From contig JAFSPS010000002.1 of the NCBI GenBank assembly GCA_017451385.1, forward strand, positions 1-64,000: a stretch of 64,000 nt of DNA, given 5' to 3'. Source of the DNA: Bacteroidales bacterium. GTDB taxonomy: Bacteria; Bacteroidota; Bacteroidia; Bacteroidales; P3. The notes under the pieces are model-generated. The model had not been told where the DNA came from. It ran no database searches and saw only the letters and a list, made by a program, of their open reading frames with translations. Position numbers and translations under genes: made by a program. Numbering within the stretch: the stretch's first letter is position 1; the number at the start of each line of letters is the position of its first letter. Of the stretch, positions 1 through 64,000 are shown piece after piece.

Positions 1-2
1 TT

Positions 3-323
3 CTATTTGCAGCTTGCCTCACGCTCTGCGCCGGACTGGCTTTTGCCCAGACCCCCAAGAAACCTGTCAATGCCGGGAAAAACGCCAAGGAAGCCACAAC
101 GAAAGATGTTAAGAAAACCGACAACGTCGAGACATCAAACACCACTGTCAAACACGATTGCGGCAACTGCCCCAACGCAAAAAAATGCGACGGCAACAAG
201 ATGAAAACCGCAACTCCTCCCTCTAACAAAGACAACAAAAACGCCAACGGCAAGAAAGATGCCAAAAATACCAAGGCCGCACAAAACACCAAGACCGCTC
301 AAAACACTGAAACAGTCAAATAA
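3..323 (+). CDS. Secreted Lys/Asn/Thr-rich protein, 3' part only
   Basis: The reading frame is open from the window edge to the TAA at 321, so the start codon lies upstream. The visible 106 residues begin with the hydrophobic end of a signal peptide and a likely cleavage site after AFA (AFA|Q). The mature part is low in complexity, rich in Lys, Asn, Thr and Ala, with one small cysteine cluster (CGNCPNAKKC) near residues 52-61 of the visible part. The last third repeats short NTKTAQNTE-like words. I do not recognise a family. It is probably exported to the periplasm or beyond. The Cys cluster could bind metal or form disulfides, but that is a guess. The function is unknown. Confidence 0.6.
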   Translation, partial: LFAACLTLCAGLAFAQTPKKPVNAGKNAKEATTKDVKKTDNVETSNTTVKHDCGNCPNAKKCDGNKMKTATPPSNKDNKNANGKKDAKNTKAAQNTKTAQNTETVK

Positions 324-407
324 CTCAGCCTCACTCGGCATTCACCAAAACTGTGGACTGTGAATAATCACAGCCCATGGTTTTGTTTGTCATCCCATCA
401 TCGTTTC

Positions 408-2183
408 ATGAAAAACATCCGCAACTTCTGTATCATCGCACATATCGACCATGGCAAAAGCACTCTGGCCGACCGCCTGCTCGAAGTGACCAACACCGTG
501 TCGCAGCGCGACATGCAGGACCAGGTACTCGATGATATGGACCTTGAGAAGGAACGTGGCATCACCATCAAAAGCCACGCCATCCAGATGAACTACAAGG
601 ACTATGTCCTCAACCTTATCGACACCCCCGGACATGTAGACTTCAGCTACGAGGTCTCCCGCTCTATAGCGGCGTGCGAGGGCGCCCTGCTCGTCGTCGA
701 CGCCACACAAGGCATCCAAGCTCAGACCATCAGCAACCTATACCTCGCACTCGAGAACGATCTTGAAATCATCCCTGTAATGAACAAGATCGACCTCGAC
801 AGTGCCATGCCCGAAGAGGTCGCCGACGAAATCGTCGACCTGCTCGGCTGCGAACGTGAAGACATCCTCTCCTGCAGCGCCAAGACAGGTGTCGGCGTGC
901 CCCAAATCCTCGACGCCATCGTCGACCGCATACCTGCTCCCGAAGGCGACGATGAGTCCCCTCTTCAGGCCCTGGTCTTCGACTCCGTCTTCAACCCTTT
1001 CCGCGGCATCATCAGCTACTTCCGCATCATGAACGGCACACTCCGCACCAACGACCACGTCATGTTCATCAGCACCGAGAAGGACTACCATGCCGACGAA
1101 ATAGGCGTGCTCCGCCTCAACATGGAGCCCCGCAAGGAACTGCGCGCCGGCGATGTGGGCTACATCATCAGCGGCATCAAAACGTCAAAAGAGGTACGCG
1201 TTGGCGACACCATCACACACGTCGACCACCCATGCGACAAAGCCATCGACGGCTTCGAAGCTGTCAAACCCATGGTCTTCGCCGGCGTCTACCCCGTCGA
1301 TACCGACGACTACGAGGAACTCCGCGCCAGCATCGAGAAACTCCAACTCAACGACGCCTCCCTCACCTTCGAGCCGGAATCGTCACTGGCCCTCGGCTTC
1401 GGCTTCCGCTGCGGCTTTCTCGGCCTCCTCCACATGGAGATCGTGCAGGAACGCCTCACACGCGAGTTCAACATGGATGTCATCACTACCGTCCCTAACG
1501 TGCAGTACAAGGTGCAGCTCACCAACGGCACCGAAATCGACGTCTACAACCCCTCGGGTATGCCCGAACCTAACAACATCAAGGAGGTCTACGAACCTTA
1601 CATCCATGCCCAGATCATCACCAAGGCCGACTACATAGGTCCCGTCATCAAGCTCTGCATGGACAAACGCGGCATACTCAAGAACCAGAACTACCTCACC
1701 ACCGACCGCATCGAGATCACCTTCGACCTGCCTCTCGGCGAGGTGGTCTTCGACTTCTACGACAAGCTGAAGAGCATCTCCAAGGGCTATGCCTCCTTCG
1801 ACTACTACCTCAACGGCTTCAAGCCCTCCAAGCTGGTGAAACTGGAAATCCTCCTCAACGGCGACCCCGTCGACGCTCTCTCCACACTCACATACGTCGA
1901 CAACGCCTACCCCATCGGCCGCAAAATGTGCGAAAAACTCAAGGACCTCATCCCTCGCCAGCAGTTCGACGTCGCTATCCAGGCCGCCATAGGAAGCAAA
2001 ATCATTGCCCGCGAGACAGTACGCCAAGTGCGTAAGGATGTCACCGCCAAATGCTACGGCGGCGACATCACCCGCAAACGCAAACTCCTCGAAAAACAGA
2101 AGGAAGGCAAGAAACGTATGCGCCAAGTCGGCAACGTCGAAGTGCCACAAAGCGCCTTCCTCGCAGTATTGAAATTAGACTAG
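408..2183 (+). CDS. lepA: Elongation factor 4 (LepA), ribosome-associated GTPase
   Basis: LepA is a translational GTPase that acts on stalled or poorly translocated ribosomes and in 30S biogenesis. The protein has 591 residues, normal for the family. GTPase motifs are in order: AHIDHGKST at 11-19, the RGIT switch I at 50-53, DTPGH at 72-76 and NKID at 126-129, followed by EF-G-like domains and the Lys/Arg-rich LepA C-terminal domain. An in-frame GTG at 360 would add 16 residues, but the ATG at 408 gives [17 protein letters not shown], which matches the N-terminus of known LepA proteins, so I use it. The TAG stop is also the first CTAG of the downstream nonamer array. Confidence 0.97.
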
Positions 2184-2294
2184 AAACTCTAGATTATCTA
2201 GAAAGTATAGAAAATCTAGAAAGTCTAGAAAATCTAGAAAGTCTAGAAAATCTAGAAAGTCTAGAAAGTCTAGAAAATCTAGAAAGTCTAGAAA
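2178..2294 (+). repeat. Nonamer CTAG tandem array after lepA
   Basis: Thirteen consecutive 9-bp units run from the last lepA codon to a poly-A stretch just before the next gene. The commonest units are GTCTAGAAA and ATCTAGAAA; the first, second and fourth are degenerate. The first unit contains the lepA stop codon. Because the unit is three codons long, nearly every unit repeats TAG in the lepA frame. The array fills essentially the whole spacer to the next start at 2308. Confidence 0.95.
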
Positions 2295-2307
2295 AAAAAT
2301 AAAAAAA

Positions 2308-2853
2308 ATGTCCACATTAGCAACTGCCCTCATCGTCCTCGCCACCGCCCTGCTGTCGGTGGCCGCCACAGGCTTCATCTTCTTCAAGATTGCCAAAACC
2401 TATTTCGACAACCAGCAGAAAAGCCTGATGCTCCAGATGAAAATCGACGAGCACAAGGAGTCCCTCAAAGTGGTCACCCCCATCCGCCTCCAAGCCTACG
2501 AGCGAATGGCTCTCTATCTGGAACGAATCTCCCCGAACAGCCTAATACTCCGCACATTCCGCCCCGGCATGGACATCAAGGCTCTTCAGATCGCCATGAC
2601 CAAGAGCATCCGCGACGAATGGGAACACAACCTCAGCCAGCAGGTCTACCTGACCACCGAGAGCTGGAACCGCATCCGCGAAGCCAAGGAGGAAATGATC
2701 AACCTCATCAACGGCAGCGCCGTCAAGTTGTCCCCCGACGCCGACCCGACCAGCCTCGCCGGCGCAATCTTCGAGAGCTGCGCCAAAAGCAAGATACCCA
2801 CCGATGAGGCCATCGAATTCATGAAACAGGAGATTCAGGAACGTTTCTCCTAA
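2308..2853 (+). CDS. Conserved membrane-anchored protein of unknown function
   Basis: The product has 181 residues. Residues 6-29 form one transmembrane segment with a short N-terminal tail, and the rest is a mostly helical, charged soluble domain. The segment after the membrane helix (about 30-70, rich in Lys, Gln and Glu) could be a coiled coil. The overall look, a single N-terminal helix followed by KIDEHKESLKVVTPIRLQAYER, resembles a short conserved protein family of Bacteroidota without known function; this is recognition by eye only. It follows lepA and the CTAG array, is co-directional with the nucleotidyltransferase gene 33 bp downstream, and may be cotranscribed with both. Confidence 0.65.
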   Translation: MSTLATALIVLATALLSVAATGFIFFKIAKTYFDNQQKSLMLQMKIDEHKESLKVVTPIRLQAYERMALYLERISPNSLILRTFRPGMDIKALQIAMTKSIRDEWEHNLSQQVYLTTESWNRIREAKEEMINLINGSAVKLSPDADPTSLAGAIFESCAKSKIPTDEAIEFMKQEIQERFS

Positions 2854-2886
2854 TGAGTCGCCGATTCCCATGGTCTTTGATGCCCT

Positions 2887-3969
2887 ATGGACTCCGCCGC
2901 TCAACAGCTTCTGGCCATCGTCCGCCACACATTATGGCACGACACGCCAGCCCTAGCCACCGAAGACACTGACTGGAATGCTCTCTTCGCCCTGGCCGAC
3001 CGGCAACATATAGGTGCTTTGGCCGCCAACGGCATCGGCGACATGACGCCTCCCCCGGAGGCAAGACTTAAAGCCAAAGGCTACAGGCTGCTCTCCGAGA
3101 ACCTTTACCGTCACCATGAACACTCCATCGCCGACATCGCCGCCGCACTGCGTCGGGAGGGTATCGGAATGATGCTGCTCAAAGGCATCGGACTAAGCCT
3201 GTTGTGGCCTGTCCCCAACCACCGCGCGGTAGGCGACATCGACATCTTCACCTTCCGCATCAACGACAAGGGTCTGGTTTGCTGCCAGAGCGAGGCTGAC
3301 GACATCATAAGCAAGTCTTTTGGCATCGTCGCCGACAACAGCCACGAACATCATAGCATCCTACAAATCAACGGTATCGTCGTCGAAAACCACTACGATT
3401 TCATCAACGCTGTCGACCTGCGAAGCAGCCGGGACATCGAACGCTACCTGAAACAGCTGGCCTCTCATGACATGAAAACTGCAACCATCTGCGGAGAAAG
3501 AATCTTCCTACCCCCCCCAGTATTCAACGCCGTCTACCTCATTCGTCACATAGGTCGGCACTTCTCCGGCTCTCGAATCAACCTCCGCCAGGTTCTTGAC
3601 TGGGCTTTCTTCGTCAGAGCTTTTCACAACGACATCGACTGGAACAGCACCGCCGGCTACTGGCAGAAGATTGGCCTGCTGCCCTTCGCCCAATGCATCA
3701 ACAGCATCTGCATAGCCCATCTGGGATTCCCTCCAGACATCTTCCACGGCATCGTCAGCACCGACCGGCATCTTACCGAACGCATTGTCGACGACATCAT
3801 GCAACCGGAATTCACCACCACACCACCTGATGGACACATCGCATCGGCTTTCTTTCGCCTGCGACGATTCCTCGCCAACGGATGGAAACGTCAGATAACC
3901 TATAAGGAATCGTCTCCCCGTGCATTCTTCTCCCTCGCCATCTCTCATCTGCGTCGGGGCGATATCTAG
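2887..3969 (+). CDS. Nucleotidyltransferase-like protein (NTP_transf_5 type)
   Basis: The 360-residue protein carries the signature of the uncharacterised nucleotidyltransferase family: a helical N-terminal part, then LLKG at 97-100, LWPVP near 106-110, and GDIDIF at 116-121, where the two Asp are candidate metal ligands of a Pol-beta-like fold. Proteins of this type often occur near polysaccharide or peptide biosynthesis genes, but no such context is present here. The substrate is unknown. It ends 6 bp before the convergent msrC gene. The start at 2887 is the only reasonable ATG and follows the previous gene closely. Confidence 0.75.
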   Translation: MDSAAQQLLAIVRHTLWHDTPALATEDTDWNALFALADRQHIGALAANGIGDMTPPPEARLKAKGYRLLSENLYRHHEHSIADIAAALRREGIGMMLLKGIGLSLLWPVPNHRAVGDIDIFTFRINDKGLVCCQSEADDIISKSFGIVADNSHEHHSILQINGIVVENHYDFINAVDLRSSRDIERYLKQLASHDMKTATICGERIFLPPPVFNAVYLIRHIGRHFSGSRINLRQVLDWAFFVRAFHNDIDWNSTAGYWQKIGLLPFAQCINSICIAHLGFPPDIFHGIVSTDRHLTERIVDDIMQPEFTTTPPDGHIASAFFRLRRFLANGWKRQITYKESSPRAFFSLAISHLRRGDI

Positions 3970-3975
3970 CGTGGC

Positions 3976-4431
3976 TCAGAAGGTGGGCAGCAGCAGCACT
4001 ATCTTCTCAAGCCATCCCCGATCCACGTCATCGAACGTCGCCAACTCCCTGCTGTCAATGTCAAGCACGGCGACAACATTGTCATGCTGGATGACGGGTA
4101 CCACTATCTCGCTACGGCTCTCGCTGCTACAGGCTATATGACCCGGAAACTGCTCCACGTCGGGCACAACTACGGTACGACGTTCTTTCCATGCCGTCCC
4201 GCAGACTCCCTTGCCATAGCCGATATGCATGCATGCCACGGGACCCTGGAACGGCCCCAGCAGCAATTCGTTGTCCACCACACGGTAGAACCCTGTCCAC
4301 CAGAACCCGAAAGTGCTGTGTATCAAGGCTGCCACATTGGCCATGGATGCTACGGCATCACGCTCGTCGACGACGAGGCTCTCTACCTGCTTCAAAAGTA
4401 ACGCATAGCGTTTGTCTTTTTCTCTATCCAC
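3976..4431 (-). CDS. msrC: Free methionine-(R)-sulfoxide reductase, GAF domain
   Basis: This enzyme reduces free L-methionine-(R)-sulfoxide in the cytoplasm, with thioredoxin as likely reductant. The 151-residue protein is a single GAF domain. The family pattern LGPFQG (58-63), GKGVCGTA (73-80), PDV (90-92) and FPGHIAC (95-101) is intact. The three conserved cysteines are Cys67, Cys77 and Cys101; their spacing of 10 and 24 residues is the same as in the E. coli enzyme. It is the last gene of the minus-strand run, 5 bp after the stop of the CHU_C protein, so it is probably cotranscribed with it. Confidence 0.92.
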   Translation of the reverse strand: MDREKDKRYALLLKQVESLVVDERDAVASMANVAALIHSTFGFWWTGFYRVVDNELLLGPFQGPVACMHIGYGKGVCGTAWKERRTVVVPDVEQFPGHIACSSESRSEIVVPVIQHDNVVAVLDIDSRELATFDDVDRGWLEKIVLLLPTF

Positions 4432-4436
4432 GTTTC

Positions 4437-5288
4437 TTAACGTTTGATTACCAAAACTCCACGACGACTATAGTTGTGTTCACGCAAGGTGAGGACATAG
4501 AAGTAGTTGCCTGACGGAAGGTCATCGCCACAGAAGTCTCCCCTGTAGTCGTCCGACACATAAACCCGCTTGCTCTGTGCCGTGTATATCTGAACTGCCA
4601 CCCTGCCATATCCCGCAAGGTCAGGAATAACCCAACAGTCATTATACCCGTCACCGTTGGGTGTCAGTATATTGGGTATGAATATTTCTATCTTCTGCGT
4701 CTCTTTTGATGTTTTCGCAGGTGTCTCCTCTACGACATCGTCCTTCTTCTGGGTTTCCGTCTTGCCCTTGACATCGACGGTCGGCAACGGTTCGTCGCTC
4801 CTTATGTCAAACTCATGTGTACGCAATTGATGCTCAAGCAGGTCAAAAACCGAATCCTCCTCCATCGTCACGTTTTCTACCGTCAACACTTGATGCTCAT
4901 TCTTGGCATCAACCTGTTTTTCAACACCTGATGCCAACAGCACGGTCTCATTGCCTCGCCTCTCTTGTCGAGCATGATCGACAGTCTCCGGCGACTTCAA
5001 CGCGGCAACTGTAACCGACCCGGTGTCAACAAATGTCTGGTGGGCTGTCTGCTCCGTCTCTTCTCCTCGCATGAACGTAAAGACCGAAGCTCCTGTAACC
5101 GCCACACCAATGGCTAATGCCCACAGCCAACGGCGACTCGCGACAGACACTCTGTTTCCGCTGCCACCGCCTGCATTCGAGCCAACACCGGCACCAAGCT
5201 CGGATTCAATGTTTTCCCACACCTCTCGGGGTGGGGTCTGCTCTGCGTTTTCAAATGCCGAACGGGCTAATTTCTCTATATCCTGCAT
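4437..5288 (-). CDS. Anti-sigma-like membrane protein with CHU_C (gliding-associated) C-terminal domain
   Basis: The 283-residue protein has three parts. Residues 1-50 are a soluble N-terminal region starting MQDIEKLARSAFENAEQTPP, resembling the short cytoplasmic heads encoded beside ECF sigma genes in Bacteroidota. Residues 53-73 form one transmembrane helix. Residues 204-283 form a gliding-motility-associated/T9SS type B domain beginning IPNILTPNGDGYNDCW and ending in the usual basic LVIKR. There is no cleavable signal peptide, so the C-terminal domain would sit in the periplasm tethered to the inner membrane. It directly follows the ECF sigma gene (37 bp). Control of that sigma factor is inferred from position and topology, not shown. 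Confidence 0.75.
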   Translation of the reverse strand: MQDIEKLARSAFENAEQTPPREVWENIESELGAGVGSNAGGGSGNRVSVASRRWLWALAIGVAVTGASVFTFMRGEETEQTAHQTFVDTGSVTVAALKSPETVDHARQERRGNETVLLASGVEKQVDAKNEHQVLTVENVTMEEDSVFDLLEHQLRTHEFDIRSDEPLPTVDVKGKTETQKKDDVVEETPAKTSKETQKIEIFIPNILTPNGDGYNDCWVIPDLAGYGRVAVQIYTAQSKRVYVSDDYRGDFCGDDLPSGNYFYVLTLREHNYSRRGVLVIKR

Positions 5289-5325
5289 GCTTTGTTATTT
5301 GTTATTTATTGTGTCATGACCATGT

Positions 5326-5922
5326 TCACTCTCCCGACATATACTTCTCCATCATGGTCTTCATTCTCTGTAATGACTTGTAATAGCGCGACTTCAATGT
5401 CGAGAGGTTCACCTTCAGCATCTCTGCAGCCTCCTTAAGCTTGTATCCCTCTACTGCGACGAGGTTGAACACATGCCGCTCCTCATCGCAAAGCTTCCTC
5501 ATCGACCGCAACAAGGCCTCTCTCAGGTCAAAATCCGTCTCGCGGTCACGGACTGCCGTCATCTCCACATCTGCATCCCTGTCCACTTCCACGCACCTGC
5601 TCTCATGCCTATGCTTCTTTGTGGCACATCGTAGAAATATCGTATACATCCATCCCTCAAACGAACCCTCGCCTCTGTACTTGTCTATATTCCTGAACAC
5701 CTGAAGAAAACCGTCGCTCAACACCTCCTGTGCCGAACATTCGTCTGCCGTATAGCGTCGGCATAACATATAGAACCTGCCGCTATAGCGGTCATACAAC
5801 GCTTTCTGCATGATGACATCGCCCCTGCGGCAACCTTCTATGATTTCTTCAAGAGTCAATGTGGTAGTATTCGAAAACAACACACTTGTAGTGTACCTCT
5901 TATCCCTAAAAAGTTGACACAA
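5326..5922 (-). CDS. ECF-family RNA polymerase sigma factor
   Basis: The protein has sigma region 2 (about residues 30-95, including ALYDRYSGRFYMLCRRYT and SFEGWMYTIFLRCA) and region 4 (about 130-190, with DEERHVFNLVAVEGYKLKEAAEMLKVNLSTLKSR split over a helix-turn-helix). No region 3 is present, as expected for ECF sigmas. The start is uncertain: the ATG at 5922 adds about 15 extra residues, and in-frame GTG or TTG codons near residue 14 would give a more usual N-terminus. It begins 12 bp after the M1 peptidase stop and precedes the anti-sigma-like gene, so the three may be one transcription unit. Confidence 0.9.
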   Translation of the reverse strand: MCQLFRDKRYTTSVLFSNTTTLTLEEIIEGCRRGDVIMQKALYDRYSGRFYMLCRRYTADECSAQEVLSDGFLQVFRNIDKYRGEGSFEGWMYTIFLRCATKKHRHESRCVEVDRDADVEMTAVRDRETDFDLREALLRSMRKLCDEERHVFNLVAVEGYKLKEAAEMLKVNLSTLKSRYYKSLQRMKTMMEKYMSGE

Positions 5923-5934
5923 GAAGAAAAAAAA

Positions 5935-8256
5935 TCAAAAAATCTCGATTTTTCTGCTTGCCACAGCACCTCCTCGCAGACCCCTTACGTTCATGACATA
6001 AAGACCTGACGGCAACCCCAAGTCGAATGGCTGTCCGCTGACTACCTCCATGCGGCCGACAACATTCTGTCCTCCGACGTTAAACACCTCCACAGTATAA
6101 CGCTCATCGCTCTCCGCCCCCTCTATGGTGACACGACCCGTCGTAGGATTGGGGTAGATACGTATGGGGGCATTCGACTGAACTTCTCCTACTGTCACAT
6201 AACCCGTGTCTATCACCGCCAGCGTATACTCACCCTTCTTGATTTGGTTGTCAATGAAATATGTCTGCAGGCTACCACTGGTGTGACGTGAGCCGACAAC
6301 TCGCCAGCTGTCGCCGGCTCCGCTGCGGTACATGAGTCGCACTCGTCCGAAGTCTTCATTATCGAGAACCCAGTCCTCATCGAGTGTGCGGTCTGCGCCG
6401 GAACGGCTGAAGTAGAACATGCCGGACATGGAGAAGCCCTCCGGCACATGCCCCGTCACCGTCCAGTAATGGTCTGCCATACGCTCCACCTGTGGACTCA
6501 ACGTGGTGTCTGGCCGTGACCAATGGTGCGTGACATGGAGCCAGGCACTGTCGCCTTCCGAGACCTTGAGTGTTGTGATACGACATAAGGCATCCTCCAG
6601 CGTCACTGGACCTTTCTCTTTTATGATGGCCTGCTGCGCCAAACTGGCCTTCGAGAGTTCTTCGTCGTAGTCAACCACGACGAACGCCGGCTCGAATGGC
6701 AGCTGGAAGGTGGCCGATGCCGACTCCCCGTCGAAAACGACAAGGCGCTTCTCCTTCTCCATCCCCTGCGACATGAATGTCACCCACACCCGGTTGCCAT
6801 CCATCAGGGTATCAGCACCATAGAGCTTCTGTCTTATGTATACTGTCGTCCCAGCCGCACTGTTGCGTATCGAGTCGACGACATAGTCGACAAAACCCGG
6901 ACGGAAGACATGAAAGTCGAAAAAGGCGGTCAAGTCCATGCCACTATATGCCGAGAGGCTGTCGCGGAGCTGCCAGCTGTCGAGATTCTGGAACGCCGCA
7001 CGACTGAAGAGTTTCCTCATCGAGGAATAGAACAGCGTGTCGCCCATATAGCCACGCAACGAATGCCACACCGTGGCTCCCTTGTTGTACACTGTCGAAC
7101 CATACGTGTAGTCCGGTGTCTGCCCATACAGAGGTTTGAAGCCACCGTCAGTCAAGTGGGTGCTTAACAACACATTCTTCAAGTTTCCTCGCGCAAAATC
7201 ACGATAATAGTTTTTATTGCTATCCTCTGTCATAGCCTGTATCGCCACCTCCTCGCAGAACGAGGCTCCACCCTCGTTGATCCACATGTCCTTGCTCGTG
7301 GCGCAGGTCACCAGGTTGCCAAACCAAGAGTGGGCGAACTCATGGCTCATCGTTGCACGGCAAGCCTCATCCTGCGATGCCATGCAGTATGTCGTGAAGG
7401 CTATATTGGCCGAGTGTTCCATCGAGCCCATGGGTGTGGAGACATAACCCACCCTGTCCCAACGGTACGGACCGAAACACCGTTCGTACATGGGTATCAC
7501 CTTGCTCATGTTGTTATAGGCATTCCATACGCTCACGCTGTCATGGTTGAGGAAGCCCAGGATGGCGGGATAGGTGCCGTATTCGCTCTCGTAGTATCGC
7601 TCGATGACATGGAATGGTGCGACGGCGACACCAACAAGATAGGTCGGCGTCGGATGGTCGAGACACCATTCTGTCGTCAGGCTGCCATCGTCGTGCTCCT
7701 CCGCCGAGGTTTGAATGCCGCTGCCGATGGCACGCCAGCCAGGCTTGGCAGTGATACGCAGTCTGTATGTGGCCTTGTCGGTGAAGTTGTCGCGGCAGGG
7801 GAACCAGGCCTTCCCCACATTGTGAGGATACTCATATATGGCAATACCCAGGTTGTAGTATATGTTGTTGTCGAAATAGAAACCGCCCCATCCCTGACGC
7901 ATGATACTCTGCCCTTTACGGTAGTATACGGCCATGGTTACCGTGTCACCAGCCGTGGCGTGGCTTGCCACCTTCAGTCGTCTCTCCGCCGCGTCATAGC
8001 GATATGCCTCATTCGTACCGTCCACAATCACCGAGTCTATCGTCGAAGGATATAGCTCAAGCACGAGACTGTCGACCTGCCGCACAATGCGCATGGTCAC
8101 CGCCGCCGAACCGGCAATCTGCTTGTCATACTTGTTGCCTATGTCGAGATTCAGGTCATAGTGCAGAGCGTCTACACTGTCAGTAATATCATTCTGAGCC
8201 CTTGCCGGGACACCACTCAGCAACAGCAGAATAAGAATGGTCAGTTTTGATTTCAT
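5935..8256 (-). CDS. Secreted M1-family metallopeptidase with T9SS type A sorting domain
   Basis: This is a zinc aminopeptidase of family M1, 773 residues. Residues 1-20 are a signal peptide ending ARA|Q. The active site shows GSMEH at 277-281 (the GxMEN position, with His for Asn), HEFAH at 305-309 and the third zinc ligand Glu328 in WINEGG, exactly 18 residues after the HEXXH motif. The last 75 or so residues (IRIYPNPTTGRVTIEG onward, ending KIEIF) are a type A T9SS sorting domain, so the enzyme is probably exported through the outer membrane by the SprA system. An upstream in-frame ATG at 8313 overlaps panC; the ATG at 8256 gives the signal peptide and is preferred. Confidence 0.93.
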   Translation of the reverse strand: MKSKLTILILLLLSGVPARAQNDITDSVDALHYDLNLDIGNKYDKQIAGSAAVTMRIVRQVDSLVLELYPSTIDSVIVDGTNEAYRYDAAERRLKVASHATAGDTVTMAVYYRKGQSIMRQGWGGFYFDNNIYYNLGIAIYEYPHNVGKAWFPCRDNFTDKATYRLRITAKPGWRAIGSGIQTSAEEHDDGSLTTEWCLDHPTPTYLVGVAVAPFHVIERYYESEYGTYPAILGFLNHDSVSVWNAYNNMSKVIPMYERCFGPYRWDRVGYVSTPMGSMEHSANIAFTTYCMASQDEACRATMSHEFAHSWFGNLVTCATSKDMWINEGGASFCEEVAIQAMTEDSNKNYYRDFARGNLKNVLLSTHLTDGGFKPLYGQTPDYTYGSTVYNKGATVWHSLRGYMGDTLFYSSMRKLFSRAAFQNLDSWQLRDSLSAYSGMDLTAFFDFHVFRPGFVDYVVDSIRNSAAGTTVYIRQKLYGADTLMDGNRVWVTFMSQGMEKEKRLVVFDGESASATFQLPFEPAFVVVDYDEELSKASLAQQAIIKEKGPVTLEDALCRITTLKVSEGDSAWLHVTHHWSRPDTTLSPQVERMADHYWTVTGHVPEGFSMSGMFYFSRSGADRTLDEDWVLDNEDFGRVRLMYRSGAGDSWRVVGSRHTSGSLQTYFIDNQIKKGEYTLAVIDTGYVTVGEVQSNAPIRIYPNPTTGRVTIEGAESDERYTVEVFNVGGQNVVGRMEVVSGQPFDLGLPSGLYVMNVRGLRGGAVASRKIEIF

Positions 8257-8270
8257 GCCAGAAGGGAAAA

Positions 8271-9176
8271 CTAGAACTTTACTACATCGATGAGCCTGAC
8301 CCCGTCGAGCCATACGGCTATGCAGCCCACTGCTCCATCGCCGCCGGCATCCTCCCAGTTCTCGATGGGCTGAAGTGTCTTGGCGTTGACAACCTCAAAA
8401 TATTCGGGCTCGAACTTCAGGCCGTCTGGACACTGCTCCTCGTTGACCTCATGGAATGAACTCAACGTACCCATAACCCATTCTTTCACATCGTCGACAT
8501 CCTCACACTCCGCCATTTCGGCAGCTTGCTGCAACGTGTCGTTGATGGCTGGTGCTATGGCCCGTGCGGCAGGAGAGAGGCGCAGGTTGCGGCTGCTCAA
8601 CGCCAAGCCGTCATCGGCTCGCACTATCGGACAGGCAACTATCTCGATGGGATACTTGATTTGCTCTATGAGGTTGCGGATTATGGCGAGCTGCTGGTAG
8701 TCCTTCTCTCCGAAATAGGCACGCTGTGGCTCGGCGATGTCGAACAGACGACGCACCACCACGGCTACACCAGAGAAATGGCCGGGACGCTGCGGCCCCT
8801 CCATCACCTCCTCCAAAGATCCGAAATGATAGACCTCCTTGACTGGCTCTGGGTACATCTCCTCGACAGAGGGGACAAGGACAAAAAGTTCCTTCTTTGC
8901 TCCGTCGAACTCACTCTTCTGGAGATTCTCTATCAGTGCCATGTCGGCATCCACGGTGCGTGGATATTTCGCCAGGTCTTCCTTGTTGTTGAACTGGATG
9001 GGATTGACAAAAACACTGACGACAACGACGTCGTTCTGCTCCAACGCTTTGCGAATCAACGACAGGTGTCCGTCGTGCAAAGCTCCCATTGTGGGCACCA
9101 AACCCACCGACTTACCCTGGCTCCTGACCACGGCCAAAGCCTCTCTTATTGATGCTACTTTATCAAATTTTTGCAT
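8271..9176 (-). CDS. panC: Pantothenate synthetase (pantoate-beta-alanine ligase)
   Basis: The enzyme joins pantoate and beta-alanine with ATP to make pantothenate, the coenzyme A precursor. The 301-residue protein has the HIGH-type motif PTMGALHDGH at 28-37, FVNPIQF, GPQRPGHFSGV, and ALSSRN in the KMSKS-like region. Compared with the usual form there is a modest extra loop around residues 83-105 (LQKSEFDGAKKELF) and a long acidic C-terminal region. No panB or panD is nearby. It lies between the membrane-protein gene and the M1 peptidase on the same strand, and its stop is 14 bp before the peptidase start. Confidence 0.95.
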   Translation of the reverse strand: MQKFDKVASIREALAVVRSQGKSVGLVPTMGALHDGHLSLIRKALEQNDVVVVSVFVNPIQFNNKEDLAKYPRTVDADMALIENLQKSEFDGAKKELFVLVPSVEEMYPEPVKEVYHFGSLEEVMEGPQRPGHFSGVAVVVRRLFDIAEPQRAYFGEKDYQQLAIIRNLIEQIKYPIEIVACPIVRADDGLALSSRNLRLSPAARAIAPAINDTLQQAAEMAECEDVDDVKEWVMGTLSSFHEVNEEQCPDGLKFEPEYFEVVNAKTLQPIENWEDAGGDGAVGCIAVWLDGVRLIDVVKF

Positions 9177-9216
9177 GGTTATCTATTTGTTGTTTTTTTT
9201 GACATTTTCTACATTA

Positions 9217-9257
9217 GCCCACCCCGCCTACAATGCCTACCCCACCCACCTCGCCTA
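9217..9257 (-). repeat. TAGGC tandem array at the 3' end of the four-helix protein gene
   Basis: On the minus strand the sequence after the glutamate-rich end of the preceding gene reads TAGGCGAGG, TGGGTGGGG, TAGGCATTG, TAGGCGGGG. The gene's stop TAG (9255-9257) is the first unit, and two more TAG codons follow in frame, 18 and 27 nt on. The 24 bp at 9217-9240 occur identically at 11787-11810, where they lie in the opposite orientation relative to the gene and carry start codons. Confidence 0.8.
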
Positions 9258-9716
9258 CTCCACCTCCTCATAATCAGTAAAACCCTCTTCTCCGTCTCCC
9301 TGACGATGCTTGTACCCGGTCTTGTTGAGCCACCTGTTCGGCAACTCCAGCAGATAATTCAACAACGTTATCACCAAGCTGAAAAGCAGTGCATAACCGA
9401 ACGAATCAACCTGGAATGGACCCACTATCGCCGCCGCCATCTCTATTATCAACGCGTTGATGATAAAAACAAACATCCCCATCGTCAGTACCGTAAACGG
9501 CAACGTTATGAATATCAGTATAGGACGAATAAAATTGTCAAGTACCGAGATGACCAATGCCGTAATGATGGCTACCACAACACTGTTACCCTCAATGCGT
9601 ACTCCCGGCAAGATACGTATGGCAATGATTATCGCCAATGTAAGGATTATAGTCCTGGCAATGAAACCCATTGGTCCCGACTGCCGTACTTGATGGTTTG
9701 ATACAGTGATTTTCAT
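9255..9716 (-). CDS. Four-helix membrane protein of the phage-holin/YvlD-like family
   Basis: The 153-residue protein has about four hydrophobic helices (roughly 18-37, 46-64, 66-92 and 100-124) and the family hallmark NFIRPILIFITLPFTVLTMG between helices 2 and 3. It ends in a charged, acidic tail. This family is widespread in bacteria and its function is not established; the phage-holin name reflects homology only. The start at 9716 forms an ATGA overlap with the stop of the upstream Sua5-like gene, suggesting translational coupling. A Met at residue 16 is an alternative start. The stop codon is part of the TAGGC array. Confidence 0.85.
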   Translation of the reverse strand: MKITVSNHQVRQSGPMGFIARTIILTLAIIIAIRILPGVRIEGNSVVVAIITALVISVLDNFIRPILIFITLPFTVLTMGMFVFIINALIIEMAAAIVGPFQVDSFGYALLFSLVITLLNYLLELPNRWLNKTGYKHRQGDGEEGFTDYEEVE

Positions 9717-10333
9717 ATCTCTATCTCTCCTTTCCCTTCCCTCACGACCTCCATCCTGTCTCCGCTACAGTCCACTACCGTCGATGGAACATCTTCGCCA
9801 ATGCCTCCGTCTACTACCATCTCAACATGCTTTCCGAAAAGCTCATGAATCAACTCCGGGTCTGTCACATACTCTGACTCCCGCTCCTTGTCGAGCGTTC
9901 GTACCGAAGTGCTGATTAACGGCTTGCCTACAGCTTCTATAATTGCTTTGCATATCGGGTTGGCCGGCACTCGTATACCTATGGTCTTGTTGGAGTTGAG
10001 ATAGTTGCGAGGCACCTCGTTCGAGGCATCCATGATGAACGTGTATGGCCCCGGAAGACACCTCTTCAGCAATGCAAAAGTGTCGCGGTCCATGGGGCGT
10101 ACATACTCCGAAGCCTGTGCCAACGACATGCAGAGCATTGAGTATTTGGCCTGTTTCAGCGAGAAACCCTTCAGCCTGGCTATTGTCTCCACCGACTTCT
10201 TGAACTCCATACTACAGACAAAGGCATACAGCGTATCCGTTGGAATTATCACTATGCCTCCTTCGTTTATCACATCTGCCACCTTGTTGACATCTTGATA
10301 ATTAGGATTGTTTTCATATATCTTTAGAAGCAT
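9713..10333 (-). CDS. Sua5/YciO/YrdC-family protein, probable threonylcarbamoyl-AMP synthase
   Basis: Members make threonylcarbamoyl-AMP for the t6A37 modification of ANN-decoding tRNAs; YciO-type paralogues are less well understood. The 206-residue protein shows GGIVIIPTDTLYAFVC (about 25-40), the LK-rich region near 55-65, LPGPYTFIM (about 92-100), KTIGIRVP and the STS motif. The sequence between them looks closer to YciO than to TsaC. It is the first gene of the minus-strand run that ends with msrC, and a good promoter lies 23 bp or more upstream. Confidence 0.88.
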   Translation of the reverse strand: MLLKIYENNPNYQDVNKVADVINEGGIVIIPTDTLYAFVCSMEFKKSVETIARLKGFSLKQAKYSMLCMSLAQASEYVRPMDRDTFALLKRCLPGPYTFIMDASNEVPRNYLNSNKTIGIRVPANPICKAIIEAVGKPLISTSVRTLDKERESEYVTDPELIHELFGKHVEMVVDGGIGEDVPSTVVDCSGDRMEVVREGKGEIEI

Positions 10334-10355
10334 CTGGTCCCGTTATTTAGGATTG

Positions 10356-10385
10356 CAAAAGTAGTAAAAAACTCTCAAACCACAA
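10356..10385 (-). promoter_or_regulatory. Promoter of the sua5-like gene cluster
   Basis: On the minus strand, TTG at 10385-10383 is followed after 19 nt by TACTTTTG at 10363-10356, matching the Bacteroidota primary-sigma consensus TTTG-N19-21-TAnnTTTG. Confidence 0.6.
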
Positions 10386-10473
10386 CAAATCAAAACAAGA
10401 ATCACACAATAATTCTTCCTTTCCCTCGTTTTACACAACAGTCAACCATTAACAATCAACCCGACCATCTCTC

Positions 10474-11766
10474 ATGCACAAAACCACACTGATAACAGGA
10501 TTATTCCTTGGTCTCGTCGTCTGCGTCTCCGCACAGCAGAACGTACGCTTCGCCGACTTCTTCTGCGATTCAACCCTCCGCGTCGACTACCTCCGCACAG
10601 GATGCAAAAAACACGACACCTGCACCCTCTGCAAGTTCGTCTTCCAAAACGACACATGGGCAGGGTCGCAAACTCAACTCCTCGACCCTATCGACAACGG
10701 CGAATACCGCATCCTCGTCAAAGACGCCGCCTCCGGACGCGATCTCTATTCCCGCTGCTACAACACACTCTTCGAAGAGTACCGCTCCACAATCCCGAGC
10801 CGCGAACGCGACAGCATCGCCTCCTTCGAGGAAACCATGCTCATGCCATTCCCAAAACACAAAGTCGTCATCTGCCTCCAAAAACGCGACAAGGCTAATA
10901 TCTTCTTCACCTCTGCCCAATTCTCTTTCGACCCGACAACATTCCGCAGTCCTCGCCTGCTGCCCGACAAAAAACCCATCAGACTGCTCGACAACGGCGA
11001 CCCCCACAGCAAAATCGACATCGTCATCGTCGCTGAAGGCTACGGCAGGAAGGATGCCCGCAAGATGAAAGTGGACTTCCAGAAATTCGCACAGTTCACA
11101 CTCGAACAGGAACCCTTCAAGAGCCGCGCCGGCGACTTCAACATCTGGGGCGTGGGTGTGCTCATGAACGAGAGCGGAGTCACCGACCCCAACCAGAACC
11201 GCCATGTCGAGAGTGCCGTAGGCTCCTCCTACAACACCTTCAACATGGACCGCTACCTCATGACCACCAACATCTTCCGCCTGCACGACATGCTGCGCGG
11301 CATCCCCTACGACCATATCATCATCATGGCCAACTGCGACACCTACGGCGGCGGTGCCATCTACAACTACTACGCCTTCAGCGCCGTACAGGAAATGTCA
11401 ATGTGGATTCTGCCGCATGAACTGGGACACTCCATCGGAGGCCTCGCCGACGAATACGTCGAGGACGACTCCAACTACAACCGCCGCTATGTGGGCATCG
11501 AACCTCTCGAACCCAACATCACCTCGTTGGTCAACTTCGAGTCCAAATGGAAAAACATCGTCCCTGACGGCACCCCTATACCTACAGAGCCCGTCAAAGG
11601 CCTCGGCAAACGCGACAACGGCCCCATCGGAGCTTACGAGGGTGCCGGCTACCTCGAAAAAGGCTGCTACCGCCCCTGCACTAAATGCATGATGCGCGAC
11701 TACGCCGCCTTCTGCCCTGTCTGCACTAAACGCCTCCACGAAGTTTTCGACCTCTACGTAAAATAG
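10474..11766 (+). CDS. Secreted M64-family (IgA-peptidase-like) metallopeptidase
   Basis: The 430-residue protein has a signal peptide (cleavage after SA at about 20), an N-terminal beta-rich domain typical of M64 proteins, and a C-terminal zinc protease domain with IVIVAEGYG near 190 and HELGHSIGGLADEYV, the HELGH being at 315-319. The pattern HExGHxxxxLxDEY is the family signature. M64 includes the Clostridium ramosum IgA peptidase, but most members have unknown substrates. There is no T9SS sorting domain; a cluster of four Cys at the C-terminus (CYRPCTKCMM, CPVC) may form disulfides. The upstream 140 bp contain heptamer-like CAACCAT/TAACAAT words. Confidence 0.9.
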   Translation: MHKTTLITGLFLGLVVCVSAQQNVRFADFFCDSTLRVDYLRTGCKKHDTCTLCKFVFQNDTWAGSQTQLLDPIDNGEYRILVKDAASGRDLYSRCYNTLFEEYRSTIPSRERDSIASFEETMLMPFPKHKVVICLQKRDKANIFFTSAQFSFDPTTFRSPRLLPDKKPIRLLDNGDPHSKIDIVIVAEGYGRKDARKMKVDFQKFAQFTLEQEPFKSRAGDFNIWGVGVLMNESGVTDPNQNRHVESAVGSSYNTFNMDRYLMTTNIFRLHDMLRGIPYDHIIIMANCDTYGGGAIYNYYAFSAVQEMSMWILPHELGHSIGGLADEYVEDDSNYNRRYVGIEPLEPNITSLVNFESKWKNIVPDGTPIPTEPVKGLGKRDNGPIGAYEGAGYLEKGCYRPCTKCMMRDYAAFCPVCTKRLHEVFDLYVK

Positions 11767-11776
11767 TTTAACAGCA

Positions 11777-11823
11777 GTAGGCGGATGCCCACCCCGCCTA
11801 CAATGCCTACAATGCCTACAATG
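11777..11823 (+). repeat. CCTACAATG nonamer array carrying start codons
   Basis: Three copies of CCTACAATG occupy 11797-11823, giving in-frame ATGs at 11803, 11812 and 11821. A fourth in-frame ATG (11785) sits in the 9-nt loop of a perfect 8-bp inverted repeat, GTAGGCGG at 11777-11784 and CCGCCTAC at 11794-11801. The array overlaps the start of the following lipoprotein gene, and 24 bp of it are identical to 9217-9240. Confidence 0.9.
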
Positions 11824-13293
11824 CCTACCCCCCGTTTCTTCCTCCTTATTCCCCTCCTCCTCCCCCTTCTCACCTCGTGCGTCAAGGAGGAGACTTTCCT
11901 CTCCGACAGCTCCGCACGCCTCGAGTTCTCGTCCGAAACGGTATCTTTCGACACCGTCTTCACCGCCATGCAGACGACTACCCGTTACGTGAAAGTTTAT
12001 AACCGCTACGACGAGCCTCTCCTCATCGATGCCGTGAGCCTGGACGGACAATACGCCAACCGCTTCCGACTCAACGTCGACGGCGACACCAGCCGCATAG
12101 CCCGCAACGTGGAAATCGGAGCGCACGACAGCATCTTCATATTCGTTCAAGCCAACATCAACCCCAACGACCAAACCAACCCGTTCCTGGTCGACGCCGA
12201 CATAGTATTCAGCTTCAACCGGAAACAGCAACGCCTCCCTATCGTCGCATACGGCCGCAACGCCATCTACCACGTCCCGACCTACACCCATCAGCTTTAC
12301 AGACTTTACCTCAACCAGCGAGGTCAGGTCGACACTCTCTGGATCCCTTTCTCCATCATCGACTGTGCCAACTGGAACCACTCCCTCCCTCATGTCATCC
12401 TCGGCTACGCCGTCGTCAACAGCAACGAGACACTCCACCTCACCGCTGGCGATGAACTCTATTTCGGAAACGACGCCTGCCTCTGGGTCTACGACAGCGC
12501 CTCCCTCAACGTGCAAGGCTCCTTGCAACAACCGGTTCTTTTCACTTCCATACGCCACGACAGCTACTACGACAGCCTCCCCGGCCAATGGAGCCACGTG
12601 TGGCTCTCGCAGGGCAGCAAGGAGAACCACATCGAATGGGCTCTTATCGAGAATGCCACCTACGGTCTCCTCGTCGACACCAACGTCTCCTCCAACCCCA
12701 CACTGACCATCAGCAACTCCGTCATACGCAACCACTCAGAGATAGGTCTCCTCGGCCAGGGAGCCTACATCACCGGCGACAACCTGCTGGTCTACAACTG
12801 CGGCACCGCCCTCCTCGACCTCCACTACGGCGGACGCTACATCTTCTCCAACTCCACCTTCGCCAACTATTGGCATTACAGCTCCCGCAAGACACCGGCA
12901 GTAGTCATCAACAACTACTATGCCTTCAACGAGTCTACCATCTTCCCCCGTCCCCTACAGGAGGCCTCCTTCCGTAACTGCATCATCTACGGCAACTACA
13001 GCGGCTCCGACAACAGCGGCGAAATCAAAATCGACCGTATCGACGACTGCCCCTTCAACCTCTCGTTCTCCCACTGCCTGCTACGCTCCTCCGTCATCGG
13101 CGGCACCGATGCCACCGTAATCCTCAACCGCGACCCCCTCTTCACCAGCCCTCAGGACAACAACTACATACCGCAAAGCAACTCCCCTGCAGTCGGCAAT
13201 GGCAACGCGGCTTATCTTCTCTCCACCACCGACCTCCTCGGCAACACCCGCAACAACCCTCCTACCATCGGCGCCCTCGAACCATCAAACTAG
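11785..13293 (+). CDS. Parallel beta-helix lipoprotein
   Basis: Up to 502 residues. The signal is lipoprotein-type, with hydrophobic FFLLIPLLLPLLTSC ending in a lipobox Cys (residue 32 of the longest form), so it is probably anchored to a membrane. Residues 50-180 are a beta-sandwich-like region; about 230-480 have repeated short strands with Asn, Ser and Gly turns (ISNSVIRNHSEIGLL, FRNCIIYGNYS, FSHCLLRSS) typical of right-handed parallel beta helices, ending in NSPAVGNGNA and IGALEPSN as in many Bacteroidota surface beta-helix proteins. The start could be any of four ATGs (11785, 11803, 11812, 11821) in the nonamer array; 11821 gives the most normal signal peptide. Confidence 0.85.
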   Translation: MPTPPTMPTMPTMPTPRFFLLIPLLLPLLTSCVKEETFLSDSSARLEFSSETVSFDTVFTAMQTTTRYVKVYNRYDEPLLIDAVSLDGQYANRFRLNVDGDTSRIARNVEIGAHDSIFIFVQANINPNDQTNPFLVDADIVFSFNRKQQRLPIVAYGRNAIYHVPTYTHQLYRLYLNQRGQVDTLWIPFSIIDCANWNHSLPHVILGYAVVNSNETLHLTAGDELYFGNDACLWVYDSASLNVQGSLQQPVLFTSIRHDSYYDSLPGQWSHVWLSQGSKENHIEWALIENATYGLLVDTNVSSNPTLTISNSVIRNHSEIGLLGQGAYITGDNLLVYNCGTALLDLHYGGRYIFSNSTFANYWHYSSRKTPAVVINNYYAFNESTIFPRPLQEASFRNCIIYGNYSGSDNSGEIKIDRIDDCPFNLSFSHCLLRSSVIGGTDATVILNRDPLFTSPQDNNYIPQSNSPAVGNGNAAYLLSTTDLLGNTRNNPPTIGALEPSN

Positions 13294-13332
13294 ACTGTCT
13301 AGATAGTCTAGACAGTCTAGACAGTCTAGAAT
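13288..13332 (+). repeat. Nonamer CTAG array after the beta-helix lipoprotein
   Basis: Five 9-bp units: AACTAGACT, GTCTAGATA, GTCTAGACA twice and GTCTAGAAT. The first contains the last Asn codon and the TAG stop of the lipoprotein gene, and each further unit gives another TAG in the same frame. Confidence 0.95.
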
Positions 13333-13334
13333 CT

Positions 13335-13355
13335 CTATAACCTATAACTCATAAC
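13335..13355 (+). repeat. CTATAAC heptamer triplet before ruvA
   Basis: Three 7-bp units, CTATAAC, CTATAAC and TCATAAC, end 5 bp before the ruvA start codon. They follow the CTAG array directly. Confidence 0.8.
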
Positions 13356-13360
13356 CCCTC

Positions 13361-13954
13361 ATGTTCAACTACATCTCCGGCCGCCTCGACGAGGCAACAC
13401 CCACCTACGCAGTCATCGACTGCGGCGGCGTGGGCTACATGCTCGAAATCACACTCAACACCTATTCCCAAATCAAAGACCTCCAGCAAGTCAAACTCCT
13501 CGTGCACGAAATCATACGCGAGGATGCCCATCTGCTCATCGGTTTCTTCAACGCCGCCGAACGCGACATGTTCCGCTTGCTCATCTCCGTCAACGGCATT
13601 GGCGCCGCAACGGCACGCGTCATGCTCTCCTCTATGACTGTCGATGAGCTGATGCGCGCCATCGCCGACAACGACGCCAAACGCGTGCAGAAAGTCAAAG
13701 GCATCGGCACCAAGACCGCACAACGCGTCATCCTTGAGCTGCGCGACAAGGTCAACCCCGCAACCCTGACGGGCTCAACGGGAAATGTTTCAACAATGAC
13801 CAACAATAATAACAGCGAAGAGGCGTTATCTGCTTTGGTCATGCTCGGCTTCCCGAAAGCCGCCGCCGAAAAAGTCATCAACAAGGTCGCCGACTCTAAC
13901 CCGACAGCCTCCGTCGAAGAACTCATCAAACTGGCCCTCGCCCACGGCATCTGA
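13361..13954 (+). CDS. ruvA: Holliday junction branch-migration protein RuvA
   Basis: RuvA binds Holliday junctions as a tetramer and loads the RuvB motor. The 197-residue protein has the N-terminal OB fold (MFNYISGRL to about 65), tandem helix-hairpin-helix motifs (LISVNGIGAATARVML at about 73-88 and VKGIGTKTAQRVILEL at about 109-124) and the small C-terminal domain III (about 150-197) after an Asn-rich flexible linker. ruvB is not adjacent. Its position immediately before sprA matches an arrangement known from other Bacteroidota such as Flavobacterium. Confidence 0.96.
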   Translation: MFNYISGRLDEATPTYAVIDCGGVGYMLEITLNTYSQIKDLQQVKLLVHEIIREDAHLLIGFFNAAERDMFRLLISVNGIGAATARVMLSSMTVDELMRAIADNDAKRVQKVKGIGTKTAQRVILELRDKVNPATLTGSTGNVSTMTNNNNSEEALSALVMLGFPKAAAEKVINKVADSNPTASVEELIKLALAHGI

Positions 13955-14047
13955 TTCCACTAACACACTAACGCACACCATATTAACGCATTAACCCATT
14001 CACATATTGCCCTTCGCCCCCTCTACGCCGCCTTCAGACTCCTGACG

Positions 14048-17000
14048 GTGGCTGTGGCTGTGCTGCTCGCCATCCCCTCTTTCGCTCAAGATGTACCCGA
14101 CAGCAATGCCTCCTCCATGCCTTTCCCCATCCCTCCTACCGGAAGCGGACAGCCTCAAAGCCCCATGTACCTGAACAACCCGTCGAACATGTCCACCACC
14201 GTGGAATACGACCCCGACAGCCATGGCTACGTGAAAATCACAAAAGTAGGCTCCGTAGTCATCAGCCGCCAATACATGTCGTTCCAGGAATACCAAGACT
14301 ACCGCATGGAGCAGCTCATGGACGACTTCTGGGGACAGAAACTCGACGAGAACAGCACCACAGGCAACGGCAACGAGGACGGCCTGCTAAGCAAAATACC
14401 TGGCTTCAACGAAATCAGCCGCAAACTGGAAAGCCTCAAGGATATCCCCGAAATCAAAATCACCCCATCTGGCAGCGCCGACCTCACCCTCCAAGTCGTC
14501 AACAACTACACCAACAACCCCTCCATCGACGAAAGCCGCCGCAGCGTCACCAACTTCGACTTCGACGAGAACATTCAGCTCACCCTCAACGCTAAAATCG
14601 GCGACCTCATCAACACCGACATCAACTGGAACACTCAGGCAACATTCGACTTCGAGAACCAGATAAAGCTGAAATACGAGGGCAAGGAAGACGACATCCT
14701 CCAACTCCTCGAGGCTGCCGACATCTCCTTCCCGCTCAACACCACCCTCATCAAAGGCAGCCAACGCCTCTTCGGCGTCCACACAAAACTCAAATTCGGC
14801 AACCTCACCATCGACGCCGTCGTCAGCCAGAAAGAGACCTCCACCGAGAACATGCAGGTGCAGGGCGGCGCCTCGGCTCAAGAATTCGAAATCCGCGCCG
14901 ACGAATACGAAGAAAACCGCCACTATTTCATAGCCCAATACTTCTACGACAACTACAACAAGGCTATGTCCACACTCCCTGTGGTCAACAGTAGCATCAA
15001 AATCATCCGTCTCGAAGTGTGGCGTACCAACATCGGCGCCGCCGTCACCAACAACCGCAACATCCTGGCTCTCACCGATCTCGGCGAACATTCAACCTCG
15101 TCGCCTGGCGTCTTCGCCGGCACCTCGGTACGACCCGATGCACAACGCAGCAACAACCTCCTGCAACTCATCAACACCTCGGCCGTACGCAACATCAACA
15201 GCGTCAGCTCCTACATGGAAGGCATCGGTCTCTCGGGCGGCACCGACTACGAAAAAGTGGAGAGCGCCCGTCTCCTCAACGCCAACGAATACACCTTCAA
15301 CGCTCAACTGGGATTCATAACCCTCTCACAACCCCTCGCCAACGACCAGATCCTCGCCGTCGCTTTCCAGTACCAAGTCATCGGCGACACCACGGTCTAC
15401 CAGGTTGGAGAACTCACAACCGACGGCGTCAACGACCCCAATACCCTCATCGTCAAACTCATCAAAGGTTCCGCCATCAACAGCCGCAGCCCACTCTGGA
15501 AACTCATGATGAAAAATGTCTACTTCCTCAAAAGCACACAGATCAGCCGCGACAACTTCCGCCTCAACGTCCTCTACGAAAACCCCGAAGGGGGCGTGGG
15601 CATCGGCTACTTCACCGAAGGCCCACTCGAAGCTACCCCCCTCGTCCAGGTCTTCGGCCTCGACCGCATGGACGCTTCACAAAGCTACTACTACCCCGAC
15701 GGCGTCTTCGACTGGTTCGACAGCGCAGCCTTCAAGGGCGGCACCATTCAGGCCTCCTCAGGACGCATCTTCTTCCCCTTCGTCGAACCATTCGGCAAAG
15801 ACCTCCGCGAGATGCTCGGCGACAATGCCCTCGCCAACCGCTACTGCTTCGACTCGCTCTACACCATGACCCAAACACTCGCCCAGCAGTACGCCGACCG
15901 CAACAAATTCTACCTCGAAGGCTACTACACCAGCTCTGTGAGCGGCGAGATTCAACTCGGCTACAGCGTCACCCAAGGCTCTGTGTCGGTCACCGCCGGC
16001 GGCATGCCTCTCATCGAGAACGTCGACTACACCGTCGACTACACCATGGGTACCGTACGTATCATCAACGAGAGCCTCCTCGCTTCCGGCACCCCCATCA
16101 GCGTCAGCTCCGAGAACAGCTCCTTCAGCATGATGACTAAACGCATGCTCGGCCTCCACCTCAACTACGAGTTCGACCCCGACATCAACCTCGGCGCCAC
16201 TTTCATGAACCTGCGCGAGAAACCTCTGACTCAGAAAAACAACTTCGGCGACGAACCTACCTCCAACTCTATTTGGGGCCTCGACTTCAACTACCGCCAC
16301 GATGTCCCCTTCATCACCAAACTCATCGACCACCTGCCCGGCATCCAAACCAAGGCTCCCTCTACACTCACCCTCCAGACCGAATTCGCCCACTTTATCC
16401 CCGGCATGGCCAACACCGGCAGCGACGACGGCAAGGTCTCCTATATCGACGACTTCGAAGGCGCCGAGAGCAACATCGACCTCAAAGGCAACTCTTTCTG
16501 GCACCTCTCCTCTACCCCACAGGACTACCGCAGCTCCCTGCCTCTCTTCCCCGAGACTAGCCCCGGCACCGGCCTCGCCTACGGCTTCAACCGCGCACGC
16601 CTCGCGTGGTACAGCGTCAGCAACACCTTCTACTCCAGCAACTGCCCGGAAAACATCAACGAGGACGACCGCTCTCACCCCTACGCCCGACAAATCGACC
16701 AAAAAGAGGTCTTCCCTAACAAAAGCATCGCCGCCGGCGAGAACAACCGCGTCTTCGAACTCAACCTCGCCTTCTATCCTTCCGAAAAAGGCCCCTACAA
16801 CTACGACGTGGCTCCCACTGCTTTCAGCTCCGGCATCGACCAGAACGGACTCCTCAACAACCCACGCAGCCGCTGGGGCGGCATCATGCGCGAACTCACC
16901 TACACCGACTTCGAAAGCCAGAACATCGAGACTATTGAATTCTGGCTCATGGACCCCTTCATCGACCCCGCAACCGGCGAAACCGACAACTCCAAAAACG

Positions 17001-20000
17001 GCGGACGACTATACATCAACCTCGGCGACATCAGCGAGGACATCCTCCGCGACGGCCGCAAGGCCTTCGAAAACGGCCTCCCAACAGCCAACAACGCCGA
17101 CGCCTTCGCCACCAACCCCGTCGACACCACCATCTGGGGCCGCGTGCCTAAAATGCAGGCCGTCGTCAACGCCTTCGACAACGACGAGGCTTCGCGACAC
17201 TTCCAGGACGTCGGCTACGACGGCCTTGGCAGTGCCAGCGACCTCGGCGACGAACAGAGCTTCTTCGCCGACTACCTCAACAGCATCGCTCTCCTCCACG
17301 GCTCCTCTTCTCAAGCCTACCTGACGGCCGCCGCCGACCCCTCAAGCGACGACTTCCGATACTTCCGAAGCTCCTACTACGACCAGAACAACGTCAAAAT
17401 CAACGACCGCTACAAGTACTTCAACAACCCCGAAGGCAACTCCGTCAGCGACGCCGACAACGAAGAGGACTACAGCACCGAGGGCTCTTCGTATCCCAAC
17501 ATCGAGGACATAAACAAAGACAACACCCTCAGCGAAAGCGAGAACTACTACCAGTACGTCATCAACCTCCGCCCCGACCAGATGGTCATCGGACAAAACC
17601 ATATCGTCGACATCCAAGAGGCTCGCAACGTGCAGCTGGCCAACGGCACCACAACGACCTGCCGCTGGTACCAGTTCCGCATCCCTATCCGCGAACCAGA
17701 CCAGACCATCGGCAACATCAACGGCTTCCAGTCCATCCGCTTCATGCGCATGTTCCTCAACGACTTCGAGGAACCTGTCATCCTCCGCTTCGCAACACTC
17801 GAACTGGTCTACGGCACCTGGCGCAAATACAGCGAAGACCTCCTCCAACCCGGCGACTACCCCACCGGCATGGGCGAAAACACCACCTTCACCCTCAGCA
17901 CCGTCAACATCGAGGAGAACGGCTCTCGACAACCCGTCCCCTACAACTTGCCTCCCAACATCGAACGCGAATCGTGGTACTCCACCTCTTCCGCCTATAC
18001 CGAACTCAACGAGCAAGCCCTCTCACTCGACATCCAGGAACTCAACGCCGGCGACGCCCGCGCCATCTACCGCAACGCCCAATACGACCTGCGCTACTAC
18101 GGCAAAATGAAGATGTTCGTCCACGCCGAGAAAAAATACCAGGCCGACAACCTCGACGACGGCGACCTCTCACTCTTCGTCCGCCTCGGCAGCGACTACA
18201 CCAACAACTTCTACGAATACGAAGTGCCGCTGACACTCACCCCCTGGGGCACCTCCTTCGACAGCCGCGACATCATCTGGCCTGAAGCCAACAACGTCGA
18301 AATCGACCTCCAGAAAATGGTCGAAATCAAAACCAACCGCAACCGCCACATCCGCAACGGCGAACTCGATTACAACAGCACATCGCTCTACAGCGAAACA
18401 GTTGAGGGTCGCCGCTACACCGTCATGGGCTCTCCTAACCTCGGCAAAGTCAAAGTCATCATGGTCGGCATCCGCAACCCTCGCAAACAAACCTACGACG
18501 ACGCCGGCGACATGATGCCCAAAAGCGCCATCGTATGGATCAACGAACTACGCCTCGCCGACTTCATCAACAAAGGCGGATGGGCTGCCATGGCCCTGGC
18601 TCGCACCAACCTCGCCGACCTCGGCGACCTCTCCCTCTACACTGCCTACACCTCCGCAGGCTTCGGCAACCTCGAGGACAAACTCAACAGGCTCGAACTG
18701 GTCAACACCTTCAACATCCAGACCACACTCAACCTCGAAATGGGCAAGTTCCTCCCCGAGGACTGGGGCGTACACATCCCTCTCTACCTCGACTACAACA
18801 GCCAAATCGGTAGCCCTGAATACAACCCCCTCGACCCCGACGTGAAACTCTCCGACGACCTCAAGACCTACAACACCAAGGCCGAACGCGACTCTATCCG
18901 CGAAATGACTCAACAACGCAAAACCACCACCAACCTCACCCTCACCAACATCCGCAAAGACCGCACCGGCAAGTCCGCCCTCAAACCCCACTTCTACGAC
19001 ATCGCCAACTTCGCCGTCTCCTACGCCTACAGCGGCGAACGCTCCAGCGACGACGACATCGAATACTACAACAAAGACCAGCACCGCGGCGGTATCACCT
19101 ACAACTACGCCATCAACCAACCGGGTCAGCTCAGACCCTTCGACAAAATGAAGCCCTTCCAAAACAAAAACCTCCGCATCATCAAGGACTTCAACATCTT
19201 CTACCAACCCAAAAACTTGAGCTTCAGCACCGAAATATACCGCGACATCGAGGAGACCTTGCTCCGCAACAAAAGCGCCGCCCTCGTCATCATGAACCCC
19301 ACCTACTTCAAACAGTTCACCTGGCAACGACAATACAACCTGCAGTACGACCTGGCCCGCAGCTTCCACATCACCTACGACGCCACCGCCAACGCCCGCA
19401 TCGACGAACCACCGGGAATGGCCGACCAGTCATCCTCCGACTCCCTCTGGTCTTCTCTCCTCCACGGCGGCACCATGCAGAACTTCCTACAGAACATCAA
19501 CATCAACTGGGACTTGCCTGTCAACAAACTCCCTCTCATGGACTTCCTCCGCACTCCTCTCTCCTACCGCACCTCCTACAACTACCTCGGCACCACTCTC
19601 GCACTCGCCGACCAAGGCTCCGTAATCAGCAACAACACCGTCATCACCCTCGCCGCACAAGGCAACCTGCAGACCCTCTACAACAAGTCCAAACTGCTCA
19701 AGAAAGCCTACGCCAAAAAACCGCCCAAAAAGAACTCCTTCAACAAAAAAGGGAAAGACGCCGACAAGGAAAAAAACGAAGTCGACAAAAAACGTGGCAT
19801 CGAACAACGTAAGGCCGACGCCCGCGTCGCCGACTCGCTACGGAAAGCTCAGATTCAGGAACACCTCCTCGACCTGGCCTACTTCGGCCTCCGCCTCGCA
19901 ACAGCCGTCAAAAACGTCAACATCCAATACAACAACACCTTCGGCTCGACTATCGCCGGATTCATGGGCGAAAGCCGCATCGTCGGCCTCGACCCCTCCA

Positions 20001-21292
20001 ACCAATGGTCCCCCGGCCTCCCGTTCGTACTCGGTCTCCCCGACAAGAACACCTTCGACATGAGCAACAACGACATCTACAACCCCACCATCGAGAGCCT
20101 ACTCCACGATGACCTCCTCTCGCACGACACCCTCATGAACACCCCTAACCAGGGCAACCGCAACCGCATGCTCTCCCTCCAGGCTACCGTCGAACCTCTG
20201 CGCGACTTCCGCATCGAACTCAACGCCACACAGAACTACACCTCTCGCCAAGAATACTACTACAAATATAGCACCGCCACAGGCCGCGTCGAAGGCCCTC
20301 TCTCGCCCATCACCATGGGCTCCTACACCACCACGGCATGGACATTCCAGACCATGTTCAAAGACCGCGACGAACTCTTCAGACAGTTCGTCAACTCCCG
20401 CACCGCTATCGCCATGAACCTCGCCGACATCAACCCCGACCCCTACAACGGACAGATGGTTCGCGACACCATGAACGGACAACTCTACCCCGCCGGCTAC
20501 GGCGCCAACCAACAGACTGTCCTACTCACTGCTTTCCTCTCCACCTACATGGGCCGCGACAGCAAGTCGTTCTCTCCATTCATGAAAATGCCTATGCCCA
20601 ACTGGAGCATCAACTACAACGGCCTCAGCAAGATAGAATTCCTCAAGAAATGGTTCTCCAACATTTCCCTGTCACATAAATACTCTTCCACCTACACCGT
20701 CGGCAACTTCTACACCGACGCTGCCATCAGCAGCGTCACAGAAGGCTACGACTACGGCACCGAGACCATCGTCAACAACAACGGCGACTACATCGCACCT
20801 GTCAGCATGGAAGGCGTCATGCTCAGCGAACAGTTCAACCCCCTCATCATGCTCAGCGTCAACATGGTCAACAGCTTCAACTTCAAGGTCTCTTTCCAGA
20901 AAAACCGAAACCTGGGCCTCAGCTTCTCCAACAACCAACTCACCGAGACCTACCGCGACGGCATCACCTTCGGCACCGGATACCGCTTCAAAGACCTCGA
21001 ATTCCACATCAAGACCGGCGAGAAAACCCACAGCCTCAAAAGCGACCTCGTCCTGCAGGGCAACATCACCTACAACAGCAACATGACCATCATCCGCAAA
21101 ATCAACCAGAACACCAGCCAGATCTCCTCGGGCTCCAAAGTGTGGATGGCCGAAATCAGCGCCGAATACGCCCTCAGCACCACACTCACCCTCCGCGCCT
21201 TCTTCCAGACCAACATCAACCGCCCCTACATCAGCAACGCCTTCCCCAACTCCACAACAAAAGGCGGCCTCACAGTCCGCTTCTCCTTCTGA
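14048..21292 (+). CDS. sprA: SprA/Sov, outer-membrane translocon of the type IX secretion system
   Basis: This giant outer-membrane protein forms the conduit through which T9SS cargo with C-terminal sorting domains crosses the outer membrane. The product is about 2414 residues, in the usual size range, with a signal peptide ending SFAQ, two SprA-N-type halves, long beta-strand-rich stretches, a Lys-rich linker (near 1880-1920) and a terminal beta strand ending VRFSF. No ATG exists near the start. GTG codons at 14048, 14054 and 14060 give a signal peptide lacking the normal basic n-region; the frame stays open upstream, and a rare ATT start at 14006 would add ALRPLYAAFRLL and restore it. The start is therefore unresolved. 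The M1 peptidase in this window is a likely client. Confidence 0.95.
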   Translation: MAVAVLLAIPSFAQDVPDSNASSMPFPIPPTGSGQPQSPMYLNNPSNMSTTVEYDPDSHGYVKITKVGSVVISRQYMSFQEYQDYRMEQLMDDFWGQKLDENSTTGNGNEDGLLSKIPGFNEISRKLESLKDIPEIKITPSGSADLTLQVVNNYTNNPSIDESRRSVTNFDFDENIQLTLNAKIGDLINTDINWNTQATFDFENQIKLKYEGKEDDILQLLEAADISFPLNTTLIKGSQRLFGVHTKLKFGNLTIDAVVSQKETSTENMQVQGGASAQEFEIRADEYEENRHYFIAQYFYDNYNKAMSTLPVVNSSIKIIRLEVWRTNIGAAVTNNRNILALTDLGEHSTSSPGVFAGTSVRPDAQRSNNLLQLINTSAVRNINSVSSYMEGIGLSGGTDYEKVESARLLNANEYTFNAQLGFITLSQPLANDQILAVAFQYQVIGDTTVYQVGELTTDGVNDPNTLIVKLIKGSAINSRSPLWKLMMKNVYFLKSTQISRDNFRLNVLYENPEGGVGIGYFTEGPLEATPLVQVFGLDRMDASQSYYYPDGVFDWFDSAAFKGGTIQASSGRIFFPFVEPFGKDLREMLGDNALANRYCFDSLYTMTQTLAQQYADRNKFYLEGYYTSSVSGEIQLGYSVTQGSVSVTAGGMPLIENVDYTVDYTMGTVRIINESLLASGTPISVSSENSSFSMMTKRMLGLHLNYEFDPDINLGATFMNLREKPLTQKNNFGDEPTSNSIWGLDFNYRHDVPFITKLIDHLPGIQTKAPSTLTLQTEFAHFIPGMANTGSDDGKVSYIDDFEGAESNIDLKGNSFWHLSSTPQDYRSSLPLFPETSPGTGLAYGFNRARLAWYSVSNTFYSSNCPENINEDDRSHPYARQIDQKEVFPNKSIAAGENNRVFELNLAFYPSEKGPYNYDVAPTAFSSGIDQNGLLNNPRSRWGGIMRELTYTDFESQNIETIEFWLMDPFIDPATGETDNSKNGGRLYINLGDISEDILRDGRKAFENGLPTANNADAFATNPVDTTIWGRVPKMQAVVNAFDNDEASRHFQDVGYDGLGSASDLGDEQSFFADYLNSIALLHGSSSQAYLTAAADPSSDDFRYFRSSYYDQNNVKINDRYKYFNNPEGNSVSDADNEEDYSTEGSSYPNIEDINKDNTLSESENYYQYVINLRPDQMVIGQNHIVDIQEARNVQLANGTTTTCRWYQFRIPIREPDQTIGNINGFQSIRFMRMFLNDFEEPVILRFATLELVYGTWRKYSEDLLQPGDYPTGMGENTTFTLSTVNIEENGSRQPVPYNLPPNIERESWYSTSSAYTELNEQALSLDIQELNAGDARAIYRNAQYDLRYYGKMKMFVHAEKKYQADNLDDGDLSLFVRLGSDYTNNFYEYEVPLTLTPWGTSFDSRDIIWPEANNVEIDLQKMVEIKTNRNRHIRNGELDYNSTSLYSETVEGRRYTVMGSPNLGKVKVIMVGIRNPRKQTYDDAGDMMPKSAIVWINELRLADFINKGGWAAMALARTNLADLGDLSLYTAYTSAGFGNLEDKLNRLELVNTFNIQTTLNLEMGKFLPEDWGVHIPLYLDYNSQIGSPEYNPLDPDVKLSDDLKTYNTKAERDSIREMTQQRKTTTNLTLTNIRKDRTGKSALKPHFYDIANFAVSYAYSGERSSDDDIEYYNKDQHRGGITYNYAINQPGQLRPFDKMKPFQNKNLRIIKDFNIFYQPKNLSFSTEIYRDIEETLLRNKSAALVIMNPTYFKQFTWQRQYNLQYDLARSFHITYDATANARIDEPPGMADQSSSDSLWSSLLHGGTMQNFLQNININWDLPVNKLPLMDFLRTPLSYRTSYNYLGTTLALADQGSVISNNTVITLAAQGNLQTLYNKSKLLKKAYAKKPPKKNSFNKKGKDADKEKNEVDKKRGIEQRKADARVADSLRKAQIQEHLLDLAYFGLRLATAVKNVNIQYNNTFGSTIAGFMGESRIVGLDPSNQWSPGLPFVLGLPDKNTFDMSNNDIYNPTIESLLHDDLLSHDTLMNTPNQGNRNRMLSLQATVEPLRDFRIELNATQNYTSRQEYYYKYSTATGRVEGPLSPITMGSYTTTAWTFQTMFKDRDELFRQFVNSRTAIAMNLADINPDPYNGQMVRDTMNGQLYPAGYGANQQTVLLTAFLSTYMGRDSKSFSPFMKMPMPNWSINYNGLSKIEFLKKWFSNISLSHKYSSTYTVGNFYTDAAISSVTEGYDYGTETIVNNNGDYIAPVSMEGVMLSEQFNPLIMLSVNMVNSFNFKVSFQKNRNLGLSFSNNQLTETYRDGITFGTGYRFKDLEFHIKTGEKTHSLKSDLVLQGNITYNSNMTIIRKINQNTSQISSGSKVWMAEISAEYALSTTLTLRAFFQTNINRPYISNAFPNSTTKGGLTVRFSF

Positions 21293-21376
21293 CAGGACTC
21301 CTCCCAATCTCATAAAAACATTTAATTTCTTCTCTCCTCCACAATTTTTCCCTCCGCTGTGCAGTTAAGACCTATC

Positions 21377-22534
21377 ATGAACATCAATAACCGAATCCTC
21401 CTCCTCGCTCTCATCGTGGCTGCCTCGCTGCCAACAACAGCTATGGGCCAGAACAACAACACAAAAAAAGACAACAACAACAATAAGGTTGTCAACGTCA
21501 ACAAACTCGATGTCATATACCACGACGAGGACGAGGAATACCACGACGTCACCATCGACAACAAGGACGACTCCCCTCAAAGCATCCCCTCAACCCTCGC
21601 TCAACCCCCCGACGAGGACGACGAGGAACTCGAACAAGCTAACCAGCTCTACCGCCCCGAGCAGATGGGCGAAGGCGTTGCCAGCGAGTTCGACATTCTG
21701 TATGCAAGCATGGACTACGACATCATTCACTATGCCAGCTCCAACGAACTCCCCAACGGTGTCGCTATCCATCTTACCGACAAGGAGAAAGGTCGCAAAT
21801 TCTGCTTCCCGACACCCGAACATGCACGCCTCTCCTCCCACTTCGGCGCTCGCCGACGCCGCTGGCACTACGGCGTCGACCTGGCGCAACCCACCGGCGA
21901 ACCCATCTACGCCGCCTTCGACGGCATCGTCCGCATCTCCAAATTCAACAAGTCCTACGGCAACCTCATCGTCATCCGCCACTTCAACGGCCTCGAGACC
22001 TACTACGCCCACCTCTCCCAACGCGACGTCAACCCCGGCGACACCGTCCGCGCCGGCACCGTCATCGGACTCTGCGGCAACACTGGCCGCAGCTACGGAA
22101 GCCATCTCCACTTCGAAATACGCTACATGGGCAAGGCTATGAACCCCGAATATGTCGTCGACTGCGTCAACCACAAACTACACAGCGACGAAATCATCCT
22201 CAACCCCAAATTTTTCGAGAAAAAAGGCAGCTCCCGCAACTCGCCTTCACCAGGCGACATAGCTCGCATCAACCTCAACGCCGGCACCGCCGCCAACAAC
22301 AGCTCCACCATCGCCGATAACCAGCAACGAGACCCCTCTAAACCTAAAAACCCCTCACAGGCAAAGTCTAAATCCCAAAAAAATGCCCAAGCCAAGTACT
22401 ACAAGGTACGCAGCGGCGACAACCTCAGCAAAATAGCCGCACGCAACGGCACCACAGTCAAGAAACTGTGCCAACTCAACGGCATCAAGGAAACCACCGT
22501 CCTCCAAATCGGCAAAAACCTCCGCGTCAAATGA
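21377..22534 (+). CDS. M23-family peptidoglycan metallopeptidase with C-terminal LysM
   Basis: The 385-residue protein is a periplasmic cell-wall hydrolase or regulator of one. It has a signal peptide ([18 protein letters not shown], cleavage near AMGQ), an acidic, Asn-rich linker, and an M23 domain with zinc ligands His164 and Asp168 (HYGVD) and the HLHFE motif at 243-247. A LysM domain (about 338-385, [18 protein letters not shown]) binds peptidoglycan. All metal ligands are intact, so it may be an active endopeptidase. The ATG at 21377 is preferred over the GTG at 21359. Its stop overlaps the trmD start as ATGA, indicating translational coupling. Confidence 0.92.
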
Positions 22535-23217
22535 GAATAGACATCCTCACTCTCTTCCCCGAAATGATGACGATGTTCTTCCAGGAAAGCATCGTCTGCC
22601 GCGCCATCAAGAAAGGCATCGCCGAGGTCCATTTCCACAACCTCCACGACTACTCGCTGACACGCTATGGCAGCGTCGACGACTACCCCTACGGTGGCAG
22701 CGCCGGCATGGTCATGGCCGTCGAACCTCTGGCCAACTGCATCGAGAAACTCCAAGCCGAACGCCACTACGACGAGGTGATATACACCGCTCCCGACGGC
22801 GAGCTCTTCTCCCAGCAGACCGCCAACCAACTCTCCCTCCTCGAAAACATCATCATCCTCTGCGGCCATTACAAAGGCATCGACGAACGGCTCCGCGAGC
22901 ATTTCATCACTCGCGAAATCTCCATTGGCGACTATGTCCTCTCCGGCGGCGAACTGGCGGCAGCGGTCATCTCCGACGCAGTCATTCGCATCCTCCCTGG
23001 CGCCATCGGCGACGAGCAGTCGGCTCTCGAAGACTCCTTCCAGGACGGCCTCCTCGCACCACCGGAGTACACCCGCCCCCCAGAGTTCCGCGGCTGGCGT
23101 GTACCCGACATACTCCTCAGCGGCAACCACGCCAAAATTGCACAATGGCGCTACGAACAAGCTATCCAACGCACCAGAGAACGCCGCCCCGACCTACTCA
23201 AACAATCACGCAATTAA
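22531..23217 (+). CDS. trmD: tRNA (guanine-N1)-methyltransferase TrmD
   Basis: TrmD methylates G37 of tRNAs with a G at position 36, using S-adenosylmethionine, and so prevents +1 frameshifting. The 228-residue protein starts [13 protein letters not shown] and has the SPOUT trefoil-knot region with [10 protein letters not shown] and [12 protein letters not shown], plus the C-terminal segment [22 protein letters not shown]. The ATG at 22531 overlaps the preceding stop. rpsP, rimM and rplS, common partners in other phyla, are absent. Confidence 0.97.
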
Positions 23218-23236
23218 TCAATCAAACAATATCATC

Positions 23237-23938
23237 ATGAACGAATTCGAGAAATTTGCCACCCGCCACTGCGGCATCAGCAGCACCACCTACGCCAAAT
23301 ACACCGCAGCCATCAACAAGTCATTCCATAATTCTAAATTCAAAATCCAGAATTCCCTCACCCCCTACATCATCGAGGAACGCCAACTCAACATGACTCA
23401 GATGGATGTCTTCAGCCGTCTGATGATGGACCGCATCATCTTCCTCGGCACCGCCATCGACGACTACACCTCCAACGTCATCCAAGCCCAGCTCCTCTTC
23501 CTCGAGAGCGTCGACAACACCAAAGACATCCAGATCTACCTCAACTCCCCGGGAGGCAGCGTCTACGCCGGCCTCGGCATCTACGACACCATGCAGTACA
23601 TTCAACCCAAGATTGCCACCATCTGCACCGGCCTCGCCGCCTCCATGGCCTCCGTCCTCCTCTGCGCCGGCGAGAAAGGCATGCGCTGCGCCCTGCCCCA
23701 CAGCCGCGTCATGATTCACCAGCCTATGGGCGGCGCCGAAGGCCAAGCTACCGACATGGAAATCACCGTCCGCGAAATCCAGAAACTCAAAAAAGAACTC
23801 TACGAAATCATCGCCCTGCATAGCGGCCAGCCCTTCGAGCAGGTCGAGAAAGACAGCGACCGCGACCACTGGTTCACCGCCGAAGAGGCCAAAGCCTACG
23901 GCATGATCGACGAAGTGCTGGTCAGAAAAAACAATTAA
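23237..23938 (+). CDS. clpP: ATP-dependent Clp protease proteolytic subunit
   Basis: ClpP is the serine peptidase of the ClpXP complex; clpX is also in this window, 40 kb away. The 233-residue protein has the catalytic triad Ser136 (in GLAASMAS), His161 (VMIHQP) and Asp210 (DRD), with the same 25- and 49-residue spacings as in E. coli. The N-terminal region before ERQLN is longer than in Bacteroides ClpP: residues around 30-40 (HNSKFKIQNS) are encoded by an AT-rich heptamer array at 23323-23357, unlike the C-rich surroundings. This region lies before the mature handle domain, so the protease is probably functional. Confidence 0.95.
   Translation: MNEFEKFATRHCGISSTTYAKYTAAINKSFHNSKFKIQNSLTPYIIEERQLNMTQMDVFSRLMMDRIIFLGTAIDDYTSNVIQAQLLFLESVDNTKDIQIYLNSPGGSVYAGLGIYDTMQYIQPKIATICTGLAASMASVLLCAGEKGMRCALPHSRVMIHQPMGGAEGQATDMEITVREIQKLKKELYEIIALHSGQPFEQVEKDSDRDHWFTAEEAKAYGMIDEVLVRKNN
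23323..23357 (+). repeat. AATTCNN heptamer array inside clpP
   Basis: Five 7-bp units: ATTCCAT, AATTCTA, AATTCAA, AATCCAG and AATTCCC. The stretch is AT-rich within a GC-rich gene and encodes an apparent insertion in the N-terminal region of ClpP, leaving the frame intact. Confidence 0.75.
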
Positions 23939-23971
23939 TAATCTTGAAAAAAGATAAATAATAGCGAACCC

Positions 23972-24025
23972 CTCTAGTCCAGTCTAGGGCTTCTAGTCTG
24001 TCTAGAGCTTCTAGTCCAGTCTAGT
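23972..24025 (+). repeat. CTAG tandem array between clpP and dut
   Basis: Three 18-bp units (two nonamers each) of the type CTTCTAGTCCAGTCTAGN, ending 13 bp before the dut start. The clpP stop is a TAA 34 bp upstream and is not part of the array. Confidence 0.9.
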
Positions 24026-24038
24026 CTAATCCTGTCCC

Positions 24039-24476
24039 ATGCAAATCAAATTCATCAACCGCAGCCATCATCCGCTGCCCAAATACGAGACACCCCTTTC
24101 GGCAGGAATGGACCTCCGCGCCTTCCTGCCCGAAGGACCCGTCACCCTCCAACCCCTGGAGCGTACCCTCGTCAAGACCGGCCTTTTCATGGAGCTGCCC
24201 GCAGGCTACGAGGCCCAGGTGCGTCCACGCAGCGGCCTCGCTCTCAAGAAAGGTGTCACCGTCCTCAACAGCCCCGGCACCATCGATGCCGACTACCGCG
24301 GCGAGATATGCGTCATCCTCGTCAACCTCAGCAACGAGCCTTTCGTCATCTCCGACGGCGAACGCATCGCCCAGATGGTCATAGCACGCCACGAGCAGGC
24401 CGAAATCGCCGAAGTCTCCGAACTCACCGACACCGAACGCGGCACCGGCGGCTTCGGCCACACCGGCAAAAACTAA
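24039..24476 (+). CDS. dut: Deoxyuridine 5'-triphosphate nucleotidohydrolase (dUTPase)
   Basis: The enzyme hydrolyses dUTP to dUMP, keeping uracil out of DNA and supplying thymidylate synthesis; ung, which removes uracil from DNA, lies 5 kb downstream. The 145-residue trimeric-type dUTPase has all five motifs: AGMDLRA (about 23-29), [11 protein letters not shown] (about 66-76), [11 protein letters not shown] (about 84-94), GERIAQMV (about 107-114) and the mobile C-terminal [12 protein letters not shown] (about 134-145), which closes over the active site. The last motif and stop codon form the first copy of a 45-bp tandem repeat. Confidence 0.96.
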
Positions 24477-24566
24477 ACGATACGCGACACCGGCTACACC
24501 GGCTACACCGGCAAAAACTAAACGATACGCGGCACCGGCTACACCGGCTACACCGGCAAAAAACCA
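24438..24566 (+). repeat. 45-bp tandem duplication of the dut 3' end
   Basis: Copy 1 (24438-24482) encodes the end of dUTPase motif 5 and its TAA. Copy 2 (24483-24527) matches its beginning and end, including AAAAACTAAACGATA. Copy 3 (24528-24566) is partial and lacks the stop. In copies 2 and 3 the middle is replaced by GGCTACACC nonamers. All copies stay in the dut frame because 45 bp is 15 codons. Confidence 0.9.
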
Positions 24567-24570
24567 AAGG

Positions 24571-25857
24571 ATGAGAAAGTTTGCGCATATCTTTGTCTTT
24601 TGTGTTGCGATTCTATCGCAACTGCTGCTCTCGTGCTGCCAGTCGCAACCCTCCAAAAACAGAACCGCAGAACCGCGACCGGAGAGCCCTGCACAACGGC
24701 AGCAGAAACTCCGCGTCGGTGCCGAAAGTCTTCTCGACAAAAAATTTCAATCCTCAATTTTCAATTTTCATTTTTCCTCCGTCGCCGTCGTCGCAAACCA
24801 AAGCTCCCTCGTCGGCTCCACTCATCTTGTCGACACCCTGTTGTCCTGCGGCGTCAACGTCACAAAGATTTTCTGCCCCGAGCATGGCTTCCGCGGCACC
24901 GCCGAGGCCGGCGCCACCGTCAAGAGCAGTACCGACCCCCACACCGGCCTCCCCATCGTCTCCCTCTACGGCAAGAACAAGAAACCCACCCCCGATCAGA
25001 TGGCCGACATCGACGCCGTCATCCTCGACCTCCAGGATGTGGGCTGCCGCTTCTACACCTACATCTCCACACTCCACTACGTCATGGAGGCCTGCGCCGA
25101 AGCCGGCATCCCTCTCCTCGTCCTCGACCGCCCCAACCCCAACGGCCACTATGTCGACGGCCCCGTCCTCGACACCACGCACTACCGCTCCTTCATCGGC
25201 ATGCACCCCGTCCCCATAGTCTACGGCCTCACCATCGGCGAATACGCCATGATGATCAACGGCGAGCACTGGCTGAAGAACGGCATACAGTGCAACCTCT
25301 CTGTCATTCCGATGCTGGACTACCGCCGCGACAGCATCTACCCTCTCCCTATTGCTCCCTCTCCCAACTTGCAAAGCCCCCAGGCCATTGCCCTCTATCC
25401 CTCGCTGTGCCTTTTCGAAGGCACCAACATCAGCGTCGGACGCGGCACCGACACCCCATTCGAACTCATAGGCGCTCCCGCCTACAAAACGACCTATATG
25501 GAGTCCCAAAGAGGCGACGAACCCGGAAAACCCACCTCCTTCACCCCAAGAGCCATTAAAGGGGTGAGCGAGAACCCTCCTTTCAAAGACCAACGCTGCA
25601 ACGGCCTGAAACTCTCTGACGCCTCCGTGCCAGCCAAGTTCGACCTCACCTACCTCCTCTGGATGTACAGCCACACTCCACACAGCTCTTTCTTCAAGAA
25701 AACCAACAGCTTCGAACTCCTCGCCGGCACCGACAAGCTGAGAAGACAACTGCAGCTGGGCCTCTCCGAAGCTGAAATCCGCGCCTCTTGGGAACCTGCT
25801 CTCTCCAACTACAAGGAGATGCGCAAAAAATATCTGCTCTACCCTGATTTCGAATAG
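24571..25857 (+). CDS. namZ: NamZ-type exo-beta-N-acetylmuramidase (DUF1343) lipoprotein
   Basis: NamZ-family enzymes release terminal N-acetylmuramic acid from peptidoglycan fragments. The 428-residue protein has a lipoprotein signal (ILSQLLLSC), then a short linker and the DUF1343 domain from about residue 68, with VAVVANQSSLVG, FCPEHGFRG, DLQDVGCRFYTYI, LDRPNPNG and FEGTNISVGRGTD. These motifs match the family well. The junction between linker and domain (KKFQSSIFNFHFSS) is encoded by a T-rich heptamer array at 24745-24779. It begins right after the dut tail duplication and ends 2 bp before lpxK, so the two are probably cotranscribed. Recycling of cell-wall sugars is the likely role. Confidence 0.9.
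   Translation: MRKFAHIFVFCVAILSQLLLSCCQSQPSKNRTAEPRPESPAQRQQKLRVGAESLLDKKFQSSIFNFHFSSVAVVANQSSLVGSTHLVDTLLSCGVNVTKIFCPEHGFRGTAEAGATVKSSTDPHTGLPIVSLYGKNKKPTPDQMADIDAVILDLQDVGCRFYTYISTLHYVMEACAEAGIPLLVLDRPNPNGHYVDGPVLDTTHYRSFIGMHPVPIVYGLTIGEYAMMINGEHWLKNGIQCNLSVIPMLDYRRDSIYPLPIAPSPNLQSPQAIALYPSLCLFEGTNISVGRGTDTPFELIGAPAYKTTYMESQRGDEPGKPTSFTPRAIKGVSENPPFKDQRCNGLKLSDASVPAKFDLTYLLWMYSHTPHSSFFKKTNSFELLAGTDKLRRQLQLGLSEAEIRASWEPALSNYKEMRKKYLLYPDFE
24745..24779 (+). repeat. TTTCAAT heptamer array inside namZ
   Basis: Five 7-bp units: TTTCAAT, CCTCAAT, TTTCAAT, TTTCATT, TTTCCTC. The block lies in frame between the lipoprotein linker and the catalytic domain, and its base composition differs sharply from the C-rich flanks. 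Confidence 0.75.
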
Positions 25858-25859
25858 CG

Positions 25860-26993
25860 ATGAAAACCATCCAACTCATAGTCGCCATCCTCCTCTTTCC
25901 GCTGAGCATCTGGTATGCTGTCGGCGTGGCGTTCCGTAACCTCTACTATGACCATCGTGACAAGAAAAATTCAGAATTCAGAAATCAGAATTCAGAATTC
26001 GACATCGCGACCATAGGCATCGGCAACCTCCGTATGGGCGGCACTGGCAAAACCCCACACACCGAGTACCTCATCCGACTCCTTTCAAAATACAACATTC
26101 ATAACTCAATATCAAATATTGCCCTCCTCAGCCGCGGCTACCGTCGCAAAACCAAGGGTTTCCTCATCGCCGACAAGAACGCCACGGCTGCCCGCATCGG
26201 CGACGAACCGCTGATGATGCACCGCAAGTTCCCCGACATCACCGTCGCCGTCTGCGAAGACCGTGCCGAAGGCCTCCGCCAACTCCACAATTCAAATTAT
26301 TCACAATCCACAATCCACAATCCACAATTCACAAATATCGTCCTCCTCGACGACGCTTTCCAGCATCGCCGCGTCCGCCCCGACATCAACATTCTCCTCA
26401 CCGAGTACGGCGACCTCTACCGCGACGACCTCATCCTCCCCTTCGGCAACCTCCGCGAACCCCGCAGAGGCAGCCGCCGCGCCGACATCATCGTCGTCAC
26501 CAAATGTCCTCCCTTCCTCTCATCAAAAAAACAGGAGCGCATCCGTCTGCACCTGAATCCTGCACAGAACCAGAAACTCTTCTTCTCCTGCATAGCCTAT
26601 TCCGACCCCGTCCCTCTCTTCAGTCAAAATTCTGAATTCAACTTTCAGAATTCAACATTATTACTGGTCTCCGGCATCGCCAACCCCGAACCGCTGAAAC
26701 GGCACCTCGAGCGTCACAGCACCGTCCGTCACCTCTCCTTCCCCGACCACCACGACTTCTCTCGCCTCGACTGCGAACTTATCGTCAAACGTTTCGAACA
26801 GATAATTGAACCCTCGAAAGCCATCGTCACCACCGAGAAAGACGCCATACGCCTCATGAACTGCCCTCATCGCCACCTCTTCGACGACATACCTTTCTTT
26901 TTCATTCCCATCGAAGTCAAATTCTTAAATCAAAATGACTTCGACAACACCATTAGATGTATGATGAACGATGTTTTTTTGCCCACACTATAA
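25860..26993 (+). CDS. lpxK: Tetraacyldisaccharide 4'-kinase (lipid A biosynthesis)
   Basis: LpxK phosphorylates the 4' position of the lipid A disaccharide at the inner membrane. The 377-residue protein has an N-terminal membrane-associated helix, the P-loop region GIGNLRMGGTGKTPHTEYL (about 52-70), LLSRGYRRKTKGF, RIGDEPLMM, LLDDAFQHRRV and NLREPRRGSRRADIIVVTKC. At least three loops are lengthened by AT-rich heptamer arrays (25969-26000, 26302-26335, 26629-26656) that keep the frame; these loops lie between conserved motifs, so activity is probably kept. The lysS promoter overlaps its 3' end. Confidence 0.95.
   Translation: MKTIQLIVAILLFPLSIWYAVGVAFRNLYYDHRDKKNSEFRNQNSEFDIATIGIGNLRMGGTGKTPHTEYLIRLLSKYNIHNSISNIALLSRGYRRKTKGFLIADKNATAARIGDEPLMMHRKFPDITVAVCEDRAEGLRQLHNSNYSQSTIHNPQFTNIVLLDDAFQHRRVRPDINILLTEYGDLYRDDLILPFGNLREPRRGSRRADIIVVTKCPPFLSSKKQERIRLHLNPAQNQKLFFSCIAYSDPVPLFSQNSEFNFQNSTLLLVSGIANPEPLKRHLERHSTVRHLSFPDHHDFSRLDCELIVKRFEQIIEPSKAIVTTEKDAIRLMNCPHRHLFDDIPFFFIPIEVKFLNQNDFDNTIRCMMNDVFLPTL
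25969..26000 (+). repeat. ATTCAGA heptamer array inside lpxK (first)
   Basis: Four and a half 7-bp units of ATTCAGA (one is AATCAGA), encoding NSEFRNQNSEF just before the P-loop strand. Confidence 0.9.
26302..26335 (+). repeat. CACAATC heptamer array inside lpxK (second)
   Basis: CACAATC three times, then CACAATT and CACAAA, preceded by degenerate copies from about 26285. It encodes the Ser/Thr/Ile/His/Asn/Pro/Gln-rich loop before LLDDAFQH. Confidence 0.9.
26629..26656 (+). repeat. ATTCAAC-type heptamer array inside lpxK (third)
   Basis: Four 7-bp units: ATTCTGA, ATTCAAC, TTTCAGA, ATTCAAC. It encodes NSEFNFQNST before the LLLVSGIANPEP strand. Confidence 0.8.
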
Positions 26994-27009
26994 TTTTTGT
27001 ATATTTTTG
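26978..27009 (+). promoter_or_regulatory. lysS promoter
   Basis: TTTG at 26978-26981 and TATTTTTG at 27002-27009 are separated by 20 nt, a perfect Bacteroidota-type promoter. The -33 element lies inside the end of lpxK. The expected transcript would have a leader of about 85 nt. Confidence 0.75.
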
Positions 27010-27070
27010 CAAATCCAAACTAGTTACTCATATTATATATATCTATCTAAAAATAAGAACATTATTTCTT

Positions 27071-27098
27071 TAAACCCTAAACCTTAAACCCTACCCCA
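27071..27098 (+). repeat. TAAACCC heptamer array before lysS
   Basis: TAAACCC, TAAACCT, TAAACCC and a degenerate TACCCCA end 3 bp before the lysS start codon, in the predicted 5' leader. Confidence 0.8.
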
Positions 27099-27101
27099 TA
27101 C

Positions 27102-28826
27102 ATGTCCGAACTCACCGAACAAGAACAAATCCGTCGCAATTCCCTCAACGAGCTCAAGAAGCTCGGCATCAATCCTTATCCCGCAGCCCTCTACGAGGTC
27201 AACGCCAAAACCAGCGAAATCCTTGCCGAATTCCCTGACGACAACACCAAGTTCCAGGATATCAGCATCGCCGGACGCATCATGAGTCGACGCATCATGG
27301 GCGCTGCCTCCTTCGTCGAGCTACAGGACTCATACGGGCGAATCCAACTCTATGTCAAGCGCGACGAGATATGCCCCGGCGAGGACAAGACCCTATACAA
27401 CACCGTCTTCAAACGTCTCCTCGACATCGGCGACATCATCGGCGTCACTGGCTACGTCTTCGTGACCCAGATGGGCGAGACCTCCATCCATGTGAAGAGC
27501 CTCACGGTGCTCAGCAAGTCGCTCCGTCCCCTGCCCATCGTCAAGGAGAAGGACGGCGTGGTGTACGACGCCTTCAACGACCCCGAGCTGCGTTACCGCC
27601 AGCGTTACGTGGACCTCATCGTCAACCCCCAGGTGCGCGACACCTTCGTGCAGCGCGCCAAGATTGTGGGCACCATGCGCGACTACTTCAACGAGCAGGG
27701 CTACCTCGAGGTCGACACCCCCGTGCTGCAGAGCATCCCCGGCGGCGCCGCCGCTCGCCCCTTCGTGACCCACCACAACGCGCTGGATATCGACCTCTAC
27801 CTGCGTATCGCCAACGAGCTCTACCTCAAGCGTCTCATCGTAGGTGGCTTCCCCGGCGTCTACGAGTTCAGCCGCAACTTCCGCAACGAGGGCATGGACC
27901 GCACCCACAACCCCGAGTTCACTGCCATGGAGATCTACGTCCCCTACAAGGACTATAACTGGATGATGACCTTCACCGAGAACATGCTTGAGCGTATCGC
28001 CCGTGCCCTGCACGGCGACACCAAGGTCAACGTCTGGGGCAACGAGATCGACTTCAAGCCGCCCTTCCGCCGCGCCCCCATGTGCGAGCTCATCAAGGAG
28101 GAGACCGGCGTCGACGTCAGCCCCATGAACGAGGAGGAGCTGCGCGAGGCCTGCAAGCGTCTAGGCGTGGAGACCGACTCCACCATGGGCAAGGGCAAAC
28201 TCATCGACGCCATCTTCGGCGAGAAGTGCGAGGGCAAGCTCATCCAGCCCACCTTCGTCACCGACTACCCCATCGAGATGTCGCCCCTCTGCAAACGCCA
28301 CCGCGACAACCCCGAGCTCACCGAGCGCTTCGAGCTCTTCGTCTGCGGCAAGGAGCTGGCCAACGCCTACAGCGAGCTCAACGACCCCATTGACCAGCTG
28401 GGCCGTTTCCAGGAGCAGCTGCGCCTCAGCGAGAAAGGCGACGACGAAGCCATGTTCATCGACATGGACTTCGTCCGTGCCCTCGAATACGGCATGCCGC
28501 CGACCTCCGGCATGGGCATCGGCATCGACCGCCTGGTGATGATGATGACCGGCGCCCAGAGCATCCAGGACGTGCTGCTGTTCCCCCAGATGAAGCCCGA
28601 GGTGCAGGAGAAGAGCAGCGAAAGCGAGGGCGCCGACCTCATGGCCCACGGCGTCGACGAAGCTTGGATTCCCGTCCTGGCCAAAGCCGGCGTCAAGAGC
28701 TACGAGCAGCTGAAAGCCGCCAACCCCAACAAGCTCTTCAACGACCTCGGCGGCCTCCGTAAGAAGCTCAAGCTCGACATTCCCGCCCTCAAAAGAGAGG
28801 TCTTCGACAGCTGGTTAAACAACTAG
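27102..28826 (+). CDS. lysS: Lysyl-tRNA synthetase, class II
   Basis: The enzyme charges tRNA-Lys; two tRNA-Lys(TTT) genes are in the same window. The 574-residue protein has the N-terminal OB anticodon-binding domain (about 50-170, [22 protein letters not shown]) and the class II core with motif 2 ([15 protein letters not shown], about 265-279) and motif 3 ([12 protein letters not shown], about 468-479). A C-terminal extension of about 60 residues (after [10 protein letters not shown]) contains a helix-hairpin-helix-like segment ([20 protein letters not shown]), seen in other Bacteroidota LysS. Codon choice is more G-ending than in neighbours, as in highly expressed genes. The TAG stop begins a CTAG repeat region. 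Confidence 0.97.
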
Positions 28827-29014
28827 AGCCCTATAAGATAGTCTAGATAGTAAATAGTCCAGAGCTTCTAGTCCAGTCCAGAGCTTCTAGTCCAGTCCAG
28901 AGCTTCTAGTCCAGTCTAGAGCTTCTAGTCCAGTCCAGAGCTTCTAGTCCAGTCTGGAGCTTCTAGTCCAGTCTGGAGCTTCTAGTCCAGTCCAGAGCTT
29001 CTAGTCCAGTCTAG
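28821..29014 (+). repeat. Long CTAG-bearing array between lysS and the MBL gene
   Basis: The region begins with the CTAG of the lysS stop codon (28823-28826), passes through several in-frame TAG/TAA codons, and then contains eight near-perfect 19-bp units (28860-29011) with consensus CAGAGCTTCTAGTCCAGTC. The units differ only in their first two bases (CA, TA or TG). It fills nearly the whole spacer before the next start at 29033. Confidence 0.95.
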
Positions 29015-29032
29015 TGAATCCAGAAAACAATC

Positions 29033-29668
29033 ATGATCACCCATTTCACTTTCAACCATTTCGGAGTCAACTGCTACCTCATCGTCGATGAGACCAACAG
29101 GCAGTGCGCCATCGTAGACCCAGCCGCAGAAGCCACCCACGAGGACTGCCGGCTAGTCGACTGTGTAGCGACTGCGTCGCTACAGGTAACTCACATCCTC
29201 CTCACCCATGCCCATGTGGACCATATCGCCGGACTGCGACAGACCTGCGAGCGGTTCCATCTGCCTGTCTCTATGCACCCCGACGGCCGCAAGCTGCTGC
29301 GCCAGGCCGAGGCCTACGGCAGCATCATGGGCTTCAACGTCGAGAACATGAGCGACCTCGACACCATCGACATCAGCGACGGCGACATCATCAACGTCGG
29401 CACTATCGAAGTGCGCTGCCTCTCCGTCCCTGGCCACTGTCCGGGTAGCCTCTGCTTCGTCGTCCCCTCCGAAAAAGCCGTCCTCACCGGCGACGCCCTC
29501 TTCCAAGGCAGCATAGGCCGTACCGACCTACCTGGCGGCAACCACCAGCAGCTCCTCGCCAACCTCAAGGAGAAAGTCATGACCCTCCCCGACGACTACA
29601 CCGTCCTCCCTGGCCATGGCGAACCCTCCACCATCGCCGACGAAAAGAATTACAACCCCTTCCTCTAA
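29033..29668 (+). CDS. MBL-fold metallohydrolase (glyoxalase II-like)
   Basis: The 211-residue protein has the metallo-beta-lactamase fold metal motif THAHVDH at 58-64, a later ligand His in PGHCPGS (about 137-143), Asp in LTGDALF (about 156-162) and a final His in LPGHGEPS (about 197-204). This is the pattern of glyoxalase II-like hydrolases that act on thioesters such as S-lactoylglutathione analogues. The real substrate is unknown. Residues around 44-51 (CVATAS) are encoded by a perfect palindrome and look like a small insertion just before the strand leading to the metal motif. Confidence 0.9.
   Translation: MITHFTFNHFGVNCYLIVDETNRQCAIVDPAAEATHEDCRLVDCVATASLQVTHILLTHAHVDHIAGLRQTCERFHLPVSMHPDGRKLLRQAEAYGSIMGFNVENMSDLDTIDISDGDIINVGTIEVRCLSVPGHCPGSLCFVVPSEKAVLTGDALFQGSIGRTDLPGGNHQQLLANLKEKVMTLPDDYTVLPGHGEPSTIADEKNYNPFL
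29164..29184 (+). repeat. Perfect 9-bp palindrome inside the MBL gene
   Basis: TGTAGCGAC at 29164-29172 and GTCGCTACA at 29176-29184 flank a 3-nt loop (TGC), forming a strong hairpin in the coding sequence. The shape resembles short dispersed palindromes, and a related one lies at 31781-31803. Confidence 0.85.
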
Positions 29669-29704
29669 AATCTAGACAGTCTAGATAATCTAGATAATCT
29701 AGGA
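29669..29704 (+). repeat. Nonamer CTAG array between the MBL gene and ung
   Basis: Four 9-bp units: AATCTAGAC, AGTCTAGAT, AATCTAGAT, AATCTAGGA. It starts immediately after the TAA stop and ends 16 bp before the ung start. Here the CTAG is not in the stop-codon frame. Confidence 0.95.
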
Positions 29705-29720
29705 AAAAACTGTCCCTTCT

Positions 29721-30395
29721 ATGATCAAAATCGACCCCTCCTGGCTCTCCGTCCTCCAGCCTCAGTTCGACGCCCCTTATTTCGCCGACCTGAAAGACTT
29801 CCTCGTCGCCGAGCGGCAGCAGCACACCTGCTATCCCCCCGGCAGCAAGATTTTCGCCGCTTTCGACAGCACTCCCTTCGACCGCGTCAAGGTCGTCATC
29901 CTCGGCCAGGACCCCTATCACGAACCCGGCCAGGCCATGGGACTCTGCTTCTCAGTGCCGCAAGGCATCGCCGTACCGCCCTCGCTGGTGAATATCATCA
30001 AGGAAATCAACGCCGATCTCGGAGTTGACATTCCGCTTTCCGGCGGCGACCTCAGCGGCTGGGCCGAGCAGGGCGTGCTGCTGCTCAACGCCACCCTCAC
30101 CGTCCGCGCACACCAGGCCGGCAGCCACCAACGTCACGGCTGGGAGCTCTTCACCGATGCCGCCATCCGCGAGCTCTCGAGCCGCCGCCAGGGACTCGTC
30201 TTCCTCCTCTGGGGCAGCTACGCCATATCCAAAAAGGCTTTCATCGACCGCGGGAAGCATCTGGTACTCACCGCCCCACATCCGTCTCCCCTCTCCGCCT
30301 ACCGCGGCTTCTTCGGCTGCCGCCACTTCAGCCAAACCAACGCTTACCTCGCCAGCCAAGGCCTACAGCCCATCGACTGGACAGCGATTACCTGA
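29721..30395 (+). CDS. ung: Uracil-DNA glycosylase, family 1
   Basis: Ung removes uracil from DNA, complementing the dUTPase encoded nearby. The 224-residue protein has the water-activating motif GQDPYH at 62-67 (Asp64 as general base), LLLNATLTVR, LLWGSYA, and the DNA-intercalating loop HPSPLSAYRGFFG with the catalytic His, all in the right order. It overlaps the 3' end of convergent recR by 8 bp. Confidence 0.97.
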   Translation: MIKIDPSWLSVLQPQFDAPYFADLKDFLVAERQQHTCYPPGSKIFAAFDSTPFDRVKVVILGQDPYHEPGQAMGLCFSVPQGIAVPPSLVNIIKEINADLGVDIPLSGGDLSGWAEQGVLLLNATLTVRAHQAGSHQRHGWELFTDAAIRELSSRRQGLVFLLWGSYAISKKAFIDRGKHLVLTAPHPSPLSAYRGFFGCRHFSQTNAYLASQGLQPIDWTAIT

Positions 30396-30993
30396 ATGGC
30401 ACCCTGTTCACTATCGAACGCCCCAGCGTCACCTCGTCGGCATACTCCAGGTTGTCGCCTATGGCTATCCCACGCGCTATCGTCGTGACCTTCAGCTCAG
30501 GGTACTGCCGCAACTGGCGGTCTATATATATGTTTGTTGTGTCGCCCTCCATGGTTGTCGGCAGAGCCAGAATCACCTCCTCGACGCCCTCGTCACCAAC
30601 TCGTCTCACCAGCTGTGCAATCGTCAGGTCGTTGATTCCCACGCCGTCAAGGGGCGAGATGACACCCCCCAGCACATGATACACGCCCTGGTACTGTCCC
30701 GTGTTTTCTATCGCCATCACCTCCTGGATGTTCTCCACAACGCAGACTATCTTCTGGTTGCGCTTCGCACTCGAGCATATAGGGCATACAGGCGTGTCGC
30801 TGATACAGTGGCAGCGGCTGCAATAGTGCGAGTCTCGCTTCAGGCTCGTCAGGGCTCCAATAAAGGCTGCATAGTCGCCATCCTGCTCCTTCAGCAGGTG
30901 CAAGGCGTATCGCAATGCCGACCGCTTGCCCACACCAGGCAATGTGGACAAAGCATCGACTGCGTTCTCCAATATCTTCGACGGTATCTCCAT
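30388..30993 (-). CDS. recR: Recombination mediator protein RecR
   Basis: RecR works with RecO to load RecA on gapped DNA. The 201-residue protein has the N-terminal helix-hairpin-helix (LPGVGKRSALRYALHLL), a four-Cys zinc finger (CSRCHCISDTPVCPIC, about 57-72), a Toprim domain (VCVVENIQEVMAIENTG) and the C-terminal Walker B-like region. It is convergent with ung and divergent from the tRNA/tuf cluster. Confidence 0.96.
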   Translation of the reverse strand: MEIPSKILENAVDALSTLPGVGKRSALRYALHLLKEQDGDYAAFIGALTSLKRDSHYCSRCHCISDTPVCPICSSAKRNQKIVCVVENIQEVMAIENTGQYQGVYHVLGGVISPLDGVGINDLTIAQLVRRVGDEGVEEVILALPTTMEGDTTNIYIDRQLRQYPELKVTTIARGIAIGDNLEYADEVTLGRSIVNRVPFR

Positions 30994-31328
30994 ATCAATG
31001 TTAGTTGCGACATATAACGTCTGTCATGCACCAATTATTGTGTCCTAGCGGATATTATTAACAATCAGCAAATTGTATAAAAACGACATAAAACCGATAA
31101 AAAGAACGTCAATTTTCGTGAAAAAGCATTGTAAAAACAAGATTAGAGGAATCAAAGAAACGTAACGAACAACAATGAAACAAAAAAAAACATAATCAAT
31201 ATCATTAAAAAACAATATCTTACAAAATACTTCAAAAAAAAGACAAAAAAAATTTCGTCATATTGAAAAAAGATACTATTTTTGCAACCTCAAAACAACG
31301 AAAAGGGGTTATTTGAAATACTAGAAAA
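30994..31328. other. AT-rich 335-bp spacer between recR and the tRNA/tuf cluster
   Basis: No gene is visible. The sequence is markedly A-rich on the plus strand with many A-runs, in contrast to the GC-rich flanks. It must hold the promoters of recR (minus) and of the tRNA genes (plus). One TTATTAACA word at about 31046 is two mismatches from a DnaA box. See the finding on strand skew for a possible origin nearby. Confidence 0.6.
31277..31284 (+). promoter_or_regulatory. -7 element for the tRNA/tuf transcript
   Basis: TATTTTTG at 31277-31284 matches TAnnTTTG. The best -33 candidate (TTTC at 31253-31256, 20 nt upstream) is imperfect. Transcription would begin about 40 bp before the first tRNA. 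Confidence 0.5.
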
Positions 31329-31401
31329 GCCGATGTAACTCAGTTGGTAGAGTAGCTGATTTGTAATCAGCCTGTCGGGGGTTCGAGTCCCTTCATCGGC
31401 T
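31329..31401 (+). tRNA. tRNA-Thr (TGT)
   Basis: Full cloverleaf of 73 nt: acceptor GCCGATG pairs with CATCGGC, D-arm CTCAGTTGGTAGAG, anticodon stem CTGAT/ATCAG around loop with TGT, and T-loop GGTTCGAGTCC. CCA is not encoded. Confidence 0.95.
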
Positions 31402-31438
31402 CGAGTTCCATCTCAATCTTCCAATTGAGGTCGGATAT

Positions 31439-31520
31439 GGGGGAGTCGCATAGCGGCAATTGCAACAGACTGTAAATCTGTCCTCTTCGGAGTTCGGTGG
31501 TTCGAGTCCACCCTCCCCCA
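31439..31520 (+). tRNA. tRNA-Tyr (GTA)
   Basis: 82 nt with acceptor GGGGGAG/CTCCCCC, anticodon GTA in the loop CTGTAAA, and a long class II variable arm (CCTCTTCGGAG), as required for tRNA-Tyr. Discriminator A; CCA is not encoded. Confidence 0.95.
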
Positions 31521-31538
31521 CAAGAAACCTACAGAGAA

Positions 31539-31611
31539 GCGGAAGTAGCTCATTTGGTAGAGCGATAGCCTTCCAAGCTATAGGTGGCGGGTTCGAGCCC
31601 CGTCTTCCGCT
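31539..31611 (+). tRNA. tRNA-Gly (TCC)
   Basis: 73 nt with acceptor GCGGAAG/CTTCCGC, anticodon stem ATAGC/GCTAT and loop CTTCCAA (anticodon TCC), and T-loop GGTTCGAGCCC. CCA is not encoded. Confidence 0.95.
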
Positions 31612-31666
31612 CTGAATCAGCAAGGCGGAGAACGGCAAGCCGCCAAATGCTTCGAAAGAGGTTCAC

Positions 31667-31739
<73 letters not shown>

Positions 31740-31780
31740 CTTTTTTAGTGCAAAAGTGAGTGAGAATCGTCAGTTTTTGA

Positions 31781-31803
31781 AGAGACGCAACCCTTGCGCC
31801 TCT
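31781..31803 (+). repeat. Near-perfect palindrome in the tRNA-tuf spacer
   Basis: AGAGACGCAA at 31781-31790 and TTGCGCCTCT at 31794-31803 form a 10-bp stem with one mismatch and a CCC loop. No T-run follows, so it is not a typical terminator. It resembles short dispersed palindromic elements. Confidence 0.6.
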
Positions 31804-31923
31804 ATGCTTGTGGAAAGAAAACAGCCTTCAACAAATTATCAACAACCCAATCGATTCTCGAAACACTTTTCACTATTCACCAGAAAAAAAATTCATTTTA
31901 ATACGTATTAAACATTTCAAACA

Positions 31924-33120
31924 ATGGCAAAAGAAAAATTTGATCGTTCTAAACCGCACGTCAACATTGGTACTATCGGTCACGTCGACCACGGTAAGAC
32001 CACTTTGACCGCTGCTATCACCCAGGTTCTGGCCGCCAAAGGTCTCTCCGAGGTTAAGTCCTTCGACGCTATCGACTCCGCTCCCGAAGAGAAAGAGCGT
32101 GGTATCACCATCAACACCGCTCACGTCGAGTATCAGACCGCCAAGCGTCACTACGCTCACGTTGACTGCCCTGGCCACGCCGACTATGTGAAGAACATGG
32201 TTACTGGTGCTGCCCAGATGGACGGTGCTATCCTTGTCGTCGCTGCTACCGATGGTCCTATGCCACAGACCCGCGAGCATATCCTTCTCGCCCGTCAGGT
32301 TGGTGTTCCCCAGCTTGTTGTTTTCATGAACAAGTGCGACCTCGTTGACGACCCCGAGCTTCTCGACCTCGTTGAGATGGAAATCCGTGAGCTCCTGAGC
32401 TCCTACGAGTTCGACGGCGACAATATCCCCGTTATCCGTGGCTCCGCCCTCGCCGCCCTCAATGGCGAAGACCCCAACGGTATGGGTGTTTCGGCTGTTA
32501 AAAAACTTATGGACACCGTCGATGAGTTCATCCCCGAGCCTGTCCGTCAGAAAGATAAAGACTTCTTGATGCCCGTTGAGGACGTCTTCTCCATCACCGG
32601 CCGTGGTACTGTGGCTACCGGTCGTATCGAGACTGGTGTTATCCACACCTCCGACCCCGTTGACATCATCGGTATGGGTGCCGAGAAACTCAAGAGCGTC
32701 GTCACCGGCGTTGAGATGTTCCGCAAAATCCTCGACGAGGGTGAAGCTGGCGACAACGTAGGTCTGCTCCTCCGCGGTATCGACAAGGACGAAATCCGTC
32801 GTGGTATGGTTATCGCCAAGCCCGGCTCGGTGCATCCTCACCACAAATTCGAGGCTACCGTCTATATCCTCAAGAAAGAGGAAGGCGGCCGTCACACCCC
32901 ATTCAAAAACAACTACCGTCCTCAGTTCTACTTCCGTACCACTGACGTTACCGGTACCATCATGCTCCCCGAGGGCCGCGAGATGGTTATGCCTGGTGAC
33001 CACTTGACCATCACCGTCGAGCTCATCAGCGACATCGCTCTGAACGAGAACCTCCGCTTCGCTATCCGCGAGGGTGGCCGTACCGTTGGCTCCGGTCAGG
33101 TTACTAAGATTATTGAATAA
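31924..33120 (+). CDS. tuf: Elongation factor Tu
   Basis: EF-Tu carries aminoacyl-tRNA to the ribosome. The 398-residue protein has the GTPase motifs GHVDHGKTT (19-27), RGIT switch [10 protein letters not shown] (about 81-89) and NKCD (about 136-139), followed by domains II and III with GGRHTPF and [16 protein letters not shown]. Codon use is strongly biased with more T-ending codons than the genes to its left. The order tRNAs-tuf-tRNA-Trp-secE-nusG-rplKAJL-rpoBC is the standard arrangement in Bacteroidota. Confidence 0.99.
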
Positions 33121-33137
33121 TCTCAATAACTGTCACA

Positions 33138-33160
33138 AGTGGCGGCCATGCGCCGCCACT
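33138..33160 (+). terminator. Hairpin between tuf and tRNA-Trp
   Basis: AGTGGCGG (33138-33145) and CCGCCACT (33153-33160) form a perfect 8-bp GC-rich stem with a 7-nt loop, 18 bp after the tuf stop. No U-run follows, so it may be a processing or attenuation structure rather than a full terminator. Confidence 0.5.
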
Positions 33161-33164
33161 TATT

Positions 33165-33235
33165 AGGGGCATAGTTAAATGGCATAATGACGGTCTCCAA
33201 AACCGCAGTTGGGAGTTCGATTCTCTCTGCCCCTG
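33165..33235 (+). tRNA. tRNA-Trp (CCA)
   Basis: 71 nt with acceptor AGGGGCA/TGCCCCT and anticodon CCA in loop CTCCAAA. The bases after the discriminator (33236-33238) are CCA, so the 3' end appears to be encoded, unlike in the other tRNAs here. Confidence 0.93.
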
Positions 33236-33253
33236 CCAAAAGAATATAATAAG

Positions 33254-33472
33254 ATGTCGAAATTCGGTAATTACGTCAAGTCAAGCTACGACGAACTGGT
33301 TCACAAGGTGTCGTGGCCTACTTTCAAGGAACTGCAGAGCAGCGCCGTCGTCGTGGCTGTGGCAGCCCTTATTTTAGCCCTCATTGTCTTTATCATGGAC
33401 TTCGTCTTCGGAGTTCAGGATATCGGTTGGAAGGGTTTTCTTGGATACTTCTATCAATTCATTTCTGGTTGA
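33254..33472 (+). CDS. secE: Preprotein translocase subunit SecE
   Basis: SecE stabilises the SecY channel. The 72-residue protein is the short, single-transmembrane form: an amphipathic N-terminal helix with HKVSWPTFKELQSS (about 17-30) and one membrane helix (about 32-53). The ATG at 33254 follows tRNA-Trp by 18 bp, so the two are almost certainly in one transcript. Confidence 0.95.
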   Translation: MSKFGNYVKSSYDELVHKVSWPTFKELQSSAVVVAVAALILALIVFIMDFVFGVQDIGWKGFLGYFYQFISG

Positions 33473-33618
33473 TGCTCCGTGGTGGGTGCCCTCATCGTCT
33501 TACGGCTTGAGGGGACACGCTAACCGTGCCTTGCTTCCCAATTCTATTTGAGGTACGAGGTGAGTATGCAAACCATTCATTATTGATTAAGTATAATTCT
33601 CTATTTAACTCAACACGC

Positions 33619-34236
33619 ATGGATCAGCAGTCTATTCAGCAGCCCCGTTACTGGTATGTCGTCAGAGCTATCAGTGGCAAGGAGCAGAAAGCAAAGGAGT
33701 ATATTGAGGGCAAAGTCAAAGAGCTCAAGTGGGAGAGCCGCGTACTGCAAGTACTCGTCCCTACGGAGCGCGTTGTCGTAGCCCGCAATGGCAAGAAAGT
33801 TACCAAAGAGCGTAACAGCCTCCCTGGCTATATCTTGATTGAGACTACTATGTCTGTACCGCCAAAACAACGCGAGAACGAGTCGCCTTCCGTCAAGATG
33901 GAGCGCGACCGTTTCGATGCCTTCGTCTCCGTGGTGCAGAATCTTCCTAACGTGATTGATTTTCTGCGCGAGAGCGACCATCGCCCTACGCCAATGCGCC
34001 AGGCCGATGTCAGCCGTATCTTGGGCAATATGGATGCCCAGAAGGATGGCGTTGCAGCTACGCAAGAGACCTTTATTGTCGGTGAGCCTGTCAAGGTTAC
34101 CGATGGTCCCTTCGCCAGCTTCGCCGGCATTGTCGAGGAAGTCAGCGCCGAGAAACAGAAACTCAAAGTGACTGTCAAAATCTTCGGACGCAACACTCCC
34201 CTCGAGCTTGGTTACAATCAAGTGGAAAAAGAATAG
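33619..34236 (+). CDS. nusG: Transcription termination/antitermination factor NusG
   Basis: NusG binds RNA polymerase and modulates elongation, termination and coupling to the ribosome. The 205-residue protein has the NGN domain ([20 protein letters not shown] from residue 10, LPGYILIE near 73-80) and a C-terminal KOW domain ([19 protein letters not shown]). Between them lies an extra segment common in Bacteroidota (about 83-105, [18 protein letters not shown]). The ATG at 33619 is preferred over an upstream extension that would start at 33526. Confidence 0.96.
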
Positions 34237-34244
34237 AGACTACC

Positions 34245-34293
34245 CTGCCACGCTCGTGCCTGTGGGCGAAAACAGTGCACGGCTCGCTGGCAG
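34245..34293 (+). promoter_or_regulatory. Possible leader structure before rplK
   Basis: CTGCCA at 34245-34250 pairs with TGGCAG at 34288-34293, enclosing GC-rich complementary segments (CTCGTGC and GCACGG). In many bacteria ribosomal protein L1 represses the rplK-rplA operon by binding such a leader. That role is inferred from position only. Confidence 0.35.
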
Positions 34294-34328
34294 AAACTTT
34301 TTAACTAACCCTATTAAAATTTAATTCA

Positions 34329-34772
34329 ATGGCAAAAGAAGTTGCAGGATTGATTAAATTGCAAATCAAAGGCGCTGCCGCTAACCCCGCTCCTCCTGTA
34401 GGACCCGCTCTGGGTGCCAAGGGTGTGAACATCATGGAGTTCTGCAAGCAGTTCAACGCCCGTACTCAGGATATGGCTGGCAAGGTTGTGCCTGTCATTA
34501 TCACTGTTTACACCGACAAGTCCTTTGACTTTGTGATTAAGACTCCTCCTGTCGCTGTCCAGCTGAAGGAAATGTCCAAGGCGCAGAAGGGCTCCAGCGA
34601 GCCTAACCGCGTCAAAGTGGCTTCGGTCACTTGGGAGCAGGTCCGTCAGATTGCTGAAGCCAAAATGCCCGACCTCAACTGCTTCACTATCGAATCAGCT
34701 ATGAGCATGGTCGCCGGTACGGCTCGCAGCATGGGTATCACTGTTACGGGTGAGAATCCGCTGGCCAAATAA
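34329..34772 (+). CDS. rplK: 50S ribosomal protein L11
   Basis: L11 binds 23S rRNA at the GTPase-associated centre. The 147-residue protein shows [23 protein letters not shown] (split over the proline-rich N-terminal domain), [10 protein letters not shown], and the RNA-binding C-terminal domain with [19 protein letters not shown] and GTARSMGI. The length is near that of other L11 proteins. It is followed by rplA after 88 bp. Confidence 0.98.
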
Positions 34773-34860
34773 TAGGAGAAACAACGAAAAAAAGAAAACA
34801 ATCATTTGTCTAACGTGGTAGCGCCTTAACAAAGCGCGGTGACCACAAAAGTTTTTCAAC

Positions 34861-35556
34861 ATGGCAAAATTAACGAAAAAACAGAAAGAAGCTTTAGCCA
34901 AGTTTGACAAAAACAAAGTCTATTCCCTCGAGGAGGCTGTGCAGGTGGTGAAGGATATCACCTACACCAAGTTTGACGCTTCTGTCGATATCGACGTGCG
35001 TCTCGGCGTGGACCCCCGCAAGGCCAACCAGATGGTGCGCGGTAGCGTGACGCTGCCTCACGGCACTGGCAAGACCGTGCGCGTCCTCGTGCTCTGCACC
35101 CCCGACAAGGAGGAAGAGGCTAAGGCTGCCGGAGCCGATTATTATGGCCTTGATGAGTACATCACCAAGATAAAAGGCGGTTGGACGGACGTTGATGTTA
35201 TTATTACCATGCCCAGCGTGATGCCTAAGGTTGGCGCCCTCGGCCGTATCCTCGGTCCCCGTGGTCTTATGCCTAACCCCAAGACTGGCACTGTTACGAT
35301 GGAAGTTGGCAAAGCCGTTCAGGAAGCCAAGGCTGGTAAAATCGACTTCAAGGTCGATAAGTTCGGTATCATCCATACCGCCGTCGCCAAGGTCTCCTTT
35401 GAGCCCCAGAAGATAGTTGACAACGCCCGCGAGGTGTTGCAGGCTATCATCAAGCTCAAACCCTCTGCCGCCAAAGGCACTTACGTCAAGAGCATCGCTA
35501 TCTCTTCGACCATGAGCCCCGGCGTCAAGGTTGACACTAAGGCAGCCTCCTTGTAA
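34861..35556 (+). CDS. rplA: 50S ribosomal protein L1
   Basis: L1 forms the mobile stalk near the ribosomal E site. The 231-residue protein has [20 protein letters not shown] (split), [29 protein letters not shown] and GTVT, the L1 signature. It probably also regulates its own operon by binding the rplK leader, as in other bacteria. Confidence 0.98.
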
Positions 35557-35701
35557 CTAAAATCACACTAAAGCAATCAAGATTTAGGCCTTCCTTTTGC
35601 TGTACCGCTTGTCTGTCAGCTATGTAACGAGATATCGCTCGCAAGTGTGGCGGCAGCGTCAGAAAGGTGGCCGGACGAATCTGAAAATCTAAAAAGTCAT
35701 T
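35557..35701 (+). promoter_or_regulatory. Possible L10 leader between rplA and rplJ
   Basis: The 145-nt spacer holds segments able to pair at a distance: GGCC followed by CCTTTT near 35588-35600, and AAAGG followed by GGCC near 35663-35675, with several GC-rich hairpins between. In other bacteria L10-L7/L12 binds a leader here to repress rplJL. This is a suggestion from position and gross complementarity. Confidence 0.35.
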
Positions 35702-36232
35702 ATGAGAAAAGAACTTAAAGACCAGCATATCGAAGCCTTGAGCGAGGAGCTGAAGGGTTATGCCCATCTCTATATCGCTGACATCGGAGGTTTGAACTCG
35801 GTCCAGACCAGCAAGCTCCGTGCACTCGCTTTCCGCAGAGAGGTGAAGATTGAAGTCGTTAAAAACACTCTTCTCATTAAGGCCTTGGAGAAGTTGGACG
35901 TTGATTATTCGCCCCTCTTCCCGGTAATCAAGGGAGAGACGGCTATCATGCTCTCTCAGACCAACAATGCACCTGCTAAGCTGATTAAGGACTTCCGCGC
36001 ATCGGACAAGAACCTCCAGAAACCTGTTCTGAAGGGTGCCTATGTCGAGGAAAGCTTCTATATCGGTGCTGAACATCTTGATGCTCTTGTCAACATCAAG
36101 TCCAAGAACGAGCTTATTGCCGATGTCATGGCTGCCCTTATGGCTCCTATGCACAACGTCATCTCGCAGGCTCAGTCGGGTGCCAACAACATTACCGGTA
36201 TTCTCAAGACCCTCGAGGAGAGAAACGCATAA
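35702..36232 (+). CDS. rplJ: 50S ribosomal protein L10
   Basis: L10 anchors the L7/L12 dimers to the ribosome. The 176-residue protein begins MRKELKDQHIEALSEELK and has the helical N-terminal domain (LRALAFRREVKIEVVKNTLL), GETAIMLS, and a C-terminal helix that binds L7/L12 (ELIADVMAALMAPMHNVIS). It is followed by rplL after 132 bp. Confidence 0.97.
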   Translation: MRKELKDQHIEALSEELKGYAHLYIADIGGLNSVQTSKLRALAFRREVKIEVVKNTLLIKALEKLDVDYSPLFPVIKGETAIMLSQTNNAPAKLIKDFRASDKNLQKPVLKGAYVEESFYIGAEHLDALVNIKSKNELIADVMAALMAPMHNVISQAQSGANNITGILKTLEERNA

Positions 36233-36364
36233 CCAAACTGTTTATGCTTCGGGAGCGGCTTATCCCATCCAAACAAAATGAGCCAAAAAAACAATTCATT
36301 CCGGTATTCACTGAATGAAAGTGATACCTAAAAAAAAGTAAAACAACTAAAAAACATAAAAATC

Positions 36365-36748
36365 ATGGCAGATATCAAAGCTATAGCTGAAGAGTTAGTC
36401 AACCTGACTGTTAAAGAAGTAAAAGAACTTACCGACCTCCTGAAAGAGGAATACGGCATTGAGCCCGCTGCTGCTGCTGTTGCAGTTGCTGCTCCTGCTG
36501 CTGGTGCCGCTGGCGCTGCCGCTGAGGAGAAGACCTCTTTCGACGTTATCCTGAAGGGCGTTGGTGATGCTACCAAGAAGCTCGCCGTCGTAAAGGCTGT
36601 TAAGGACATGGCTGGTCTTGGCCTCAAGGAGTCCAAAGAGCTCGTTGACAACGCTCCTAAGCCCGTTAAGGAAGGCGTTTCCAAGGATGAGGCTGAAGCT
36701 CTGAAGAAAGCCCTCGAGGAGGCTGGTGCCGACGTTGAGGTTAAATAA
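36365..36748 (+). CDS. rplL: 50S ribosomal protein L7/L12
   Basis: The stalk protein that recruits translation factors. The 127-residue protein has an N-terminal dimerisation domain ([18 protein letters not shown]), an Ala/Val-rich hinge (about 36-55) and the C-terminal factor-binding domain ([38 protein letters not shown]). The sequence is typical. Confidence 0.98.
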
Positions 36749-36768
36749 CTTCTTTTGAGATTGTCTTT

Positions 36769-36813
36769 CAAGGAATATGGCCTCCGACCACACGTCGGAG
36801 TGCCTATTCCTTG
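36769..36813 (+). terminator. Attenuator-like hairpin between rplL and rpoB
   Basis: A long stem-loop: CAAGGAATA/TATTCCTTG at the base, GGC/GCC above it, then CCGAC/GTCGG around a small loop. A partial terminator between rplL and rpoB is known in E. coli, where it lowers rpoBC expression relative to the ribosomal proteins; the same role here is inferred. Confidence 0.6.
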
Positions 36814-36918
36814 TTGTAATGACTTTTTCAACCTACCCTCCTACGTCTGACTGCGAGCCGTCCAGCTCGCTCTCATGATGACCCTCTTTTAGCAAGTTCT
36901 TTACAGATATCGTATGTA

Positions 36919-39900
36919 TTGTCTTTAAATTCAAGTCCCTTGGCAAAAAATCAACCTACAGTGGTAAATTTTGCGTCTGTTCGCAAATTTGATTACCCCG
37001 ACTTCTTAGACATTCAGTTGAAGTCTTTCCAAGAATTTTTCCAGATAGAGACCAATCCCGACGACCGTCTCAACGAAGGCCTCTACAAAGTTTTTAAGGA
37101 GAATTTCCCCATCAGTGATTCTCGTAATAACTACACGCTGGAGTTCTTGGATTATTTTATTGACCCTCCTAAATATACCATCGAGGAGTGCATCGCGCGT
37201 GGCCTTACCTACAGCGTGCCTCTCAAAGCCAAACTGCGTCTCTCGTGTTCAGACCCCGAAAATGCAGATTTCGAGGCTATCGAGCAGCCTGTTTACCTTG
37301 GCCCCATCCCGTACATGACTCCCAAGGGCACTTTTGTTATCAACGGCGCCGAGCGTGTTGTGGTCTCTCAGCTGCACCGCTCACCGGGCGTGTTTTTCAA
37401 CACGCAGTTCCATTCCAACGGCACTCAGCTGTATTCTGCCCGCATCATCCCCTTGCGCGGCTCATGGATGGAGTTCGCTACGGATATCAACAACGTCATG
37501 TATGCCTATATCGACCGCAAGAAGAAAATCCCTGTAACTACTCTCTTGCGTGCCATAGGCTATGAGTCCGACAAAGATATACTCTCCCTCTTCGGCCTTG
37601 TCGAGGAGATACAGCTCAACGAATCCAACAAGGACAAACTTGTGGGCAAGACGCTCGGTGCCACCGTCGTCAAGCATGTCCGCGAGGAATGGCCCTCGGA
37701 GGATGGTATGGGCGACATTATCTACCTCGACCGCAACTATCCTATCGTCCCTGTGGGTCAGGAACTCTCCGAGAAGGATGTTGAACAGCTTATTAGTCTC
37801 AAGAACGAGGGTGAGATTGATGTAGAATCTATCATCGTGAAAGTCGAAAACCGCGAGGGCATCGACTATTCGGTTATATATAATACCCTTAAAAAGGATA
37901 CTACCTACAACACTATCGATGCTGCCGGTTATATCTATCGCGCCTTGCGCAATGCTGAGGCTGCCGATGAGGAAACGGCCCTCAAGACTATCGATAGCCT
38001 TTTCTTCAGCGACAAGCGCTACGACCTCGGCGAGGTGGGCCGCTATCGTATCAACACCAAGCTCGGCCTCAACGAGCCTGACGATGTGCGCACACTTACC
38101 AAAGAGGATATACGTTCCATCATCAAGTATCTCATCGAACTTATCAACCAGAAGGCGGAGCTCGACGATATAGACCACCTTAGCAACCGTCGTGTCCGCA
38201 CGGTTGGCGAGCAGCTGGCTTCGCAGTTCAGTGTTGGCCTCTCGCGTATGGCCCGCACCATCAAGGAGCGTATGAATGTGCGCGACAACGAGTCCTATTC
38301 GCCTACCGACCTTGTCAACGCCAAGACCCTTTCGTCGGTCATCAACTCCTTCTTCGGAACCAACCAGTTGTCGCAGTTCATGGACCAGACCAACCCCTTG
38401 GCAGAGGTTACGCATAAGCGTCGTATTTCGGCTCTCGGTCCTGGAGGTCTTACCCGTGAGCGTGCCGGTTTCGAGGTCCGCGACGTGCACTACACTCACT
38501 ACGGCCGCCTCTGTACCATCGAGACCCCAGAAGGTCCTAACATCGGCCTTATCTCCTCTCTCTGCGTCTATGCTAAGATTAACAACCTCGGCTTTATCGA
38601 GACGCCTTATCAGCGCGTGGTCGATGGCCGTGTGATGATAGAGGAGGAGCCTGTATATTATACTGCTGAGAACGAGGAGAACAAGACTGTGGCTCAGGCC
38701 ACTACCAAGCAGGATGAGACGGGACGCATCGTCGAGTCGCGTGTCAAGGCACGTCGTCAGGCAGATTTCCCCATCGTGTCGCCCGAAGAGGTGGACCTCA
38801 TTGATATTGCTTCTAACCAGATTGCTTCTATCGCTGCATCGCTCATCCCGTTCCTCGAACATGACGACGCCAACCGCGCCCTCATGGGTTCTAACATGAT
38901 GCGTCAGGCTGTCCCGCTGCTCAACCCCGAGATTCCTATCGTGGGTACGGGTATCGAGCAGGCTGTCGCTGAGGACTCCCGCGTGCTGCTCAACGCTCAG
39001 GCCGACGGCGTGGTGGAATATGTAGATTCTACCCGCATCGTTGTGCGCCACTCGCGTACCGAGAAGGAACGCCTCGTCAGCTTCGACGATGATGTGAAGG
39101 AGTATGTCCTCACCAAATATCAGCGTACCAACCATAGCACGTCCATCAATCTGCGTCCCATCGTCAAGAAGGGCGACAAGGTCAAGAAGGGACAGGTGCT
39201 CTGCGAAGGCTTCGCCACGCAGAATGGTGAGCTCGCCCTCGGTCGCAACCTGAAGGTGGCTTTCATGCCTTGGAAGGGTTACAATTTCGAGGATGCCGTG
39301 GTTATCTCCGAGCGCGTGGTGCGCGAGGATATCTTCACCTCTGTTCATATCGAGGAGTATTCGCTCGAGGTGCGCGAGACCAAGCGCGGCCCCGAAGAGC
39401 TCACGCGCGATATACCCAATGTCAGCAACGATGCCACTAAGGACCTTGACGAGAACGGTATTATCCGCATCGGCGCCGAGGTAAAAGAGGGCGACATCCT
39501 CATTGGCAAAATAACGCCTAAAGGCGAGTCAGACCCCACTCCCGAGGAGAAGTTGCTGCGCGCCATTTTCGGCGACAAGGCTGGCGATGTCAAGGACGCC
39601 TCGCTCAAAGTGCCTCCCTCAATCCGTGGCGTGGTCATCGACAAGCGACTCTTCTCCCGTATCGTCCGCGACCGCGGTTCGCGTCAGCGCGAGAAAGATG
39701 TGCTCGCTCAACCCGAGGAGCAGTTCAGAAAAGATGTTGACGACCTCAAGGACAAACTGGTGGACCGCCTGCTCGTCATCCTTGGCGGACGTACATCCAA
39801 TGGTGTCTATACCAACCATAAAGAGGAACTTATCCCCAAGAAGGTCAAGTTTGCTGCCAAGACGCTGCGCTCTATTGACTATACCGAGGTCAACCCCAAC

Positions 39901-40764
39901 AAGTGGACCACGGACAAGGAGACCAACCAGCTCATCAAAGACCTTCTGAACAACTATAATATCAAGCTGCGCGAGCTCAACGCTCGTTTCCAGCGCATCA
40001 AGTTTGCCCTTACCACGGGCGATGACCTCCCCTCCGGCATTGTGCAGATGGCCAAGGTATGCATCGCCATGAAGCGTAAACTCCGCGTGGGCGACAAGAT
40101 GGCAGGCCGACATGGCAACAAGGGTATCGTCTCCAAGATTGTACGTGCCGAGGATATGCCTTTCCTCGCCGACGGCACACCTGTTGATATCGTCCTCAAC
40201 CCTCTGGGCGTGCCTTCGCGTATGAACCTCGGTCAGATTTACGAGACCGTTCTCGGTTGGGCAGGTCACGAGCTGGGTCTGCGCTTCAAGACTCCCATCT
40301 TCGACGGTGCCACCCTCGAAGACATCAACGGCTATATGCGTCAGGCTGGTCTGCCTGAGAACGGCCGCACCTACCTGTATGATGGCGAGACGGGCGAGCG
40401 CTTCGACCAGCCGGCTACTGTGGGATATATCTATATGTTGAAACTCCACCACATGATTGACGATAAGATGCATGCCCGCTCTATCGGTCCTTACTCCCTC
40501 ATCACCCAGCAGCCCCTTGGCGGTAAAGCCAACTTCGGCGGTCAGCGTTTCGGTGAGATGGAGGTCTGGGCTCTTGAGGCGTTCGGTGCATCGCACGTCC
40601 TCCAAGAGGTGCTTACCGTCAAGAGCGACGATGTCATGGGCCGTGCCAAGGCTTACGAAGCTATTGTCAAGGGCGACAATATGCCTACGCCGGGCCTCCC
40701 AGAGTCATTCAACGTTATCGTCCACGAACTCCGCGGACTCGGTCTCGAAATCACGTTCGATTGA
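36919..40764 (+). CDS. rpoB: RNA polymerase beta subunit
   Basis: The 1281-residue beta subunit has all conserved regions, including the rifampicin pocket ([31 protein letters not shown]), [10 protein letters not shown], the GRKGxK-type region near [10 protein letters not shown] with HGNKGIVSK, and the C-terminal [22 protein letters not shown]. No ATG lies near the N-terminus. The start is TTG at 36919 or TTG at 36940; the latter gives [16 protein letters not shown], closer in length to Bacteroides RpoB. The gene is followed by rpoC after 47 bp. Confidence 0.98.
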
Positions 40765-40811
40765 TTCTTTCATGACCATTTGGTAGTTTCATCCTTTTAA
40801 TCTGAGAGAAA

Positions 40812-45302
<4,491 letters not shown>

Positions 45303-45319
45303 CTAATCAGTGTATCTCC

Positions 45320-45360
45320 AAGAGGCTTCCCTGCTCCAAAAGGGCAAGGAAGCCTCTTTT
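45320..45360 (+). terminator. Intrinsic terminator after rpoC
   Basis: AAGAGGCTTCC (45320-45330) and GGAAGCCTCTT (45348-45358) form a perfect 11-bp stem followed by T residues, 17 bp after the rpoC stop. Confidence 0.9.
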
Positions 45361-45697
45361 AGTAAAACGTTGTATAGGAACGAAGTCAGCCCTTTTGCAG
45401 TCCGAAGCACAATCTATGTATCATCATATCAAATTATTCTCGTTCTTACTCCGTCGTTAACAAGCATCCTCGTTATCAGTAAGTGAGCCATTTGAAAAAG
45501 ATGATTACGATTGTGGAATATAGCACGAAAAAGTGCAATGCAAATATATTTATGATTGGTTATAAGGACTTCTAAAAAAGGCGTTAGGGATTACAGGTAG
45601 ATAGTGAATAGCAGATAATCAGACCGCCGAAGCCTTAGTGGCATATAACCCCTTTTTATAGAAACTATATTAACGATAAACCATTAAGTAAAATAAT
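45361..45697. other. 337-bp spacer between rpoC terminator and the DUF3467 gene
   Basis: No credible gene or tRNA is visible in this AT-rich stretch. It must contain the promoter of the DUF3467 gene, but I find no convincing TTTG/TAnnTTTG pair. Confidence 0.5.
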
Positions 45698-46021
45698 ATG
45701 GAAACCAAAGAGAACAACAAGAAAAACCTAAACATTGACATCGCTTCCGATGTGGCGCAAGGCGTATATAGCAATCTTGCCATCATCTCTCATTCTCCCA
45801 GCGAGATGGTGCTTGACTTTGCTCAGATGCTGCCTGGCACACCTAATGCCAATGTGCGTAGCCGTATCATCATGGCGCCCAACCACGCCAAACGTCTTCT
45901 CGCTGCTCTGCGCGACAATATAGATAAATACGAGGAGCAGTTCGGCACCATCATTGACCCTGCCCAGCAGGGCACCACAGCCGAGTTCCCGTACGACATG
46001 AACCTCGTTGGCAAAGCATAA
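45698..46021 (+). CDS. DUF3467-family protein
   Basis: The 107-residue cytoplasmic protein matches DUF3467: IASDVAQGVYSNLAIISHSPSEMVLDFAQMLPG (split) followed by RIIMAPNHAKRLLAALRDNI and a short C-terminal tail. The family is common in Bacteroidota and often lies just after rpoC, as here. The fold resembles an immunoglobulin-like/CU-type domain in related proteins, but its function is unknown. It has its own spacer and so probably its own promoter. Confidence 0.88.
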   Translation: METKENNKKNLNIDIASDVAQGVYSNLAIISHSPSEMVLDFAQMLPGTPNANVRSRIIMAPNHAKRLLAALRDNIDKYEEQFGTIIDPAQQGTTAEFPYDMNLVGKA

Positions 46022-46108
46022 TACCATGCTTTAGAGCAGTAGGGAAGGCTATCTTAATGGTCGTGTCTCATTATATGCTGCTCTCTCTATTGTCCAGCAT
46101 AGGCAGAC

Positions 46109-46157
46109 ATACAAGTAGCGCGCTTCGTCACATAAGAGCGGAGCGCGCTGCTTGTAT
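46109..46157. terminator. Long hairpin between convergent genes
   Basis: ATACAAGTAGCGCGCT (46109-46124) and AGCGCGCTGCTTGTAT (46142-46157) form a 16-bp stem with one G-T pair and a 17-nt loop. It lies between convergent genes and could end transcription from both sides or protect 3' ends. No U-run is present. Confidence 0.55.
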
Positions 46158-46193
46158 CCTGTAAGGCTAAGCGCAGGCAATATCGCCAGCGGC

Positions 46194-47273
46194 TTATTTG
46201 GTCAGTTTGTCGTAGTAGGTGTCATCTACGGCTTCAAGCCATTCGTTGCTTTGTGGCCCCGAGGTGGCAATGTGTGCCGTCAGATGCTGGAACCAGCTGT
46301 CGTGTTGTGCGCCATGCCAGTGTTTCACACCTTCGGGAATGTCTATCACCATGCCCGGGTATAGTTCTACGGCTTCCTTGCCCCATTCTTGATACCATCC
46401 TCTGCCGCTGACGCAGATGAGTACTTGGCGTGCGCCGTGGTGTATGTGCCAGTTGTTGCGGCATCGAGGCTCAAAGGTCACGTTGACGAGTGGTAGCGAG
46501 GTTGTCTCGCCTGCCGTAAGGTTGGCGGGCTGAATGGGTGCCACATGGCTGTTGCCTATAAAATATTGAGCATAGCCTGTGTTGGGCGTGCCTTTGGGCC
46601 ATGCGCCGGCGTTGGCATCGGCGGCGCAGTCGGACTGCGAGAGTCCCTGCTGGCTCAGATATTGGCAGAGAGCCTCCACGGTCTCGCTGCTGTTGCCCAT
46701 ATTGACGGCGCCTGCCTTGTGGGCTTCCAGCTGCGGCTGTACGCCTTTGAGGGCGGAGAGAGCCGCTACGGTCACCAGCTCACGGTCGGCAGGTGTGAGG
46801 GTCGTCCCAGCAAAGATGTCGCCAAAGAGGTGTGCTTTGAGATAGTAGTCCGCCTGAGGGCAGAAGTCGTAGTTGAAGGGGTGCCCCGTCAGGCGCGTCT
46901 GCGTAGTGGTGCCTTGCTTGAGAGCGTCGGCGGCATTATCCCACATTGAGGGCCGTTGCCATGCCGTTCCTTCTGGCGTCCTTTTGCCTGCTTTCTGTCT
47001 TTCTTGAATGACGCTGTTGAGAACACCGAGAGCGTTGAGCGCGCGTGGGAAGCCCGTGTAGGCGTAGAGATGAGAGAAAACCTCTTTGATTTCGTTGACC
47101 GTCAGGCCTGTCTCAAGGGCTTTGTCGATGGCTGGCGTAAGGCGTTGTATGTCGCCTTGTGCCTCAAGGCTGGCAAGGGTGCCGAGATGTTGCTGGCGTG
47201 GAGTGAGTGTTTGTGCCATAGTGAGTGACGAGATAAGGATTGAGGATAAAAGAATTATGATGTTCTTTCTCAT
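46194..47273 (-). CDS. Secreted carboxymuconolactone decarboxylase-like/cupin fusion protein
   Basis: The 359-residue protein has a signal peptide (ILISSLTMAQ), two carboxymuconolactone decarboxylase (CMD/AhpD-like) half-domains (about 40-110, with VNEIKEVFSHLYAYTGFPRALNAL; and about 150-215, with DRELVTVAALSALKGVQPQLEAH) and a C-terminal cupin (about 245-340) with the metal motif WHIHHGARQVLI and PEGVKHWHGA. The active-site Cys pairs of AhpD are absent. The cupin motif has Gln at the usual Glu position. The substrate is unknown. It precedes the DUF362 gene's 3' side on the same strand, so the two are likely one operon. Confidence 0.85.
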   Translation of the reverse strand: MRKNIIILLSSILISSLTMAQTLTPRQQHLGTLASLEAQGDIQRLTPAIDKALETGLTVNEIKEVFSHLYAYTGFPRALNALGVLNSVIQERQKAGKRTPEGTAWQRPSMWDNAADALKQGTTTQTRLTGHPFNYDFCPQADYYLKAHLFGDIFAGTTLTPADRELVTVAALSALKGVQPQLEAHKAGAVNMGNSSETVEALCQYLSQQGLSQSDCAADANAGAWPKGTPNTGYAQYFIGNSHVAPIQPANLTAGETTSLPLVNVTFEPRCRNNWHIHHGARQVLICVSGRGWYQEWGKEAVELYPGMVIDIPEGVKHWHGAQHDSWFQHLTAHIATSGPQSNEWLEAVDDTYYDKLTK

Positions 47274-47285
47274 CGTGGTGAACGC

Positions 47286-48278
47286 TTAGTCGATATTAAC
47301 CAGTTTGTAGTTGCGGCTGCCGAGGCCTATGTGCTCGCCCCATTCCATGATGTGCGTGCCATGCTGTTTCTCTATGCGGTCGAGCAGTGGTTTGGTGTTG
47401 TTGTGCTCGTCGTTGTGTATCTGCGATACTATGTCGTAGGCTGCTTGGTCGAGGGCTACGGGGTCCAGAGAGGCGATGATGCCGTAGTCGGCAATGAGGG
47501 GTTCCTGCGGGTTGGCGTTGCAGTCGCAGTCAATGCTCATCTTGTTCATGACGGCTATATAGATAATCTTGTTGCCATTGTCGAAGTAGTTGTGCACGGC
47601 CTGTGCGGCAGCCGCCATACTCTCCACGAAGCCGTCTTGGTCGTCCACATGGTTCCAACATTCTTCGGGGTCGCTGGTGTAGCCTGCGCTGTGTATGTAG
47701 GCCTTGCCGTTGCGCGATGCCACGCCAATGGAGGCATTTTTCAGCACGCCGCCGAAGCCGCCCATCTGATGCCCTTTGTAGTGGGCGAGGTTAATCATGA
47801 AGTCGTAGTTGGCCATGTGAGTGCCTACGAGGTTGTATTTCAGATGTGTGGTGTCCTGTACGGGGATTTGCATGTCGCCTTCTTCGTCCATGATGTCAAC
47901 TTTGGCGATGTCCATGAAGCCGCGTTCCTTGATAGCTTTCCAATGGTCTTCGCTGTAGAAGCGGCTGCCGTGGTAGGCGGTGTTGCACTCCACGATGGTG
48001 CCTTGCACCTCGTCCACTAAGGGCTTGATGAAGTCGGGGCGCAGGTAGCCCGTCTTCTCACTCTCGCCCGTTGATATTTTCACTGCCACGCGTCCTTCTG
48101 CCTTGCGGCCAAGAGCTTGATAAATTTTCACCAGCGATTCGGGGGTGATGTCGCGCGTAACGTACACTACGGGAGCGTTCTCGTCAATGCTGACTTCTGT
48201 TGTGGCGTTCTGTTGCTTGTTGCCACAGGCGGCGAGCGTCATCAGTGCTGCTGCCATCAGTAAGAATGTCTTTTTCAT
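47286..48278 (-). CDS. DUF362-family lipoprotein
   Basis: The 330-residue protein has a lipoprotein signal peptide (LMTLAACG) and a DUF362 domain starting about residue 37 (VVYVTRDITPESLVKIYQALG) with VAVKISTGE, FMINLAHYKGHQMGGFGGVLKN and the conserved acidic and Cys residues DCDCNANPQEPLIADYGI (split). Full-length DUF362 proteins often carry ferredoxin domains; none is present here. The role is unknown. It lies 12 bp upstream of the CMD-cupin gene on the same strand. Confidence 0.88.
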   Translation of the reverse strand: MKKTFLLMAAALMTLAACGNKQQNATTEVSIDENAPVVYVTRDITPESLVKIYQALGRKAEGRVAVKISTGESEKTGYLRPDFIKPLVDEVQGTIVECNTAYHGSRFYSEDHWKAIKERGFMDIAKVDIMDEEGDMQIPVQDTTHLKYNLVGTHMANYDFMINLAHYKGHQMGGFGGVLKNASIGVASRNGKAYIHSAGYTSDPEECWNHVDDQDGFVESMAAAAQAVHNYFDNGNKIIYIAVMNKMSIDCDCNANPQEPLIADYGIIASLDPVALDQAAYDIVSQIHNDEHNNTKPLLDRIEKQHGTHIMEWGEHIGLGSRNYKLVNID

Positions 48279-48368
48279 TGTGTTTTATTTTTGTTTTTTT
48301 AGTTGAATGGATAAAGATGATTGCAAGTGATAAGGCAATCAACATATATGGCTGTGTATGTCATCCTT

Positions 48369-50258
48369 TCATTGTGCAATGCTTATGCCTATCATTGCCG
48401 TAGCACGAGGCATGGGATAGCCAGCATTGATTTCGTATTCTGTGTTAAGCAGGTTGTCGCCCTTAATCCATAGTCTAACGCCTTGGGCTGCTTCGTAGGC
48501 TATCATGGCGTTGAGGATGGTAAAATTCTCTGTCGTCTCGTTGTCGCCCACCTCTGTGTAGAGGCCGCCGATGTATTGCAGTCCTGCCGTCGCCGACCAG
48601 CGGCCGCAGTGCCAGTGGAGGCCCAGATAGCCTTTATATTGGGGTGCTGCCACAATGGGTTGTTCCATGTGTAGGTAGCTGTGGTTGGTGGCAATATGCC
48701 AGTGTTCGCCAGCCTGCCACGCTGCATCGAGCTCCACGCCCTGATTGTTGAAGCTGCCGCTGTTGATGTTCTTGCCTGCCACGGTCTGTATCATGTTGTC
48801 GCCTTTCATGGCGAAGAGGTTCACGCTGTAGCGCAGGCGTCCGTCGAAGAGGCGTTGCTGCCATGCCACCTCGTAGTTCCACATCCGTTCGGCGTGGAGC
48901 GAGTCGTGGTTGGCAGTGCCGTAAAGATACATCTCTTTCATTGTGGGGTTGCGGAAGCCTTTGCCGGCGGTGAGGCGTAGTTCGCCGCCGCTGATGGGAC
49001 GCATCACTATTCCTGCCTGCGGCACCCATTCGCCACCCGCCACGGTGTGGTAGTCGTAGCGTAGTCCGCCTTCCAGCGTCAGCCACTGCCACAGGTCTTG
49101 GCGCAGGTCTATGTAGCCTGCTGTCTCGTGTGCCTGCTGGTCGGTGCTCTGCATGACGCGGCGACCGGCGGTGACCGTGGTGTCGGTCTGCTTGTCGGTG
49201 TACCATGCGTGGCCATAGATGTCTTGATAGTCAAAGCCCACGGTAGCGTGTCCGCCCTGCCAGAGGGTGAGCGTCTGATAGGCGGCGAGGCCTGCCACCC
49301 TGTCGCGTGAGTTGAAGAAGTCGCTCTGCGGTGCTTTGCCTTCCGTATATCCGTCGTCAATCTTGTGGCGGCCGAAGTTGTCGTAGATGCTTATGCGTCC
49401 GTTGCCCCATGCGTAGCGGTTGGTCAGCGTCAGCGCGGCGGCGCCACGGGTGATTTTCTGGTCGTTGTCTATCTTAGGCTCTACGGTGGTGCCGGGGTTG
49501 GAGGCGTTGAAATGCGTCACGTCCAAGTCGGCAGCAGCATCCCAGTGGTCTGAAAAGTGGTAGCCTACTTTGGCGAAGCCGCCATATTGGTTGAACCCCA
49601 TGTTGGGGCGGTGGTTGTCACTCTGCCCATACTGCTGCCCTATGGTCGCCGACCAGCGCCCTTTGCGCATCTGCAGCGACAGTTCTTCCTGCACGGTGCC
49701 GTAGCTGCCCATGCCGAAGTTGCCGCTCATCTTTATGCCGTCTTGCTGCATCTGGCGTGTGATGATGTTTATCACGCCGCCCATGGCGTTGCTGCCGTAA
49801 AGCATAGAGGCGGGTCCGCGCACCACCTCTATGCGGTCCGCCATCAGCGTCTGATAACTGTCGGCTATGGAATGGCTGAAGAGACCGTTATATTGTGGTT
49901 GTCCGTCGATGAGTACCAGCATCTGCCCGTTGGAGGACGAGAGGCCGCGGAGTGCGATGCCGCCGGCGGCTCCCGTGCTGACGCCGTAGCCCATCATGTC
50001 GCGGCTGGTCACCATCAGTCCTGGCACCTGCTCCATCAGCGTGGGCAGCACGTTGGGACGCTCCTGCAGCGTCAGAGTGCCACGGTCTATGATAGTTACG
50101 GTCTGAGGCAGTTGCTGCCGCTCTGCTGCCGAGCGTGTGCCGGTTACGACTATCTCGTCCATAGACTTGATGCGTGCTACGGTGTCCTCCTGTGCCAGCA
50201 GCAGCGGCGCTATACAGGTAAAGACGATAAGAAGAAATAAATGCCGTACAATGTTCAT
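48369..50258 (-). CDS. TonB-dependent outer-membrane receptor
   Basis: The 629-residue protein has a signal peptide (MNIVRHLFLLIVFTCIAPL, cleavage LLAQ), a TonB-box-like DEIVVTGTR at the N-terminus, a plug domain (about 40-160, with RIEVVRGPASMLYGSNAMGGVINIIT) and a 22-strand-type barrel ending MIGISIAQ. The length and style fit BtuB/siderophore-class receptors rather than SusC. No SusD, ABC transporter or riboswitch was found nearby, so the ligand is unknown. The ATG at 50258 gives the signal peptide and is preferred over 50309. Confidence 0.93.
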   Translation of the reverse strand: MNIVRHLFLLIVFTCIAPLLLAQEDTVARIKSMDEIVVTGTRSAAERQQLPQTVTIIDRGTLTLQERPNVLPTLMEQVPGLMVTSRDMMGYGVSTGAAGGIALRGLSSSNGQMLVLIDGQPQYNGLFSHSIADSYQTLMADRIEVVRGPASMLYGSNAMGGVINIITRQMQQDGIKMSGNFGMGSYGTVQEELSLQMRKGRWSATIGQQYGQSDNHRPNMGFNQYGGFAKVGYHFSDHWDAAADLDVTHFNASNPGTTVEPKIDNDQKITRGAAALTLTNRYAWGNGRISIYDNFGRHKIDDGYTEGKAPQSDFFNSRDRVAGLAAYQTLTLWQGGHATVGFDYQDIYGHAWYTDKQTDTTVTAGRRVMQSTDQQAHETAGYIDLRQDLWQWLTLEGGLRYDYHTVAGGEWVPQAGIVMRPISGGELRLTAGKGFRNPTMKEMYLYGTANHDSLHAERMWNYEVAWQQRLFDGRLRYSVNLFAMKGDNMIQTVAGKNINSGSFNNQGVELDAAWQAGEHWHIATNHSYLHMEQPIVAAPQYKGYLGLHWHCGRWSATAGLQYIGGLYTEVGDNETTENFTILNAMIAYEAAQGVRLWIKGDNLLNTEYEINAGYPMPRATAMIGISIAQ

Positions 50259-50457
50259 AATGATAAGGTTATAATTTTGTCTAAGTGAGCGATACAAAGT
50301 GAAACGCACACGTTATTATCAGCATATTATGCTAAAATCCTTATTAGTAATTGTTTAATATGTCATAAATAATAGTAAATATACTATGCAAAGAAACAAA
50401 AAATAGTTTATCCCGCACTTATACAAAAAGAGGATAAAATAATACAAATTCCCTTTT

Positions 50458-50488
50458 TTTGCTAAAACAGTATTTTTATGTATCTTTG
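50458..50488 (+). promoter_or_regulatory. Strong promoter upstream of the accessory patch
   Basis: TTTG at 50458-50461 and TATCTTTG at 50481-50488 are separated by 19 nt, matching the Bacteroidota consensus. Transcription should begin near 50495, about 260 nt before the next obvious gene. Confidence 0.75.
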
Positions 50489-50755
50489 CAAAAGATTTCA
50501 GATGGAAGTCACGAAGCGTTATGCCTCGTCTCTTGTTAGTGAAAACCTGAGAAATTTTCAATGTAACACAAGAGATAGAGTTATGGCTTCACGTGTATTG
50601 CGTGGGCTGTTTCTATTTCTTTGTTACAAGGTTATTCTCAGGACCTTCACTAAGAGAAGTGGATAGCAGTGCCGCGCTTCTTTTTAATGTTTGTTCTTCA
50701 TCGTGGCACGGATGAGTAAAGAGGTTGCGCACGACACACAGTAAGTGTAAAGAAA
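50489..50755 (+). ncRNA. Possible structured RNA or long leader
   Basis: After a consensus promoter, the sequence can fold: CACGAAGC (about 50510-50517) pairs with GCTTcaCGTG (about 50586-50595), and TCTCTTGTTA (about 50529-50538) with TAACACAAGAGA (about 50564-50575), leaving internal loops. A second pairing, GTGCCGCG with CGTGGCAC, lies near 50671-50708. A 54-codon frame (50502-50666) is open but shows no convincing protein features. It may be a regulatory RNA, possibly 6S-like in outline, or a leader of the next gene. Confidence 0.35.
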
Positions 50756-51427
50756 ATGAAAACAACACTTTTCTCTAATCTGAAAAAGATTCTGACTGTT
50801 CAAAGAATTGCTCTATTGGTAGCGGTATGTTCGCTTATTGTAATGCTTATCGTTAATTGGCATAACATTTTCCCCAAAAAGACAACAGTAAAAGATAATA
50901 TCCGTGAGTATATAGTGGTCATTGATAGTCAATTTGCTCCTAATAAATGGGACGCTGATTCAACGTTTATTTCCTCTGAAATTGTTGGGTTTGAGAATTC
51001 GGTTTTAGGTGCAGCGAGTGCATGGAAAAAAATGGACGAGATGAAGCCATTTAAGAATATGAACGAGGATGAATTTAGAAGTTCTGTTGCCTATTATTTC
51101 TCGCTTAATAGTGATTTCAATAAATCTATATATTCTATTGTCCTTCATTTGACGAATTTGCGTGACGTAGAAACGACAAAGGATGTTCTAAATTTTAGAG
51201 ATATAGTTGATGACAATCGACTTGATTATATTAGTAAACTTGCTATAGAGAAGGATTCTATCTTTCAGATATATACGAATAATACGGCATTGATGAATAA
51301 TAAAAAGGACATGATGAATGAGTTAGATAAAATGAGAGCGGATCCAAATTACTACAAGTTAGATGAGGCTCTATTTAAGATGGCGATAGAGGTGGATAAT
51401 TATGTGTCACGTAAGACTCGTAAATAA
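50756..51427 (+). CDS. Membrane-anchored protein of unknown function
   Basis: The 223-residue protein has a short basic N-terminus, one transmembrane helix (about 17-34, IALLVAVCSLIVMLIVNW) and a soluble, charged, helix-rich domain of about 185 residues that would lie in the periplasm. I recognise no family. The gene is distinctly AT-rich with A/T-ending codons compared with its neighbours, suggesting acquisition. A strong terminator follows, so with the upstream promoter it looks like an independent unit. Confidence 0.7.
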   Translation: MKTTLFSNLKKILTVQRIALLVAVCSLIVMLIVNWHNIFPKKTTVKDNIREYIVVIDSQFAPNKWDADSTFISSEIVGFENSVLGAASAWKKMDEMKPFKNMNEDEFRSSVAYYFSLNSDFNKSIYSIVLHLTNLRDVETTKDVLNFRDIVDDNRLDYISKLAIEKDSIFQIYTNNTALMNNKKDMMNELDKMRADPNYYKLDEALFKMAIEVDNYVSRKTRK

Positions 51428-51475
51428 ATAATACTACGGTTTAGTATATAGGTAGTCCTATTTTTCAGTACATAG

Positions 51476-51513
51476 AAAGGAACATTCAACTAGGTGGAGA
51501 ATGTTCCTTTTTG
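51476..51513 (+). terminator. Intrinsic terminator
   Basis: AAAGGAACATTC (51476-51487) and GAATGTTCCTTT (51499-51510) form a perfect 12-bp stem followed by T residues. Confidence 0.85.
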
Positions 51514-51556
51514 TTATATCTGGATTACTACCAGTGTTTTTGTGAAGAGTTAAAAC

Positions 51557-51629
51557 ATAATATTCTGCGACCATAATCAGCAAGATATTATAATTTTTTG
51601 CTGACTATACTCGCAGAATTTAGTATTTT
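51557..51629. repeat. 73-bp repeat, left copy, flanking the AAA_14 gene
   Basis: This element is about 87% identical to 52820-52892 in the same orientation. It has imperfect inverted arms: ATATTCTGCGACCATAATC plus AGCAA at the left, and TTGCTGACTATACTCGCAG plus AATTT at the right. The right arm overlaps the predicted promoter of the ATPase gene (TATTTTTG at 51624-51631). Confidence 0.9.
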
Positions 51630-51653
51630 TGCTCTTGTAAAAAAGATGTAAAA

Positions 51654-52775
51654 ATGAATATTAAACGGAAAATCAGTGATATAGTCGGTGAGAAGTTGTT
51701 TAAGGACAAGGCAATAGTCTTGATAGGAGCAAGACAGGTGGGAAAAACTACTTTGTTGCACGACATTTTTCAGCATCGAAATGATGTGTTATGGCTTAAT
51801 GGTGACGAGTTGGAGACGCGGACGTTGCTGAGGTCTATCACGGTGGAGAAATACCGCGCAATGTTTGGTAAAAATAAAATTGTCGTCATTGATGAGGCGC
51901 AGCGTATTGCTGATGTGGGCTTAAAAAGCAAGTTGATAACGGATAATTTTAGCGATATTCAGCTGATTCTCACTGGTAGTTCGTCAATAGATTTGTCAAA
52001 TAAGGTTAATGAGCCACTGACAGGGCGTAAGTGGGAGTATAAAATATATCCTATGTCGTATGGTGAGTTGGCGGACGAATATGGTGCTATGCAAGAGTGG
52101 AAGAAGTTGCCATTGCGTTTGGTCTATGGCTCATATCCAGACGTTGTATGCAATCCTGGGAGTGAGCGCGAGGTACTTCATAATCTTGCAGAGAGCTATT
52201 TGTATAAAGATATCTTAGAGTGGGATAAGATACGCCGTCCGGATAAGGTTGTCCGCCTTTTGCAAGCATTGGCTTATCAGGTTGGTAGCGAAGTTTCTAC
52301 AAATGAATTGAGTAATACCATAGAGCTTGATAGGGCAACGGTAGAGAAATATATAAACTTGTTGGAACAGGCTCAAGTTATATTTCGGCTTAGTGCGTTT
52401 AGCCGTAATTTGAGAAATGAGATTAAGTCAAGCAGGAAAATATATTTTGTAGATAACGGAATACGCAATACCTTGATAAACAATTTCTCGGATGTTGATA
52501 GCCGTCAGGATATAGGTGCGTTGTGGGAGAACTGGATGGTGAGTGAACTGCGAAAAGGTAATGAGTATGCGCAAAGGTATGCTAACGCTTATTTCTGGCG
52601 CACGACACAGCAGCAGGAGATAGATTATATTGATGAGGCGGATGGTCAAATGACTGCTTACGAATTTAAGTGGAATCCGTCGAAGAAAGCGCGCATCAGT
52701 CGCACTTTTCTTCAGGCGTACCCTCAGGCGACTATCAAAACGATAAATCCGGAGAATTATTTTGAAGCATTATGA
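51654..52775 (+). CDS. AAA_14/DUF4143-family ATPase
   Basis: The 373-residue protein has an AAA_14 domain with Walker A GARQVGKTT at 25-33, Walker B IVVIDEAQR (about 78-86) and ILTGSSS (about 111-117), then a DUF4143 C-terminal domain (about 190-373) with YFVDNGIRNTL, ALWENWMVSEL and EIDYI followed by YEFKW. The last arrangement (ExD...ExK) resembles PD-(D/E)XK nuclease folds. Such ATPases occur in many copies in some Bacteroidota and archaea; their function is not established. The gene is AT-rich and bounded by 73-bp direct repeats. Confidence 0.9.
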   Translation: MNIKRKISDIVGEKLFKDKAIVLIGARQVGKTTLLHDIFQHRNDVLWLNGDELETRTLLRSITVEKYRAMFGKNKIVVIDEAQRIADVGLKSKLITDNFSDIQLILTGSSSIDLSNKVNEPLTGRKWEYKIYPMSYGELADEYGAMQEWKKLPLRLVYGSYPDVVCNPGSEREVLHNLAESYLYKDILEWDKIRRPDKVVRLLQALAYQVGSEVSTNELSNTIELDRATVEKYINLLEQAQVIFRLSAFSRNLRNEIKSSRKIYFVDNGIRNTLINNFSDVDSRQDIGALWENWMVSELRKGNEYAQRYANAYFWRTTQQQEIDYIDEADGQMTAYEFKWNPSKKARISRTFLQAYPQATIKTINPENYFEAL

Positions 52776-52819
52776 TGTATTTACTCAGGCGCTTTGACTG
52801 GGTCAAATAGTGGAAAACT

Positions 52820-52892
52820 ATAATATTTTGCGACCATAATCAGCAAAAAACTATAATATTTTGCTGGTTATACTCGCAGAATTTAGTGTTTT
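52820..52892. repeat. 73-bp repeat, right copy, flanking the AAA_14 gene
   Basis: Direct repeat of 51557-51629 lying 45 bp after the ATPase stop. The inverted arms are kept, but the promoter-like TATTTTTG of the left copy is changed to TGTTTTAA. The word ACTATAATATTTTGC occurs twice within this copy (52818 and 52850). Confidence 0.9.
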
Positions 52893-52922
52893 AAGATTTG
52901 ACAAAGTGAGAGTATGCCATTG

Positions 52923-53441
52923 TTACGGCATCATCTCATCGTCTATTTCGCTCGGGTAGGGAGCGTAGAAGTTTTTGTTCACGGGGACTTTTTCCAACTC
53001 AAAACAATAATCTACGGTTTTGTTGTAGGCATCTACCTCTTCTTTTGTTGAGTCGTATGACGGATGGCAGCAGAGCTCGTTCCATCTCAGGCATTGGTGT
53101 GTGGTTGGTTGGATGTTTTTGCTCATCCATGAGAAGAAGTCCTCCCAGTAGCCGGGGTACCATAGCTGACTGTCGAACAGGGCATCGGAAATCTTGTGAC
53201 TTCCATCATATCCCACTAAGCGGCAGCATTGGTCCATGACGGTGGTGTCATTAGTCTTGGTGAGCCCTTGGGTATTGACATAGTAGCATTTGAAGAGCAG
53301 GCTCGACTCTTTCCAAAGCCATGCATCGTCCCCTTTGGGTACGGCATTGTTGAGCCATGCCTTATACTCTTCGGTGTATCGTACTTGTGCAAAACAGCTT
53401 GAGGATAGAAATAACAAGGTAATAACAAGTAGTCTTTTCAT
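52923..53441 (-). CDS. Secreted protein of unknown function
   Basis: The 172-residue protein has a signal peptide (MKRLLVITLLFLSSSCFAQ, cleavage after FAQ or a lipid-attached Cys). The mature part has many Trp, Tyr and Cys residues (WLWKES, CYYVN, CLRWNELCCH) and an acidic end (SEIDDEMMP). I do not recognise a family. The Met at 53441 is preferred to the longer frame from 53492 because it begins the signal peptide. Confidence 0.7.
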   Translation of the reverse strand: MKRLLVITLLFLSSSCFAQVRYTEEYKAWLNNAVPKGDDAWLWKESSLLFKCYYVNTQGLTKTNDTTVMDQCCRLVGYDGSHKISDALFDSQLWYPGYWEDFFSWMSKNIQPTTHQCLRWNELCCHPSYDSTKEEVDAYNKTVDYCFELEKVPVNKNFYAPYPSEIDDEMMP

Positions 53442-53508
53442 TGTTTTGAGATAAAAGGATTCAATATTATTGGATAAAAAACTTTGCGGCATGCCTTGAC
53501 AAACGACT

Positions 53509-54099
53509 TTAGCTGTTGATTACATGATAGATGGCTATGGCGAGCAGTAGGATGCTGATGACATACTGCCAGCGGCGTGGACGCAGAGCTACCTGTTGAC
53601 GGCCGAACATGATGCCGAGGTAGCTCAGCAGAAACACTGATATGATAAGTGGTAGGAGTATGGTGATGAACTTGTGGCTATTGCCATCGGCAAAGCCTAC
53701 GCCGAGATAGATAATTAGCAGGTTGATGCCTGTGGCTATGGCGAGTGCCACCACGGTGCTGACGCGACGAATGTCATAGACAATCGTTTTTGTCTCTTTC
53801 TTCTCGTTGTGCATGGCGAGGAGCATCTTGATGACCACGACGACGGTTAGTCCTACATAAACAAGTGCGTTAGTGGTGCTGTAGGCTTCGCTGTTGGGGT
53901 TAATCATATCATCGAAATGCAGCATGGTGCCAATCAGTATGCCTGTGAAGGCGAGGATGGCGTAGATGACGGCGAAGAGGAGCGATGCCATCAGTCCTTG
54001 TGTGAGACGCAGTCCGTTGGGGCGTGCATGACGATACATAACTATCATGCTCTCAATGCCAAAGGCGATGCCTATGGCTAAATATTCTATAATGTTCAT
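53509..54099 (-). CDS. Multi-pass membrane protein, possibly MntP-like manganese exporter
   Basis: The 196-residue protein has about six hydrophobic helices (near 3-20, 35-60, 77-95, 112-135, 143-165 and 175-194). The size, helix number and the first-helix acidic residue (GIESM) resemble MntP/DUF204 Mn2+ efflux pumps, but the conserved Asp motifs of MntP are not clearly present, so the assignment is tentative. Its start overlaps the rsmA stop by 4 bp (ATGA), implying translational coupling. Confidence 0.6.
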   Translation of the reverse strand: MNIIEYLAIGIAFGIESMIVMYRHARPNGLRLTQGLMASLLFAVIYAILAFTGILIGTMLHFDDMINPNSEAYSTTNALVYVGLTVVVVIKMLLAMHNEKKETKTIVYDIRRVSTVVALAIATGINLLIIYLGVGFADGNSHKFITILLPLIISVFLLSYLGIMFGRQQVALRPRRWQYVISILLLAIAIYHVINS

Positions 54100-54860
54100 A
54101 CTGCGGAGAGTGTGTTGGTGATTTCGATAAACTGCTCAACGGACAGCTGTTCAGCACGTTGCGACAGCAGGTTCTCGGGTACATGGTCAAGGCTCATTCC
54201 CAGTGCTTTGAGTGCGTTGCGCAGCGTCTTGCGGCGTTGGTTGAACCCCGTCTTTACCACGCGTAATAGTAGCTGTTCGTCGCAGTCAAGATGCTGTACG
54301 CCATTGCGTTGCAAGCGTATGACGGCAGATTTTACTTTTGGGGGCGGATTGAACACATGCTCATCGACGGTGAAAAGGTACTCTATGTCGTAGTAGGCTG
54401 ATAGCAAGACGCTTAATATGCCATAGGTCTTGCTGCCAGGGTGTGCCGCCACACGTTCTGCCACCTCTTTCTGGAACATGCCGACCACCTCGACCACCAT
54501 GTCGCGGTGGTCATAGACTTTGAAGAGTATCTGCGATGAGATGTTGTAGGGGAAGTTGCCAATAATAGAAAGCTTGTTATCAAATGTTTGAGGCAGGTCC
54601 ATACGCAGAAAGTCGCCTTCGATGATGTTGAGGGTAGGGTAGTAGGTGTGCAGATAGTCCACCGACTCGCTGTCAATCTCTATTACGCGGAAGTCATAGT
54701 TCTTGTTATCAATGAGATATTTGGTTAGGACACCCATGCCGGGACCTATCTCGAGTAGCTGATGCGATAGGTTGCTGAGGCTCTCGGCAATGCGACGTGC
54801 GATGCTTTCGTCTTTTAGGAAATGTTGTCCCAGTTGTTTTTTTGCTCTTACGCGCTCCAT
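54096..54860 (-). CDS. rsmA: 16S rRNA dimethyladenosine transferase RsmA (KsgA)
   Basis: RsmA dimethylates A1518 and A1519 of 16S rRNA late in 30S assembly. The 254-residue protein begins RAKKQLGQHFLKD and has the SAM-binding LLEIGPGMGVLTKYL (about 36-50), the acidic residue in RVIEIDSESV, and the catalytic motif GNFPYNISSQILF (about 99-111). It precedes the membrane-protein gene with overlapping stop and start. Confidence 0.97.
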   Translation of the reverse strand: MERVRAKKQLGQHFLKDESIARRIAESLSNLSHQLLEIGPGMGVLTKYLIDNKNYDFRVIEIDSESVDYLHTYYPTLNIIEGDFLRMDLPQTFDNKLSIIGNFPYNISSQILFKVYDHRDMVVEVVGMFQKEVAERVAAHPGSKTYGILSVLLSAYYDIEYLFTVDEHVFNPPPKVKSAVIRLQRNGVQHLDCDEQLLLRVVKTGFNQRRKTLRNALKALGMSLDHVPENLLSQRAEQLSVEQFIEITNTLSAV

Positions 54861-54902
54861 AATATTTCTTTTATTTTGAGGTGTGAAGAGGTTGTGTGTT
54901 TT

Positions 54903-56717
54903 TTATCGTAGTGCGTTATAGCGTTTGCGGGCTTGGTCAGCGTAAAGACTTACGGGATAGTCTATGAGGATTTTTTCGTAGCATTGTAGTGCTATGTCAG
55001 GGCGAGCAAGACGTTGCTCGTTGAGTTCGGCGCGCAGCATCAGGGCGTCGTCGCCCAGCAAGTCGTCGCCGTAGAGGTCGAAGAGGTGAGACAGCAGGCT
55101 GTCGGCTTCGTCATAGTGTTGTTGGCGCATGCGTATCTTGGCTTGTTGCATCAGCACTTCGTCGAGGATGGGGTGCGACAGCGAGTGGTGCTTTATCTCC
55201 TCCAGTTCGTACCATGCTGAGTCTAAGAGGTTGCGGTAAAGATAGAGGTCTGCGGTGGCATAATGTTCGAGCATGCCGAAAGTGCTGTCGTCCTCCATGT
55301 TGTCGCTGATGAGGAGGGATAGCTCCATGGCATCGTTGGCGATGAGCTTGGTGGTGGAGGCGCGGAGTACGCTGAGTTGCGACAGTGCCCAGCGGAAGTC
55401 GTGGTTGTAGTAGGCGAGGCGAGCGTTGCGCAGTTTGGCTTCGGAGCCGAGTGCATCGTTCTTGAAGGTGCGTTCCACCTGCATGTAGAGCAATGAGGCC
55501 TCCCACGGTTCGCCGGCAAAGAGAAGCAGGTCGCCCAGTTCGAGTTTCACTTGGCATTTGTCTTTCTCCTGAAGTCCTTTCAGTTCAAGGACATCATAAA
55601 GCAGGTCGGCAGCACCCTGTATGTCGCCCAGATAGTAGGCGAGGAGTGAGGCATAGCTGCGCATGATGGGGAGCGTGTTGCGTCCTTTGCCCATCGTGGC
55701 AAGTGTGGCGTCGTATTCGTCGCGTAGTGCTTCGAGTTGGCTTGTGGCAACGGGGAAGTTGCGGTTTAGGCGGTTGAATTTGGTCTGCAGAATGCCTATA
55801 CGGCTCTCGTAGTAGAGCGGAGTGCTCTCCCCTCGTGCGATAATGGCGGCGTAGCACTCTTCGGCGACATCAAACTCGTTGTTGGCCAGTGCGATGCCTG
55901 CCACGCGATAAACCTGTTCGGCACCCAAGTCGGCAAAACGTGCGAAAACGGCTTGTGCTTGTGCCATAGCGAACTCGAAGTCCTTGACCTGCAGCGAGTA
56001 CCATATCATCATCTCCAAATAAACGCGGTTGTCGGGCTGTTGCTCTATGCGTTGCATCAAGGCGTTGCGTAGTCCCTCGCTGAGGCGTTCGTCGGAGGTC
56101 TGCAGCATGGCACGCTGCAGTGATACCTGTACGGACCCTTTCATGTTGGGCTGTTTGTCGAGCAGGTCGAGATACTCCTGCGTCATTGCCTCGTAGTTGC
56201 CAATGCTTCCATAGAGCGCAGCCACTTCGTTGACGAAGAGGTATTGGTTTTTGCTCACCTCGCGCACGCGTTTGTAAGCGGCAATCATAAGGTCGTGGCG
56301 GCCTGCATTTTCGAGAGCTTGAACCAGCTCGGCGGTCTGTTTCAGGTCGGGCGTGACGAGTGCCAGCGCTTCTTCGTACTCCTTCTCTGCCTTGCGTTTA
56401 TTGTCCTGTTTGAGCCAGACGGAGGCCATATCAACATGCAGGTAGATGTCCTTCCGGTTGTCTTTGATGCGCCGTTCGACAAGTCGTTGGGCTTCGCGTG
56501 TCATGTCGAGTTCGAGGTAGCTTTTGAGCAGCATTTGGTAGTAGAACTTGTTGGAGGTCTCGTCGTAGAGGTGTTTGTAGATTTCTGCTGCTTGGGCGTA
56601 TTCGCCGTGCTGGTAATAATAGGATGCAAGTTGCTCCTTAGTCTGCTGCGCATGGAGTGCTACGGCCGACAACAGACATAGAATGAGGACAATAATATTT
56701 CTCGTTTTATTGAGCAT
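54903..56717 (-). CDS. Secreted tetratricopeptide-repeat protein
   Basis: The 604-residue protein has a signal peptide (MLNKTRNIIVLILCLLSAVALHA split before QQTK) and repeated helix pairs of TPR type along its whole length, clearest at about 20-55 (YYYQHGEYAQAAEIYKHLYDE), 95-130 and 530-600. TPR proteins are protein-protein scaffolds, and this one should be periplasmic. The Met at 56717 starts the signal peptide and is preferred to 56750. Confidence 0.88.
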   Translation of the reverse strand: MLNKTRNIIVLILCLLSAVALHAQQTKEQLASYYYQHGEYAQAAEIYKHLYDETSNKFYYQMLLKSYLELDMTREAQRLVERRIKDNRKDIYLHVDMASVWLKQDNKRKAEKEYEEALALVTPDLKQTAELVQALENAGRHDLMIAAYKRVREVSKNQYLFVNEVAALYGSIGNYEAMTQEYLDLLDKQPNMKGSVQVSLQRAMLQTSDERLSEGLRNALMQRIEQQPDNRVYLEMMIWYSLQVKDFEFAMAQAQAVFARFADLGAEQVYRVAGIALANNEFDVAEECYAAIIARGESTPLYYESRIGILQTKFNRLNRNFPVATSQLEALRDEYDATLATMGKGRNTLPIMRSYASLLAYYLGDIQGAADLLYDVLELKGLQEKDKCQVKLELGDLLLFAGEPWEASLLYMQVERTFKNDALGSEAKLRNARLAYYNHDFRWALSQLSVLRASTTKLIANDAMELSLLISDNMEDDSTFGMLEHYATADLYLYRNLLDSAWYELEEIKHHSLSHPILDEVLMQQAKIRMRQQHYDEADSLLSHLFDLYGDDLLGDDALMLRAELNEQRLARPDIALQCYEKILIDYPVSLYADQARKRYNALR

Positions 56718-56753
56718 CGTTGCGGGTCTTATGCTGATTAACCATTGCAATTC

Positions 56754-56789
56754 AAAAAAAGCCGAAAGCTTTTTGTGCTTCCGGCTTTT
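56754..56789 (-). terminator. Intrinsic terminator after the tRNA-Lys genes
   Basis: On the minus strand AAAAGCCGGAAGC and GCTTTCGGCTTTT form a 13-bp stem with one mismatch, followed by a run of T (plus-strand A-run at 56754-56760). It ends the tRNA-Lys transcript before the TPR gene. Confidence 0.85.
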
Positions 56790-56798
56790 GGTAGATGG

Positions 56799-56871
56799 TG
56801 ACTAATCTGGGGCTCGAACCCAGGACCCCATCCTTAAAAGGGATGTGCTCTACCTGCTGAGCTAATTAGTC
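56799..56871 (-). tRNA. tRNA-Lys (TTT), copy 1
   Basis: 73 nt on the minus strand: acceptor GACTAAT/ATTAGTC, anticodon stem CATCC/GGATG with loop CTTTTAA (anticodon TTT) and T-loop GGTTCGAGCCC. CCA is not encoded. Confidence 0.95.
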
Positions 56872-56884
56872 GGAGCCTTTAATG

Positions 56885-56957
56885 TGACTAATCTGGGGCT
56901 CGAACCCAGGACCCCATCCTTAAAAGGGATGTGCTCTACCTGCTGAGCTAATTAGTC
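56885..56957 (-). tRNA. tRNA-Lys (TTT), copy 2
   Basis: Identical in sequence to the copy at 56799-56871, with a 13-bp spacer, so a recent tandem duplication is likely. Confidence 0.95.
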
Positions 56958-57044
56958 ATCACTCTTTATGATAGCGTAAATGAGCTACCGAAAAAGCGGT
57001 GCAAATGTACAACTTTTTCTGTAAACAGCAAAAAAAATGTTCTA

Positions 57045-57077
57045 TTGTGGCGGTTTATCAAATAATTCGTATCTTTG
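57045..57077 (+). promoter_or_regulatory. Promoter of the small gene and lptE
   Basis: TTG at 57045-57047 and TATCTTTG at 57070-57077, 22 nt apart, fit the Bacteroidota promoter. Transcription would begin about 60 nt before the 56-residue gene. Confidence 0.55.
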
Positions 57078-57140
57078 CACAATGGTTGAAATGGCGGCAA
57101 AAGGTGCCGCACTATAATGTAACTACAAAGACACATACTT

Positions 57141-57311
57141 ATGGATAACAATTTCAAAATCAAGGTTGACGCTCTGATGCAAGAGGTTAGCGCAATGACC
57201 GATTTGATTCGCAAGATAGAGGTCCTCAACTACATAGAGCAGCAAGCAGCCTTCATGCAGTGGCAGTTGGAAGAGGAGAAGCGTATAGACGACGATTCGC
57301 GCGACTATTAG
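57141..57311 (+). CDS. Small acidic helical protein, 56 residues
   Basis: The frame encodes 56 residues from MDNNFKIKVDALMQEV to RIDDDSRDY. It is predicted to be a charged, amphipathic helix with no membrane segment or signal. It lies after a consensus promoter, and its TAG stop is immediately followed by the lptE start (ATG at 57313, one base later), a strong sign of cotranslation. I recognise no family. Its position at the head of an lptE operon suggests a conserved small cytoplasmic protein. Confidence 0.75.
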   Translation: MDNNFKIKVDALMQEVSAMTDLIRKIEVLNYIEQQAAFMQWQLEEEKRIDDDSRDY

Positions 57312-57312
57312 T

Positions 57313-57879
57313 ATGGCGTTATCAATGGTGGATATGCATAAGCCGGACATGAGCATTAAGGGCATTTCAAGGAGGCGTGTGGCAGCGTTTGTAGTCGCGG
57401 TGCTTACAATGGTTGCTATGGTTGCATGTTCGGGAGGTTACAGCTTCACCGGCGCATCGATACCGCCGAATGCCAAAACCTTGTCGCTCAAAGCATTCCC
57501 TAACTATGCGGCGAGTGTTAATCCCAAGCTCAGCCAGCAGATGTATGAGAAGTTGCGCACGATGTATGAATCGCAGACATCGCTCAGCGTGACGAATAAT
57601 GATGGCGACTTGCAGGTGAGTGGAGAGATAACGGGATATGTTACTGCTGCGTCGGCATTGTCTGCCAATGACAATGTGGCAACAAACAGACTGACGATAA
57701 CCATCAAGGTGAAGTTTGTCAATCTGCTGGACCCTGATGCCGACTTTGAACAGTCGTTCTCACGATATAAGGAATATGATGCCTCACGTGACTTCTCGTC
57801 GGTGGAGGATGCTCTGGTGGACCAGCTGGTGGAGGAACTGGTGGACGATATCTTCAATAAGACGGTGGTCAACTGGTAA
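57313..57879 (+). CDS. lptE: LptE-family LPS-assembly lipoprotein
   Basis: LptE sits with LptD in the outer membrane and helps insert lipopolysaccharide. The 188-residue protein has a signal with the lipobox MVAMVACSGG (Cys at about 39), then the family pattern YSFTGASIPPNAKTLSLKAF, a region of short beta strands (GDLQVSGEITGYVTAAS, NRLTITIKVKFVNLLDPD) and a C-terminal helix (ALVDQLVEELVDDIF). This matches Bacteroidota LptE. The N-terminus before the hydrophobic part is unusually long; the ATG at 57325 or 57334 would shorten it. Confidence 0.87.
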   Translation: MALSMVDMHKPDMSIKGISRRRVAAFVVAVLTMVAMVACSGGYSFTGASIPPNAKTLSLKAFPNYAASVNPKLSQQMYEKLRTMYESQTSLSVTNNDGDLQVSGEITGYVTAASALSANDNVATNRLTITIKVKFVNLLDPDADFEQSFSRYKEYDASRDFSSVEDALVDQLVEELVDDIFNKTVVNW

Positions 57880-58028
57880 ATAAAGGACTGTGGCGACTGG
57901 CAGTAAAAGGCGTATGCAGGTGGATGGGGAATTGTGGCCATAGGACTGCAAAATGAAGTATAGAATTAGCGTATGGCAATGATGCTGTAATGGGAAGTTT
58001 TTGGGCAATTCAGATGTATGTAGAATAG

Positions 58029-60236
58029 ATGTCATCACGTTTTCATAGTTTTGTTGTCAAGAATGTTGATGTCCTCATGGGGTGGGCGATAGGATGCGTT
58101 GCGCTCGTCATCTATCTCCTGACGATGGCTCCAACGGTGAGTTTTTGGGATTGTGGCGAGTTTATAGCCACATCGTATGCGTTGGAGGTGGGGCATCCGC
58201 CAGGGGCACCATTCTACCAGCTTGTGGCACATCTTTTTACGCTGATGGCGGCTACGCCGCAGCAGGTGGCGGCATGGAGCAACGCGTGCTCGGCAGTGTG
58301 TGGCGGCGTCACGGTGGCATTGCTCTATTGGATAATACTCTTGCTGTTTGACCACCGCACTACGGTTACGCGCATAGCGGCTCTTGTCGGTGCGGCTTGT
58401 TATATGGTATGCGACACGGCGTGGTTCTCGGCGGTAGAGAGCGAAGTGTATGCTATGGCCATGCTGATGGCGGCACTGATTGTGTATTGCATGTTGCGGT
58501 GGTATGCCGATGGCAAACAGTCGCCACGATTGCTGGTTTTAACGGCTTTGCTTACGGGCCTTGCCGTGTGTGTGCATCTCATGTGCTTGCTGACGCTACC
58601 TGCGGTGTGTCTGCTCCTCGTTGTGCGCGACGGGCAGACGGTGAAGTCATGGTGGAGTGATGTCGTGGAGCATTTTCGCTCTTCGTGGTCGCACGACGTT
58701 GCGGTGGCAATGCTGTGCATTGTGATGTTTGTCGTAGGGCTTTCGCCGTACGCTATTGTCCCGATACTTGCTACTTCTGGTCCACGCATCAATAGTGGCG
58801 ACCCGTCCACTGTCGAGAGGTTTGTGGAATATGTGGGACGAGAGCAGTATGAGAAAGCACCGCTTTATCCGCGCATGTGGCGTTATGACGACAGAAGTAT
58901 AGAGTATGCCGAGTCGTGGAGCGGAGGACGTGACGATGCAGCTGGCGAACTGACCTACTACGTCAGTTACCAGCTGGGCTATATGTATGGCCGCTACCTG
59001 TTGTGGAACTTCTGCGGGCGTCAGAACCGTATGCAGGGCTACGGTGGGTTGCAGAACGGTCAGTTTGCGACGGGCATCCCCCTCTTGGACCGTATGATAG
59101 TGGGTAGCGGCAAGACACCGCCCTCCTCAATGCCTGGCGGACGCGCAGTGTACTACCTGTTGCCGTTGCTCTTGGGGCTGATAGGCCTGCTCAATCCGCC
59201 GGCACGCCGTGTGAGAGCATGGGTGGTGTGGCTGTTGTTCCTTTTCGGCGGGCTGTTGCTTAATATCTACCTCAACCACCCAATCTATGAACCGCGCGAG
59301 CGCGACTACGCCTATGTGTTATCGTTCTTTGCTTTCAGCATCTGGATAGCCTATGGTGTGGCAGAAGTGGTTGAGTGGGTGGGACGTCATAGTAGGCGGA
59401 TAGGTGTGTGGACTGCCGCAGTGGCTTTGGGTGTGCCCTTGCTGATGGGCTGTCAGAACTGGGACAGCCATGATAGGAGTGAATGGCAGACGGCTCGTGA
59501 TGTGGCGTGCAATATTCTGGGTAGCTGCAAGAGTGGCTCGCTACTCTTCTCCGTTGGCGACAACGACACGTTCCCGCTGTGGTACATACAAGAGGTGGAA
59601 CACCTGTATGGCGATGTGGAGATGTATAATATCAATCTGATAGGCTATCAGGAGTTTTACGATAAGATTTACGAGGCTGTGGCGGCTGGTCGTGAGGTCT
59701 ATTTCACGGACTATGCCAAAAGCACTGCGGAGTATGTCCTTCAGGCGCGCTCGGTGCAGGTGGGCTATGTCAACAAGATGGATTTAAATATAAAGCTAAC
59801 AGAAGAGAACTATAAGACCCCGCCCGTTGATATTGAGGAAGGCTACTACAACCTGACGAACAACACCTCGTGGCATCTGCCAAAGAGCGAAATGGTTGAC
59901 GAGACAGCAGAACGATTCCTTCAGACATACTGGGAGCGCGTGCAGCGTCTTGCCATAGAGCTGTTGTTTGACGGACAAAAGGAGCGGGCTCAGACGTTGC
60001 TCGTTAAGGCTGTTCACGAGGTGCCGGACAGCGTTTTTACGGACATGGAGCAGCGTGCGAAAATCATATATCTGTTGAAAGAGTCCGGATTGGATTCGCT
60101 CTCAAAATGTGCAGCCCTAAACCTGCAAGCCGATGCCATTAAGGAATTGGACTACTACAAAGGTTTCTCGACCGCGGACAGGCGGTTGCTGCGTAGCCGT
60201 ATAGAGCTGTGTGAGGTTTACAGTACTGTGGATTAA
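58029..60236 (+). CDS. DUF2723-family membrane protein (GT-C glycosyltransferase-like)
   Basis: The 735-residue protein has an N-terminal domain of about 12 membrane helices beginning VDVLMGWAIGCVALVIYLL and the family hallmark TMAPTVSFWDCGEFIATSYALEVGHPPGAP (split), where the Asp-Glu pair corresponds to the catalytic region of GT-C enzymes. The soluble C-terminal half (about 480-735) includes FSVGDNDTFPLWYIQEVE, also typical of the family. Many Bacteroidota versions exceed 1000 residues, so this one is short. The substrate is unknown; a role in protein or lipid glycosylation is suggested by fold. Confidence 0.88.
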   Translation: MSSRFHSFVVKNVDVLMGWAIGCVALVIYLLTMAPTVSFWDCGEFIATSYALEVGHPPGAPFYQLVAHLFTLMAATPQQVAAWSNACSAVCGGVTVALLYWIILLLFDHRTTVTRIAALVGAACYMVCDTAWFSAVESEVYAMAMLMAALIVYCMLRWYADGKQSPRLLVLTALLTGLAVCVHLMCLLTLPAVCLLLVVRDGQTVKSWWSDVVEHFRSSWSHDVAVAMLCIVMFVVGLSPYAIVPILATSGPRINSGDPSTVERFVEYVGREQYEKAPLYPRMWRYDDRSIEYAESWSGGRDDAAGELTYYVSYQLGYMYGRYLLWNFCGRQNRMQGYGGLQNGQFATGIPLLDRMIVGSGKTPPSSMPGGRAVYYLLPLLLGLIGLLNPPARRVRAWVVWLLFLFGGLLLNIYLNHPIYEPRERDYAYVLSFFAFSIWIAYGVAEVVEWVGRHSRRIGVWTAAVALGVPLLMGCQNWDSHDRSEWQTARDVACNILGSCKSGSLLFSVGDNDTFPLWYIQEVEHLYGDVEMYNINLIGYQEFYDKIYEAVAAGREVYFTDYAKSTAEYVLQARSVQVGYVNKMDLNIKLTEENYKTPPVDIEEGYYNLTNNTSWHLPKSEMVDETAERFLQTYWERVQRLAIELLFDGQKERAQTLLVKAVHEVPDSVFTDMEQRAKIIYLLKESGLDSLSKCAALNLQADAIKELDYYKGFSTADRRLLRSRIELCEVYSTVD

Positions 60237-60246
60237 GGATTTTTTT

Positions 60247-60278
60247 TTTGAAAAGAATAAGGAAAAATGCTATATTTG
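60247..60278 (+). promoter_or_regulatory. Promoter of the PBP2-rodA genes
   Basis: TTTG at 60247-60250 and TATATTTG at 60271-60278, 20 nt apart, are a perfect match to the Bacteroidota consensus. Its position shows that translation of the next gene must begin downstream, supporting the GTG at 60310. Confidence 0.8.
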
Positions 60279-60309
60279 CATCTTTGTTCAATACATCTTC
60301 AATACCTCT

Positions 60310-62190
60310 GTGTCTGACAATTATAGAAATAGAAGTATAATCATCCGTTATGTATATATTATAGCGGTGGTGTTGTTGATTGTGCGTCTGGCGACGATAC
60401 AGCTGTTCAACTCGAAGTATGCACAGTTGGGAGATGCACAGGCATTGCGCAATGTAACGCTCTATCCCTCGCGAGGTTATATATACGACCGCAACGAAAA
60501 CCTGATAGTATATAACGAGGCAGTGTTTGACCTGATGATTGTGCCGAACGAAACGCTGCGATATATAGGTGACGGAAAATATGAGGAGATGAACGATACG
60601 GCGTTGCTATGTCGCAAACTCGGAATAAGCAACGAGGAATATAATGAAAGATACAAGAAAGCGTGCAACTATTCGCATGTGGCAGCGTCCATCTTCATGA
60701 GTCAGATACCAAGTGAGGAATATGCCTCATGGCAAGGGGACTTGCATAAGTTCAAGGGCTTCTATGTCATGCGGCGTACTCTGCGCAGCTACACGAAACC
60801 GGTGGGGGCTCATCTGCTTGGATATGTGGGCGAGGTGAGCCAGAAGGATATGGAAGCCGACAGCTACTACAAGATGGGCGACTACAAGGGCTTGAGCGGG
60901 CTCGAGTTGTACTACGAAAAGCAGCTGCGTGGCATCAAGGGCAAACAGGTCATGCATGTGGATGTGCATAGTCGCACCATAGGACCGTATAAGAACGGCA
61001 TGCTCGACAGCGTCCCCGTGGAGGGAAGCAACCTATACACCTCTATAGACCTCGATTTGCAGGAGTATGTAGAAAAACTAATGGCTAACAAACGAGGAGC
61101 CGTGGTGGCCATAGAGCCTGCGACTGGCGAGGTGCTGGCCATGATGTCGGCACCTACCTACGACCCTAACTTGCTGGTGGGGCGTAAGTTCTCGGAGAAC
61201 TACAGCAGGCTCCATAGAGATATAAACAAGCCGCTATTCAATAGAGCTGTTTTGGGGACCTATCCGCCGGGGTCAACTTTCAAGGTGGCACAGGCCCTGA
61301 CTGCCCTGCAACTTGGCGTTATCGGTCCAGGATTTGGAGCCGTATGTACCAAGAATCCCGTAGGATGCCACAATCACCCATCTGCCATGAGCGTGCAGGA
61401 GGGCATCAAAATGTCGTGCAACCCATATTTCTATCAGGTGTATCGTCGCGTCATACTGCAAGGGAAATACCACAACGAACACGAAGACAGCAAGTATGGT
61501 CTTATGTTATGGCATGATTATATGTTGCGTTTCGGCTTCGGTCAGCGCCTTGATATAGACCTGCCCAGTGTGATGAAAGGTTCTATTCCGGACTCTTCAA
61601 CCTATAATTATTGGTATAAGAATTCGTGGTCGTTCTCTAATTTCTACTCTAACTCCATAGGGCAGGGCGAGGTGCTGCTGGTGCCGTTGCAGATGGCCAA
61701 CTTGGCTTGCTGTGTGGCTAATCGCGGCTACTACATAACACCCCACATAGTGCGTTTTTTAGGCAACGACTCGGTCAAATACCGTTATCCAAAATACTGC
61801 GAGAAGCACGAGGTAGGCATAGACAAGAAATACTTTGATATTGCGGTGGCAGGCATGTATGACGTGGTGCATACGGCAGGTGGCACGGCGCGCAAGGCGC
61901 GTGTGGAGGGGCTTGATATCTGTGGCAAGACGGGGACGGCAGAGAATAAGGCCAATGGCATTAAGCGCTCGGACCATTCTGCTTTCATAGCGTTCGCACC
62001 GCGCGACAATCCTAAGATTGCTTTGGTGGTCTATGTGGAGAACGCTGCCGGAGGTGGCGGTTCGTGGGCAGCACCTATCGCGGGACTTATTATTGAAAAA
62101 TATCTGACGGGAAAGGTGTCGCGTCCTGAGTTCGAGAGTATGTACATGAATATCAATCCATGTCAGCCCGTGTTGCCACCGAAAAAATAA
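60310..62190 (+). CDS. mrdA: Penicillin-binding protein 2, elongasome transpeptidase
   Basis: PBP2 cross-links peptidoglycan during cell elongation with RodA. The 626-residue protein has one N-terminal membrane helix (about 10-30, YVYIIAVVLLIVRLATI), a PBP dimer domain with RGYIYDRN, and the transpeptidase domain with catalytic Ser322 in STFK (Lys325), SCN at 369-371 and KTG at 540-542. The GTG at 60310 is preferred; a longer frame from 60211 overlaps the preceding gene and precedes the promoter. rodA follows after 67 bp. Confidence 0.95.
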   Translation: MSDNYRNRSIIIRYVYIIAVVLLIVRLATIQLFNSKYAQLGDAQALRNVTLYPSRGYIYDRNENLIVYNEAVFDLMIVPNETLRYIGDGKYEEMNDTALLCRKLGISNEEYNERYKKACNYSHVAASIFMSQIPSEEYASWQGDLHKFKGFYVMRRTLRSYTKPVGAHLLGYVGEVSQKDMEADSYYKMGDYKGLSGLELYYEKQLRGIKGKQVMHVDVHSRTIGPYKNGMLDSVPVEGSNLYTSIDLDLQEYVEKLMANKRGAVVAIEPATGEVLAMMSAPTYDPNLLVGRKFSENYSRLHRDINKPLFNRAVLGTYPPGSTFKVAQALTALQLGVIGPGFGAVCTKNPVGCHNHPSAMSVQEGIKMSCNPYFYQVYRRVILQGKYHNEHEDSKYGLMLWHDYMLRFGFGQRLDIDLPSVMKGSIPDSSTYNYWYKNSWSFSNFYSNSIGQGEVLLVPLQMANLACCVANRGYYITPHIVRFLGNDSVKYRYPKYCEKHEVGIDKKYFDIAVAGMYDVVHTAGGTARKARVEGLDICGKTGTAENKANGIKRSDHSAFIAFAPRDNPKIALVVYVENAAGGGGSWAAPIAGLIIEKYLTGKVSRPEFESMYMNINPCQPVLPPKK

Positions 62191-62257
62191 TGTCATAGCA
62201 CCTCTATAGCAGTAAAACGGTATAATGTAGAAAAAAAGGAAGGCAACCATAAATAAC

Positions 62258-63520
62258 GTGAGAACAACAGTAGAATATAAGAAGATAGACTACACTACGA
62301 TAGTGCTCTATGCGGCTATCGTCATCTTCGGGTGGGTGAACATCTATGCGGCGTGCTACAACGAGAGTCATAGTGCCGTATTCGATTTTGGTGTGCAACA
62401 TGGCAGGCAGCTCATTTGGGTGTTTATCGCAGCTTTTTTTGCGTTGTTTATAATGTTCATAGAGCCCAGACACATCTCTAATCTTTCTTATCTAATATAT
62501 GGTATAGCTGTTTTCCTCCTTGTCCTAACCCTTGCAGTGGGCAAGGCAACCAACGGAGGCCTTTCGTGGATTGAGGTAGGCTCGGTAAAGATACAGCCGT
62601 CGGAGTTTTCTAAATTTGCCACGGCCCTTGCTTTGGCGAAGCTTGTGAGCGGACACGATTTCGATATAAAAAAGAAACGTTCATGGTGGTTTATAGCGCT
62701 CTTGATAGGATTGCCCGTTGGGCTTATCTTTTTGCAGCATGATGTTGGCTCGGCTCTTGTCTTTCTGGCATTCCTTATACCGTTCTATCGGTTCGGATTG
62801 ACGCCTTTAGTCTTCACCGTAGGTATCGCCGCGGTGGTGCTTTTCATACTCTCTATAGCTGTTACGACGAAGTTTTGGCTGATATTCGCTCTTCTTGTTC
62901 TGATAGTGCTCTATCTCTTTGTGTGGATAGGACGACCGACGCTAAAGCACTATATCTATGCTCTTGTGGTGTTTGTGGGATGCACGGCGTTTGTCATCTC
63001 AGTGGATTATATGTTCGGTCTGCTCGAAGAGCATCAGCAGAACCGCGTCCTTGTGATGCTTGACCCGGCACACGACCCGCGTGGCGTGGGCTATAATGTT
63101 ACGCAGTCAAAGATAGCCATCGGCTCTGGCGGTTTCAGCGGCAAGGGTTTTCTGCGCGGTACGCTCACTAAGGCTAATTTCGTGCCTGAGCAGGAGACCG
63201 ATTTTATCTTCTGCACGGTGGGCGAGGAGTGGGGATTTGTTGGCGGCGCATTGTTGCTGCTGGCCTATCTGTGGCTCCTCTACCGGCTTGTGACTATGGC
63301 AGAGCGACAGGCTTCCGTATTCGGGAAATTCTATGGCTACAGCGTTTCGGCTATTCTCTTTTTCCATCTTGTGGTAAATATAGGAATGGTCCTTGGATGG
63401 ATGCCCGTGATTGGCATCCCGTTGCCGTTCTTCAGTTACGGAGGGTCGTCGTTGCTGGCGTTTACTGTATTGCTATTTATCTTTATCAGGCAGGATGCTT
63501 CGTCAACATCGCTCTTTTAG
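62258..63520 (+). CDS. rodA: RodA, peptidoglycan polymerase of the elongasome
   Basis: RodA is a SEDS-family glycosyltransferase that polymerises lipid II. The 420-residue protein has about ten membrane helices and conserved loops: ATNGGLSWIEVGSVKIQPSEFSK (split), LFQHDVGSA-like LQHDVGSALVF, ARVLVML-like NRVLVMLDPAHDPRGVGYN, the catalytic region GGFSGKGFLRGT, EQETDFIFCTVGEEWGFVG and the final PLPFFSYGGSSLL. It starts at a GTG, as no suitable ATG exists. It pairs functionally with the upstream PBP2. Confidence 0.96.
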   Translation: MRTTVEYKKIDYTTIVLYAAIVIFGWVNIYAACYNESHSAVFDFGVQHGRQLIWVFIAAFFALFIMFIEPRHISNLSYLIYGIAVFLLVLTLAVGKATNGGLSWIEVGSVKIQPSEFSKFATALALAKLVSGHDFDIKKKRSWWFIALLIGLPVGLIFLQHDVGSALVFLAFLIPFYRFGLTPLVFTVGIAAVVLFILSIAVTTKFWLIFALLVLIVLYLFVWIGRPTLKHYIYALVVFVGCTAFVISVDYMFGLLEEHQQNRVLVMLDPAHDPRGVGYNVTQSKIAIGSGGFSGKGFLRGTLTKANFVPEQETDFIFCTVGEEWGFVGGALLLLAYLWLLYRLVTMAERQASVFGKFYGYSVSAILFFHLVVNIGMVLGWMPVIGIPLPFFSYGGSSLLAFTVLLFIFIRQDASSTSLF

Positions 63521-63565
63521 CGAGCGTGGTACGCCTGAAACAAAATCTATTCAATCAACTAAAAC

Positions 63566-64000
63566 ATGGCAAAAAACAAAGAAAACCATTGTTCATTCTG
63601 TGGCCTGCCGGAATCGCAGGCGGGACCTTTGGCGATGGGTCTGGAAGGGTTAATATGCAACCGTTGTGCTCATGCTGCGGTAGAGGTCTTTGACGGCGAG
63701 ACACGCGAGAGACATAATCCCATCCGTAATGACTTCAAAGTGCCAACGCCGGCGGAAATCAAGACCTATCTGGACCAGTATGTCATAGGGCAAGATGAGG
63801 CTAAGAGAGTGCTGTCGGTGGCTGTCTATAACCACTATAAGCGAATCCGTTATTACGATGAAATACATGGTGCGCAGAAAAAACAGCGTCGTGATGCTAC
63901 GGGGCTGACCATAGAGGATGTCCCTGTCGAGATAGAGAAATCGAACATCATAATCATAGGTGAGACAGGTACGGGCAAGACGCTTATGGCACGAACCATA
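63566..64000 (+). CDS. clpX: ClpX, ATPase subunit of Clp protease, 5' part only
   Basis: ClpX unfolds substrates and feeds them to ClpP. The first 145 codons are present and the frame runs off the window. Visible are the zinc-binding domain ([10 protein letters not shown] and ICNRC, four Cys at about residues 9, 12, 31 and 34), the linker, [25 protein letters not shown] (split) and Walker A GETGTGKT (about 133-140). The start ATG at 63566 follows rodA by 45 bp. Confidence 0.95.

Follow-up and report, generated by a model that had tools for sequence, protein, structure and literature searches.

Why should the short spacer behind lepA in a Bacteroidales bacterium be occupied by a 9-bp repeat built around CTAG, and did that repeat, as the initial annotation proposed, grow out of the stop codon at which it begins? 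The locus lies near the left end of the window, by which we mean the whole stretch of 64,000 nucleotides that was analysed (contig JAFSPS010000002.1, positions 1 to 64,000). It comprises the following features.

360..2183, forward strand: lepA, encoding the GTP-binding translation factor LepA (Pfam LepA_C and GTP_EFTU)
408, forward strand: ATG, alternative start of lepA
2180..2294, no strand assigned: CTAG-N5 array in the lepA-DUF7935 spacer, 13 units counted from 2178 (12 CTAG, one ATAG)
2308..2853, forward strand: DUF7935 gene (PF25589), downstream of the array

The array is real. Thirteen units of 9 bp run from 2178 to 2294, and Tandem Repeats Finder reports period 9 for 2180-2294, with 12.8 copies and 84% matches. 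All thirteen units had been described as containing CTAG; the number of units stands, and the word is exact in 12 of them, the unit at 2207 reading ATAG. The TAG stop of lepA sits within the first CTAG (2180-2183, the ORF ending at 2183), as had been observed, and because a step of 9 keeps the frame and TAG is present in ATAG too, every one of the 13 units places a TAG in the lepA frame. The array occupies 2184-2294 of the 124-bp spacer (2184-2307) and is separated from the start codon of the DUF7935 gene by 13 A-rich bases. CTAG is indeed rare here, as had been stated of bacteria in general: the window holds 49 occurrences against a shuffle mean of 178, and in 80 loci of the genus (1,315,523 bp) it is the rarest palindromic tetramer, with 447 occurrences. 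An assembly artefact is an unlikely source of the repeat. The separately assembled conspecific MAG RGIG3228 (Bacteroidales, goat reticulum) contains a stretch that is 99.7% identical to the window, with 33 mismatches over 12,850 bp and none in the array, and related arrays occur in many assemblies.

Growth by duplication, the more general part of the proposal, agrees well with the units themselves: the later ones alternate between the spacers AAAGT and AAAAT and look like the result of 18-bp slippage. The derivation from the gene's own stop is not supported when the sister species is considered (UBA1223; locus L137, genome G436), the DUF7935 protein of which is 92% identical. There the same spacer also carries a CTAG array, yet lepA ends in TAA and the array begins 6 nt later. 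Few of the other arrays overlap a stop codon. Among 24 arrays of at least three CTAG in the window species and its sister, 11 lie between forward-strand genes, 3 between reverse-strand genes and 3 between divergent genes; 4 overlap a TAG stop, 2 lie inside a called frame (one being the array at window 29672, whose host frame is probably no gene) and 1 sits at a contig end. The overlap involves the first CTAG in three cases (window 2180, window 13290 and L310:10213) and the last CTAG in one. These four are what speaks for an array that grew from the stop codon and supplied serial in-frame stops. Against it weigh, besides the sister's TAA, the mere 4 overlaps in 24 and the sampled arrays of two related genomes, G004 and G001, 35 of 44 of which lie inside called frames that are never the TAG frame. 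We therefore reject the stop-codon ladder both as function and as origin and regard it as very improbable. The overlap would rather be a by-product of arrays that extend to the end of a gene in the single frame in which TAG is read; a ladder of in-frame stops can arise without selection as stops. It had also been suggested that the copy number could alter the distance to the next gene. The number differs between species (see the nqrB tail below), whereas the only conspecific MAG that was compared has exactly the same lepA array.

Four further arrays and a candidate breakpoint were found in the window.

13290..13329, no strand assigned: second array, five CTAG at 9 bp; the first CTAG contains the TAG stop of the ORF at 11785-13293, and ruvA is the next gene
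23974..24024, no strand assigned: third array, six CTAG at 9-10 bp, in the spacer that follows a Clp-protease-family gene
28868..29014, no strand assigned: fourth array, ten CTAG in a 19-bp supra-unit (CTAGTCCAGT + CYRGAGCTT), with CCAG and CTGG variants
29672..29702, no strand assigned: fifth array, four CTAG at 9 bp, with a metallo-beta-lactamase-fold gene on one side and a UDG-family gene on the other
31329..33238, no strand assigned: tRNA-tuf cluster, possible chimeric join, with a shift in CTAG and GATC density nearby

Together the five arrays hold 37 of the 49 CTAGs in the window (12+5+6+10+4). All of them lie to the left of the tRNA-tuf cluster, and none was found further right on the 144-kb contig. 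CTAG drops from 48 occurrences in the first 32 kb of the window to 1 in the last 32 kb, and GATC from 28 to 2. The tetranucleotide correlation is 0.78-0.89 inside the left part and 0.31-0.61 between the left part and the last 20 kb, so that the contig may be chimeric near 31-33 kb, to judge from its composition. A single join at that place is opposed by the segment of 34-44 kb, whose correlation is higher with the left part (0.63-0.69) than with the last 20 kb (0.51-0.54). Since the window is possibly chimeric and its assembly holds two copies of the DUF7935 gene, counts in that assembly may mislead; it contains 18 three-unit matches at 9 bp, 15 of which are on the window contig, and this clustering was given no weight because of the possible chimerism. 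Two other repeats in the window were noted in passing. At 24437-24562 there are 45-bp repeats of a gene 3' end (CACCGGCTA units), where the sister has a CTAG array after the stop codon, and at 56798-56957 a perfect 86-bp tandem duplication overlaps two tRNA-Lys(ttt) genes.

The relatives listed for the window are mostly MAGs from rumen or gut, including Candidatus Colimorpha pelethequi and bacterium P3. Of 25 genomes from one genus of rumen Bacteroidales, 17 have at least four CTAG at 9 bp, compared with none of 16 genomes of other families; the reversed pattern, GATC, gave no match in the same comparison. When at least five CTAG at 9 bp were demanded across the phylum, the window's own genome and 1 of 394 others were positive, the latter through a uniform CTAGGCGGA repeat. 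The GATC pattern is positive in several genomes phylum-wide, mostly of the distant family f35. Five of these genomes were inspected; the GATC-N5 arrays of L276-L282 (family f35) share the 9-bp step, and several have complementary outer spacers. Within the genus, a 220,133-bp sample of RGIG3228 (G435) has 8 arrays of at least three CTAG, which hold 48 of its 106 CTAGs. The spacing 9 occurs 38 times in this sample against 0.05 by chance and accounts for 38 of the 43 CTAG spacings up to 30 bp; extrapolation gives roughly eighty arrays per genome for the window species. In the 80 genus loci CTAG is spaced by 9 in 35 cases, by 10 in four and by 11 in eight, whereas GATC, spaced by 9 in 6 cases, shows no peak. 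Taken together, (CTAG-N5)n is a real family of repeats, unusual in its signature, that in the genomes searched is restricted to a single genus of rumen Bacteroidales.

The abundance of the arrays changes abruptly between close relatives. Three-unit matches (9- or 10-bp steps) number 334 in RGIG3228 (L136), 308 in the sister (L137), and 1, 7, 0, 10 and 0 in the genomes of L138, L139, L144, L146 and L148, these being the genomes behind seven of the 80 genus loci. In the lepA-DUF7935 spacer L136 and L137 have arrays, L138 has a relic of two CTAG 18 bp apart after a TAA, and L139-L148 have none, where the sequence of L141 ends inside the spacer and L147 has one CTAG at the lepA end. Of the three window arrays that are covered by a sister contig, those at 2180 and 23974 are matched by arrays (the latter by one of 13 CTAG in the corresponding spacer) and that at 13290 is not, the aligned place in G436 being without array; the sister in turn bears arrays at sites where the window has none. 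Certain sites recur across species, namely the lepA spacer, the clpP spacer, window 29672 (where G004 has an array at the matching place), the nqrB tail, an ABC-F linker and a pseudouridine synthase. At the nqrB tail the number of CTAGs is 6 in G002, 4 in G004, 2 in G015, 1 in G006 and 0 in G000, G005, G012 and G014, the eight genomes with a recovered tail. The slot in the ABC-F linker is filled by CTAG units in G004; the 9-bp units found there in G001, G009 and G015 resemble TCAGAATAA, G007 has a less strict CAGA form, and the units of G002 are GACCTTAAG.

The anatomy of the units reveals a clear division between core and spacer. In 25 arrays of G004 we counted 125 spacers, of which 56 are distinct, unlike the near-identical units of a homogeneous VNTR or minisatellite; the change of copy number between lineages in steps of one unit, by which minisatellites are also known, is seen at the nqrB tail. 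The spacers are AT-rich, with 14% GC in G004 and 19% in G001, compared with 58-59% in the sampled contigs of both genomes (58% for G004:C1). Within a G004 array two spacers share about 3.0 of 5 positions at each lag from 1 to 4, compared with 2.1 for spacers of different arrays; within a G001 array they share about 3 of 5. In the other genomes pooled, the agreement drops over lags 1-4 from 2.80 to 2.58, 2.46 and 1.92. Spacers of the window arrays resemble one another more closely (3.6-4.5 of 5 at lags 1-3), and their agreement is higher at lags 2-5 than at lag 1 (4.3 at lag 2 against 3.6 at lag 1). The core behaves very differently from the spacers. Midway between two CTAGs that are 18 bp apart, the word is again CTAG in 101 of 102 cases in G004, 70 of 73 in G001, 78 of 86 in the other genomes pooled, 29 of 31 in G435, 54 of 55 in G436 and 15 of 16 in the window. 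Altered cores mostly carry single changes (such as CTGG, CCAG and ATAG).

The same division appears when matching arrays are aligned. In 15 pairs, with columns counted from both sides, CTAG differs at 32 of 714 sites (4.5%), the spacers at 228 of 703 (32%) and the flanks at 2758 of 14649 (19%). All 15 pairs have a lower rate for CTAG than for the flank, and 14 of them also a lower rate than for the spacers, the remaining pair being tied at zero, but the set is biased in that both members were required to carry an array, the aligner was anchored on CTAG and the pairs are not independent. The first requirement favours an apparent conservation of CTAG. The 15 pairs were kept out of 20 and represent 11 independent sets; two of the five that were dropped were neighbouring arrays of one locus matching themselves, and three were short one-sided matches. 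In one G001/G004 pair with 7 CTAG the spacers are as invariant as the core, which speaks against freely changing spacers. The paralogous arrays L099:2982 and L108:201 of G004 have right flanks that differ at 5 of 196 positions, spacers that differ at 12 of 60 counted and cores that differ at 0 of 56. These two arrays also differ in unit number.

The counterpart in G004 of one G001 array reads CCAG, CCAG, CTGG and CAAG at the same 9-bp steps, which may represent the decay of an array. Because mutated units are often CCAG or CTGG, Vsr (PF03852) was considered as an eraser of CTAG. In the clade of the window the array-rich G435 and G436 are without a Vsr match and the array-poor G437-G441 have one in 5 of 5 (Fisher p 0.048, from incomplete MAGs). 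Over 24 other genomes of the genus, likewise including incomplete MAGs, Vsr and array count are not related (Mann-Whitney p 0.50), and G004, with 111 matches, has Vsr. The explanation was not adopted.

With respect to genes, the arrays of different species are placed differently. In contrast to the mainly intergenic arrays of the window species and its sister, those of G004 and G001 are found inside called open frames of at least 100 codons in 19 of 25 and 16 of 19 sampled cases, although not all of these frames are established genes. They are read as CTA|GNN|NNN or NCT|AGN|NNN and encode tripeptides of the type Leu-acidic-x or Ser/Thr-Arg/Ser-x (judged from 34 of the 35 peptides). Arrays in the former frame retain CTA, which makes up only 4-6% of Leu codons. 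A Pfam match was obtained for 7 of 10 host frames scanned (an alpha-2-macroglobulin protein with two arrays, GH92, an SSF transporter, NqrA, an FAD enzyme, a TonB-linked receptor and a pseudouridine synthase). In L187 and L207 an array lies within the signal peptide of a lipoprotein-like gene adjoining the DUF7935 gene, and L044 matches both. By eye, no common theme connects the neighbours and hosts listed, i.e. lepA, ruvA, Clp protease, a class II (D/K/N) tRNA synthetase, A2M, GH92, NqrA and the SSF transporter. The codirectional intergenic arrays of the window species and its sister have an A-rich sense strand in 12 of 15 cases (12 against 2, one tie, p 0.013), and their arrays lie 15-19 bp from the next start in 6 of 21 cases. 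None lies between convergent genes in these two species, but the background has just 22 convergent spacers among 169, too small a number for a conclusion; G004 has three arrays in such spacers.

What, then, keeps the arrays as they are? They have a fixed 9-bp step, a near-invariant CTAG, AT-rich spacers that change, copy numbers that differ between species and a tendency to recur at matching sites. The reading we put first, while giving it slightly less than an even chance, is that a putative cellular factor reading CTAG maintains the arrays, most likely a DNA-binding protein at tandem CTAG sites. Units would be gained and lost through slippage or unequal exchange, the letters of the spacers would then drift, and CTAG would be held by selection because the factor reads it, presumably as a protein that occupies tandem CTAGs about one helical turn apart. 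The arrays would persist where sequence is tolerated, as in intercistronic spacers, gene ends, signal peptides and linkers. Such selection would account for the survival of the core both between cistrons and within coding sequence, where it is read in one frame as the rare codon CTA. The low divergence of CTAG in the pairs, the intact middle words, the AT-rich spacers, the peak at spacing 9, the recurring sites and the retention of CTA were counted in favour of such a reader, as were the CTAG-containing repressor sites of E. coli described below. On the other side we counted the selection of the pairs, the anchoring of the aligner, the pair with invariant spacers, the lack of a visible theme among nearby genes and the existence of CGGA arrays with period 11 (see below). 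In addition, two close relatives with 91-92% identity in the DUF7935 protein are nearly free of arrays (the 1 and 7 matches versus 334 and 308), so that any function must be dispensable. The mechanism as a whole is what we infer, with support, from these comparisons.

The main and strong rival is a neutral satellite, which would reflect a lineage-specific tendency to slippage in tolerated sequence, the apparent constraint on CTAG stemming in part from the fact that the arrays were found by their CTAG; we hold it to be possible, if on the unlikely side. Its strength lies in the many other short-period arrays of the genus and in the ABC-F linker slot, which other species fill with 9-bp units of another sequence. 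When an invariant 5-mer and two or more spacers are demanded, arrays are common in the 80 loci, 42 having period 11, 23 period 7, 8 period 8, 8 period 9 and 7 period 10, and one Markov shuffle of the loci contains none. If tetramer arrays of four units must have three distinct spacers, CTAG is foremost at period 9 with 4, and CGGA has 11 at period 11, likewise with differing spacers. CTAG arrays are thus a minority of the short-period arrays of the genus, and the abundance of CGGA and of period 11 speaks for a general tendency to make repeats or else for more than one reader. The higher agreement of window spacers at lag 2 is what slippage by 18 bp gives, and the appearance and disappearance of arrays between sister species also suits a neutral origin. 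However, five of the six sets have an intact middle CTAG in 94-99% of cases (91% in the pooled others), although about 2 of 5 spacer positions differ in G004 and G001, and equal decay would have left far fewer intact cores. The spacers are AT-rich in GC-rich genomes, and there is no evident reason for slippage to pick the rarest palindromic word.

The arrays might instead act as RNA. In intercistronic mRNA (UCUAGANNN)n is modelled to form a regular quasi-hairpin that would affect the stability or translation of the adjoining cistrons, a proposal that appears quite unlikely to us. The RNA of the lepA-spacer array, the single one folded, has a predicted energy of -41.3 kcal/mol (z -6.0), with 6-bp UCUAGA helices and 3x3 loops. 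The A-rich sense strand, which a symmetric DNA site does not predict and which was therefore counted against a DNA reader, and the array-to-start distances fit an RNA element, and stem-loops have been modelled in CTAG-containing intergenic regions of Salmonella (available text of PMC5337935). Yet many self-complementary words would fold equally well and the core is nearly always CTAG; the bases flanking CTAG pair barely above expectation at the first position (58 of 100, 49.9 expected) and below it at the second (28, 34.5 expected); and most sampled arrays of G004 and G001 are inside called frames. A whole-array palindrome was not seen in some spacer series compared by eye, and Rfam models at gathering score matched only tRNAs across the window, the array matching no known RNA family. 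DNA reading at near-helical spacing stays our first choice, with a role in RNA kept open by the quasi-hairpins and the A-richness. Finally, the units could be written rather than copied. A process in the genus would extend CTAG sites 9 bp at a time with five largely untemplated AT-rich bases, whereby arrays with random spacers would arise in spacers and inside genes, where they would be tolerated because 9 bp keeps the frame, and would spread or vanish with the putative writer. The flat agreement of G004 spacers over lags 1-4 is as independent spacers would give, and the near-identical paralogous flanks carry different spacers around an unchanged CTAG. As the agreement falls with lag in the pooled genomes and the window arrays show copying in 18-bp steps, we attach little probability to a writer.

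Short near-palindromic cores repeated about one helical turn apart are a property of the MetJ and TrpR operator arrays, the met-box step being 8 bp. The Trp and Met repressor sites are the nearest logic to the CTAG arrays: the core is short and the spacing 9 dominates (38 of 43). Unlike those operators the CTAG arrays are many per genome, have up to 13 units, occur in coding frames too and have, by eye, no coherent set of downstream genes. In E. coli, hexanucleotides containing CTAG are described as core binding sites of the two repressors (available text of PMC1166578). The nearest report on the word itself concerns Salmonella, where the rare CTAG is kept in conserved intergenic sequences and stem-loops were modelled; the available text of PMC5337935 describes no arrays (the words tandem and repeat are absent from it). 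With regard to coding palindromic repeats, the nearest are the PARCEL elements, which according to the available text of PMC2996958 are sequence-variable tandem repeats with dyad symmetry that code for repeat peptides, with units of 25 residues (75 nt) in ORFs lacking assigned functions. The CTAG unit has 9 bp, or 3 residues, instead of a 25-residue repeat domain, and is found in spacers and in genes with known domains.

REP/BIME elements are many short palindromic repeats in spacers, each an extragenic palindromic sequence of 20-40 nt. The CTAG arrays are without such a conserved palindrome; only 4 bp of each 9-bp unit are fixed, the spacers change, and 35 of the 44 sampled arrays of G004 and G001 are in called open frames. 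The palindromic elements of Rickettsia, longer hairpin elements, resemble them in being in frame, and differ from a unit of 9 bp with only 4 bp fixed. They are described as in-frame palindromic insertions in assorted housekeeping genes (available text of PMC2996958). CTAG-N5 arrays are absent from the available texts of PMC1166578, PMC5337935 and PMC2996958, and no description was found among the best matches (e.g. the best 8 of 1,836) in the open-licence PMC literature, judged by titles and the starts of abstracts. The family is significant in that the rarest palindromic tetramer of these genomes recurs at near-helical steps, each genome having many such arrays, both in spacers and in frame within genes, and is kept while the sequence between its copies changes. 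Should a factor read CTAG, gut Bacteroidales would have a hitherto undescribed genome-wide system that reads DNA or RNA; without a reader, the arrays would reveal a repeat-making process that adds tracts of Leu-acidic-x or Ser-Arg-x tripeptides to proteins.

Several other repeats of the genus were observed beside the CTAG arrays. Two-armed inverted arrays with period 9 occur near the DUF7935 gene (L045, L174, L180, L181 and L200), for instance (GACAACNNN)n ... (NNNGTTGTC)n; by eye the spacers of L045 are not complementary between the arms, and one of the L180 arms reads as a lipoprotein signal peptide. Two-armed elements of a similar kind, with GGAGTGAAAN units and a period of mostly 10, are present at L176:10529, L190:10484 and L210:10545. 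At L174:1711, L193:9156 and 18469, L157:1952, L214:18908 and others there are long near-perfect palindromes of 11-bp units, the motif of which differs by species, period 11 being the commonest array period in the 80 loci.
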